Source: Ectocarpus siliculosus
Taxonomy: Eukaryota > Sar > Phaeophyceae > Ectocarpales > Ectocarpaceae
Reading direction: 5' to 3'
Length of the DNA stretch: 64,000 nt
Assembly: GCA_000310025.1 (NCBI GenBank)
Contig: FN649726.1
Location: forward strand, 1,324,088-1,388,087
Positions 1 to 64,000 of this stretch are shown one piece after another; the first letter of the stretch is position 1; each line of letters begins with the position of its first letter. Below the pieces are notes generated by a model, which ran no database searches, had not been told where the DNA came from, and saw only the letters and a program-made list of their open reading frames with translations. The position numbers were made by a program, and so were the translations under genes.

Positions 1-126
1 AAAAATAGCGGCGGTGCCCAACAACGGCGGCGTAGTAGCTGTCTCGTCGAGAGCTTTCCGAGGACATATGGGTTTGATTTTGGCATCCCCTTCGTGGTGG
101 AAAAATAGAGGTTTGAACATCGGTCC
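1..126. mobile_element. Partial copy of a ~160-bp terminal-inverted-repeat element (family B)
   Basis: The end reads ...AACATCGGTCC at 116-126. The internal block with CGTCGAGAGCTTTCCG (about 44-59) and CATCCCCTTCGTGG (about 84-97) also occurs in the copies at 27466-27620 and 60929-61083 and, reverse-complemented, at 34615-34776. The left terminus lies outside the window. The remaining DNA up to 785 holds no recognised exon; it is probably the first intron or 5' region of urease. Confidence 0.6.
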
Positions 127-785
127 AGAGATCTTTATCAACCTCCGGTAAGTAAGTACCAAGCTCGACAGATTTGAATTTCAAAACGCTCGTTGCCCGT
201 TAGCATCCGCCGGTACCCCTTTGGTTTTGCTGTCGTGCTATCGTCAGCGATATTATGTATCCTGAACCTACCCCGATCTTGCAAAGCTTCAGGCTGTGGG
301 ATGTTGTCCGCGAGAGTATGCATAACCGCGGTCGGCCCCGACATTTTTTTCTGTGTTTTGAGTATGGATGACCGCTGAGAGGCACGTGTTATTTTTTTGC
401 AATGCTACTTGTTCCCAGCCTCAGACCTGCAGGCGTTTCGTTGCGGAGAGAGCTCGGTCATCACATGATGTTACATTGCATAGACAAGAAATGTCATGTA
501 TTCTATTCAGCTTCCAAGTTGGACTGATCGGATTTTGCCTCCGCTCTTGCCTTCCCCTCCCCTCCCCTTTTCTTCGCCTTTCTGGCTTGCACTTCTTGGA
601 ACTTTTTTTTCTTTCAAGGAATAGTCGGACTTGCTCTTGTGCTTTCTTTTGTGTCATGTGCGTCTTGCCGTGACAGAAAGAAGGGGTACTGGATAGAGTC
701 AGGCCAGCATGGCAAGCAACAACAACACCAACACTCTGTTGAGCAGACCCCCGCCCCCCTCCCCGTCGAATCCACTGTACTGTAG

Positions 786-3700
786 GTCGGCTTCCTTGCG
801 CAGAAGCGCTTGGCTAGGGGCACCAGGCTCAACCTCCCGGAGTGCGTCGCTCTCATCGCGACTCAGGTACGACGAAGTTCCCGCTGCTTAAGTTAAAGTA
901 GATGGTGGCACACCTGCTCGACGTCCGCAGCATGCATGCACATGTCGAAGACCGCACTCTTGTCCGCGCCACGGCTGCACCGAGGACCACTCTGGCCTTG
1001 AGCTCAACCTTTGAAACACGGTGGGTTTTCAGACGCTTGTGCTATCGGCGCCTTGGCAGAATATGTGGTGGCCGGGTATTGTCGAGACGTCCTCTTTTTG
1101 GCGACCGTACTACCTCGTTGAGAATCTATTGAACGTCCTGGTGATGACCACCCCTGGCCCCCCACCTTCAATTGCCCTCGGATGGATAAATTTCACACCC
1201 AAACCTACAAAAAGCGAAAGGGACGCTCCGGAAGGAAAAAAAATTGCCAACTATCTGAAGTTCTCAAGCACTGTTACTTACGCTGGCTTTGCTCTTGTCA
1301 CAACACGGCCCCGACATGGGACGGTGGCACGACGGCGTAGTTGCTTGAGTTCATCAGGAATGGGGCGAGCGTGGCGGAGCTTCAGGACACCGGCCGGAAG
1401 ATGCTCGGGCATCGACAGGTACCTATTTCCCTTGCCTGTGATACACGGGGACCCTCGGTTAATTATTGTCGGGTAAAGAGGCGTCCGTGCGATCTCACCC
1501 TGCTGTTGGCACGCCGGTAGCGGAGTGGGTCCGTCGATGAACTGGAGGCAGGGACCTGTCGTTTGAGGACTCGCTAGGGTTTGAATGGTTCATGACACGG
1601 TTGGATTCAGAATGGTTTGCGGCTACCGCTTACGGGCAGATTTCAGACTCTTGTTGGGGTGGCAGTCAGGCATGCATGTCCAACAATTGTATTTTTGGAA
1701 CATGTTGACCGAGAGGGGCTTCCACTGCCGAAAGCGAGCGTGTTGGATAGGCCCCGGTATGCGTTGATGATATCGTCGTTCTTGCTATTGTTGATGTTGG
1801 TGTCGCTGTGCTGTTACTATCCTTCTTCTGAAGGTGATGCCTGGCGTTGCCTCGGAGATGAACGAGGTGCAGGTGGAGGGAACCTTTCCGGATGGCACCA
1901 AGCTCGTCACCATCCATGTCCCCATCTGCAAGGAGAACGGTGACCTCGCTCTCGCCCTCCAGGTAAATTTAAACATCCTTGACGACGACCACGATGATGA
2001 CGACAACGACGAGCACTTTTACTGCTTCTCTCTCCTCTCTCCCCAACTCATACGTTTAAGATAGTGGAAATTGGCAAAAATTCTGCCTCTACTCAGCAGT
2101 TAGGAACGATGGGCGGCATCAAGCACGTTGTTTGGTTCGTAAAGAAGTAGCGGCAACATGTCCAAGAAGACGGTTTCGAAGGAAAATGCTGACACCAACA
2201 GCGGCTACGCCTGCTGCAATCTTGATACTGTACGCCGGCTAGCGAAAACCGGGCGCGATGGAGTTTGTGAGGGCGGTTGTGGCGGCACTCACTTAACGAG
2301 AATGTCAGCCTTGAAGACTCTCTATTTTTTGGTTGGTGATAAGCGTTGTTAAGAGATTCAATTTATACCACCACCACCACCACCACAGGGTGTTTCTCCA
2401 ATATCAAGGCACCATTTTCGTGGCAGAATTCTCCAGCCTCGGCTGTTTGTCTGTCTGTTGTGTGCAGGGATCATTCTTGCCAGTGCCCGACCTCTCCGTC
2501 TTCAGAGATTCCGAGGGGGAGACCATTAGCCTGGGCGAGGTGCTCACTCCAGAAGGCGAGCAGCTCGAGATTAACAAAGGCAGGCCCACGCTATCCCTCA
2601 GCGTCACGAACATGGGCGATCGCCCCATTCAGGTGTGCGGCGTCCTCGTACGTTCGTCGTCGTGTGTTGGAACGTGCGGAGCAGCAGAGACCGGAACGTT
2701 TTTAAATGTGAAGACTCACCTAACGTTGACAACAGCAGTTTGGGGTCGTAGCGTGTGTGGCTGAGTGTTGGGCTGGGTGTTACCGTTTGGCCGGCAGCGT
2801 TGATGTTGTTTCTCTGTTTTTGGTCGTACCATGACTTGTTTGGGCAGCGTTTTTGGTAGTGTTTAGTTGAGTCTTGTTGGACGGAGGGGCGTCTGGCCAC
2901 GTCTTGCTTGTGGGCGGGTGTATACGTGTGACCCCTCTGCTGATCCCGTCTTGCGGCGTTGTGGCCGCTGCCACTCACGCTTCGTTCCTCCCTCTCCCTC
3001 TCTTCCTCTCCGCTACAACCCCCGGCGTTTGCAACACGTTGTGCTTCCATCCCTCCACCAACTAAATACCACCCACCATAGGTCGGGTCTCACTTCCACT
3101 TCGTGGAGACGAACAAGGAGTTGCGCTTCGACCGCCGCAGGGCCTACGGAAAACGCCTCCACATCCTCGCCGGCACGGCCGTCCGGTTCGAGCCTGGAGA
3201 CACGAAGACCGTCACCCTTGTGGACATCGCTGGGAATCGCGTCGTCAGGGGGGGCAACGGTAAAAACGCCGTCTTGTTCTTGTGGTTTTTGTGATGTGTG
3301 GTATCGATTTCGAGGTACTGCTGGTATTCCGTCCACGCTTGTTCGGAATCAATCCACATTGCCCTAGTGTCGTTGCCGTCGTCCGTTGTGGCTCTGTTGT
3401 TGTTAGTTACCGTATCATTTCATATTTGATGGGTACATTGCATCGTCGCCAAGAATTTAGGCCGCCTTCAAAACTATTTTTCTCGTCGTCTCTCGTACGA
3501 TATTACAACTGTTTACAGTTTTGCTGATAAAATTCCCTTGCTGCATCGTTCTGCGCACACGTGCATTTTTTTTCTCCCTGCATGCCGCGAAATATGTATA
3601 TTTCGTTGCAGCGCTGTGCGATGGGCCCGTGGACCCCGCGGCATGGGACGGCATCATGGAGAAGATCGTTGCGGAAGGATTTGGACACCAGGATGTAAGG

Positions 3701-4080
3701 GCGTCTGCCAATCTTCGCCCACACGCGTCGGTGCAAGCGGTAGTGTTTTCATGGATGCATTTCGCGTGGGCGAGGACAACAAGAAAGCATTTCAGGTTCT
3801 TAGAATGTGCTCAAGTGCCACCCCACCACCCCTGATCCAACACTCTGTGCGGACCTCCCCCCCCCCTGCATTGCTGATTCTCCCGACCCCCTCTTCGTCC
3901 TGTCCCCTCCAGGAACCCGGTAGCATGGAGGACGAGGGGGCCAAAACGACCGTTAGTCGGGCAAACTACGCGGCCGTGTTCGGACCGACGACGGGTGACG
4001 TCGTGCGCCTCGCGGACACCGACCTTTATGTGAGCTGCTTGGCACCCCCCCCCCTCTTTCTATCCCTGCCTCTCTCTCTG

Positions 4081-4113
<33 letters not shown>

Positions 4114-7100
4114 GTCTCTCTCTGTCTCTCTCTTTACGCGTGTTGTTCAAGCTAGTTCTGTGCTCAGACTGTTTTTTTTCGTGGTGGTGGGAAGGTGGCG
4201 GCGGGGTTGGTGGCGCCGATGCTGTCGGTGTTCCTTGTTTTCCGGCGAAGGGTGGTCATGTTGGTGGTAACGATTGGAGGTAGTGTCTCTTGACTTTCTT
4301 GTTGTTGTCGTTGTCGGCGTCGTTGTTGCTGTTATTCTTGTTCCATTGTTGCTGTTGCTGTACTGTTGTCATCTTGGTGTTGTCCAAGGCTCCCGCTGTT
4401 TATCGCTCCCGCCCTCACGTCCGTCTTTGGTTGAGTGTGTTGGACCAATATTTGTGATCGTGCTCCGCCCTTTTTTCTTACAAAGGTGCGGGTGGAGTCG
4501 GACTACACCGTGTACGGTGATGAGTGCAAGTTCGGGGGCGGCAAGGTGAGTTGCTGCTGCTGCTACTGTTCTCGGTGTCACACATGCCCCTTTGAACGTT
4601 CTGGAGTCCCTCACATCCATATGCCGTAGCTATCCTAATCGTCATTCAGACAAGGTAGTGAAGTTTTTCTACGTGGAAAATTGCAATTTGATCGCTATGT
4701 GTGTAGCTGCCGGGTGTCAAATGAAATGTTTATTTTGAGCTCTTCCTTGAACAGCGATTTGTTCTGCTGCTGTTGTGTAGGTGCTGAGGGAGGGGATGGG
4801 GCAGGCCACCGGCGTGGGGGCCGCGGAAGCGCTGGAGACCGTCATCACCAACGCTCTCGTGCTGGACCACACGGGCATCTTCAAAGCGGACGTGGGCATG
4901 AAGGGCGGGCTCATCTCCGGCCTGGGCAAGGCCGGCAACCCCGACGTCATGGAGGTATATTGCTGTTCTCTGCATTTTGCGTGGACCCGATAACCGTGAC
5001 CTGTCATAGAGGTACCGCCACCCCAAAACCCTGAACTATTTCCTCCAGTCTGGGTGAAGTCGGTGTCCATGATGTCACGGGGGCGCACTGCCCTAACCGT
5101 AGCTATTGTTTCCAGGCCTGGTCACACCGGCCACCATAACGTCATGGAGGTACATACCACCATCGTTTTGACACGTTGCATACATCAAATATCCGAGGTT
5201 CCAGTGAAGCTCGCGTTATTTTGAAGTATTGACTGCGGTGGAGAAAAGCAAGCTGGAAGAGAGGGGAAAGTAGGTTGCACCAGCAGTGGTGAAATTACCT
5301 ATTCAGGTTTCAAAGACGAAAGCCGATACCAGCAGTATGGGCAAAACACTGTTCATATTAGGATTATGCGAGAATGGAGGCATGTTAGTGTTTGTGGTCG
5401 CTGGCGTGATAGAGTTGTACGGGTCAGGCATGACTTGAGACGTCTCGTCGTTTCTCAAGGAATCGAGTCCATTTACGGAAGCAACGTACTATGCATGATT
5501 TCCTTCTATTAGCTGTTACAGAAGTATATGTAGTGTCCGAATATTTTTTGTTCGGCGTCGTTTTCTGCTCAAGGCGATAGTAAAAACACATGAACGCACT
5601 TCGTTCCTCCTTCGGCCCAAACCTATTATCTCATCAACCCATCTGGGGTTCAGGGAGTTACCCCCGGCATGACAGTTGGGGTGAACACCGAGGTTATTGC
5701 TGGCGAAGGCTTGATCATTACCACCGGAGGGATGGACGCCCACGTTCACTTCATCTGCCCTCAGATCTGCGACGAGGTATGTGTCCCGATGTTGTTGTTG
5801 CTGTTAGTGCTGGCGGACACTCGTAGCCCGTCTGAAAATCAGGCAAGCGGAGTTTTTTTGGTAGCGATGTGTTCGTTGTTGCTTGTTTTTCTTCTTGTTG
5901 CGGCCAGGGTTTTCTTGGAAACTGTGGTGTGTCAGCCTAGACAGAAGCCCGGCCAAGTTTTGACACCCTCCAATCCAGCCAACACTGACGTAGCTCGGAG
6001 GCGTGTGACTCGGTCTCCGTGTTGTCCTTGCTCGAAACGGGGAGAATCCGCTCTCCCGCCGATACACACACCACCGCCGTCGTAGCACAACAACCGCGCC
6101 CCGTTTTAATCGTGATCGGCGTTGCCTGGATGTTTGACTTGCGCTTGACCCCATGTTTAGGCGATCGCATCGGGACTGACGACCCTCTTGGGAGGAGGGA
6201 CGGGACCCGCCACGGGGACGAGAGCAACCACCTGCACCCCGCACCCCTCTCACGTACGTTAAGTATGTTGGCCATCTCTCCGTCATGTTCGTTGTTGTGG
6301 TTGTTGCTGCTGTCGTTGTCGTTGTTTCTGTTGTTCGTGGTGGTGGCCATCGATGATGATGATTACGGCGGTGTTGCTGTTGGTGCTTTGTCACTGCTGC
6401 TGTTTTTCGTGTCAAACGATGTTATCATGGTGACTACGTGCGTGCCCACGCTGTCCAATGCTGCTGAAGGGCACCGCGTTCTGGTGCCCTTACACGACAA
6501 ACCAGTTCGCTCGGGAAACCAAGTGAGGGCAGTTCCTGTGGCTCATGGCCACAGCTGCTGTGCTAGTGGCTGCTCGAGGCTTGTGATGTGTTTCACGTCA
6601 TTCCCCACCCCCTCTAAGTAATCGCCACCTTCGGGAGGCCTATTTTATTTATTGTTGTGTGGATTTCTGCCGCTTGTACAGCATCCACCATGAAAAGGTT
6701 TTGTTCCGCGAATTTTCGTCGGATTAGGCCCTCATGCTCTCCTCCGCCTACAGCTTAACCTGGAGTGATATTGGTAGGATGAACTTCACCGTCGGCGCGA
6801 ATTGCGCCCCCAACACCTCAAGAATCTTGGTGTCTGGTTCGATGCTTGTCTAGTCCGCGAGAGTTCAATGACGTGCTTCGTCCGCGCTCTGAAGGGGGGG
6901 TTCGCCAACTTCCCCTCCCTGTACCCCCCCCAAAATGAACCTACCTACCGCCTTCACGTCTCTCTCTTTCTCTCGCATGTGTTGTGCATTTTTTTTCGTG
7001 TGGATCTCGACCCGGGCGACACAGATGAAGATGATGCTCCAATCCACGGACGCTATCCCGATGAACTTCGGCTTCACGGGCAAGGGGAACACCTCCAAGC

Positions 7101-10100
7101 CGGAGGGGCTCAAGGAGGTCAGTTAAACGCCAACGCGGCTGACTACTGCTGTCTTTGTGTGCGCTGTAGGCAAGTTGGGTGGGACACTACCATTAGTGAC
7201 GAAACGGGCGCGCGCGTGCACGTTGGCGAATCAGAGGGCGTGAACCACGTACCCAGGACGATCCACTCATCAGTTTGCCAAACCTAATACTGTCGGTGCA
7301 AGGTCGTGTCTCTCGGGCGTTGTTGACAATGGCAACCGGGGCTTTTATCAAGCTAGCGCCCTGAACGTGCGACCTTCTGGCCTTGGCGTATTTGTGCCAG
7401 GCAGCCCGACGTGTCCTATTCGGTGTTGAAAGGATGGGGTTGGGCGATGGAGGTCATGTTTTTCCGAAGAAGGGTGGGGATGTATTGTGACCGATTGAAG
7501 CAGTCGGTGGTGGGAGTTTTTGGGTGTAGTATAAGCCGACGGTGCCGCTCGAATTCTGTTGCAGTTGCTAAACAAGAGGTTACACAATTTTCACGTTAAC
7601 ACATAATGCGAGGTCCTCCAAACTGGGACGCAGCGTACATTCAAATTGTGATTTTTTGACAATCTGCAAAGCACGTTTCATTTTCTTGAACATGGGTTTG
7701 TTCGTACGGAAACGTTCTAGTAGCCATCGTCCAACCGGAAAGCACCGCGCAACATACTCCAATGCGTAATGAAACCGAAGCCGAAAGACTCTCGCAGTCG
7801 AAAACTGGGTCGCACCCCACGCCCTACGCTGCTGTTGTTGTTGTCGTCCTTGTTGTTGTTGTTGCAGATCGTGGAGGCCGGTGCGGTGGGCCTCAAGCTG
7901 CACGAGGATTGGGGCACCACCCCCGCCGCGATCGACTGCTGCCTCACGATCGCGGAGGAAACCGACATTCAGGTATGTGTGTACCGCGAACCAATCTCGG
8001 CGATGGTCAGCGGTCATGATTTTTGTGTAGGCTTGCTTGGGTGTGTGACAACACGGAGCAGAAAATCTTCATTTGGCTGCCCATTAAGTCGCCTGTTCGT
8101 GGGCTCAGTTGTTGTGATAGATAGGCGTCGGTACTAAACGTACGCGTAGAACACGTTGGGGTCGCGAACGGACGGACTCTCGGATACACGAAAAGTCGGA
8201 GCACACCAAGATTTTTTTTTACCATCTCTACGGGATCCTGCGCCCACCTCTCCGGCGTGGAGGCGACATCACGCGCCATCAAGAATTCTTCACAAATTTT
8301 CGCTTGTGCTGACTGCAAAACTAGGTCACGATTCACACCGACACGCTAAACGAGTCGTGCAGCCTGGAGGGCTCCGTGGCTGCCTTCAAGGGCCGCACCA
8401 TCCACACGTACCACAGCGAAGGGGCGGGCGGGGGGCACGCGCCCGACATCATCGCCGTCTGCGGGGAGCCGAGTGTCATCCCGTCCTCCACGAACCCGAC
8501 CAGGTGAACACAATAAAATGAAGTACTACACATGGGCGCGGTTGTTGCTTTTGTTTCGTTTGGATAATTGAGGTGCTTTGCCATGCGTAGTGTTATACCG
8601 TACCAGTGAAGGCATACGTTCCCAAGCTTTACGTGTATGGTCAGCATCCTTAATTCTTACTTGTAACAATTTTTGTTTTCGTTTCTATGCCATACCAAAA
8701 AAAAAGAAAAAAGTTTGTTGTCTCCCCCGAGTCACTGGCGTCTCTCTTCGGGCCCGTAGTGTTCCAAAGGGTGAACTTTCTCTGCCCAAGTCGTTCGTTG
8801 CTTCTAGTTGTTGACAGCAGTGTTCAGAGTGCGATTCATCCCTGAAACCGGCTTACACCACAGATCACCGCATGGGATCTACTGGCACAAATATTCAAGT
8901 TTTTTTGTGCTTCGTTGAAATGAACCCCAGCTGTTCCGCGTTAGCCTCTCAATATCGTTCTAGTTCGCTGTTGCGATCCCCGGTTCACCTCGCCGCGGTT
9001 CCACGCGGTTCCCGTAAACAGATGTACAGCACTCCTTTGTTGATGTCGATGGTCGCAGTTCCCCTTAGAAACTATGGTGATTATTTCACGTTTGCCTTTA
9101 TTTCGCTGTGTTTTTTTTGTTTCCTCTACCACCACCGCGAAGACCGTATACGACCAACACCATCGACGAGCACCTGGACATGCTGATGGTGTGTCACCAC
9201 CTGGACAAGGGGGTACCCGAAGACGTAGCCTTCGCCGAGAGCCGCATCAGGTATGCGGCCAACTTTCGCCCCCCAACCCTCCCCCCATGAAGTCGCCCGG
9301 TTCTGCCACCTATCATAGGAGAGACCTCTCGCCGCAAGGCTGTCCTGCAAGCGGTTCTCGGTGACCTGTTTGTGGGAATCACCGCTTGGTGCTGTGAGAG
9401 CCTGGTCGGCGAAACCCCCCAAGACCTTGTAAAGATGCCCTATGGGGGTCTATGGTGTTTCGAAGATTGTGATGATATGGTCTGGGTGGCCCGACTCAGA
9501 AACTGTTGAGCTTTGCCCCAGACCTCTCCCTTGCCCCTCTTCCCCAGTTACCCCTCCTCCTCTCACTTCCCTCCTCCTCTCGTTGCGTGGTTGTTGGACC
9601 AGTAGAGGATGAAGGCTAGGGCGCTTGCCAAGAATTGTATGCTATTCGACCACTTATCAACACCGTCGAAAATATTTGCCTCTATCTCATGAACAATTTT
9701 TTTCCCGTGGCGCCATCAGGACGGAAAGCACAACACAATTATGTCGCACCCTGCTGTGAAAGACGGAATGCTATTGTGCCGCAGTGCGATTTTAAATAGT
9801 CCCGTCTCTCATCCCATCCCGTGTCACATCAAGCCATGACGCAAGGTTCCCTATTTTCCCACAAGTTCCATATCATCCTTAACCATTGCCACACCAACCG
9901 TTTGTTTTGTCTACCGGTTTCGTTGTTGAAGGGGGGAGACGATCGCTGCGGAGGACATCATGCACGACATCGGGGCCATTAGCGCCATGTCATCTGACTC
10001 CCAGGCCATGGGCAGGGTGGGCGAAGTGATCACTAGGACATGGCAGACAGCGGACAAGGTGATGAGAAGTCGTGCGCTCCAGTACTTGCACGTCAAGTAG

Positions 10101-13100
10101 TGATTTTTTCCGTTCCTTCGATCACAGCACGCCAAGCGACGATGCCGCCTTGCGGATGCCATACGAAGTACATGTTCTTGAAGGGAAAAGAGCTGTGACG
10201 CTTTAGCGCTATTTTGCCGAAAATTGTGAACGGTCGAAGTCAGTCTCCGTCATTGAAAATGATGTGTGAACTTATGGTGCCTCTGCATGCTGCGTAGTGT
10301 GTACTTTGGTACTGCTGTACCTGACTGTGGACATGCGTGATTTGGCGATTGTTTGCGATACAGGGGAGCGAGAACAATGCCAACACCGGATGGGGGTATC
10401 ATGTTTTCTTGGCACGTGTTACCATGCAACCAAGCACAACAACGTCGTAAACGATTGTCCGCTACGTCCTCTCGTCCGTCTGTCTGTGGATGTATGTGTG
10501 TTTGTGCCATCATCTTGGTTTTACCTTCCTGGGGGCTCCGTTGTTGCAATTTTTCAGATGAAGAAGCAGCGTGGTCAGCTTGACGAGGACAAGGCGGCCG
10601 ATGAAGGTCAGTCGCTGCATTGGCTTGTTATTCCTGCTGCCATTGCTGCTGCTGCTACTGTTGTTGCTGCTGCTGGTGATCTATTCTGCTGCCGGTGCGT
10701 TGGCGTCGCCTATGGTGGTAAACTAGGTAGGAAGAATTTAGCCACAAGTGATTAGAGAGAGAACAAGCGTTCCTACTCGATCTTGCCCCAAAGCAAGTAT
10801 TTGCCGAGTCATCAGTCAAAATCCCAAGGTGCGATGACTTCACTTTGATAGCACCCCCCCCCCATCCTCCTGCCTCCAACCCGTCTCCCCCCACTCATAA
10901 AATGACCGCAGCTTCCGCGTGGACCCCTGAGGGAGTGACAACCGACAACTTCCGAGTACGGCGGTACCTGGCGAAGTACACCATCAACCCCGCACTCGCG
11001 CACGGCATGTCGCACCTGCTGGGATCCGTCGAGGCAAGAGAAAAGTATTTGCAAACGAAATGCCATTGTGCGGGCCACGCTGCCTCTTTCCAACTTCTTT
11101 CCGTCCCGCATTCCCCTCCCCTCCACCCCCGACGTCCCGCCTTGCAGACCTCCGAAAGTAATGCATGCCGTGTCATCGCACCAGGTTGGATCCGTTGAGG
11201 CCACGAAACGATTTTTGAAGGTCGATGCCGTGCAACGCTTCGTTATAGCTCATTTTTATTGTACTTGACAGCTTGACCTAGAATCCAAACGCAACGAAGG
11301 TGTGTCGTGTTCTGTTGGTGCTTTGCCGCTGCCCTCCCTGTACGGATATGGCGTGAAACCGACTCCGGCTCTGCGCTTATCGTGCACCACCTGTGCGTAG
11401 TGACCGGCCCGTGCTAACTCGGCGAGCGAAAAGAACTATTGTGTGGTGAATACCGTGCAAGCATCCCTCACGTGTACTTGCCGATGCTCCTACACGGAAA
11501 AAGCAAGCAATCGAGCCGAGCGTTCAATCCCGAAAAAAAGTAGCTAGCTCGTACCACGCGAGGGCAGCGTGGTATTTCCAAGTTTCGGTCAACCCCAAAC
11601 ATGACGGTCACCCCTATCCCTATCCCGACTGCTTCCACATCCAACGCTACCACCACCTTCACGCTCACACACCCTACTACGCCACGTACCCATCCCCCAA
11701 TTGCGAAATCGGAGATACGTACCCTTGTCATGTCATGCCTGGCTGGATGGCTGCCTGCCTGTCTGCTTTCTGTCTGTCTGTCGCTCTTTCGCTCTGTGTG
11801 CCTCTCTCCCTCTACGTCCCTCTCTACAACGAACTTACAATATGTGGCTTTGTCGCTCCTGTCTATCCCTCTGGCTCTCTGCCACCACCAAAACAAACCA
11901 GACCGGAAAGCTAGCCGACCTCGTTCTCTGGAAGCCTTCCCTCTTCGGCGCGAAGCCCGAGATGATCCTCAAGGGGGGCCAGGTGGCGTGGTCACAGATG
12001 GGGGACCCCAACGCCTCCATCCCTACCCCTGAGCCTGTAGAGATGCGGGTCATGTTTGCCGGGAAGGAGGGGACCGGGGCGGCGGCCGGGTGTTCGGTGG
12101 CCTTCGTGAGCGGGCCGAGTCTTGCGGAGGGGGGCCCGGTCGCGGGCTACGGGCTCAAGAAGAGGTGCGTGTTGTTGTTTTTGGCGTTGTTGTTGTTGCT
12201 GTTGGCGGTGTTGGCTTGGTGTTGGTGTTGATGCCGTCTGTTTGTTGGCGTTGGTGTTGCAGTTGGTGCTGTTGTTGGTGTTGGTGTCGGTGTTGGCGTG
12301 GTACTGGAAGCTGAGTGCAGCGGAAATCGAAGCAAGACCTGCAGTTCATCTTTGTTACAAATATAGCTAGAAGACAGGGATCAACGTTGAGGACGGCGGC
12401 CATTCTCTGGTGAGTTCGGGGCCGCCCCTCGATTTGGCGTCGACGCTATTGGTCTCATCTCCATACAGCACAGCTGTTCTTGATGTGCTGGTATACTGGT
12501 GCCATGCGCTAATGGGGACATGTGCTGTTCACTTAGCCCCGAGATGCGAGCTTTTCAGCGTAACGTTTATCGGCGCTCGAGTGCGCCGGTTGCATTATTC
12601 ATGGAGATCGCACGTGGTCCATTCAACCGTCATTCCGTCAGCCCGGGTAGCACTAAGTATTTTCTCTCCTCTTTCCTGGCTATTGTTACTCTCGGTCTCA
12701 ATGAAACCCATCCCCTTGAAGGGTGGAGGCCGTCAAGGGGTGCCGTGGGGTGGGCAAGAAGGACATGAAACTGAACGACAAGCTGCCCAAGATGACTGTG
12801 GATCCGGAGACCTACGAGGTGAGATGTCCTTCGGCGGTAATGTCGACAGGCAACCGAGTTGGGCAAGAGGTTCTTTAGCCGTGTATCGTACGTCTGTGGG
12901 TGGGTTTTCCGCCCAGCCAGGCCATGAACCTTTCGCTAGCACAAGGACTTCGGAACATCAGGACATCTCTCTGAACCCCGCCTCATCGAGCGGCCCTTCC
13001 AGGATGACTACTGACTATATCTTCTTGCTCACCTAAGCTGTGAAGTGCAATAAGAGAGTACCGCAATTGTTTTCGGGGTTTCCGAGCAAGATCTCAGGCG

Positions 13101-13847
13101 TTGTCAGCAGGTTCCTAACTTGGAACGGCGGTGCGAGCCTTATGAAACCATGTGCGGGTCGTTCAATCGTCTCCTGTGTAGCTGAAATGATTTGTGCTTC
13201 GGGTCTCCCTCGAAAGTAAGTTGGTATTGAGACAAAGTGGTAGCCCCGGTCGGGAAAGCCCGAAGGCGACGTGTTGTGTCACTAGGCGAAGACAAGAATT
13301 ACACCACTGGCGGACGTCAGCGTGAGCTGGTGAACGTGTGTACACACAGAGTACATGACGTGCGACACTTCACTACCCTCTAGCTTCGATGTACGCGCCC
13401 TCGCATTAAAGGATGGTACGGAACGTAGGGCGAGAATACACCCTCTGCCCCAACACCAGAGTGTGAGCCCGGTGGGAGCGAGATTTGGCAAAAGACAAAA
13501 CGAAACGCCTGTTTAGAGTTTTCAAGCACCGAAGATTGTGCAACACCGGCGGTGCTACTGGCCTTCGCGAGACAATCCGCACGTCTGCTGCCTCTGTAGA
13601 AAGCGAGCTAGGCGCCGCTTTGTTCGGCATCCTTCGCTGATCTGTGGAGAGTAGAGTCTAACCACTTGCAATCCCGTCTTTCGCCGGCATCCCTTGCCTC
13701 TCGCTCCGCCCCACGCTGTCTGCGACATGATGATGGTGAATCGGCCTTGGCATGTGTGGCCCGCCGCAGGTGCGGGCGGACGGCGAGCTGTTGACGTGCA
13801 AACCGGCCGACACGCTGCCCCTCGCCCAGAAGTACTTCCTGTTCTAG
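786..13847 (+). CDS. Urease, plant-type single-chain (gamma-beta-alpha fusion), 21 exons, first exon missing
   Basis: Nickel urease, hydrolysing urea to ammonia and carbamate; a cytosolic single chain in plants and algae. Exons: 786-866, 1341-1418, 1834-1962, 2468-2632, 3082-3259, 3612-3694, 3913-4029, 4486-4545, 4781-4954, 5654-5776, 6161-6253, 7025-7117, 7868-7972, 8325-8503, 9143-9250, 9932-10058, 10558-10606, 10936-11033, 11902-12164, 12722-12818, 13770-13847 (stop TAG). They give 825 residues. The gamma part covers residues 1-96, beta starts at GSFLPVP and alpha near residue 250. Counting from the first recovered residue, the Ni ligands are H385, H387, carbamylated K468, H497, H523 and D611, with flap C570-H571. 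Their spacing equals the Klebsiella enzyme (H134, H136, K217, H246, H272, D360, C319) with no gap. The C-terminus is KYFLF. Only the initiating exon (about 15-22 residues) is absent, left of the window or unrecognised in 1-785. The intron after 11033 begins GC rather than GT. Confidence 0.97.
2685..2716 (+). repeat. Fragment of dispersed repeat family A in a urease intron
   Basis: This short tract (AGAGACCGGAACG, a T run, then ATGTGAAGAC) matches the end of the copies at 46778-46868, 56098-56200, 57353-57544 and 58909-59006. Only the terminal part is present here. Confidence 0.5.
4065..4134 (+). repeat. (CTCTGT)n-type pyrimidine microsatellite
   Basis: Imperfect CTCTCTGT repeats lie a few tens of bases downstream of the urease exon ending at 4029. 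They are intronic. Confidence 0.85.
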
Positions 13848-15783
13848 AACCGTTTCGGACAAAATGCGGAGGAAATTGGAGATGTATTAGTTTAACGGCA
13901 CCACTGCTGTCGGGCACGCTTCATCACCTGCCCGAGGGACGTTTTTTTTCTTTTACTGAGGAACGTTTGGAGAAACTGTTTTCTTTCCTCCATGGAAAAA
14001 GAAGGAGGAATGTTCCGAGATTATTTTTCTCGTTTCGGTTCAGTTTCCCCTGGTGAAAAAACACGTGAGCACGGCGGCTAAGCCTTTCACTATCCCGCAG
14101 AAGTATCACGGTACAGGGCACGTCTGTTCCCGCTTCGTGTATTTCGTTGCGCGATGACGACAGCAACACCTGTGGGGATGTTTTTTTTTTCCGTTGTCAA
14201 CGAGTGGAGTGTTTTTTCCGGGCCGGATATAGCCGTAGTATTACCAGTCCGTTGGAACCGAGATTAGCTGAGAGCGTACCACCATAGTGGTATGCCGTTT
14301 GTTTTCGAAACGCGTTTCCTGGTAGAGGAAGGCGCTCGATCATGTGTTTACCGGCTTCTGCACACCCAACACAAATGTGCGTGCGTGAATACCTTGTGTG
14401 AGATCGTGCTGCTCACTCTTCTTTCTCGTTGTTGTCAAAATCAAATTCGGTTAGCGTCGTGGTGTATCCTAAACGACATACATACCAACACGAAACCCCC
14501 GTCGAAAGCCTTTCGCCCTACATAGTCGGGAACGTGGTATGAATATTTTCCGTTTTATCCATCCGACGGAGTGCAAAACTTGGAGTTCGGCATCCAGATC
14601 AACGACGAACATTTTTTTTCGCGCTGATCGCCGTTGATTGTTCGGCCGTCTCACGCGAATTTTTCTTGTTGCGAAAATCGGAAGCAAGCGGGATGCTCGG
14701 GCGGGGGGAGATTTATGGTCGGGGGTTGGGTATGCATGCTGTCAAGTATTTTATTGATGCCTGTGCTACCTTCTGTTGGCTTGTTTCTTGGGGGTGGGGG
14801 GCCGGGACCGGGCGGTGATGCCGTGGCTGTCACCCAGCGGAGCTCGGAAAACATGATTCATGCTTTGAAACGAAAACTGATCCGGCCTATGGTGTCCCAA
14901 CGTTCGTCACCTGTACGATTTGGGCGGGGTGGGTGGTCATCAGTTGCGCCCACCTGCTGCGAGCGCTTTGGTTGTGGCGGAAACATTATAGGAAGTGCGA
15001 ATGGAAGGCACTGTCTGCCGCAGGCTTGCTTAAGGGTTATTTTCTTTTTGACAAACGACCTCCCTTGTAAGCACACCTGAACCTACCTCTCTGTATGACC
15101 TAAGGAAGTATTTCGGTTGTCGCTGTACAGAGGATCATGCTGACAGGGATTGGTGTTGGCGTTATTGCGAAATGTCAAGCTGTAAATTGCTGCCTGCCAT
15201 GCGGAGAGGTCAGACGGAACCCGTGTCGAAGAAATATTATTTTCGGCCCCGTCCCATGGCATGTTACATACATATCATTGTCCTCACTCCGTTTACCACT
15301 CGTATTCCCAGTTCTGAATGTCTGCGCGCGTTTCTTGAATAAAGTACAGAGTAGCATGGTAGGCAGTGTACTACAGTACTCTGTCTGTCGTAGCCGGACA
15401 ATAAACGAACGACAAGACGGTCGGTTCTCGTTTCGAAACCAGCCGCGGAGGAAAGTAACGGTCCAACCAGCCTCGGATTCCGAGTAAGTGCGTGCCTGCT
15501 GTACAAGATGAGACGACACAACACCACCTACTGCTGCTTTGCTCCTCGTGGCGATATCTGCTACTGTAATAATGCTGCTGTTGTAGCATCGTGTCCCCGA
15601 TGCCGTTTGGGGTTTGGGGTTTGGGGTTGGGGCCCCCACGGTGTTGGGGGAGAGACAGGTCTTTTTGGGGGGGGTGTGCCTGTTAGACATGAAACAACAG
15701 CCATTGGTTGCCAGTCAAACTCTCGCCAAAAAAAAAAAACCGACTATTTTTCGGAGTTGTTGCAGCAATAACCCTATCTCGCC
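13848..15783. other. Intergenic region downstream of urease
   Basis: I see no exon with protein similarity on either strand. The notable content is a G-rich block at 15606-15632 made of GGGG runs separated by TTT or TT, followed by more G runs to about 15670. An A run at 15728-15740 precedes the palindrome cluster. Confidence 0.5.
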
Positions 15784-15993
15784 CGTGGACGCGTCCGTGG
15801 ACCGCCGTCCACATTTGTCCGTGGACGCCCATTGACTTGTTCACGGACATGTCCGTAGACATTCACTGAACGTGTCCACGGACGTCCACGGACATCGTCC
15901 ACGGGCGTCTTTCCGGTGTACATGGATGTCCGTGAACGTGGACGTGTCCAAGGACGTCCGTGGACGTCTGGACATCCATGGACACGTCCATAG
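15784..15993. repeat. Cluster of GTCCGTGGAC-like palindromes
   Basis: About 210 bp are built almost entirely from variants of the palindromic word GTCCGTGGAC (GTCCACGGAC, GTCCATGGAC and similar) in both orientations with irregular spacing. More than a dozen occurrences can be counted by eye. There is no open reading frame of interest. It could fold into many alternative hairpins or bind a dimeric protein. Confidence 0.8.
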
Positions 15994-16420
15994 TAACGTC
16001 AAACAATGTAAATCATTGGTCGCAACGGCCATCCCCGGCAAAGGTTGGTACGCAAGATCCGCTCGGATTTTCTATCTAGATTCTGCCACAGCATGTTTTA
16101 ACTGAATATTGTTTTTGCAAGGTTCACGTGACTAACCTATCCCTATATTGTGAAAGGCGTGGTGGTAGGTTTCGTGGTATGTTGGCCTAAAAGCGTATTC
16201 TACATGCGGGTGCCTCCATCATTGACCTTGTGTTACATAGAAATCGGGAACATAATACAGATGCAATAGCCCAAGAGCTGTATACCGCCTCCTCTACGTG
16301 TGTGACTGTACGACGGGGAGGACACAAACGTCGGAGACCTACTTACGTATGTACAACGATTCTTGGTGCTATGCCGCCGGTTGGCTTCCCCACACCGGTG
16401 TCCAACAGAAATACACCCAC

Positions 16421-16666
16421 CACATTCTGCGTTGTTTTGGGTTGAGTCACAAAGGCCATCGCCAGCAAGGGTCGGCAAGCATGATGCACTGGGGTTGCTG
16501 GCGTCGTCGTCGGTGTAGTAGTAGTAGTCGTACATGTAGTACCACGGCACGTATTCGTCGTCGTCCACACACGCCGCTGCAGGGTCGATGCAGCTAACGC
16601 TCACGATGCCACACCCATACGCCTCGTCGATACAGGTGCACTCGGAGCAATCACCGCCATCGTAGC
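16421..16666 (-). CDS. Orphan exon bridging two LNR (Lin12-Notch repeat) modules
   Basis: On the minus strand an exon runs from an acceptor (CCCTCAG) at 16667 to a GTGGGT donor below 16421. It is a symmetric phase 1-1 exon of 246 nt. Its translation starts YDGGDCSEC, continues through a Cys-rich linker and an Asp/Tyr-rich stretch, and ends with LAGDGLCDSTQNNAEC. This is the end of one LNR and the start of the next, split at the Cys-Gly/Tyr-Asp junction. LNR modules are calcium-binding extracellular domains. I found no partner exon on this strand within several kb, so it may be one exon of a gene with undetected exons or a pseudogene remnant. No gene boundaries can be given. Confidence 0.6.
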
Positions 16667-16986
16667 CTGAGGGCGTGCGGGGTAAAGAGACGCAGGAGCT
16701 CTTCTCGTCGATGGCTGATTCACCCTCGTGAACATCGCAAACTCATAAATGTCTCGCAATTAATGCTCAGCACTTCTGGTCATTAGCGTACCTTGACGAA
16801 ACAGGGAGGAGATGGGAGCATCTCCTAAGTCCGAGGGGTCAGGGGGTGCTTGAAGGCAAATATATAATTATGTCCTTCGTAGGAAGACACGTACTCTTGA
16901 AACCGGCGTCATTCATGGACACACTTTGCACTTTCCATGGAACACGCACAGCTCACTGCTGGAAAAAATGAAGAAAGCGTGTCAGC

Positions 16987-17097
16987 CATATCATGTGAAT
17001 TTGATGTAGACTATGCAGGGATTGTGGTAAATTCCAAACAGCGCATATCATGTGAATTCGATGTTGACGACGCAGGGATTGTGGTAAATTCCAAACA
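16987..17097. repeat. Two-copy tandem repeat, period 57 bp
   Basis: Two adjacent copies begin CATATCATGTGAATT at 16987 and 17044. Both end GGGATTGTGGTAAATTCC, with a few substitutions between them. The surrounding 16667-18530 contains no recognised gene. From about 17560 to 18410 the plus strand is strongly purine-rich. Confidence 0.8.
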
Positions 17098-18532
17098 ATC
17101 ATCTTCTTCGCGAGCGCAATGAATGCGTCTCGCCCACGCGAACTCACTGAAAACATGGCTCGCCATTTCCACAAAACGCAAAGCGTGAACGTACATCAGT
17201 GTTTTCATATGGGTAGCTTTGAGACTTCCCCTCACTAGAGAACTCAACCGCCACAATTTTCGTTGTTATTTCGTCGGTCACAATAATTATATAGCCGTCG
17301 CCAACCCAGCTCAAATCGCAGGCAGTAACGCTGGCGGCACGCATGATGACTGTGCCTCCGAGCAGGCCCAGCCAGTGGTCGAAAGTCTTCATTCTTGGGC
17401 AGGTTGCTGCGCTCTACGAAGGACACATGAATGCGGGAAGGATTGACGGGCGTGTGGTTTGGGTTTGCGGGTGGCGAGGCAGCGCATGGGGGTGGACGCG
17501 GTCTTTGTCATCCGGCCCGGTCGTTTCTTCGTACACGAACTGTGCAGCTAGGCTGCATCTAAATGGGTTGGAACGGACCGGAGGAGGAGGAACGCGTAAG
17601 GCAGACAATGGAAGAAGTACTTGTAAACGCACGCAAAGTGGTAAAAAACATTGGATGGGAGTGTATGGCCGAAGTAGGATGGTGATGGTGATACATCGGG
17701 CAAGGGGCGGGAGAGGTCGGAACTAAGATTGCGGTGGCATCCCTTAGTTTTGCAAGGCAGGATCCTTCGAGGGGGTGGTTCCGGACGCGTTGAAAACTTT
17801 GGGGGGGGCGGGGTCACAAGGAGCCAATGACAAGTTAGGAAATGCCTCTGAGTGATCCATATACTACTAAAAGAGCATCAAGTTGTATTGCCTCCCCAAG
17901 GGGGACGTGACAATTGTTTGAAGACGGTAAGCGGCTAGAAGGACGGAGAGGGCATTGCTGATACAATAGAAGGCACATGCTGAGGTCGAAGGGCCAAGGG
18001 AGCAGTACAGCATATGGCAAAAGGGAATCGGAGGTGTTTCAGAAGGGGAGGGAGACGGACTAACTGAAGGGGTGGGTCGGAGTGGTATCGAGGGCGTAGT
18101 CGGAGGACGGAGAGCGGCAGGGGCGAAGCTGGAACCGAAAGAGTTTACAATACATTGATCTAAGGAGGATACAAGGTGGGGCGAGGATGAGCAAGGGGTA
18201 CCAGAGTCCATTATACTGGTGAAGGAAGGGACTTGGTCGTCGAAATACTGATGATGTGTGTGAGGCCAAGCATGTAAGATCCGGAATGGGAATTGACGGT
18301 CTTGGAACACGGGGAAGGAGAGTTCGAGAGACAGCCGCGGTAAGGGACAGAGTGGGGAAAGATGACGTGAGAAGGAATCCAGAGGGGTAGAAGAAATAGG
18401 CTTCGTGGTGGGAGGGTTTTATTTCCAAGCTTGGGCCACCAGCTTGATATGGTATTCTTTAGTGGGATTGAAGGCCGGGGAGGAGGGGACATCAACCCCC
18501 AAGCCCCCGTGCGTGTTTTGGCGAGGAAATAC

Positions 18533-19020
18533 CGTAATAGTCGGAGAGATGGCACCGGTCGGAGAGATGGCACCGGTCGGAGAGATGGCACCGGGGTGCG
18601 ATAAAAAACCCGAGAAAAAAACATTTAATTCGATTTACGCACCGGGGTCGGTGAGATCGCACCGGGTGCGATATCTCCGCCCGTAATAGTCGGAGAGATG
18701 GCACCGGTCGGAGAGATGGCACCGGGGTGCGATAAAAAACCCGAGAAAAAAACATTTAATTCGATTTACGCACCGGGGTCGGTGAGATCGCACCGGGTGC
18801 GATATCTCCGCCCCCCGAAATCCAAGATTGAGCTCCTTTTCAGCTGCCGGAATGAGGTATACCCGTGGGAAGGTGTCAGTGGCGCGATTTACGCACCGGG
18901 GTCGGTGAGATCGCACCGGGTGCGATATCTCCGCCCCCCGAAATCCAAGATTGAGCTCCTTTTCAGCTGCCGGAATGAGGTGTATGTGCGTACGTTTTAC
19001 CCGTGGGAAGGTGTCAGCGG
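18533..19020. repeat. Nested tandem repeat block (18-bp, ~149/131-bp and longer units)
   Basis: An 18-bp subunit (TCGGAGAGATGGCACCGG) occurs three times at the start of copy 1 (18533-18681) and twice in copy 2 (18682-18812). The two copies are otherwise nearly identical. A third partial copy of the unit's second half (from CGATTTACGCACC) lies at about 18882-18935. It is followed by a second copy of the 18815-18859 segment at about 18937-18981. All frames are incidental; no protein is suggested. Confidence 0.85.
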
Positions 19021-21124
19021 AGCGCCACTCCTTTACGTACGATTGGATGGTCGCGGTTCACGCGAGATGCCAGTTGTTATAATTTTTTTATTGGTATGGA
19101 AGTTGCCAACCGTACACTCAACCAAACACACAACACACAAGCCGCACCCTACCCCACGTTACGCAACCCGAAATTATTGTACTGCTGCGTACGTACTGGT
19201 ATCCGTAGAAGAAGACCGAAACGAAAGCCGGAAACAAACAATTGATACCGTGTGTACTGGTACCACCTCAGATGGAAACGACACAGTTTGTTGCTGTCAC
19301 GCCATAGCCAAACTCGCATCAAACACAAGACCACTCACTGCATGGAAAGCTGCTACGTACCACCCTACGTTGCCGTTACCGGTGTGCGTCCAACCAGCAA
19401 CAAATGCTTCCTTTTTTTTACTCCCGGCCCCGTTTGCCGCGTCTCTGTCTTTCCGCCTACTGCTGTCGCTTCCTCTGTCTTCGGTTCGCTCGGTGTCTAT
19501 CTGTGTCCTCCTTCACCTCTCACTTCCCCCCACCGTACGACCGTATCCTCTACCGTTACGAGCATCCCCCCCTCCCCTTGTGCTGTCTTTTTTGTCTCCC
19601 TGATACCACCATGTACCATTATGTTCGGCAATATAAGGGCCATTCGGATACAAGCGCGAACACCACACAATGGTCTCCATATTACCGAGCATTGTTTACT
19701 TTTGAGTTGACTATCTAAAGCCACACTCGTTTGACAGAGGAAAAATAAAAACGCGCACATATCTACGAGCGTTGCAAGGTCGTCCAGGTCTATCTAGTAC
19801 ATGGAGAAAAACGTGCCGCGTGCGAAATCAAAACCGTCACAGCCTGTTGGACGACGACTCAAACGGCCATCCACGTTGAACCCGACGACGGCGAAGTTCT
19901 TCGAACGAAGCAACCCAAACACCGAACAAACAAGCCACAGGACGCCAAAAATCTACCTGGAAGCAAAAAAACACAAATGACCAGCACGAAAAACGACATG
20001 AAGAGACACTCAAACGTAGCGAGCATGACTCAAGCAAGAACAGTCGGTCGAGTAGATGACGGCGACGTCCCGATTAGCTACCACCCAAGGAAGCAAGCGA
20101 CGCTTGCACGACGGAACGAACGGCGGCCCCTGGGAGACGACCGGTTCTCAACGGGCGCCATCTCTCGACCACCAGAAGGGTGTTCCAGCCAAACGACAAA
20201 CAACAACTCGGCAATGCATACATACCACAGAGGTCTGTCTCCCCGGCGGGCCTCTCCTTCTGAATATAACCACCCCGTTCGCGGATACTGGCCCCTTCCC
20301 TGCCTCCTCTTCCCGCCGCCCGTGACGAGTGCGGAAGGTGATGGGCAGGGCCCATGTGATGACAACAACATCGGACAGGAGGCGCTGCTGCTGTTGATGC
20401 CGTGTAAAACATCGTAAAACTCTAGAGACAACGAACACCACCTAATACGTTTGGGCCCACATGGCACTCACTGCCGAAGGAGACAGGGGAGATACACGTA
20501 AACTCCTAAATGTACGATTGCGGGTAATTACACATGAGGCACCTTCGTGCTTGATTACACTTTTTTGGTCGTAAGGACGTGGATGGAAAGACTCTAACAG
20601 GGGTGGAACGCCACCCGTTTTCGACAAGACAAAAAAAGTATGTCCATGATGACCCTGCAGAGGGCTCTCTCTGCCCCTCAATCTGGGGAACGGCATACGC
20701 AATAGGTGCGATGCGTTCAATGTATGTACCAAGTACTCGTGAAAATTAAGGAAACGAAACGCCTTCCCCGTGACAAAGAAAAATGTGGCGTGCGCTGCTA
20801 GTGGCTAAATCGCGTGGAAACCGTATGCGCCGGCCGGCATGCGATACCAGAAGACGGAAACGCAGACATCACCTCTACTCTGTCCGTGGTTTTGCCATGC
20901 TCAACACACAAGCAATCAACCGGAAGACGCCATTGTCGTCATCATCGAGGATGCTCTCTGCTCGCTCGGCGCAAAACACGGCCCTCTCGCGTTGGAGACA
21001 CCATCCCCACAGCTATAAAACTCAGCCATCGTAAAAGGCGCAGGCAGGCTCGAGGCCCTCGCAGCCCCCTCCCCGCCGGCAAAATTGAACCAGCTGTGTT
21101 TTTTTGTTCTTGGCCGGTCAAGGA
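19021..21124. other. Intergenic region with no recognised gene
   Basis: I found no exon supported by protein similarity on either strand between the tandem-repeat block and the stop codon of the glutamine amidotransferase gene. Confidence 0.4.
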
Positions 21125-22498
21125 CTACGCGCCGGCGTCGGAGCAGACAGAGATGTCCACGGCCTTGGTCCGGAGCTGGCGTCGGAAGTCGTCCGGGCTG
21201 CTGAACGGCTGACCCCCGTGGAAGGCCAGCAGGTCACCTTTTGCCATCTCGCACCACACCTGTTGGAGGGGGGGACGCCAGCAAGCACGTTGGTTGGGGG
21301 GGGGGGGGGGTACTCAAAATCCTGCATGCCCGAATCCTTTGACCATTGACCTCCCATCCCTACAAAGCCGGGACGGAACATGCCGGGTTCTCACCGGACC
21401 AGGCTCTCACATCACCAAACGCGAAACCCCCTGAGGTATTCGGCGAATCCCATGAAAGGTGAACTGCATCCTGCTAAGGGTGTTCGGCATCTTGTGCTTA
21501 CTTCCTTGCGTGCGGATGACAGCTACGTATGACTTAATTTATTTTCTGGTGCTTCAGTTGTAAGCACTGTGTAACTGCCTCGAGGATGCTTGACCATTTT
21601 AACACAACGTGGTGCGATCATCCCCCGTTGCGCGGAGTTGNNNNNNNNNNNNNNNNNNNNNNNNNNNNNNNNNNNNNNNNNNNNNNNNNNNNNNNNNNNN
21701 NNNNNNNNNNNNNNNNNNNNNNNNNNNNNNNNNNNNNNNNAATTTTTTTTTGGTGGTTTCATTTTTAAGCATGGTGTAATTCCTTGGGGGAGGCTTGCCC
21801 TTTTTAACAAAAGGGGGGGGGTTCTTCCCCCTTTGCGGGGATTTGGGGGGGGGGGGGGGGTGAGAGGCAGCTTTTGTTGAGGAATGTCTGAAAATTCGTG
21901 CTTCCAGAGGGGTAGAAACCAGGGTACACGCCGGGAATGTGGATTTGGAGATGGCAACGAAACGGTAGGGTAATACCGAGAACGCGATGAAACTTGTACG
22001 GATAAACTTTAGGAATTATTCGATACGGCTTTTGGGCGCCGAGTCGTCTACAGCGCTGTATCCGCCAGAGTTGCCGGCATCGGCACGCGTGCATCCTGGT
22101 GCGAGAAAACAACAACCAGCCCAAAAACAACAACGAGACGGCTGTGGAGATATTATTTGCAGACAAACGCCACCACGGGAACAAAAAAATAGCATAGCAA
22201 TAACTTACCTCGTTGGTGGTCAACGGGGCTGTAGCAATGACGGCCACACGATCCTGAGCAGAGGGGAGAGTGGAAGCGGTCGTACGAGAAAACGAAAGCG
22301 CATGCGCGGAGGGAGGTGTAATGATCTATTGCTCGCCTATGACGTCAGTGGGCAATTGACCATGCATCTTTTGTTAGCATCACCACAGCAGCAGCAGAGC
22401 ATACGGTGCCTCCAAACCATGCCACAAACGCACTATCGATTAGCCACAAGCTCAGTGGCAGCGGCACGACCAACAATTGTACCAGCAGCAACAGCAGC

Positions 22499-22529
<31 letters not shown>

Positions 22530-25500
22530 ACAACAACGACAACAGCAACAGCAACAGTAACAGTAACAACAATCATAAAATAAAACAGCAGGAGCAGCAA
22601 CAACGGCAACAACACCAACAACACCACCACCAACAACAACAACAACAACAGCAGCAGCGATCCGCCTGCTTGGGTTAGGCACACACACGGCCGCACACAC
22701 ACACACGCACTCACGCACTCACTCACTCACTCACTCACGCACTCACTCACGCTGGGCGTCGTGACGGTATTGAAGTCCACCTCGCAGTCGTCGTCAATGA
22801 GCTGGCAGGTCGTGAACGGAAACTCCCTCACGGTGTAGTACAGGCTGTTCCACACCTCGGATCCAGGACGAGCTCCTGGCCAGCACCCTGCATATAGGAG
22901 CCAGATCTCAGGCCAGGCCGGGTACAATCACGCCGAAGCGGTCAGGCTACATACAGGACGTGCCACCACCTCAAGAAGGACCTCTTAATTTTTTGCTTGC
23001 GAAGCTCGTTTAATGGGGGAAATCCAACAGCAAATAGATAGAGTGGTTTTAGTTTTGGGTTGTTATCTAAGCACCTCCGCTTATGGTCAACTTATAAAAA
23101 AAAAAGGGTCGCGCCGTTTCGCGAGGAATAGGCTTGGCGTTTTCGCCCCGAAAACGTAAATGCGTACCATTCATCCTTGTTGTATGTATTATGTATCCAT
23201 ACATTTTGTGATATATTTTACTGTCATATGCATACATACGAGTGCAGTATTTAACGCGCACCTGCGAAAAGGGTGTCCCCACCCTGTCCCAGCAAAAAGT
23301 TGAAGATAACTCCCGATTCGCTGCAAAGTTCCTTCCACAACCGCTTCAGCTCGACGAACACGTCCGCCATGTTCGGGGGGGCTGCGAAAGGGTCGGGGTC
23401 GCGCGCGCGGTGGGGGGCGGGGCGGGTTACGTCTGCAATGCGTTGCGGTAGTGTGTGGTATTGACCGTAGAGCTTGGCACCCCCATGGAGTCCGCACGGA
23501 TCATGGCGAGTCCCGCCGACGATTTCTGCGCCAATCGAGATATGCCATGGGGTGATTCGATTGGGCATCACGGCGAACCAAACATTCCACATTCGGCAGG
23601 CAGGCAAGACTATGCTTACTTGGGGGTACCGCAAGGGACTTCGTTCTTTGCGCGCTTGCACATAACAGGCGCGCCACAAACACGCCCCTTCGTAAGTGAT
23701 AGATACACTTGGAGTATAATCTGTTTCTATAAATCAGGTGCGAGAGTTCAAGGAGAAGTCATCCATAAGATTATTGCTTCAGGGTGTTCCAACTATCCAG
23801 TATTCAACGGACATCCTATAGGGTGTCCACTCGAGGGCCGAAGCCCACAAGCTCACAGGACGCAAAAAAATAAAAATAAAATGCACCCGTGGGTACGCAT
23901 GTAAGCCATGCATCAACACCCTTGACAGGCGAAAACACCCCATGCAGGAAAAACAAAAAGGAAAAAGTGTTCCCAGTCTCGATCACTTTTCCTGCTACAC
24001 AACTCCGCCCCATCCTGTCCCTTCAACCGACAACCAGATATTTGTAACCAAAACAATTCTGGCAGTACTAAGCAACTCCTGGTAGGTTCTCTGCTTTGGT
24101 AGGAGCATGAAATGGCCAAAAACTCTAATGATAACCCTAACCCTAACCCACCCGATAGGTGCTAGGTTGGCGCTGGTGGCTAAGTTCTACTTGAAGTATG
24201 CATTGGGTCAGCATTGGCGCCAGGTTGGTGTGTAAGGGATAATATCTAGGTTTTTATTGCTTGGATGGCGTTGACGCGGTAAATCTAGGTTGTGCGGCTT
24301 GCTTGCATAGGTGTTATGTTGGTTCCTGACGTGGGTTGGTGTTAGGTTGGTGGTGCTTGGAGTAGGGCTAGGTCGCTCTTGGGTGGTAAAACGGTGCTCG
24401 CGCAGGGCTGCTGTATAGGCTGGACTGCCAAGTTTGGGTGCATGGCTAATGTGCGTACCCTTGGGTGTATCGATTTTTTTTGCCCACAGGACACGTGCTG
24501 TAAGATTGATTGAAGGAAATCTGGGGGTTGTAGTCGCAAAAAAAAAAAAACGTGGGGGTCCACCACTCATACTGTAATAATAACATTAGTAATAATAAAT
24601 ATAATTAATAATAATAATTAATAACAATAAATAGTACTAACAATAACTCCAGATTCATGAGCATAAAACAAACTGCAAAAAACAACCCCATGACAGCAAT
24701 TTAAAAAAAAAACTCAAAACCTCAAACCTCACTCACAGGTGAGGGAATGATCGGTCTCAGTTTCGCCGGAGGGGGAAAATGGGTACTAATGGGGAAAAAA
24801 AAGTGAGGCCGGGGAGAATCGAACTCCCAATCTTCAGGACTGGAATCTGACGCGTTACCATTGCGCCACGGCCCCATATGGAATATGAGGATGAACATTG
24901 CACCTATGATCCGGTGCGGGGTTCTCGTGGTCGCGGGCATTACAGTCAGGGGGGGCAGGGGGGGGGTACTCCCCGCAGAGGCTCGTGTTCCCCGGACACA
25001 TATCCAACAGTACCACTGTATAATCAAGAGAAAAAGGTCAAAATTTTGGCACCTGGCCGAGTCAAGGTAAATACTGACAACAGGGATATCGAAATTTTGA
25101 CACCCAGTCAAGCCATGGCGGCAGGTGACAACAACAACAACACGCATTCAAGGGGGCTGCGGGGTGGCTGCCTCTCTCACCGTGCGGAAAGGCGTCCAAG
25201 AGACGATTGAGAAAGAAGCAAAACACCGCCTCGCTGTCCGTGTCCCCCACGGGGGTGTACCGCTTGCTCTTGGTCTGCAGGAAGAGCGCCCTCGTGGCGG
25301 GGTCCTTGGCGGACGGCACATCGCCGTTGTGCGCGAATATCCAGTAGCTTGACGTTGTTGTTGTTGTCGTCGTCGTTGTTGTTGATGGTGGTATTTCATA
25401 GGTACAAAAATAACATGTAGAGGAGTACAGGGCCGCGCGGGAATACGCACGTCGGGGAAGGTGTGGGGTGGAACTCTTTGCCATGCGCATGCATTGCTGT

Positions 25501-25703
25501 GTCATCCTCCAGGCTATATATACACCTCGGCCCGCCGCATGCCGATAACAGGCCGGGATGGGGTTGGCATGTGCCAGGCTTGGGTATGTGGGACGTCAAG
25601 ACGCATTGGAGGGTCTACAGTATATCAAGTCCACTGCAGCTGCAAGTAGCATCTGGTAGACACAAATAGCCTTCAGAGGTGGACACATTTGACAACTCCT
25701 AAA

Positions 25704-25744
<41 letters not shown>

Positions 25745-27262
25745 CAAACCACTCGCGCATGACGGTGTAAGGGTGCTTACGTGCACTGTCGTTTATCATC
25801 CCGTTCTAAATCTTTTAGTCTATACAATTCGCCGCCGAATGACTCTCTCCTCCAGTTAGCCACGCCCGCAAACCCCGGCGTCTTGCAATTGATCATGAGC
25901 CGTCACCCGCCATCGCACACGCACAGACTGCATACCTTCCCCAAAGCTCCCTAGAGAAAGGGTGCACGTTCTCAAGGCGAACCTTGCCCTGCGTCGCCAT
26001 CCTCACGTGGGCGATCACCGTCCGGGTCTTGATCGGGTAGTTGCAGATCAGGTTGGCGATGGGGCTCAGCGCGCTCGGCAAGGAATCGCAGAAATTTCGG
26101 AACCCTTTCCCTTCGAAGAAGGCCACGCCCCACCCGTCGACGTGGCGACCCGTCCGCCCCCCGCGTTCCCGGAACCCACGAAACGAGAAGCAAAAGTCCG
26201 TCGGAGTGTTGGCCTGACATCGTGCGATGAACCCAAGAAAGATATCACACCATGGTGACAATCACGAAATCCATAGTAGTCTATGTCTCATAGATACGAT
26301 GTTGACGATGCAGCAGTATAGCATGGTCGGATTGAAGAAGCAAGGCCGGTATTTTCAAGAATTTTGGAAAAGGATAGCGCGGAGTTCCACACGAAATCAT
26401 TCATACTTCTGGTAGACCCATCCTCGGCCTGCGCCCCAAATAAGAATGTCAGGCTGAGCCTGAGAAGAGCGGGGGGTGGGGAGGGGATGGAAGGCTAAGG
26501 CTCCTCTCCAACACCGTTTTTTTTTTTTTCCGAACGGGAAATTGGATGATGGTTTTTCATCCTCAACCTAGACAAAGGTCTAGACAAGTCATCTAGGAAA
26601 ACAACGGTGTGGATGATGTGCCTGTGCCAGTATTCCTGCGGGCTTCGCGTCAATACCGTTGGTTGTAGCTCCCGTGCTGTGTACATGTAGGTCGCGCCGC
26701 GTTGCGCCAGGCAGCAGCACTCTTTCTACTGCTTTAGTCTCGTGGTGGACGGAGCACACGTATGTACGTTGTAGCCAGCAACAAACCGTCGCAGTTGTCG
26801 TCGGTAGAGAGTACCACACACGGCATGCCAGTGCAGCAGTTTAGTGATGGCAACACTTTAAATGCTGGAACGCGTGCAGGCCATCGCATACCACTCTACC
26901 CAGCAGCATGTGCAGACGGACGCGTGCTGTGTTCACTTCACGGTTTGATCACCCGCAAAATTGTGCTTGCTTCTTATAGTAGCCTATTCTATTTTCCGTG
27001 CCCATGCCGGACGCAGCACCTTCGATGCCATGTATCCACAGCTGCTGCACAAGCAAACGCCAAAAGGTGCAAAAACCGTGCCTCTCGGCACGCGTTGAAA
27101 TCATACATTGATGATGGCTCTCGGCACCTCTATAACAACTGCCGAAGGTGCGGCGTAACCATGGATGCGTTAGAATTGGCGTTTGGTGCGTGCGATAAGA
27201 GGCTTCACGGGGTGACCACAAACTCTAGTAGTCCGCACCTGCATACCCATGAGCTGACACAT
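21125..27262 (-). CDS. Class II glutamine amidotransferase (YafJ/Dug3-like), complete, 7 exons
   Basis: Ntn-type glutamine amidohydrolase domain protein. Exons on the minus strand: 27239-27262, 25936-26213, 25181-25347, 23262-23381, 22751-22887, 22209-22253, 21125-21259; together 906 nt, 301 residues. The first exon encodes only MCQLMGMQ, which places the expected nucleophile Cys2 directly after the initiator Met. Other family motifs are GWGVAFFEG (about residues 35-43), a VIAHVRMATQG stretch (about 74-84), FAHNG (105-109) and VAVIATAPLT near the C-terminus. All junction phases agree and the length fits stand-alone YafJ-type enzymes. Family members hydrolyse gamma-glutamyl amide bonds; yeast Dug3 acts in glutathione degradation. 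The substrate here cannot be told. Its introns contain a tRNA gene, microsatellites and an assembly gap. Confidence 0.93.
21641..21740. other. Assembly gap (100 N) with duplicated noisy flanks
   Basis: Exactly 100 undetermined bases lie in the last intron of the glutamine amidotransferase gene. The right flank (21741-21850) repeats the left flank (21540-21640) with errors and inflated homopolymers. This looks like a low-quality read end rather than new sequence. Confidence 0.9.
22385..22668. repeat. CAG/CAA-rich microsatellite tract
   Basis: Long runs of CAG, CAA and AAC triplets lie inside an intron of the glutamine amidotransferase gene. The glutamine- or leucine-rich readings in various frames are artefacts of the repeat. 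Confidence 0.85.
22702..22750. repeat. (CACT)n microsatellite containing a splice donor
   Basis: CACT/CACG tetranucleotides run directly up to the exon at 22751-22887. Read on the minus strand this is (GTGA)n, so the authentic donor GTGAGTGAGT is the first unit of the array. Confidence 0.8.
24132..24150. repeat. Short interstitial telomere-like CCCTAA repeat
   Basis: About three units of CCCTAA (AACCCTAACCCTAACCC) lie in an intron of the glutamine amidotransferase gene. Shorter similar tracts occur at about 32168, 33776 and 62022. Confidence 0.6.
24570..24720. other. AT-rich intronic tract
   Basis: About 150 bp composed mostly of TAATAA-like words, much lower in G+C than the surroundings. 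It lies just beyond the 3' end of the tRNA gene and inside a protein-gene intron. Confidence 0.6.
24804..24875 (-). tRNA. tRNA-Trp (CCA anticodon)
   Basis: The minus strand reads GGGGCCG ... CGGCCTC-A, a complete 7-bp acceptor stem with one G-T pair. The D arm begins GGCGCAATGGTA. The anticodon loop is TTCCAGT (anticodon CCA). The T arm is GGGAG-TTCGATT-CTCCC. A T-rich run follows the 3' end and fits a polymerase III terminator. There are mismatches at the closing anticodon-stem pair (A-C) and in the D stem, so a degenerate copy cannot be excluded. It lies within the intron between the exons at 25181-25347 and 23262-23381 of the glutamine amidotransferase gene, on the same strand. No intron is seen in the tRNA. 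Confidence 0.85.
25707..25742. repeat. (AC)18 microsatellite
   Basis: An uninterrupted AC dinucleotide run in an intron of the glutamine amidotransferase gene. Confidence 0.95.
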
Positions 27263-27465
27263 GGCGAAGCAGCCAAGAGGAGAAGAGAGTGCGGAAAGCT
27301 GAGCCGGAGAAGCGTGTGGGGATGCATTTTCGGCAGCACCAGAAAATGCGAAGATGATTGCAACTCAATCTACTACGGAGATGGCGGCGGAACCGAATGA
27401 TTGACATACAGCATGCATGTGTACCCGATGCGAACCGTAGGTTGCATTAGATGTCACACACCCTT

Positions 27466-27620
27466 GGGGCGATTTTCAAAGCTCGAATGCTCGCAGGACA
27501 AGCGGCAAAAGTGCCGATAATGGCGGCTTTGGAACTGCCTCATCGAGAGATTGCCGAAAAATGCCTCATTTGATCTCGGCATCCTCTTCGTGGAGTAATC
27601 GCGCTTTGGGAATCGCTCCG
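27466..27620. mobile_element. Terminal-inverted-repeat element, family B copy
   Basis: The left end is GCGATTTTCAAAGCTCGAA; the right end is TCGCGCTTTGGGAATCGC, its imperfect reverse complement. The interior resembles the copies at 1-126, 34615-34776 and 60929-61083, including an internal ...GAGATTGCCGAAAA block. It has no coding capacity. The gene-free interval 27263-28277 holds nothing else I can identify. Confidence 0.7.
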
Positions 27621-28277
27621 GGGGTGGATGTGGGTGTGGTATCTCATGCTACCCATGTACGGTATGATCGATGCGTTATACATGTGGAGTAGTCGATGTG
27701 TGATGTCCTTACAAATTGCATTCCGTCGCCCATCTCCTTCATCCTCCGGGTATCTGGGTGTATGTGACATACAACACCCAAAATATATCGTTTTCATTGG
27801 ATCGTATTTCCTGCAAAAGAGTCACTTTCGAAAACAACAGCGCGATTGGTTTGCCAGCAGAGATGATATGGGCTGACAACAGCCCGTGACATCGCATTAG
27901 CCCAACGACACACAGTAAACCTCCAAAGGTCAAGAGCTGAATGTTTTCACGTTGCCACGACGGGGCATTCACTTCAGCCCTGCGCTCGTCACCCCTTTCC
28001 CACCGCAAACGACGGATGGTATCGACGACGTGGACGGCCGCAAAAAGGGGGGGGGGAAAGAAAAAACACGACTACCTATCCCCCCACTTTGTTTTGGCAC
28101 ACCGAAGGGGCACCTCCACATGTCAAGAGGGAATACAGTTTGATGGTTTTTCCCGAACACACGCACACTGCTGTCAACAGCATTCTTCTCCCTCTCTTCA
28201 AAACCTGTCTCATCCATCCATGTCAGTCACCACATCCCCCGCAAGCACGTGCTCGTGGAGCCGACAAGAGTACTGCT

Positions 28278-28567
28278 TTGTAGCCCTACAGCGACCCCTC
28301 GCTAGGGTTAACACGAAATATTTCCAAAGGCGATCAATGCGACAGCCAACAAGTAGCTCTAGCGACCCCTCACTGCAACACCGAATAACTCTAAAGCTGA
28401 TAAATACGACACCAAACAAGTATGCATAGCCCTAACGATCCAAAACTACGCGTGGCTACACCGAATCTGAAGCTGATACCACAGCAAACAAGTAGCCCTA
28501 ACGGACCTCACTACAGTACACGCTGAAACACGAAAAAACTTTGAAGCTGATAGATGCGAAATAAATA
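28278..28567. repeat. Degenerate tandem repeat, unit ~70 bp, about four copies
   Basis: Successive units start GTAGCYCTA..., pass through an ACACCGAA/AAGCTGATA segment and end ...CAAACAA. Boundaries lie near 28278, 28352, 28421 and 28492. The units differ by many substitutions and small indels. The block ends about 100 bp past the stop codon of the DBF4-like gene. Confidence 0.6.
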
Positions 28568-28666
28568 TCGTTCCGAATGCTGACAATGACCTGTACAACA
28601 TACATGCGTAGAAGTAACAAAACAAGTTTCGAATTTCATCCTCTGGCGACCAAAAAGTGCGTCGGC

Positions 28667-31600
28667 CTACGAAAATTCGGTCAAAAAAGACCCCGGTGAA
28701 GACAAGCACTTCCGGCGCGTTGGTCTTGGCAACTCCGAGCGTGTGCACGGGCGGGTCGCATTCGCCCTCGCTCGCTTACTTGTGGGTGGTTCTATATTGC
28801 TGCTTGCGCCCACCGCGGCGCGTTTCGTACGCGCTGTGCTCGCGGCGTTGGAGCTACCGGTCTGGTTCTCCGCAAACTTCGAGCCTAGCCTGCGCGAAAT
28901 GCTTCGAGTCCTTTCGCTCGACGCCGGCGAGCTGTGCTGGCCCGCTGCGGCAGTTTCTAGCCCCATCCTGCTAGCGGTGCTCGAGGCTTGTGCTTGGCGA
29001 GCGCTGCAACGGTTTCTTCCACTGCTGCTGGTTCCACCGCTGTTCGTCTCCACGCTGGGTGGTGTCCGGCCGCTCGAGGGGGCGATGTTCGAGGGGGCGA
29101 TGTTTTCGACCTCCTCGCCGTAGCCGTGTCCGTTGTCAGGCAGAAGCCTTGCTCTCTTGGGCAGCCGCTCCCTTCCATGGGCATCCTCAGCAGGAGACGG
29201 CGGCGGCGGCGGCGGCGGCGGCGCGCGACGTTGTCGTGCCGAGGTCCCAGCCGACCCCCCGCAGCCATCGCGTGCCTCCGCGTTCGACCCTGTCTCTACC
29301 GCCACCCCCGAACGGGCAGCACCACACTGTTGTTGTCCTTCCTCGTTCTCGCGCGATGGACCCGTGGTGCGGCCCGTCGAAGGCGAGCCGCCGCCGCCGC
29401 CACCGCCGACGTCTTCCCTCGGGCTCTTCTCCTTCGACACTCGCTGGCTTTGTGCCGCCGTTCTTCCCCCCGAGGAGGGCGGCGAGGCTTTGGCGACCTT
29501 TCTGCAAGAACGACCGCCGCTGGTGGTCGCCAGGCTTCTGGCGGCGCGGTCGCCTGGACACGGGCCGGCCGCTCCTCGGACCGACGCGACCCAGCCCGCG
29601 CTGGCTTCGAGCAGCGCCAGCGCGCGCTTCTGCCTCTTCTCCTTCTTCCGCTCGTCGATCTGCTCTTGCTCGCTCGTCGTCGCGGATGGGGGAGAGGGCG
29701 CGGTCCCGATCTCGCGCGGTGGAGCAGGACGGGTCAACCGCTGTTGTTGCGGATCGGTGTCCGGCTTGTCGTCGCCGCGTTTCGGCGGGGAGCGCGAACT
29801 ACCGGGGGCTTCAGGCACCCCGCCCGTCCCCCCGCGTCTCACCCGCAGGTCCATTCTCCGTGCCGCATCGGGCGACGAAGATGAGGCGCCGCCCACCACG
29901 GAGCTTGAATTTTCTCCCCGGGAGCCGCGGGTGCCGCGCCGTCGCCCGGTGCGCGGTGTGGACGACGTCGACGTGGGCGAAGATGACGCCGACAACGGGG
30001 GCAACTCGTCCGGCCCTTGAACATCATGCTCCGGCGATTCGGCCGGGCATACCGAGCTCTTGCTGCTGCTGTCCTGCTTGCTGCGGCAGTCCGCTAGGGA
30101 GGACGGGACGCTCGCGACAGACGTTGCCGGCGTGTCGGCGACAGGGGAGCCTGGTCTTCGATGGTCCTTCCGGCTGTCTCCGTTCGGCGGACAAGTCCCA
30201 CGCATGAATCTCGGTGGCGCTTGTCGACACTCTCCTGGTGCTCCTGGTTCGCTGCTGCAAAGAGCCACCCCGCTCGGCTGTTCCAGCTTCGGCCGGAGGC
30301 GTGGCGAGCCCCGCGAGGCCCTCGCGCAGCCGCCGCCGCCGCCGCCGCCGCCGCCACCTCCGGTCGCTTCTCGCAGCCCGGAGGGAGAGATCGCTCCTCC
30401 TTCCAAGACCGAGTCTTCCTTCTTCGCCGTGGGTGCCTCCCGCTCGCCTTCGCGGCTTGACGAGACAGCGCTGCCCTGTCGGCGGCCTGACGGGGGGCTA
30501 CCTGTACCCAGGGCGATAGGATTTTGGTCGTTGTGTTCCCCGCATCCCTGCGGCGCCTCGCTTCCCGCCACCGGCGGAAGGAGGGGCTCCTCACCACCCC
30601 CCTCTTCGTGGCCTTCCTTCGTAGCCGGTCCCGGCAACGCCGGCGACACGGCGGTACTGTCGCGGCCGGCGACCTCCGCTTTGGGTGTCGGGTACGCTGC
30701 CGTTCGGCCCGGAGCTGTATCGCTGACGACGCTCGAGTCGCCCTCCGCACCCGTCCAGCTCTCAAACGCGAGCAGCGCCGCAAAGTTAGGGTCCGCCTCG
30801 ACGGCAGCCGTGTGCCGATCACTAGCGCAGTGCTGCGGGCAAGACATGACATGACGGGGATACAGCATAAGGATTTGTCGTTAGAAGAGAATGTGTAAAG
30901 AACACGGGCATTGAATCGCAACATCACTAACAGCAAGTCCGTTCAAGTACGGAGAAGCCAGTGCAGCATCGTACAGGCAGGCCTGACGTGCGACGACGTG
31001 TTTCGTTTGGAGTGTGGAGAGGGAAGGCGTGCCTAGGGTCAAGGGCATAGACTGAAACGAGGATACAATGCGGTAAAGCAGCAGAGCAATCACACCGTGA
31101 ATCCCCTGGAATTTGCGAGGCGAGAAACGTGGCCTACCAAATCGTACGTGCGCCACCCTCTGCCATCGAAAGACGAAATACCCACATCATTTTGTCTGCA
31201 CCCAACATGCATCAAGTTGCCAAAAACGCCTCAGAGTAAAGAGAGGTAACCCCGAAGCCGGTGACTTTGGAAAAAGCAGACGCCCAATAGATCGGGCAAA
31301 CAACGACAAAGCTATGTAGCTCTTGCAAGACACGTGTCTACTATGCTCCTGCAGCACGCCGCGCCATTGCTCACAAGCCTAAACCCTCGATGCCGACACC
31401 ACCCATCGAAGACCACCCGCTCTCCGCCCAAAGGAAGGGGAAAGCCGGGATCCTCAACGTTGCAGATGCACTCAAGACTCTTTTGTGTCTGCAATCCCCA
31501 CCCCGTCCACTAACCTCCGACATGGTTCCGATGTACTGGATCTCGCAGCACTCGCACCAGCCTCCCCGGCGGGGCTTCTGCGAGCCGGCCGGCGGCATTC

Positions 31601-33214
31601 TCGCCGCAACTTTTGCCCCGACGCACTGAGCGTCCTTTTTCTTCACCTTGAGCACCTCGCGGTCCCACTGTTTTTATCACCCAAGCGCAGAGAGGAAGGG
31701 GGGGGAAACCACAGAGATCGGGTTCTGGGCTTGCTGGCATGGGGGATGCGTCCGCACGGTGCCACGGGAATCGAGGCATTATCGGAAACGAGCGAAACAC
31801 TCAAAGGTAAGAGCGCCAGGCGAACGGTACCTTTGTACGGCAGTACCTTCCTCCAGAAGAACAATAACACTGTTGCTACTGTTGCTGCCAAGTTGTGCTG
31901 CGTCGTGCTTCCGCTTGCCTACGGCCACTCGAAGACTGCCTGGACTCCTACCACTGAGAGCACCACAGCTGCACGATCATGTATGTCTACATCTTCTGCG
32001 AACTTGCCTGCTCTCGAGGGGTGAACGGGCAGATTCCCGGCGGGGCGTCCGTGAGAAGAAAACACTTGCGCAAAAGCTCCGGGGGGAACGCCTGCATTCA
32101 CAGGGGGAGGAGGAAAAACGACGGGGAGGAGGCGAGGAGGGCAATCAGGAGACAGCATCATACCAATAGGGTTAGGGTCATCCATCCCAGGCATGCGCCC
32201 ACGCCGCGCAAGACCCAAAACCGCCCCGGGGTGTCGCTGTCCCGATGCTCACCTGCACCCGATCAGGCTCCAGTCCATCCAAGTCCTTGATCACGACCCG
32301 CGGGTGCTCCCGCGACTTGAACCTGCTCGCGCCCGCCGCCCGCTGCTGCCCACCACCCCTGCGGGAGATCAACGGGCGATCGGCTGCCTTCTTCCCCTCG
32401 CCCGCCACCGCCGCCCCTGCCGCCACCGTCACCCTCCCTCCTTCTCCTTTGCCGGCCCCCCGTTTGGACTCCTGCCGCCCGAGCCAGAGCCGGAAGGTCT
32501 GCCCGGTAACGACGGCCGCGCGGAGCTGTCGCGCTTGGTCCACGATGGACGTGTGCGCTTGTTGCCCCGGCCGTGCGCTGGACTCGGTTTGAGCCTGAGT
32601 GACCTGGGTTTTGGTACGTACGCGACACGGCGCCCCGGGGCCAACGATTCTTTGTCACGTGTGTGGTACGTGATTGGTCGAATCTTTCGGAACGACAAAC
32701 AACGCAGCTTGCGCTCCAAGTATTTGTCCGCTTCGTCTTAATGGGAGACCTATGCTCTTTCCTGCCAAAGCGTTCGCGGTTTTTTCAAGTAGTGGATAAA
32801 TCGGCTGCACAGGCCGCATTCCAAGGTGTGCGCTGCATGGTTGGTGCCATGCGTCATAAATGTCAACAACAACTCGTCGCAAAGGCCTAAAAAAAGCTGG
32901 ACACGCCGTACTGCACTTGTTCCAGACCGCGCAAGGGTGGCTTGCCCCGGCCTGATTTCTGCTACTGCGATATCTCTTACCATTCGGTGGATTCGGCTTA
33001 GACGCTGGCCGCGCGACTGACCCACCCCGCCCGCCGCCCCCGGTGTCGCTGCACCTTCACTCGCTCCCCCGTCCCCCGCCGAGGGGGTTGTTGATGCCGC
33101 AACGCATATCGTCACCCCCTCGCCCAAGAAGCCTCTCGTCTTGAAGCCCAGTCGCTGGGCTCTTGACGACAGGCTGTCACACCCTTCAACGCGAGGATCT
33201 ACGTAGAACGTGTC
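28667..33214 (-). CDS. DBF4-like regulatory subunit of CDC7 kinase, 5' end not found
   Basis: Probable activator of the CDC7 (DDK) replication kinase. Minus-strand exons: 33026-33214, 32253-32594, 31515-31655, 28667-30832 (stop at 28667). They give 945 residues and all junctions are phase 0. Counting from the first recovered residue, 1-40 resemble motif N (BRCT-like), with DTFYVDPRVEG and a GFLGEGVTICVAA stretch. A VVIKDLDG segment near the end of the second exon is compatible with motif M. Motif C, the DBF zinc finger, is split across two exons with C211, C214, H225 and H231 as zinc ligands, followed by DPNFAALLAFESW. The rest, about 700 residues, is one long exon rich in Ser, Pro, Gly, Arg and Glu with basic patches, apparently disordered. 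An initiating exon ending in phase 0 should lie above 33216. The identity rests mainly on motif C. Confidence 0.82.
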
Positions 33215-36200
33215 CTAGCACGCACGATTACAACGAGCGGAAGTGTGTGCACGAGGTTTGCATTACGGGCTGTAGCAAGGGGGTCGGGCCTTACGGTAAG
33301 CATCTACGGAGGATGAGTACGACAAGGCCCACGAGACGCTCGGTGGCAAGAAGGACAGTTTCATCGAAGATCGAAGATCGGATATTCTTCATGTTTGGGG
33401 TATACAATGTACACTGTACCACGTCTCCATTGATTTGTGTGGTGCTTAGAGAATGCTGTGCCTCCTCGATGTCTGGGCGTAGATATCTTAGCGAGCCTTT
33501 GAACGGGTTGACCGGTGACGAAGGACTTGAAACCAACGATGAAAACACTGACGGATGGCATGAGAATTTCACGTGGAAGGCAATTCTCCCGAAAACAGGA
33601 CAGTCGATGAGCTGGGTTTCAACAGAGAACTAGCGGCCCCGACTTTAGCAATTGCGAGAGTGATCGTAAAACCCCAAGACCGATTTCCGTAGCTCTACTT
33701 TCCACAAACAAGAGGGCTAAAAAAAAACGGCCCGTGCGCGTAAGGAACGCTCGGCGAGATACTTTTTCTAAAGCAACCCTAACCCGATCCTAACCCGTTT
33801 CGGCAGTGGTGACCTCTCCGGTGCGGAGCAATCGAGCTATGGGAGTCGGTCTAGGGGGGTTGCGATCACTTCGCGTAGGTACGGACGGTGGTACGCATGA
33901 GCTCTATGTGCAGTCGAGATGTATATAAGGGGCCTCGGCAGACGAGCCTCCCTGTGTGGCCGCGGTCCTGCCTTACAACGGTGTGAAGGAGATTGGCAGG
34001 CAGTTGGTGGTACAGGGTACAGAGAGAAGAGACTTGATGATGGATTCAAAACCAAACATAAAAAAAACACCTGTATGCACAAGTGTTGCGAAGTAGAAGC
34101 ACAATCACCAAGGCAGCTCTCTCGCACAAGGTGTACTTCGGGATGGCGTTTGGACGAAATTGGGGCTGCCAACAGCTGTGAGGGAAGAGGGCAGAGTTTT
34201 GCGTTTGGGTATTGTCCCATAATTCAACTATTTTGGGCCTCAGTCCACACCATTCGGTACATGTTTGGCGCACCAGCCGTGGCTACACAGCAGGAATTTC
34301 TTCCTTCTTTCACCTTTCCCACGGGTGCTGTCAAAATTTTAATTGTGCGCGACAAGTGTGCGAGCAAAGTACTTTCGGAAAAAGTTCGCAAACACTACAT
34401 AGAAGCAGGTCTATGACCAACAGAATTGGTGTGCTCTGTAGTATGATAGACAAGTATATGTTTACAAGACCGCAGCTGAGTGCAGACAACTTGCACCAGT
34501 GATATACTCGTAGGTGAAAGGAGCCCCAAGCAGCAGGCAGACGACAGCAGTAAACCGGGTGCGCGAACTTCGGCAATGCAAACACATTGCCGTTGGTTGC
34601 TGTGCATGCTATATGGACCGATTTTTGAAGCTCGATTACTCCACGACGAAGAGGGATGCCAAAATCAAACGATGTCTTTTCGGGATGCTCTCGACGAGAC
34701 GGTTCCAAAACCGCAATTTTCGACGACGCCACTGCTGTTATTGCTGCAGGCTTTGTCGGGTTTCCAAAATCGGTCCAGGGGTTTTGTGGAATTTGATGCA
34801 ACTATATCGACCGGCAGTCTTGTCTACCACCAGTCGGCTCCAAGAATATCTGCTTGCCGTTGTAGCTTGAGAACGTGTGGAAATTCTTGACGGTGCCCGC
34901 TGGCTGACGAAAATGGCTTACGGCACGGACCGTGCATTGAGACCAACGTCCAAGATGCAACCTTCGTTGCCTGTGGCAAGTTTGAGGCTGTGCACGGAGT
35001 TTTCGCCGCCAAAAATACAAGCCGCCAAAAACGCGCGAGTTTCCATTCACTGACCTGCGTGGACAACCCTATAGCTTCCATCGAAACTTCCTTTCCCTCC
35101 GTTCCAACGTAGAGGGGATACCGCCTTGCTAAGCGCACAGCGAAGAGGTGTGCTGCCTCTCTGTGAGCTGCTGATGTACAATGTACACCCACATTTGGTC
35201 CTTGTTTCGAGATTTTGAAAAGTGGACATGGATGGCGTTCTTGGTTTGGTACATGTACAGTAGTGAACCGCAACAAGTTGGACCGCGCAAACCTGGATCT
35301 GCTGAGCTGTTCTCGTCGCTCCTCGCAAACCGCTCGCCTTTGCATACTTTGTACTTGTAGTCCGCGGTCACCCTCGGCTCTCGCAGTCTCTCTACAACTC
35401 CACAACCCACACCACACACTTGCACTGCGGTGGTGGGAAGCGATTGTTTCGTTCAAGTGCACTCAACAAGACGAGGCAACGGGCTGCCGCACCCTGCCCT
35501 CACTCGCGGTCAATATCGAAGACAACGAAGACAGGCAGGGGGCGGTGGGACAATGACGTGCCATCTGTGTGATCTTGTCATCCCGACTGATGGTGCAATT
35601 GGAATGGCGTAGACTATTCGCCAGAAGAGATGGGACGAATGAAAAAAACAGACCCACAAACTGGAAGGACTTCTTCAAGGCGCCCCCGAAAACTATGTTG
35701 ACGCGTAGGAAGGCGCATGGTATCTGCGATCTTTCGTTGATGATGCGTTCGATTGTTCCTTCGAAAAAAAAAGTGGTCGCACCAACGCAGAATCTGAGCG
35801 TCCCTCTCACTTCAGGTGGGCATAAGTTTCACCCTCGAACCCATGGAACGTGGATGAAAGGTTGAGGCGTCGATATCTCTAGCTCGGCACCTTCGGGTTA
35901 AAATATCGCCGTCGAACAGGGCGCTAAAAATCTACGCGAAGCGGGACAATGGTGCAGAGGTTGACCGCCACCACCCACCCATGTGACACCTCCTGCAATG
36001 TGCCCGCACCCTGTCTTTAGGTGGACAAGTACTTGCTGCCGCTGACCCTGCCAAAAATAAATAAATCAAATCGATTCGTCTACCCATGGCGACATCACGA
36101 AGTAGGCAACACCATGACTCTGTCGCCGATAGAACCAAATCCCTGACAACCTGATGACGGTTTGGACAGCCTGTTTATCGCGGATCGTCCAACTCCAACC

Positions 36201-36752
36201 GGCCAACATACCAAAAATGACATGGACGCCTCCGGTTGATATCTAAAGTGAAAAAATACAGACCAACTCATCGGATAGGTCTGTACAAACAATACCCGTG
36301 ACCCCTCCCGGCATAAAAATTGTGTGGTGCGCTACAGTCACAAACAATATCTCCGGCAGCATGGCCGTGTCCACCTGCCGAGAACATCAGTACAGAAAGG
36401 CGACATCCACGTTGCAGCAGCTCGATCGTGCGAGGAAAGAAAATGCACCCAACTTCCGAGCTTGAAAATCGGAAGGAACATTTGCCACGCACGTGGGCAC
36501 ACTTCACAGACACGCCGCTCGTGCTATGGTAACCTGTCTGGACGGACGGGCAGATAAGGCCCGTCCGCTGTACTTACCTATCTCCATCGGATACACCATT
36601 CAGTATCCATTCTAGATTCAGGCCCACCCTATGGCTAGCCCTCTCGACAAAGGCCCGCTTTCCCCACCCCGATGACGCCCCACGCCATTCTAAACCCCCC
36701 CACAAAAAAACACCCTTTCCCTCAAAGGGTCCATTAACATCGGGAATCACAA
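33215..36752. other. Gene-poor interval upstream of the DBF4-like gene
   Basis: The missing first exon or exons of the DBF4-like gene should be here on the minus strand, but I could not identify them. At 33310-33367 the plus strand can read a charged stretch beginning EDEYDKAHETLGGKKD, without clear splice sites or a recognised family. A family B element sits at 34615-34776. Nothing else is supported. Confidence 0.4.
34615..34776. mobile_element. Terminal-inverted-repeat element, family B, best-preserved ends
   Basis: 162 bp bounded by a perfect 11-bp inverted repeat, GGACCGATTTT / AAAATCGGTCC. The interior matches other family B copies in reverse orientation, with GGGATGCCAAAATCAAA and GCTCTCGACGAGACGG. 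No clear target-site duplication is visible. Confidence 0.75.
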
Positions 36753-39700
36753 TCACAGTTCCCCCTTGAACAGGCCCAACACGCTGTCCTTGACGCCGTC
36801 AAGCGCCTCCAGCGGGTTCTCCCCGTCCTTCGCCTTCATCGCGGCGAAACCGACGACAAAGGCCAGGAGGAAGTACTTCAACAGCGACAGCAACCCCACC
36901 AGGAGGTACGCCAGGACTGACGCGGTCCCGATCGAGTCGATCGTGTATGCCATGCGCCACACGCCGCCGTGGAACGACCCGAAAGAGAAGAGCTGAAGGG
37001 GGTTCTTGAGCGGGAGCGTGGGGTTGGAAGGGGTGGCGGGGTCGGCCACGTCGCGCAGCAGCAGCGCCCCCATGACCGCGTTTGACGTCTCCTGCTGGAA
37101 CACCTGCGGGCGCGTGGGGGGAGGGAGGGAGCGGGATCTGGTGAGAAACGTTCCGGATATGTAGCCAAACAAACGGTCTGCACCATACCCTGTGTGCCCC
37201 CCCTGTAACAGCTTGGCCTGCAGAGAAGCAGCGCTACCTCTCTCCCGTGGCAATACTCACCTCCATGGGCTGGAAGAAGTGCATGCCTCCGTAGGCCATC
37301 GCGAAGAGCCTGTTGGACACGACCGAGGCCGTCGCCGTCGACGGAGCGATGTTGCTCGACACCTTGCACCGGTACTCCTGCCTCGCCACCACCGCCCGCC
37401 AGTGCTGCATCCGCTTGGCCAGCGCGTAGTTGGGCCCCTGCTTGTTCACGAGCCCATCCACGAGGTACAAGCTGCCGCCGTCCGCGCCCACTACCGCGGG
37501 CTTCACGTTGGACGTCAGGGTCATCGCCAGGTTGCCTGTGAGCTTGCAGAGGAGGTTCACGAGACCCAGAGATCGGGCCTGGCTAGCGGCGGCGTCGTGG
37601 GCCGCCGACGGGATGACGTGGACGTCCGTCGGCGTGCAAAGGTATGCCGGCTGGGAGGGAGGGCATTTGGGGGGGGAAGGACAGACGCGGGGCGCGAAAG
37701 GGGACCATAAGCACGCGTCGCGAACGGTTGTTACATGGAACGCGCGCCCGGGCGGGGCGAAGGCTCATTTGGTCGCTTCACAACCTTACGGCAATGGGAC
37801 CGTTGATCACAAAAAAGTGTCAACGGTGGTATGCATGGATAGAGAGACATTTCTGAGCGTATTGGTTGGAAGCTCTCGGTTGTTGACGACCCAACCAGTT
37901 CTCAAGCACGGTCGCCACTTCTACCTTCACCGCCTCAGGACCACCAGCCAACGAAAAGCCTTGGGTAGATACTGCAGGTAGCAGCGGGGCCCTTCACTGA
38001 ATAGTGCCACTGTCCGTACTACATGCCGGTGACATCGCACTACAATTATGGGATATTCAAGTTGCCTCCTTCTCTGAATAATGCTGGCGACTCTGGCGGG
38101 CACATACCGGCACTATTCAGGCACCACCACCGCTGTACCGATATCGCAACCGTGTTCTTTACAACCGCTCACCATCACGTCGCGCCGTGACTCCGTCAGC
38201 CCCTTCACGATCGCGTCCATGGCGAGAGACAGCCGAACGTGCAGCTCGCCGTCCAGATAGGCGTAAGAACCCACTACCAGCGGCTTTTCTGGGCTGACCG
38301 TCTTCAGCCTTTGGATGAAAAGGCACAAAAGTCATCGGTCGGGTTGAGGGGGGGGTCTGGTCGCGCCAGGGTGTTCTTTGGGCACAGAACTAAAATGGGG
38401 TGGTTTACGGTGTGTGCAGTGTCACCCCTTCCGTTTTACATATAGCGAAGCAATGACAGGAGAATACCATGCTGTCTGAGAGGACGGGTGCGACAAGAAG
38501 TGCATGTTCACCGGCATCACCCAAGGCGAATTTACCACACAACCACAGCGTCTGCACATCGGTTGTATCCGCCCAAGCTCTGTACATTACTCTCCCGTAT
38601 CCCCATCTTTCTCCTATCCCCCCCGCCAACGCCCCCGTGCTTTCTCTTCTTGGGTCTCCCCCCGTCTTCCGCTGCCCCCTCACCAGTTCAAAATCTCCGG
38701 GGTGTGCGCCAGGAGGTTAGCCCCGGCCGCCGCGCACAGCTCCTCCCTGCTAGAGAGAGACGCCTGCGGCTTCCCCGCCTTGAGCGGGAAGATCATCGTC
38801 CCGCACGAGTTTTCCGCCAGGCCTAGCAACCGCTGCCAGATCCCGGGGCGATCCAAGTCGATCGCCACGATGTTGGCGCCGAGCTCCAGCAGCAGCTTCA
38901 GCGGACCCATGGCCGAGCCCGCGCCGAGAAGAACGAAATACCTGTCGCTTAGGTCCCTCCACTCCCCCTTCTGGGAGACGTCCTTGATGGCGGCCCCCGC
39001 GCTGGGCTCGATGGTGCCATAGGAGACCCACTTGTCCACCTGGTCTTCGAGGGCATTTCCCGTCAGGATCTCATCTTTGTAGGGCACCTGTGGGGGGGTG
39101 GGGGAGCGTTGAACAGGCACAAGGGGAGAGCAGAGATGCGTGAGCGCCGAAATGGTGTTGCGTTGCTTGAGAATACAGGCGCCGTCCCGAAGGCCTGCTT
39201 GCCCAACGTCGTCAGCGTGCTGTAACCTTGCTGCGGTCGGGGTAGGTGTCAGGGTGTGGCAATGGCGTGGTCTTGTGTTGCTGCTGATCCTTTGTGCCGT
39301 TTCATACCCGGATTAAACAATCTCCGGCATGTGCAAAAAAATGCCAATGAAAAGCAGAGGCTGCTGTTCTACCGCCGGATCTGCTTTCAAAAATATCTCA
39401 ACAGCAGTACCCAAGAGTGTGTCCTGTGTATGGTGTTGTTAAGCCCGCGTGCTCAACTATTTGTTCAGACATGGCCACAGTACACGTACTAAATCCGTTT
39501 CTTGGGGTGCACAAGCTTGACAATGCGCTGCATCTCGCCGTCGATATCTGGATCCTCCACCTCCCCGCAATGTCGTGCGTGTGTACGTCCACCACAGCCA
39601 CCATGACCAATCATGCTCCTCGGTTGGATCCAGTGCGACATCCGGAAGATTGTGCGCTACTCTCCACCGCGGCGCACGGCATGGTGCGTTGATGTGTACG

Positions 39701-41641
39701 GTGCGGCCCGCGGTGTGTGCTTCTCTTTACGCGTGCATGAAAGACTGCGAGATCTCCGCAAAACATAGAATCTATGACCGATATTGCTATGCATAGCTGA
39801 AAAAAGCTCAAAAAGTTGCTGTCGTGGGGGCGACCCGATCGTTCGACTGTTACAACCCGCGGTGGATCGGTGCCACGAGGTATTGTAACCCCTACACATG
39901 GGATGTCGCCAAACAGGGAGTCGCTACATCGGGGTCAATCCTGTGTTTGTGTTCAGCGTTTATTGATGCCACTATAAAACAGCAGTCGCTCCCTCAAAGT
40001 TTATGCACTTGGTATTGCTTTTCCCTCTGCTCGAAAGGTACACATGGGACCCATGGAAATGTGAACTGCGGCTCGAAAAGCGGGGTAACGGCAAATCGGC
40101 CGCGATCCCTCCGACGGCATGACGGCATCCATGTTTTTTATGTGATGGTGGCGATTGACGTGAGGGGTAGGGGAGTTGCGTACGCTACTCTCTGGGATGA
40201 AAGACAGACGTACAATGCCCCAGGCGAGTGGATGGGTATGTGGCCTGGGGTACTGTACAACGGTTCGGGTGCGGCAAGACGTATCGAGGGCGAGTATGCA
40301 CTTGCCGAGCGTTCGAACGATTAATCCTCTTGTCCCATACAGCCAAGTGTCAACGAGCGAAGAGAGCCACACCAGTGAACAAAGCGATTTCCTCGAGAGG
40401 GGGAGGCATACATTGCCTGCGCACGAACTCCCGTTGAGTACATGCACGTCGACCCGCACTGGGACCGCACACTGCACCACGCCCGAAATACCGTGAAGTG
40501 CCTTCGAGCGAAGCGAGTTACGATGACACACTCGCATTAACTCCACACCCACCCATTATATCAACAACACACCAAACCAGTCTATGCATTTTTTTGTGAT
40601 GGTGGCGATGCAGAACAGAAGCAGGTGTCTTGTGTCGCTCGTTCTCCCGCAGACAGACGTGCATACCAGTCTAGCTCACGGTTACTGCTGTACGATGTAT
40701 GTACAATTGATGAAGTCTCGAGGAATGGGTGTTGGGCGCTCTCTTCAATAGATCCGAATCTCTCCGCGCGTTATCATCCTCCACATCATCATCGATCGAT
40801 GCACTTCTGCTGAACATACATGCACACGCGACTGGTCAACACCCAACCAAACAGCCTAATCTTCAATGAGCATCGAACATGGATACTCCCTGTGTTGCTT
40901 CCTCTAATCAAGTGCATTGAGGTGAAAGAAGATCTATCAGGAGCAGGGATTTTTCTTGGATTGCCCGCTTATGGCGCATTCGAGTGCAAGAGACCTATTT
41001 GAAATATCCTTGGACGCGAAAAGGATTGCGAAAGCAACACATGAGCGCTCTCCTCTGGGACGCAGCAGCAGCAGCCGACATTTCCAATGAAGATCAGCCC
41101 AGCAGCCGCTACTTGTACAAGCAGTGGCGTCTGCAACATGCATGCGGACGCACGCCCCCAACGTTACAAAAGTTGCCAGCAGCAGTTGTAGCAGCAGTCG
41201 TATGCAACTCATCGCGCCCAACACACACACACGGCATCGCACCTGCAACACTGTCTCCGTGGGCTTGGGCTTGGTGCCCTTGATGACGGCGGTCTCGAAG
41301 GACCCCGTGATGCTCGACATGGCCGCGGCGAGCTTCATGCTCTTGCCCTCCCGCACGAACTCGAAGTTGTTGTGCACCCACTCCAGGCCCGCCTTGCTGC
41401 TGGCCACGGCCGCCTCCTTGCTCTGCAGGCACGCCTCCACGTGCTTGTACACGTACTTGGTGTACTTCTGCCGCCAGTTGCGCTCGTCCAGAACCCTCTG
41501 CGCCAGCGCGGGGTCCACAGCACCGATCGCCGCTGCCAGCGCCTGCTTGTTCGCCCACGTGGTACTGCGGTCGCCGGCTTTCTTGGAGTTCGGCACGAGC
41601 GGCCACACCAGGCCGTCCAGCGGACGCGAAGACGGCGGCAT
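36753..41641 (-). CDS. Conserved-looking protein with Rossmann-type motif and C-terminal membrane segment, complete, 5 exons
   Basis: Function not recognised. Minus-strand exons: 41243-41641, 38684-39087, 38173-38308, 37261-37650, 36753-37103; together 1680 nt, 559 residues, all phases consistent. I start at the ATG at 41641 because no splice acceptor lies just upstream and a divergent gene begins 305 bp away. Residues 1-133 are helical and basic. Around 184-213, FVLLGAGSAMGPLKLLLELG followed by ANIVAIDLDR has the GxGxxxG loop and terminal acidic residue of a dinucleotide- or SAM-binding Rossmann fold. A further segment (residues 314-443) begins PAYLCTPTDVHVIP. A hydrophobic helix at about 505-531 could anchor the protein, leaving a short acidic C-terminus. 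No N-terminal signal or SAF motif is evident. It may be an NAD(P)-dependent enzyme or a methyltransferase. Confidence 0.85.
37997..38120. mobile_element. 124-bp element with perfect 12-bp terminal inverted repeats
   Basis: CTGAATAGTGCC at 37997-38008 is matched by GGCACTATTCAG at 38109-38120. It is a MITE-like insertion in the intron between two exons (37261-37650 and 38173-38308) of the Rossmann-type gene. It is unrelated by eye to family B. Confidence 0.65.
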
Positions 41642-41946
41642 AGTTATGGATGAGTTTTATCCGACGTGGTTGCTCTGCCCTGCTCACTACTGCTGAGGTC
41701 TTTGTGATTGCCTCGAAATGTGCGCGCACACACCAGCATCCCGGGATCTCCGGTCTCCTCGAGGGGGGCCTGTGAACGATACATCCACACTAGTACCCAT
41801 CGGATATTGTCGATTGATACAGCGGGGACCCCTTGGCTGGCATCTGCGTTCAATGGTATATGACCATTGTCTGCGTTGTGGCGGCACCACACTCAAGAAC
41901 ACACCAGCCAGACACAAGAAGAAGACAGCAAACAAACAGCACTACA
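41642..41946. promoter_or_regulatory. 305-bp divergent intergenic region, presumed bidirectional promoter
   Basis: This is the whole distance between the minus-strand ATG at 41641 and the plus-strand ATG at 41947. Both 5' untranslated regions and promoters must fit here unless upstream non-coding exons exist. I see no convincing TATA box. The promoter role is inferred from gene arrangement alone. Confidence 0.5.
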
Positions 41947-44900
41947 ATGTCTTCAGCTGCAGCTGGGGGCTCGCGTGCCCTTCACTGGGTAAGATGGTTT
42001 GATTTGTAGTGTGTATACGCCCCCCCCTGACAGCAACAATCGGCGCTGCTTGCTGTGGAATCGGTCCGCACGTCCTGCGGCTTGTGTCACCTCATCATGT
42101 TCACGTGTTTCTCGAGCCTCCCTGGCGGGAGTGTCTAGAGCAATACCTGATCAAGCCATTTGAAGGGACGACTACGCTCGTTAAGATGCCGGTTGAGTCC
42201 TCACGACTGATATATCGCTGAGTTTCCTGCACTTCGATGGCAGCAGCAGCGCTCTCCTCCTGGTCAATATCTTTCTCGGATTTGACGACAAAAGCGTGAC
42301 TCCACTTGTAGCAAGAGTTGCGGTGGTGGTGCTGCTGCGACAACGGCTGCCCACGTGTGATGCGGCCAAGCAAAGCAGCGCGTTCTTGGTGGTTATAGCC
42401 CTCTGCTTCCCTCGGGGTTTAACTGTTACCGGACGCTGATGGTGCTTGTCGGATCATGCCTACGGCTCGCAACTGCTAACATCCACTAGAGGTGACGGCA
42501 TAGAAGAACAGCCCGCGTACCGTGCGTGTCTTTCGTGTTGCTGTTGTCTTCCGGCACCCGTCTAAAGGTGACAGCAGACAGCCCGCGTGCCACTTGCTGT
42601 GTTGTTGTTGACTTGCTGCACCCGCCGCGGTGTAGCTCTGTCGCGGTATATTGTGCGCTCGGAATCTATTTGCCACGGTAGATGACTAGCCTCGATAAGG
42701 CAGATCACGCTGCTAAAGATGTGACCATTCCAATAGAGCGACCGAGTCATTATACAACATTCAGAACGCAGAACTCGAAAAGTTGTTGCGTGTTGGCTCC
42801 GAATACAAAACTCCGTGATGCTTCTCTTTACCCACCACCACACCCATAAACAGCCCTCAGTTTCCAAACTTGGTGCTGTTCTGTTGTTTGCCAACGCTAC
42901 ATACGCCCAAGTGCTAATTGATTTCATCCGACGGTTCCGCTACTCTCGATGTTAATCGAAATGCCTCGATGTAAATTAGAATGCCAGTGTCCGTCCTTCA
43001 GGCAGCAGTAGAGAAAGAACCCTGCTGTCAACACCAGCGCGGCTTACAGTACGACACGGACGGCGCTGCTGAACCGTTTCAGACCGTGGCCCCAACTATG
43101 CGTGCACGTGTAACCCTGTTGTATGCATAGTCTACAAGCGTGACCGCGGGACACCTACCATGTAGCAGCGGTGGTGTATTGCGGGACACGTGTGCGCGTG
43201 AGTGTGTGGTCCAACCATTCGCGCCTGGCCCTACAGTAGTAGTCCCCCCGCATTTCTCGTTTAAAGCGAAAGAGATGATTTTGTTGTGTCACAGCATGCA
43301 TACGAAAAATAGGAAGGCGAGTAGCACCAATTTCGCCCTCAAACCATTCCCACACCCCTTCACCGCAACCCCCCCCCCCCCCGCCCTGCGCGCGCTTGCA
43401 TCCCCCCTACATAACACAGGTACTCAAGATCGGAAGCTTGAAGAAGTCCATGACGTTCTTCGAGAACGTTCTCGGCCTGAAGGTGCTTCGGCACGAGGAG
43501 TTCGATGAGGGCTGCGAGGCCACCTGTAACGGCCCCTACGGCGGTACGTTTGCCTTCGTCGCTCTCACTGCCTCGGAAAAATCCACCGTACTAGCGCCAA
43601 GTCAATTTCTTCAATCTGCGCACTGCTGTGATTGCAACAAGCGCTCAATCACACCGTGGAAGGAGTAGCCCCAGCTTCCGCTCAGAGCGTCTCGATTGTT
43701 TCCGAAAAGCGAACATTGTCCGGGTGGGACGGGGCTTCTACTAGTGTTCCTGGTTTGAAGCAATTTCGGGTTGGTGATGACATCTCTCGTGTTGGAATCC
43801 TTTTATGTAGTCGGCCTCAACAGTCAGTACGGTATTCCTTCGCCATTTCTGCGTTCCCGAGACGGACAGGAATAGAGACGGAGATGAGAAAGCCGAACCT
43901 CCGCAGTCGTTTTATTCCCAACCATGAATACAAATGGAGATAGATCCGGAACTGGTTTAATTCCCCACCATTTGACACTTATCTCGCCGCCGACAAAGAC
44001 CAACATCAGCCTTACTAAAACCAAGGTAAAAATAAGTCCTCCAACCGTTTCATATTTGATTGCTGCCACTGCCGTCGCCGTGCACGCGCGCATGCAGGGG
44101 CGTGGTCCAAGACGATGATCGGGTACGGACCGGAGGAGGAGGGCTTCGCCCTGGAGCTCACGTACAACTACGGCATCGACGGCTACAAGAACGGGGACGA
44201 CCTGCAGTACATCTGCCTGCAGCTGGACGTGGAGGCGACCAAGGCTAAGGCGGAGGCCGAGGGTAGGTAGACAGCGCGCGTGTTGGCGTGTACACCACCG
44301 AGATATGGAAGATATCTCTTACTTTATGTAAGCCACCGAAGTATGGAAGATGTCCATGAATGGGGTGCGTTTGTTAGAACGGGACTATAATACTGCGGTG
44401 TTGGTGCAAAGAGGGCGGGAGAGACCGGGAGGGGGGGGGGTGTACGACCGGGAGGGGGGGGGGGTCTATCGCTTGTTGCTTCCCTAGGTCGTGTTTGGCC
44501 TTGGGTTTGTCTTCAGTGGCCACGCTTTCGTAAGTTGGGGCACCGCGGTGATGGTGGAGCAAGAGCGGGCGAGGCTAAGATATTGCCTGAGCGTGAGCCG
44601 GGGTAGACGTCGAGTGTGATTTGAGGCTCGTCCTCATGGCACGGATATGTTGGTATCGCCTCTCCACCTGCGTCGTCTTGTCTGAGATAAGGTGCTAAGG
44701 TTAGTCACGCTTCGAATTGCTCGCATAAAATTGACCCATCAACTCGAAAGGTTGGCAACGGTAAGCAGTTATTGCAATGTTGGGCTAAAACTATGAAACC
44801 AAGTTGGATGAAGCATACCCATACGGGAAAAGCGAAAGATAGGTGTCTTTTGGCTGGAAGAGACATATTCCTGTGGTAAAAGTATTAGTATTGTTCAGGA

Positions 44901-47900
44901 AACTTGCGAGCCAACCTCGAACGATGGGCGGAAAGGGGCGCAGTGACCAGGAAGGATAGGTAGCTGAGGGGGGCGGAACCAACAAATGACCTGCTACCCA
45001 TACGCCAATCCAACCATGCACCGACTCTACCCAATCTTACACACAATATTTCACCAACGCACCAATAAAAACGAAACCGAAATGCGAAGGTTACGCCTGC
45101 GCGGCGGCCAGCGGCGGAGGCGTTCTCATCTCCGGGCCGGACGGTTACAAGTACAAGGCGATCCCTTCCATCGAGGGGAGGAAGGAGCGGTTCGTTTCGG
45201 TGGGGCTGAAGGTGTCGGACCTGCCGGCGTCCACGGCGTACTGGTGCGATCTGCTCGGCATGTCCAAGTTCTCGGCGCCGGCGCCCGTGAGCGAGCCGGG
45301 GGATGGTGTGGGCTTGTTGAGCGAGACTGTGGGCTACGGCGAGGAGCAGGTGACAGCACGTAGACTATATTTTGGTGTGTTTTTTTTTGCTGGCGTTTGA
45401 CCCATGTTTATGGTCGCCAAATCTTTGAAAAAAATCTTCAAATGTTGTCAAACACTTGCGCGCGAATATCTGCCAGAGGAACATTTGAGTACCGTTTTTA
45501 TGGGCAAAAAAATCTTTATCGTGTGGTTTTCTCGAAATGCATCGCACGTGCGGCGGGAATCGTGGTCTACTGCTACCAAACGATTTGTGACAGACAAACC
45601 ACAAATGCGTCATGGAAACTGAATGTAACGAGCTCGCAAAGGGCTCCCCACAACCCTTGATGCACTGAGCTGATGCTGTGCCCGCCAATATGTGGCGATA
45701 GCGCTCCGGGCGTGCGAGAAAAAATGTTCTCGGTGTCAAGAAGAGACCAAAACGTGCGTCAGCGCTTCCCAACGGCAAAAAGTCGGCCGCTTGAGAGGAC
45801 ACGTGAGTACAAAACTATCCAGCTCTCGTCCTCTAGACCATCGATTCATGTTTTGTCTTCTTGGGTGTCTTCTCCATCAACGACTCTCATCCGGTTGTGC
45901 GTGGGTTGGCAGTGGCCGCGCTCAGCCGGCAGGGAGGCACATCTTTGTGCTCGCAAAGTTGTGGACACAACGTTTTTTTCGGTCTATTTTTTCACTTGAA
46001 TATAGAGGGCTTGTTCCTCCGTCCCAAAAAAGACTTTTTCAACACATCGAATTCACAGCGACGCGCCTCCCTGCCTGTTGAGTACGTCCACTGCTGAACC
46101 ACGCACACCCGGATGAGAGCCGTTGATGGAGAAGACACCCAAGAAAAAAAAACATGAATCGATGGTCTAGAGGACGAGAGCTGGATAGTTTTGTACTCAC
46201 CTCTCCTCTCAAGCAGCCGACTTTTTGCCATTCGGAGACACAAACCACGCTTTCTCCGTGCCCTCCAAACCACCCCTGTCTGTTTGTTTTTTTGTGCACG
46301 CTTGACGAGCTCCCGCCATGTATCAGCCGGCAAAACATTGACACGGTGACTCTAGGGTTGTCCGGATCCCTCTCTGAGCTTGCTACGTTGAGTGTGCGCT
46401 GCGCAGTGGTTGGTGTTTAGGACGGAAGGGGCTGTCGGCTACTAATCTCGCCGCTCTTGGGAAACATTTTCGCGACCTGCCCCATTTCAAAATGTTTGAG
46501 AATATTTTGCCGAAGATTTTCTCCCATAAACAGTGAAACAAAATGTTCATCCGCAAATGTTTGAAAATATAAACATTTTCGCAAAGATTTGGCGACCATA
46601 AACATGGGTCTTCGGACGATTTTTTTTGTGTCCTTTTCATTTTTACGTTTGTTTGGTTTCTAGATATGTGTACCCTTCCTTTGTGTTTTTTAGTGCTAGC
46701 GCTTGGAGGACTCTCTCTGGGTCCTTCCTATTGTACGTTTATTTGATTTTAGGAGAGGTTGTAGGGTATAGTTAGTATGTGACCACGGAAGGGGCCCGCA
46801 TGAGTTGGGTAAGTACAGATGTCAGAAGGTACTGAGCGGAGACCGGAACGGTTTTTAATGTGAAGACAGTAACCATCCGTGTTTTGCGGTTGTACTCGCG
46901 TTGCAGATTTTTATGTTATCTCCAGCAGAAGCTTCGTTTGGAGCCCTGTCTTGGCAGACGACAACTACCTGATTGTCTCTTCAGTTCCCACCCACCCCCC
47001 GGCGCCCCCTTTTCCGTTTTGTTTGTCAATGCGGTGATCCTCATTAAAAAGCGAGCACCACATTGTTGTGTTGGCCCCAAAGTTTACTCACTTCTGCCTT
47101 GCCGGGACCGCGTCGAACGAAACGGTGCATGTCGGTGACTACCTATCCCAACCCCTTCGACCCTGCAGCGCCGCTCCCGTGCCTCTCACCGTAATATACC
47201 GACCCCCCCCCCCCCCTTTTCCGCCCGCCGACCGCCGACCGCCGACTCTGAGCTTAGGTCAAGCTCGATTTGCTGCAGGCTCCGGGCGCGGAGAAGACTC
47301 CGATTGACCACGGGTTGGCCTCTGGCCGCATCGCGTTCGCGTGCGACCTCGTGCCCCCCATCCACTCGGAAGCGGCGGCCGCGGCCAGCGGCACCGTGAT
47401 CACGCCGCCCTTGACCCTGCCCACCCCCGGGAAGGCGGACGTGGTGGTCACCATCCTCGGCGACCCCGGTGAGAGAGGGGACCGCCTTCGCGAGGGTTTT
47501 GTTATCAATCTATGAAAGAGGGGGGGTCGTAGCCCTATGCATGATAGAAGGTTTTTAAGTGGTAGTGCGGAATGTACTTGTGTGCCGGGTGTCTGTTTTG
47601 AGGCCGGCTAAATGCATTATGCAGTTTTGCCACGGACGGTACACACATGCGCAGGGTGTGTCGATTGCACTCTTTCGGTTCCATTTCTACTTGGGGGCGA
47701 AGACAAATTTGAACAATCTCTGCTGTCATCTTCTGCGTGATTTCTTCAGGCGATGTGAACGCGCCCTGAGTAGTACTCCGCCCAAAGTATTTTTCGAGTT
47801 GTTCAATAAACCACTCCTTTGCTCCACATTTACACATCGAGTGTACTTTGGATCAGGAGGCTCGACCTCTCTGTCCAGTGGACCTCTCTGTCGAGTTTCC

Positions 47901-49489
47901 TCCGCCCCGTCCCCTATCAGGGGACCCCGCGGACTAGAGTATATGTTTTTGCGTTTGTAGTCCCTGTAAAGCTGGCACATTTGCACTGATCGGCCAATAT
48001 GCAAGCGCGGCTTGATGCGAATACAAAGACACATCCAGTCGGTGGCGACACGAAGCCTTCCCAACCCCTTTTCATTTTTTCTCTTTCAGTGAACGTTGAA
48101 CGGAGGTTTTGGCATTTGGCAGGTTGTTCTTTCAAATCTCGCAGCACTCTTACACACCCACCATCCCTCCTGTGCATGCAACTAACCCCGCTCGAAAACA
48201 TACGCATGGTCCCTGCAGACGGCTACGAGATCTGCTTCGTGGAAGCCGTCGCCTTCTACCAGCTGGCGGAGCCCAAGTACGACGTCATCGACTTCGAGTC
48301 CAGGGCCACAAGGGGCGGGGACGGCGCCGCCCCCCCCAAGAGCGAGAAGCTGCAGCACGCCGCCGGCGTTACCGCAGCGGTGACGACGCCGGAGGAGGTG
48401 GCCGAGGCGGTCGCCGCGGCGTCCGGCGACGGACTGGTCTTGTTGGACTTTGGCGCGGGGTGAGTGAACACAGCAGTGTCGTGCGTGGAAACGTGTTGTG
48501 GAGAGCTACTATACTACTCTACTCACCCGTTCCGGTGCCTCACAAGGTTTGTTTTGTTTGGCTTTTTCGGTAGGCCGGAGTCTTGTGCGTGTGTGTGTGT
48601 TTTGCGGTATTTATTGGAGCGTCGAATATGATGACGGTGGCCGAGGCGCTTGCGAGGAGGGGGGCGGGATGATGAGGCGCGATAGAATCGGTCTCGATGT
48701 CGATGTTGTAGGTTTGTAGACAAAAGCAGCAGGCTTGTCTCGGTTGGTTTGGTAAGACTGTTTGCTGCGCGGTTTTCAAGGTCGCAATCACCACGTCTAA
48801 AGAGTCGCCGGGGGCCAAAAGGAGAGCGATAGATTATATCTGCGGCAGGGTTGTGATGAATAGGTATGATCATGACATGAACTGGACATATTCGGTCCTC
48901 TGCTTTCTGCCTGTTGAGTTGATATGACCCGTTCGTCGCTCGCCTTGGTTCCGGCCGAACGATTTACCGCGGTTGCCAACCCTCCTCTCCCAGATTTTGT
49001 ACGCCCGTACACAGCGGTGGAAATAGCCACAATCCAAGAAAGATACAGCCCCCGCCCCGAGTTTGTTAGTGTTTGAGCATCCTTTCCCCCGAGGTGTTCA
49101 CGCCCGATGAGGTCGACGCCTCTCACGCACACCGTCTCCTAGACTGTTGGCTGGTGAGTCTTATGAAATTACCGCCGCCGACACGAACGATCTCGCGGGG
49201 GGGCCTTGGCTAATCCCCCCCCCCCCTTGGCCTCTCCTTGCCCAGCTGGTGCAAGAACTGCAAGAAGATGGTGCCGGCCATCGAAAAGCTGGCCACGGGG
49301 CCCCTCGGGGAAAAGCTCAAGGTGCTGACGGTGGACATCGACGAGGCGGACGAGCTCGCGGACGAGTACGACGTGAGCGGCGTGCCGACCTTCGTGGCGC
49401 TGAGGGGCGGCAGGGGCGACAAGGCCGACGAGTACAAGGGCAACGATCCCGCCGCGTTGGAGGCCAAGATCTCGGCGTTGCTCGGGTAG
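41947..49489 (+). CDS. Glyoxalase (GLOD4-type, two VOC domains) fused to C-terminal thioredoxin, complete, 7 exons
   Basis: Exons: 41947-41988, 43420-43543, 44098-44262, 45090-45349, 47258-47468, 48219-48459, 49246-49489 (stop TAG); 428 residues, every junction in phase. The first exon, [14 protein letters not shown], supplies the conserved RALH start of GLOD4 proteins. Residues 1-295 carry two vicinal-oxygen-chelate domains: [24 protein letters not shown], then [17 protein letters not shown] and DGYEICFVE. After a low-complexity linker, about residues 320-428 form a thioredoxin domain with active site W349-C350-K-N-C353 and the cis-proline loop GVPTF at about 393-397. GLOD4 proteins are glyoxalase-related with no firmly assigned substrate. 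The fused thioredoxin suggests a redox-coupled role, which is inference. The thioredoxin N-terminal strand is encoded in the same exon as the linker, so the fusion is not an artefact of joining neighbouring genes. Confidence 0.95.
45399..46610. mobile_element. 1.2-kb fold-back (long inverted repeat) element in an intron
   Basis: The ends form a 29-bp perfect inverted repeat: GACCCATGTTTATGG at 45399 and CCATAAACATGGGTC ending at 46610. Homology between the two halves continues inward for much of about 550 bp; for example the AAAACTATCCAGCTCTCG block at about 45812 reappears inverted at about 46180. The central spacer is about 100 bp. No transposase is encoded. It sits in the intron between the exons at 45090-45349 and 47258-47468 of the glyoxalase-thioredoxin gene. 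Confidence 0.85.
46778..46868 (+). repeat. Dispersed repeat family A copy
   Basis: Starts TGTGACCACGG and ends GGAACGGTTTTTAATGTGAA followed by GACA. The same start and end bound the copies at 56098-56200 and 57353-57544 and, inverted, 58909-59006. The conserved ends suggest one transposable element family, possibly a short LTR or a SINE. The class is undecided. Confidence 0.6.
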
Positions 49490-50605
49490 TCGGATATATG
49501 GGTCCTCGAGGTTGTTGTGTGCTTTTCGTTGGCCGGCCACGGCAGCAGCCTGTCTCCTCGTTCCTCTGTGAGCGTAGCACTGCAGAGGGTGGTTGAAAAC
49601 CCGTTCCTCTGGTGGTTGTATCGTTCTATGATCAAGTCATTTTCGGCGGTGCATGGAAGTCGGGCTTGGTTCTTGTCGGTGAGTCAAGCTTTCCGCGTGG
49701 TGCGGGAGGTCTGGTGCTGGGTACGCACCGGAAGAAATTTTGCGAATTCCGTGACGGTGCCACCCCCGCCCCTCCCCACCCCTCCCTCAATCCCGTCGTC
49801 GTCGGGAATGCCGAGCACTCTAGCTACCATTTCTGCGATTTTGGCGGGTCCATGCTCCAGCACCTTCAAGTGTAAGCTAGGTTGATTCGGAGGCGGGGTT
49901 ATCCAAGTTCGCTTGGCATCGTTTTTCAAGGTTTCCCTGTAGACGAAAGGTAGGTGGCGACCGAATCTGACGGTTGTTTTGGAGGGTGGCGTGGAGTGAA
50001 TCGGCGTATTCGTGTGGTTTTTACTGTTTGCTGTTTGGTTCTGCAAATTTTGGTAAGGCCGTGTACACGTGGCAGGCGTGGGTAGGAGACCTAGATCCTG
50101 CCATACTTTCGTGGCTTTTGGTAGACGCGTGTGTGTTTGGTCTGTAATTTTGTTATTGTTACCCCTGAGGCTTGTGGGATTGAAAAGTTTTGTCACGGAG
50201 GTCAGTAGTACCGGTTCCTCCGAGGCACCGGTAGCTTACGTCTTCCCCTGAAAGTGTCGTGTACTTTAGATGTGTTCGTACAATTGCTTCATGGAGTATT
50301 GCTTCGCCCGAGGACGTCTTAGCCAAAAATATCACCTGAACAAGCCCTCCCTGTGGTGGTTGATTCTACGGAAAACCATGGACCATGGGTTCATGGTGTT
50401 ATTGAAAGCAAGCCGACGAATATCGTCGGCGTTGCTAGTCCCAAGCTGGCTTTATTTTTTTGCTCATAGTTTCAGCTTGAGAATGGAAGGAAAACCATGG
50501 ACCATTGGTTTATGGTGTGTATTGGCCGGTGCGTACCGGATTGATTGGCTACCTCCGAAGTCGACCCGAAAAAATGTTACACATGAGTTGTCTTATTGCT
50601 GACGA

Positions 50606-50646
<41 letters not shown>

Positions 50647-52198
50647 CTTGGGCTCTTGGCTCCCTCTCATTGGGCCTCTGGACGGAGCGACAAACATCCG
50701 CCTTGAGGCCATCCTCCTCCTCTGCCCCCGTGACTCTTCAGCAGTTGCATGATGAAAGGTGTTGTGAAGTGGGCAAGTTTCGCAGTGTGACGCGTCTGCA
50801 GAGCTAACTCGTGCTTTGTGTGGAGAGAGGGGGGTGCGAAGAGCCACTTACTGATTCTGCTGTTACGCGCGCCATCTGAGCGTGTAACTGAAAAGCCCGA
50901 TCGAGAAGGTTTGCTCACTGCAGAAACCGGCGGGGAAGATGACAGCTTCAGGGAAAAGGAGCAATGCCGCCGCGGAAAACGAACGAAACTGCTAAGGGCA
51001 CGCCTTTCCCATTTGCCCGCACGCGAAAAAATGGTACCACTGCTGTTGTGCGGTAGGAATGAGCCTCAAGGTCTTGCCATACGTCGGGCACACAAACGCG
51101 GCAACCTAAAGCGCAAGGAAGATTTCCTGTCGAACAGGCATGCATCTAGAACCTTCTTTTTGTTGAGCTTGCCAAGAGCTGTATCGCATCAACCTATCTA
51201 TGCAAAGCAAAATCACACGCACTCCCAACTCTCCGTAACCCCTTTGCGCCGGTGTGCCAAGTCTCTCCACCATCCACAAAGCAAACACGGCAGACAGGTA
51301 CGGAGCACCGTACGTGTTGCGGAGTCTCTACAAGTACACCAACAATGTAAACGGTGCTGCACCTCGAAGGAGACGAGTGGCCTACTGTCAAAAATGCGAA
51401 AGAAAGCAGCAAGCGAGCCCACACCTCAATGGCTACATGTATGTGTAGGCGCGTCTCGCCTGCCCTGCTACAAAATAGACAATGAGAGCATGGGCGCTCT
51501 TCTACCGGAAAGCTCTGGGCCAGGGCCCTGGTCAAACGCTGCCCGGCGCGGCCGGAGCAACCAGTGCTCGTAAAGTGCGGGGGAATGCAAGCTCTTCATG
51601 CCCGCCACTTCAAAAACTAAGTACCGCCCGCGATTTTGGTTCCCATGGCACCCTGGGACCTTCGGTTATGGACATCATTCGACGTCGCAAAAAAACAACC
51701 GCTCGAATGCGCACACATGATGGCTGCACACCCAGTGCCTCCTCACAACATGGCATCTTCTCCCTCGACTTTGACCACTATTGTGCTCTACAAAAACTCG
51801 CAACCACTATGTATTGCACTGCTCTCTCTTTGCACCGGAGTAACACTACGCCAATCTTGCAGCACCCCACAAACCCGACCTCAGCACCTCTCTCTACCGA
51901 GAGACCACGGCAGCAGTACACGCGATCGGTAGTTGAAACAGGATTCGCTACCCCCAATGGGGGGGCAGAAGGACGTTGCTTTCACACCCCCGCTTGCATC
52001 TTGTCATGCCAAAGCACATTTTTTGGGGGTGGGTGAAGGGGATGACAAAACCAAGGTCCCCGCCCCACCGCGTGGAATCAGTGGGGCTTGCAGACAAAAA
52101 CAACTTCGCATGCTCCCACGAAACGCCGTGTTTGCTAACGTACGTACCTAATTTTTTGTATCTAAACGTGTCCACCCGCGCGATGTTGATGCTTCTTT
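49490..52198. other. Convergent intergenic region without recognised genes
   Basis: It lies between the 3' ends of the glyoxalase-thioredoxin gene (plus) and the lumen-protein gene (minus). It contains a CT microsatellite at about 50610-50641 and a near-duplicate phrase (GGAAAACCATGGACCAT at about 50370 and again at about 50490). I see no exon with protein similarity. Confidence 0.5.
50610..50641. repeat. (CT)n microsatellite
   Basis: An uninterrupted CT run of about 32 bp, intergenic. Confidence 0.95.
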
Positions 52199-53792
52199 CT
52201 ATTCCGATGTGCGGGGCGCACCGATCATGCCCTGCGCCTTCGTCTTTGCACAGGTCTGGCGGCACTCGGGGATGCACTCTTGCCTTGAGCGCGACTGCTC
52301 CTTCGACTTGGTGCAGAAATAGATGCACTGCGTATCATCCGTGGGTGTCGGGGGGGGGGCAGGGGCGTGTGTGCGAGGACGTTTAATGGCGGGCGGGGGG
52401 TCGGGTTCGACTATACCACAGGAGGCGGTGCCAGAAGACACAGCAGGCATGCACGTGGTATTATTTAAAAAACAGGACGGGTTGGGCTACAACAGCCAGT
52501 TCGAAGGTGCACGCGACCGCTCTCGACAACAAGTGTGGCGCCAACAAGTTGCAAAACGATCCGAGGTCGGGGGGGGGGTCAAGGTTTGGTACGCCCTGTG
52601 ATGGCAGCGGGCTTCGCAGAAACTCTAGAACCGCCGACCAAAGCACGTGAAATAGTCTCCTCATCGCGAGGGTGGAAGGGGTAGGGAGAGCAAGATCGCA
52701 CACGAACGAGAAAGGTCCTGCTGCTGCTGTTGGGTGCGGGTTCATCTCTCGAACCGACCGATCGGTGCACACACGGACGTTCCGATGAAATAGAACACCC
52801 ACACGGTAAACCGACGGACAAAAGGGAGGACATGGTCGTCTTGCCTGCAGGCAACGTCAACACCACAACTCACATCGCTGAGGCAGGTTACGAACTCGGG
52901 GTCTGCCTTGGTGCCCTTGAGCGCCGGGTCGTCCTGCGGGTAAGGACGTGAGTAGGACGCGAAGGAATGCGTACGTCAAACGCGACGGGGTCGGTCGAGA
53001 AAACAGGCGGCCGAAAAAAGCGTAACGTTGGCGCGCGTTGCATCGTCGCTAAGCCACGGCAACGTTTCACCGTCCGCCGGTGGATGTGCATCCATCTTGG
53101 TGTTCACGCGTACCCGGCAAATTGAGTCAATTCAGATGAATACAGAACTGCAGAGGTTTGGAGAACTTAGGGTGTACGACAAGAGGTGTACGACAAGAGG
53201 CCAGCAGAAACCCCCTGTGCCGCAGCGCTCTTGCTTCGGGACCTGCTGAATTTTACTGCACACCTAAGTCTCAACACGGACTGCTCTACTGCAACGGCGG
53301 TGTGGTGGCATTCAGCACAGACCTTAGCGTCCGCGGCAGAAACGAAGGCGAAGGAAGACATCGCCGCGGCCCCGAACACCGCTCCCAGCACATCCTTTCG
53401 CGACGTCGGCAACTCTGCTGCCGAGTAGTCGCTGCTCCCGGGACCTGGTGCTGCCTCTGCTGCCATCACATGTCGCGATGATGGTCGTGCCCCGGCGACG
53501 CCTGCTGCTGCTGATGCTGCAGAAGAAGGCGGTATGGAAAACGCGGATCCTCCGCAGGCGAGAGTCGCTACCACCACCGCACCTGTCGGCGAGGTGGGTG
53601 CAACAACTTGTCTAAATATCTGATATTGCCGAAGCTCTCATCTCGGGTCTCTGTTTCTGTGTCCCGCTCTCGAGGGCGCGGATTCTGATGATGCGGCGAG
53701 CCTTCGAAACACTCACCAATTGCATGCAACAACACAAGTACTTGCCCATATGGGAGCGGTTCGCATAATACACCCCCTAAGCGAAGTTGCAT
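52199..53792 (-). CDS. Plastid thylakoid-lumen protein with twin CX3CX3C motif, 4 exons
   Basis: Minus-strand exons: 53717-53792, 53323-53582, 52874-52933, 52199-52327; 525 nt, 174 residues. The presequence is tripartite. Residues 16-39 form a hydrophobic ER signal (VLVLLHAIGAVVVATLACGG) ending SA|F at 39-40, the heterokont plastid-import motif. Residues 40-86 form a Ser/Ala/Arg-rich transit region. S86-R87-K88 is followed by a second hydrophobic stretch (about 89-108) ending in ADA|K, like a thylakoid-transfer signal. The mature part is about 63 residues with six cysteines at 129, 133, 137, 150, 154 and 158: two CX3CX3C triplets. I infer a small lumenal, probably disulfide-bonded or metal-binding protein; its exact function is unknown to me. 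The first exon was chosen because it alone gives an in-phase donor and a plausible signal peptide; it is the least certain part. Confidence 0.78.
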
Positions 53793-54352
53793 TTGTCAGG
53801 AGGGAGAAACTGTATGTGTGCGCTACGATTGCAGAGGCACCTGCGGGTGCAGGATGACCTTCAGGCACGGTTGCGTGATTCTGAGACGCACTGCTGTGCA
53901 CAAGTGCAACCTCACCCCCTATATATCAAGAGAGCACGTGGTGGTGCCTTGAGGGAAGCGATCGTCATCGATCATCGATCCCGAAATCCTTGACTGAGGG
54001 GATTGGTTGCACCGCATCGAATAAACAGCTGGCGGCGTAAAAAAGTGCACTCGCCTTTAGCAACGTAGGGGGCCACCATGGTCAGCTGGTGCTTGGCCAG
54101 GTGTTGGTCTGCTGAAGCTGGGCTGGGAGGGCGAGAGAAAGCAGCAGCACAAACGACACTCTTCTTGTGTGCGTGTCTTGCTTGCTCTCATGAACAGGGG
54201 TAGGTGGCACGCAAATGTGCATGATATATGTACATATCCCGTATCTCCCCTGTCTGCGGAGACCCCTATGTCGCGCTTTGGTGCAGGGGACCTGCTCTGT
54301 GCTGGCTCCTCTCCTCCCACACGCGACTGCAAGATACGGTAGCTGGTCCAGG

Positions 54353-57300
54353 ATGATACTCCGAAGATGGACGCTTGGCCCCGGATACTTCTCGCGATGG
54401 AGCGTTCTGGCAGCAGCGTGCTGCGTGAACCTCTTCACGTTGTACAGGTGGGTGAGCACGCTCTCTGATGCCTCTCCTGCAGCTGTTGTTCCATATTTTT
54501 TGTTGCCCACGTTTTTGATCGACACTTGGGACGCTCCTTGTTTTGACTACATATACACTGCGTTGTACAGCATCGGTAGAGGTGGGCACGGTACGTTTCC
54601 CGCAAAAGAGGCACACTGCATTGGGAGTTCGTCCGTGCCACAGGGTCAGCAGATCTTGGCTCGAAAGCGTGCAGCAGTGCGATGGATATGTCTCTGTTTC
54701 TTCGCATGTTGGCGGGGGGAAAAAAGACTGGGAGAACGTTCAAGGACACAGAACGGTGGCGGAGTTGGCATCCCCCCGCCAACACACCCAACACACACGG
54801 CTTCATCATCGCACCGCACCGCGCCGTCTTGCAACTGCTGTTGTTGTGCACCCCTCTCTCGTGGCCAAAAGTGCAAGATACGTGGTGTTTTCACGGGAAC
54901 AACACGACCGACTCACGCCCAGCTTGTCCCCCGTCTGTGTGTGTTGTTCGCTTGGAAATGATGGAACGCATCATCAACCATCTCCTTTGCGCAGCTACGC
55001 GTACGGCCTGTTTAGCGACACCCTCAAGGACTCCTTGGGATTCTCTCAGAGTGCGGTGGACGTCATCGCTAGCGTTGGAGAGGCGGGGCTCTGGAGCACC
55101 TTTCTGGTCGGTGAGAAAAGGAGCGCAGTCACTCTAGGTCGTAACCTGTACACACCAGTACACCGCTGCTGTTTGTGCACCAAAAAATCCTACATGGGTG
55201 GTACATACAACCAAGGCATTAGAGACTGCCCGTAGCTTTTTCGCGCCAACCAAGGCAAATTCCTCCGCAGCTCTCCGAAGACATGGAAGGCGCACCTGCC
55301 TGCCCGCAACACCAACTCAATGTTGGAGCGCTACACCACGTTGTTGCCCGTTTCATTAGACTTTAGCGTAGTCTGCGAGAGTTCTTGGTGCGCAAGACCG
55401 CTCGTCGACCGGTCTCGTGCGGTGTACAGCGGCAGTCCATGTTCAATGTTGATAAATCCCCGTCACACCTTGTCGGTCCGGAAGTTTCCAAGATTCTTCT
55501 CCGGGATGTCTCTCGCACCCCCACATACCAGAACTAAATGGCTGGTGAACGGGGGGGCGTCACTCTTGTCTGCTTTTCCGAGCGGGATGACAGAACGGCT
55601 TCCGGGTTCTGTGTGTTTCCGTCCTCATCTACATGCGCACGGTATTATATTCCGGGCGCCGGTCCACAAGCCCATCGTTTGCAGATGTGAATGCTATGTT
55701 TGACGCAATTGGTAGCCGAATAGCCGGGGTCACGGCAGGACGAAGGTAAAAACAAACTTGTACGCCGCTTGCTGTACATCTGTATTTTCTCTTTTTCTTA
55801 CTGTTTCCTCGTTATTTTATTTTTCTCTTTTTTCTCTTTTTCTTACTATTTTTTCTCTCTTTTTCTGTGCCAGATGGCCTTGTCTCTGGTTGCGTTGTGA
55901 AGTACCAAGATTGAACCAAGGGGGTGTACCTCTTTCTCTCCGGCCCATGATAGATAGTCACTCCTAGTCTCAGTTGATACCTCGCATAGAGCGCAGAGGG
56001 AGTGGAGGATTCCAGAATATCTGTCGTTGATTTCTATTGACTTGCGGACCCCTCGGGGCCAGTTTATTTGAGTGTACCTTTTTAGGGTAAGTTAACCTGT
56101 GACCACGGGAATCGACCGCGTCGAGTGTTGGATCAGTACGGACATACGAAGGTAGTGGGTAGAGAGAGATCGGAACGGTTTTTAATGTGAAGACAACAAC
56201 AACAACCACAACAACAACAACATACCATTGTCTTGTTTTTCACGATTGTTTGCTCTTGTTTCTGTTGTTGCACTCTTTTTCGTGGTGGTCTTCACGTGGC
56301 ACACATCTGGTGTGCGCATGTTTGGGGTGTCAGCGTCGTTAGGCCGCTCCTATTTCGGGTACGACAACAGCAGCACGGAACGTTTTTTTATGCAGAGTTT
56401 TCGAAGAGCTGATTCTGATTCGGTCATGATATATTTTGTCATCACCCCGAGGCCCTTAGTCCATTCGATCTTTTGGGATCTCGGTCTCTTCGCACCAAGA
56501 CCGAAAAAACAAGGGAAATAGACACAAGCGGGTATACCCACCCCTTTCTCGGACAAAAGTGGGTACTCGAAAATTCAGCGTGCGCGCACTCCATAGGCGA
56601 CCCCCGAACGACTCAAAACCCCATTCTGACACCTGGGCGACACAGCCAGGGACCATACACAGCATGCGCATCGATTTTTCCCCACTTTTAGGCACACCTT
56701 TGGCCCTAATACCGCCGACGCGCGCAAGGCCTCACCAGAGTGCCCACTTATGTCCGACATCGCGGTGGGTATACCCACCGGCGTCAACTAATTTTTTCAT
56801 GTACCCACTTGTGTCTGTATTTTGACCCACTTTTGTCCAAATTGTACCCACTTTTGTCCACTTACGGACGGCGGAAATCGAGCGGAAATCGACCTCCACG
56901 TCACCGCACGGCAGAACATCGAATAGACTCGGAACGTCTCAGAACCTCCCAAAACCATATCCATGGCATCTTTCCTATCCATGGCTGCCGACTGCGGACC
57001 GACCACGGAGGAACATGTCAGAAACATGCCAGACCCCTTCGGTACCGGCACGGGAAGATACCAGGCACGGGAAGATACCCGCGGCAAGCCCGGCAAGCAG
57101 CGCACTAACGGCACGCCACACATAAATGCGTGACACACAACGGACAACACAACCAACGGACAACACAACCAACGGGTCGCGCGTACAGAACAAAAAGACG
57201 CGCAAAGTGAGTTTTTCTCTCGCTTCCGCTCCTGGCCAAGTGGATAGCGCTAGTTCGTGTGTACACAGAGGGAAGAGAGTGCTGAACTCTTCTCGCAATA

Positions 57301-60300
57301 AAAATTGAAGGCGAAGTACCGCAGGAGGGGAGGGCAGAGAGAGGCTCTTCTGTGTGACCACGGGTTGGAATAAACGGCACTAGTGCTGTGAGCGCTGATT
57401 TGAAGTAAAGAACAAAAAAAAAAAAAAATAGCGTCAAGTGTCAGACTATCATACATGATAGTACGAACAGACGAAGAAGGTACAAGAAGGTACTGGGTAG
57501 AGAGAACAGAACGAACGGTTTTTTGTAATTAATTGTGAAGACAACCACAACGGCACTGCTGGGTTCATCCATGAATAGTTTTTGCAGCACCTTTTTTCAA
57601 GTACTCGTGTATAAAACGACTTCTTCATGGATGGATATTGAGAGGTTTCAATTCAACTACTACTACAGTAACTTTTACTACTGGAGTATGGAGGGTGCTC
57701 GTTGTTCTGTATGCATGGCATGTACCGGCAGTAGTAGGTGACATAATATATCGCATCATAAATATTCACAGCTAATAATGTTAGTCCACGACGACGAGGA
57801 TGTCAAACGATAGGTTTGTTTCGGAAAGCTATCGGTGCCAACGCCGCCCGGCCACGATTTCTGCTGTCGAGTAATCGAGCTTTGAAAATTAGAAATTGTT
57901 CATGTTATATCTTATGCCATCTACTCTTGTGTGTAGAACTCTTTGTCGTGCTCGGTGGGCGAGCGTGTCGCGGTGTGCGCCCTCGACTTCATTAACGGCT
58001 AAAAAACTGGAAAGCTTCAGACAGGCAACGCGACGATACTCGTCGAGTTGCTATCACAATTCGAAAAGGCGCAGGGTATACCCTGCCGTGACTACTTTTC
58101 TCAACAACTGCTGTACCCTGTTTTCGGAAATGTACCCTGACCTGACGGGAAAAGAGACCCTTTCATCAATCATTTCCCCCGCAGGAATCTTCCCAACTCC
58201 TTTCCCCCTCCAACCATGGGATACCGAACGGCGAATCTTCCCGCCGAATAACAACCACGGCAACGGGGCAGGAATCAGTTTTCCGCCCCTGCGAAACAAC
58301 ACCAACCATCAACTCTTCCGCTCTAAGTCAACAATGGCCGGGTAACACCCCAGCACAATTGTTCCGTTTGGAAACAGGCACACACGCGTACAATACCCCG
58401 TGGACTACTGCTTGCTGCAGTCTATACATATGCGAGATGCACGGGTCACGCTATGAAAGCGAGACCGATCCAGCATGGTTGACATGCATATGCATGTGTG
58501 CGCGCGTGTGTTGTCTGTTGTGTCTCGATTGCGATGTGCCGTGCGTGCGTGCGTGTGTTGTCTGCTGTGTCTCAATTAATTGCGATGTGTTTTTTTTTGC
58601 TTGAACTGCTGCTGTAGCAGCAGCGGTCACGCTTACCAGCCAACCAATCAATCACTGTAGTAAGAAGACGTCAGGCTTCAGCGGGATGAGCCGATGAAAT
58701 ACAACGAGAGCACTCTCTCTTCTCTCTACCGACAGGGAGGGTGATTGAGTCGGACGACACAGCAGTGTCCTGCTGCTAGAGTAAGGGTAAGACTCGTGTG
58801 TGCGTGATTGATGTCAAGGGCATGTCTGTGTGTGCTGGTCCTTCCTCTCCCCTCCACCCTCTCTGCGGGCGCGAGCTCGCCGCCAGCACAGCTCCACACA
58901 TTGTTGTTGTTGTCTTCACATTAAAAACCGTTCCGTTCTCTCTGCGTAGTACCTTCTTCTGTCCGTACTAGTCTAGCACTTGACGGGATCGATTCCCGTG
59001 GTCACAGGATAAACTAACCCCAAAAAGGTATACGAAAATAAAAAGACCCGAAGGGTACGCAAGCCGATAAAAGTTAGCGACAGATAGTCTAGGCCACTCC
59101 GCTCGCCTCTCTGCACTCTATGCGAGGTAACCCTAGATTGGAAAATATAGAAAAAGAAAAAGGAAAGAGAAAGAGAAAAAGAAAAAGAAAAAGAAAAAGA
59201 AAGGAATTGAGCAGATGGAGAGAAGCAAAGGGAAAGAGAAAGACACACTCCGTAGCGACAAGCAACAAACAAACAAACAGAACAACACAAAACAACACAA
59301 GACAAAGCGGGTCACTCGAGCCAGCCCATGCACGACATCGCTCGCGGGGGGTTGGTGCAATGGTGCAGTGCTGGGGGGGGGGGAGGGGGATAAGTCAAGC
59401 AAGAGGTTCATTTCGGCACGGCGTTTCGCGCCACTCGGTCCGCCTCTTGGCGTTTCCTGCCTTTCCTCGCCGTCTCGTCCGCCTGCTGTACCCCTCCCAC
59501 TCCCGTGGTTGTTGCCATGTCCGTGTTGTTGCCGGGCTTCTGGTTTCGTTTGAGCGCTCGTTGTCGGCTAGCCTCCTCTTCCTTCTTGTGCCAGGAAGCC
59601 ATGAACCTCTTAGCCCCCTGCAGTACCCCTGTATGCCACGGTACCCCCCGGTCCACCTTCGCTGCTTCCATCCAAGTTATTTCCGGGACTCCGAAGAAGC
59701 ATGGCTCGGCGTCCGTAGATCGTTCTGCTTCGAACATCTTGAGGTCGTCCTTCAGGCACATCTGCCAGTTTTGCTCCGGTTTTCCCCTGCCTGGACCCTC
59801 CCCCTCCACCAATTCGCCAAGCATTACCCGTTTCGGGAGTCGTCCGTCTGGCTGCCTTACCAGCGCTCCCGCGAATAGCAGGCGCCGTTGCCGGATAGTG
59901 GTTTCCACGCCCTGGCACATTGGCACATGCATATGCATGTCAACTATGCTGGATCGGTCTCGCTTTCATAGCGTGACCCGTGCATCTCGCATATGTATAG
60001 ACTGCAGCAAGCAGTAGTCCACGGGGTATTGTACGCGTGTGTGCCTGTTTCCAAACGGAACAATTGTGCTGGGGTGTTACCCGGCCATTGTTGATTTAGA
60101 GCGGAAGAGTTGATGGTTGGTGTTGTTTCGCAGGGGCAGAAACTGATTCCTGCCCCGTTGCCGTGGTTGTTATTCGGCGGGAAGATTCGCCGTTCGGTAT
60201 CCCATGGTTGGAGGGGGAAAGGAGTTGGGAAGATTCCTGCGGGGGAAATGATTGATGAAAGGGTCTCTTTTCCCGTCAGGTCAGGGTACATTTCCGAAAA

Positions 60301-61551
60301 CAGGGTACAGCAGTTGCTGAGAAAAGTAGTCACGGCAGGGTATACCCTGCGCCTTTTCGGACGCACCGGGTTGAAATTGGGCGCTGACCAATGATATGAG
60401 TGCATTTACTTCTGTTAATGACTGTGTACCCAGGTGTGTCGCTTTTCGACCAGGGTATTCCCTGTTGTGTCGTTTCCCCTTTATTTTTCCTTGCCACAAC
60501 ACAACCATATCCATAAATAAACGCGTAGAATTTAGCATTTAGTTCTTGGAAAAAGGAACGGTTTGCTTGTGGGCGGACTATCCGTCAAAAGATGACACGA
60601 ACAACCTTCCTTGTGCGCGCGCAGCCAGAGCCGATCGCCAACAAGCGGCGGACAACGCAACGGCGGGCAGAGGGTGACAAAGAGGCCCGTTTGCAAACGC
60701 GCCATCCACACAGCAGCACCTCACGCCACACGCTACTGCTGTTGTTGTACATTTTGTTGGGAAAAAAAAAAAACGGAACAACCCCACCCCGCGTCTCTTG
60801 TACTGCCGCCTCAGCCGATCACAGCGACACTTTTTTTAAAGCACCTCACTCGCTGGTGTGGTGGTAGCGATGTCCTTGCACCGAAAGTTCAGTGCATACC
60901 ATATACGACACAAGATAACACACCCCCTGGACCGATTTTCAAAGCTCGATTTCTCGACAGCAGAGAGAGTCACAGCGCCGAAAACGGCGTCGTTGAAGCC
61001 GCCTTGTCGAGAGCTTTCCGAAAATGTTTCATTTCGTTTATGAATGTTCTTCGTCGTGGCGTAATCGAGCTTTGAAGATGGGTTGTATACGGTACTCCCA
61101 CCGGAACCCTTCCATACGCTTTAGGCTGTAAACACATGCAGCTAACCGTTAGGTTCAGATATAGACCATTCACTTGTCAGGCACGCACACAATTGTGGTA
61201 TGACACAGGCATTGTGTGTAACGGGGGTCTCCATGCTCATGCTGTGGGTCAAGTCCCTATGGGATGTGTAATGTGGAGGACACACCAGGTTCAACCCCTC
61301 GTGAGGGAGGAAGAATAGATGTACGGTGACGGGCCGTGAGATAGAGGGGCGACTGGCCCGCTGTACTTCTACGCGGGTTCGGCAGCCCACGGACTCTTGT
61401 CTGTGGCAACAAACATCACGGAGGTAGATAATCTCCGACGGGTCTTCTGAAGTCACAAATCTACGAGACAATCTTGAGGTGACATCACGCTTTTTTCTTA
61501 TCCTTTCTGAGCGTGTCATTTTCAACATTCCTCCTCCTTCTTTTTCCTTGT

Positions 61552-61627
<76 letters not shown>

Positions 61628-63117
61628 TCGCTCTCTCTCTCTCTCTTCTCCCTTTCCCCGAAGGCCTTATCTTGGAGCGAAAATCTCCACGAGAAGTCTA
61701 CGCTCTCGGGAGCATAGCATCGGGGGTGGGAGTTGGATATGTCTCCCTGGCTATTGGGAAGGTAAGGGTACAGCAGTAGTAGGCAACGCCAAGAACGGCG
61801 TCGGGCGTGCGGTTAAGCCGCAAGCGATCGTCCATGCACACGGAGGTTTGCTCCCTCCCGAACCGCCGTAAAGTTTTCTTGTACAGATTTTGTCGAGTAC
61901 CCGCCACTTGTCCCGAGAGAGGAAAACCCAGCGGTTAACAACGAAGCGGTTATTTGGCTCAGTAATAGCTTTGGCGAGGATAAGTTGTCTTGGTTTTAGT
62001 AGGGGGTACGTGGTGCGGATGGGGTTAGGGTTGGAGATAGGGATACGTACCCCCCCCTCTCTATTTCATAGATTGATAATATAACCCTCGTAAAGACGGC
62101 CCTTTTGGCTTGCTGACGGCACGTGGCAGTCATCAGAACGGGTTGGTGTCCGGGTGCGAGAGAATCAAAGATTTTTTTTCGACGAGATTTTTCCTAGAGC
62201 TCAGGTGTGTGACCGCTCACCACGATCGCGGCGCGCTACAGTATGTATGTAGACCATGAAGAAAGATAGGGACCATTGGCATAATCATGTTCGTATCCGA
62301 AAGTTCCTTAAATTTTCAAACAGAGTTGATATGCCGTACAATCGCGTACTAGCCTTTGAACTGGTGTGTTGTGTAGCGTGACCGACGTGGTATTGTCCTT
62401 GCTTCGTCCGGTTGGCCCTTCCCTACTTCTCGCCAGCTCAACACGAGTAGACTCCGAACCCATCACCTCTGCCGCGTGTGCCTACTGTGCTGCACTTCGC
62501 TTTCCGCAGGTGTTGCCGACTAACCCCGCGGCCATGGGTTTTTTTTTCTACCTCGCGAACTTTGGGACTTCGTGCTACGGGCAGGCTGCGACAACCACGG
62601 TCCTCCGAAGCTTTCCAGCGTCGGACAGAGGCAAGGTACGACCCAAGCTACCTCCTCCCTCCTCCTCCTCCTCCTCCGTTTCGAGTGCTTGTACCTTGGT
62701 TAGGCACTTTTTTTTCGTTGCCTGCTCCTTTGGTTCCAATTGGCCGGGGTGATGTTGCCTGTTAATCTTGTGCCATCTTTCATTTTTTTTCATCCTTCAT
62801 AAGGAGTATTTAGTACTTCTACGCATTTTCTTCGCAGTTTTTGATTGCTACGAGTATCACGCATTGCTCCTCAGTTTTCCATGGATACCGCGCGCGTTCT
62901 CTCGTCGCTCCAGGTTGCCGGTGCCATCAAGTCCATTTTTGGGCTGAGTTCCGCCGTCCTATCGGTACTGTACGCCGGGCTGTTCGGATCGGTCGGGGTA
63001 GGGCGGTTCTTGCTTTTTCTGAGTATTGGGGTGCCGCTAGTGGGCACGATATCGTCGGTGCCGATCAACGTCGTGCCCCCCAAGCACTTGTCGTACGCGA
63101 CGGAGCGAGTTCAGGGG
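54353..63117 (+). CDS. Nodulin-like major facilitator transporter, 5 exons, 3' end beyond the window
   Basis: Probable multi-pass membrane transporter of the nodulin-like MFS branch. Exons: 54353-54447, 54995-55110, 61664-61761, 62510-62635, 62914-63117; 213 residues, all junctions in phase. The start MILRRWTLGP precedes a first membrane helix (SRWSVLAAACCVNLFTLYSY). Next come YGLFSDTLKDSLGFSQSAVD, the loop GLILERKSPR, a helix-rich stretch, and then VLRSFPASDRGKVAGAIKSI with FGLSSAVLSVLYAGLFG. These match the order of motifs in the N-terminal half of nodulin-like proteins (the NFPxxRGTVVGILKGxxGLSGA region). The last exon here ends in phase 0 with a GTGAGT donor, and the remaining helices must lie past 64000 or in unrecognised exons. 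The substrate is not inferable. The intron 55111-61663 is 6.55 kb and packed with repeats. A transcription start close to the divergent lumen-protein gene (53792) is likely. Confidence 0.88.
56098..56200 (+). repeat. Dispersed repeat family A copy
   Basis: Begins TGTGACCACGGGAATCGA and ends GGAACGGTTTTTAATGTGAA followed by GACAACAAC. It is very similar to the inverted copy at 58909-59006. It lies in the long second intron of the nodulin-like gene. Confidence 0.7.
56520..56870. repeat. Repeat block of GTACCCACTTTTGTCC-like words
   Basis: Variants of (A)CCCACTTTTGTCC and its inverse GGACAAAAGTGGGTAC recur about eight times in both orientations. A palindrome GGTGGGTATACCCACC lies near 56764. 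The order suggests a small inverted-repeat element or a cluster of them. Confidence 0.55.
57353..57544 (+). repeat. Dispersed repeat family A copy, longer variant
   Basis: Starts TGTGACCACGGG and ends AACGGTTTTTTGTAATT then GTGAAGACAAC. It has an extra A-rich insertion in the middle (A run at about 57415-57428) that is absent from the other copies. Confidence 0.6.
57795..57895. mobile_element. Degenerate family B element fragment
   Basis: The right end TCGAGTAATCGAGCTTTGAAAATTA (57868-57892; first 20 bases GTAATCGAGCTTTGAAAATT from 57872) matches the right terminus of the copy at 60929-61083. The left part is poorly preserved. Confidence 0.45.
58062..58498 (+). repeat. Left arm of a 436-bp inverted repeat
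   Basis: Nearly identical, in reverse orientation, to 59924-60359. It starts CGAAAAGGCGCAGGGTATAC and ends near TGCATATGCATGTG. It has no recognised coding content. Confidence 0.9.
58909..59006 (-). repeat. Dispersed repeat family A copy, inverted
   Basis: The reverse complement begins TGTGACCACGGGAATCGA and ends AACGGTTTTTAATGTGAAGA. It is the closest relative, in opposite orientation, of 56098-56200. It lies between the two arms of the 436-bp inverted repeat. Confidence 0.7.
59408..59938 (-). pseudogene. LINE-type retrotransposon fragment, C-terminal end of reverse-transcriptase polyprotein
   Basis: The minus-strand reading contains IRQRRLLFAGALVRQPDGRL followed by PKRVMLGEL, then GRGKPEQNWQMCLKDDLKMF. 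This is the pattern found after the reverse-transcriptase domain in many non-LTR elements (the 'RLPK...LFGEL...GRPKKRWKDCLKEDL' region). No catalytic RT domain is present, so it is a 5'-truncated or broken copy. Its upstream end abuts the right arm of the 436-bp inverted repeat. It lies inside the long intron of the nodulin-like gene. Confidence 0.7.
59924..60359 (-). repeat. Right arm of a 436-bp inverted repeat
   Basis: Reverse complement of 58062-58498 with only scattered differences. The spacer between the arms is about 1.43 kb and holds a family A repeat, a GAAAAA-rich tract (59145-59205) and the LINE fragment. Confidence 0.9.
60929..61083. mobile_element. Terminal-inverted-repeat element, family B copy
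   Basis: The left end GGACCGATTTTCAAAGCTCG faces a right end CGAGCTTTGAAGATGGGTT; inner TIR positions match over about 20 bp with a few changes. The interior GTCGAGAGCTTTCCGAAAAT block is shared with the copies at 1-126 and 27466-27620. Confidence 0.75.
61557..61650. repeat. (CT)n microsatellite just upstream of a splice acceptor
   Basis: A CT-dinucleotide array with a few interruptions ends about 15-20 bp before the acceptor of the exon at 61664. It supplies an extreme polypyrimidine tract for that exon. Confidence 0.95.
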
Positions 63118-64000
63118 GTGAGTCAGCTCGTGCGTGTGCATCGGGATGCATACCGCCGTCGCAATGTTGTTGCTGTTGTTGTTGTTGTTGTTGTTCGGCT
63201 GTAGTCGCCATCTCCTCGGCGTTCAGACTAACCGTTCGGACCTCAAGCACGTGGTGATGTCAATCAACATCCATAGCCAACGACTGTCTCGTGGCTGAGA
63301 GTTTTTCATGGACGCCACTCGCATTGTTTACTTTAAATGTAGAGGAACCGAGTGTGCGTGTGCTTGTTGGTGCCTTCTCATGTTCTCTTCACCTCTATCC
63401 TACAAATAGTGTGGCGATGTTTACCAAAAGTTATTCGAAGGTCAGATTTATCGTTGTCTCTCCTAAAGCTGGTCTGAATGACAGAGCGCCCGTAGACGCG
63501 CGGCGGAACGACGTACTTGGTTGTCGAGTATTTTATGCATTATATTACATGACACGGTGGAGTTTGCCCCGTGTTACCTTCAGAGTTTGTTTCCCCTCGT
63601 ATGCAGCATGCTGCTTTCGATCCCGGGTGGTGCGTCACACAGACACCGCAAAAGTACAGACTGGCGCTCAGAGAGCTAGATGGGACGAAACCACACGGCA
63701 CTGGTTCGATATGGCGCTGAGCCTCCTTGTGAGGGCAGTTTGAAGTAGCTGTTATGGTGGGTCTCATGTCGAAAGTCACGCAGACATGCATCCTATTCGC
63801 AATGCGCAGCCCGTAAACCTTAAGCACACATGACCTTCTACCACGCTCTCGTCAAAGTGTGTCCTGCATAATGGCGGACGGTATTTTTCCACACGGCGGA
63901 CAATGTTTTCTCCGCACCGTGTATGTACCGTTGATGAATGATACTTGTACACACCGTACTGATTCTGTTCTGTTCCGATCGCCCCCCCCCCCCACCCCAA
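63118..64000. other. Right-edge region, presumed intron of the nodulin-like gene
   Basis: Starts with the GTGAGT donor after 63117. A TTG-rich microsatellite lies at about 63164-63196 and a C run is at the very end. I could not recognise the next exon of the transporter. Confidence 0.45.

Follow-up and report, generated by a model that had tools for sequence, protein, structure and literature searches.

A predicted GLOD4-type protein with a C-terminal thioredoxin domain in the brown alga Ectocarpus siliculosus

Proteins that are fused in nature are classically suspected of working together, and GLOD4 and thioredoxins are each well known separately. A locus in the genome of the brown alga Ectocarpus siliculosus, where a thioredoxin sequence follows that of a GLOD4-type protein, raises the question of whether the two form one polypeptide, and of what the thioredoxin could do for its partner. 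The structure of GLOD4 is solved, yet excerpts of a 2024 article still describe it as a protein of unknown function (PMC11492116), and those of another article report that its knockdown in human cells leads to short cilia (PMC3689809). The window analyzed here is a 64,000-nucleotide stretch of contig FN649726.1 (positions 1,324,088 to 1,388,087, forward strand), which belongs to the assembly that was searched (189 Mb, 492 contigs).

Rebuilt from the DNA, seven exons of the plus strand (window positions 41947-49489) join in one frame into 428 amino acids and a stop, as a first-pass annotation of the window had proposed. Its span of 47258 to 49489 has to be extended: exons 5-7 lie inside it, but the gene starts at 41947, so that exons 1-4 fall outside. 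The gene is made up as follows:

41947-41988, plus strand: exon 1, with the ATG and residues 1-14, including H13; residues 8-14 are aligned with the beginning of GLOD4
43420-43543, plus strand: exon 2, VOC1, with EGCxxxC (C46, C50)
44098-44262, plus strand: exon 3, VOC1, with E75 within ALELTYNYG
45090-45349, plus strand: exon 4, in which VOC1 ends and VOC2 starts (YWCDLLGM)
47258-47468, plus strand: exon 5, VOC2 together with the larger part of GLOD4_C (SGRIAFAC...)
48219-48459, plus strand: exon 6, end of VOC2 (DGYEICFV), linker, and thioredoxin strand-helix-strand 1 (to LLDFGA)
48460-49245, plus strand: intron 6, phase 2, interrupting the thioredoxin domain; a TGA is met on read-through at 48461-48463
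49246-49489, plus strand: exon 7, WCKNC, the GVPTF loop, the C-terminal helix region and the stop TAG

The splices, which are inferred from the genome sequence, give six introns that all run from GT to AG, in phases 0, 1, 1, 0, 1, and 2. GC3 lies between 0.85 and 0.96 in exons 2-7 and is 0.50 in the 14 codons of exon 1, while intron GC ranges from 0.49 to 0.54. No targeting peptide is apparent by eye in the 428-residue protein. C-rich runs (43370-43395, 47203-47228, and 49216-49241) stand at most about 50 bases 5′ of three of the six acceptors. Intron 4 houses a foldback element (45399-46610), in which 35-nt inverted repeats (94%) flank a 183-nt inverted repeat (89%), and which looks like a non-coding transposable element. 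On the minus strand, a divergent open frame starting MPPSSRPLDGLVWPLVPNSKK runs from 41640 downwards, some 300 bases away from where GLOD4 starts, and a two-way promoter common to both is possible. Neither this frame nor a 737-codon stop-to-stop frame, also on the minus strand (28670-30880, GC about 0.61), has a Pfam match; none was found in four minus-strand frames of the window.

In the Pfam search of the 428 residues (cut-offs of 27 bits for GLOD4_C and 23.5 bits for Thioredoxin), Glyoxalase was found at residues 13-115, above its cut-off (family total of 51.6 bits over the whole protein), Glyoxalase_4 at residues 148-229, likewise above its cut-off (31.0 bits), and GLOD4_C (PF21701) at residues 220-283 (63.8 bits, profile positions 2-66 of 66). 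The best relatives in the PDB are GLOD4 structures (3zi1 and 9csj, of human origin), aligned over residues 8-285 with an E-value of 2e-60, and GLOD4 is also the top PDB match when VOC1 or VOC2 is searched alone. Judged by its two consecutive VOC domains, PF21701, and PDB similarity over both halves, the protein belongs with GLOD4. It has in common with the PDB protein both VOC halves, GLOD4_C, and five of the seven cysteines of the VOC part (C46, C50, C163, C226, and C273 align with cysteines there, C95 and C114 do not); such conservation need not imply redox activity. In the PDB protein nothing matches thioredoxin, whereas the algal protein is longer by about 140 residues that hold a whole thioredoxin domain. 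Human GLOD4 indeed ends soon after VOC2, as the first-pass annotation had stated, according to the PDB alignments and to the 313 residues given for isoform 1 in the excerpts of PMC11492116. The human layout, with nothing after VOC2, is not that of the algal protein, where a thioredoxin occupies residues 322-424; this layout does not define the Pfam family, and the extra C-terminal domain therefore makes the protein a variant architecture inside the GLOD4 family.

Kinship with glyoxalase I was also considered. The metal ligands of E. coli GlxI are H5, E56, H74, and E122. VOC1 is related in sequence to glyoxalases I of the two-domain type (5d7z, 6bnn) and to GlxI (1f9z), and alignment with 6bnn shows that it keeps two of the four ligand positions (H13 and E75), but the other two are occupied by Y93 and K133. 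Glyoxalase I identity was rejected on this account and, since the metal set of VOC1 is incomplete, methylglyoxal isomerisation is not supported. Likely counterparts of the two replaced positions are, we infer from the sequence, R221 and E271 of VOC2.

Behind VOC2, a linker of about 35 residues (about 286-321) leads to the Pfam Thioredoxin match (PF00085; residues 322-424, 65.7 bits, profile positions 4-102 of 103). The order first read from the sequence, two VOC domains and then a thioredoxin with WCKNC and GVPTF, is borne out by the Pfam matches and by the motifs at residues 349-353 (W349, C350, K351, N352, C353) and 393-397 (with cis-Pro P395). The classical thioredoxin active site is CGPC; CKNC stands in its place here, and the unit is therefore called a thioredoxin domain and not a classical thioredoxin. 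It resembles thioredoxin and PDI-type domains (PF00085; 2j23, 3idv, 8eky) in its full-length profile match, its WCxxC, and its cis-Pro loop, and differs from them in its CKNC and in its position C-terminal on a VOC protein. Both active-site cysteines (C350, C353), the cis-Pro loop, and the Asp344 position are kept, and the domain is predicted with good confidence to be catalytically competent.

Whether GLOD4 and thioredoxin are really one product depends on where one ends and the other begins. On the one hand, neighboring genes, or a dead exon, could have been wrongly read as one gene from the genome sequence. On the other hand, the intron cuts the thioredoxin itself: exon 6, which carries the end of VOC2, also carries thioredoxin strand-helix-strand 1, as had been claimed, and the profile match of exon 7 by itself begins only at position 28. 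A shuffle control agrees. With the real exon-6 tail in front of it, exon 7 reaches 68.9 bits across profile positions 4-102, whereas behind nine shuffled tails it reaches 53.4 to 60.2 bits, with profile starts at 24 to 29; the real tail thus exceeds each of the nine by 8.7 to 15.5 bits. A separate start codon for the thioredoxin part was looked for, and no ATG is in frame upstream of exon 7. The only methionines of the 428 residues are at 1, 25, 62, 168, and 356, and since none lies between 168 and 356 and no such ATG precedes exon 7, a CxxC-bearing thioredoxin cannot start alone from an in-frame ATG. Because an intron falls within the thioredoxin domain, split as it is across exons 6 and 7, a mis-join of neighbors was rejected, and a mis-reading of any such kind is scarcely credible; the fusion stands, and GLOD4 and thioredoxin are very probably one polypeptide. 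The same intron suggests another reading, in which the gene gives two products in a regulated ratio. Read-through of the exon-6 donor yields Gly348 and then the TGA at 48461-48463, so that a 348-residue GLOD4 without a working thioredoxin, its GLOD4 part intact, could be made beside the 428-residue fusion; chance readily yields such a stop, however, and the shorter form would end in a thioredoxin fragment, which makes this reading very improbable.

Searched against the assembly, the 428-residue protein hits 13 places, namely six of its own exons and seven weak matches, the best of which (E-value 9.7e-4) is a VOC match on contig C14, where a separate glyoxalase I-like gene was recognized by eye. 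GLOD4_C was found in one place of the 189 Mb; both searches were run exon by exon, and a heavily split second GLOD4 could escape them. As a marker, the RuBisCO large subunit had no match, and the assembly was scored instead for EsV-1-7 motifs (PF19114), which are expanded in brown algae and present in a related virus: 150 of 880 candidate places were scored and all 150 lay above the cut-off, as against none in 14 prokaryotic control genomes, which points to a brown alga as the most likely host.

A second attached thioredoxin with WCKNC lies outside the window, on contig C6 (locus L033; G000:C6:450000-459900, 4984-9765). Its exons, joined from the DNA, encode AAA_26 (PF13500, 58.3 bits), presumably dethiobiotin-synthetase-like, followed by a thioredoxin (69.5 bits) that is 41.7% identical to that of the GLOD4 fusion over 96 amino acids (E-value 3.6e-22 in a comparison of these two sequences only) and shares DFGAxWCKNCK with it. 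A DNA pattern for WCKNC has seven exact matches in the genome, against nine for its reversed control, and the two of the seven that lie in thioredoxin frames are precisely the GLOD4 fusion and L033. In both proteins the WCKNC thioredoxin sits behind another domain, but the partner of L033 is AAA_26 and its intron comes after the CxxC, whereas that of the GLOD4 fusion comes before. That L033 carries the nearest thioredoxin relative, as first assumed, is not supported: compared with the GLOD4-attached domain, a WCGPC thioredoxin on contig C2 reaches 42.0 and 37.4 bits (79.4 summed) and the C6 domain 40.8 and 36.6 bits (77.4 summed). Since the C2 thioredoxin scores equally high, a close relationship between the two domains with WCKNC is unsupported.

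Beyond this assembly, viral and prokaryotic collections were scanned with short peptide patterns, which reach mainly close relatives. The full protein gave five pattern matches in viral contigs and 45 in contigs of prokaryotic genomes, none of them confirmed. An alignment of two thioredoxins gave 21 matches in viral contigs, none confirmed, and at least 592 in prokaryotic genome contigs, of which at least five were confirmed (L036-L040). By eye, these five comprise a protein with WCGPC (L036), one with CPHC (L037), two TlpA-like proteins (L038 and L040), and a DsbD-like protein with WAGWCKNCK (L039), the only WCKNC among the five confirmed matches listed; no VOC domain was seen in any of their five frames. 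GLOD4_C had no match of any strength in five bacterial genomes, and in one bacterial phylum it was found in two of 294 genomes, in one of them right at the 27-bit cut-off. Among plasmids, tblastn with residues 1-293 returned 27 records, none covering 80% of the query, and among the 20 matches listed those with an annotation were all gloA. Phages had no megablast match to 47258-49489. The literature search revealed no VOC-VOC-thioredoxin fusion by title or opening of the abstract among the matches listed. The architecture is thus a GLOD4 variant that is new only within the viral, prokaryotic, and literature searches made; among brown algae, or in a wider range of organisms, it may be common.

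The explanation that we prefer, tentatively and at slightly below an even chance, is that the thioredoxin of this 428-residue protein would work as a dithiol reductase whose targets, in cis, are the cysteines of the GLOD4 part. The idea of the first-pass annotation, that the thioredoxin could regulate the VOC domains or reduce a substrate made there, is likewise tentative. In a single polypeptide made of VOC1, VOC2 with GLOD4_C, the linker of about 35 residues, and a complete thioredoxin, thioredoxin reductase would supply electrons to the attached thioredoxin, which would hold C46, C50, C163, C226, and C273 reduced, and the GLOD4 enzyme would thereby stay working under oxidative stress. That the thioredoxin acts in cis on the VOC domains is, taken by itself, conceivable and somewhat short of probable. 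Two points count against the proposal: the motif is CKNC in place of CGPC, and these cysteines are also present in the PDB's GLOD4, which lacks a thioredoxin in cis. A single-sequence AlphaFold model (mean pLDDT 34.5, pTM 0.24) is too poor to show contacts between the domains.

The thioredoxin could instead be a general reductase for which GLOD4 serves as an anchor or passenger, its targets being nearby proteins or small molecules. The WCKNC thioredoxin on the unrelated AAA_26 protein suits such a redox tag no less than it suits a purpose-made partner, and the linker between the domains also speaks for it; the GLOD4 part, however, retains its family residues and cysteines and therefore looks like a working partner, and close kinship of the WCKNC pair is unsupported by the summed scores of the C2 and C6 domains. 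This possibility is doubtful. Relatives of glyoxalase use thiol co-substrates, which favors another reading, in which the VOC site would form or consume an intermediate that is a disulfide or a thioester, and the attached thioredoxin would supply or regenerate the thiol co-substrate in place of glutathione. The incomplete metal set of VOC1 (H13 and E75 kept, with Y93 and K133) suggests a different reaction, and the function of GLOD4 is given as unknown in the excerpts of PMC11492116; nevertheless, thioredoxin is absent from the GLOD4 of the PDB, so that the reaction cannot require one in cis, and this reading is unlikely. Rather less likely still is that the lineage has a class of attached WCKNC thioredoxins on enzymes of unassigned reaction (GLOD4, AAA_26), with thioredoxin as the physiological thiol partner of the GLOD4 VOC site; its already low probability was lowered slightly because the WCKNC thioredoxins are not clearly mutual nearest relatives.

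The finding hints that the chemistry or upkeep of GLOD4 depends on protein thiols and, if the fusion is conserved, it would point to thiol/disulfide chemistry or redox upkeep for this protein. Given the second attached copy in the genome, the WCKNC thioredoxin is possibly a reusable module. Should the VOC site prove to have the attached thioredoxin as its thiol partner in vivo, the reaction of GLOD4 would be thiol-dependent in all eukaryotes.
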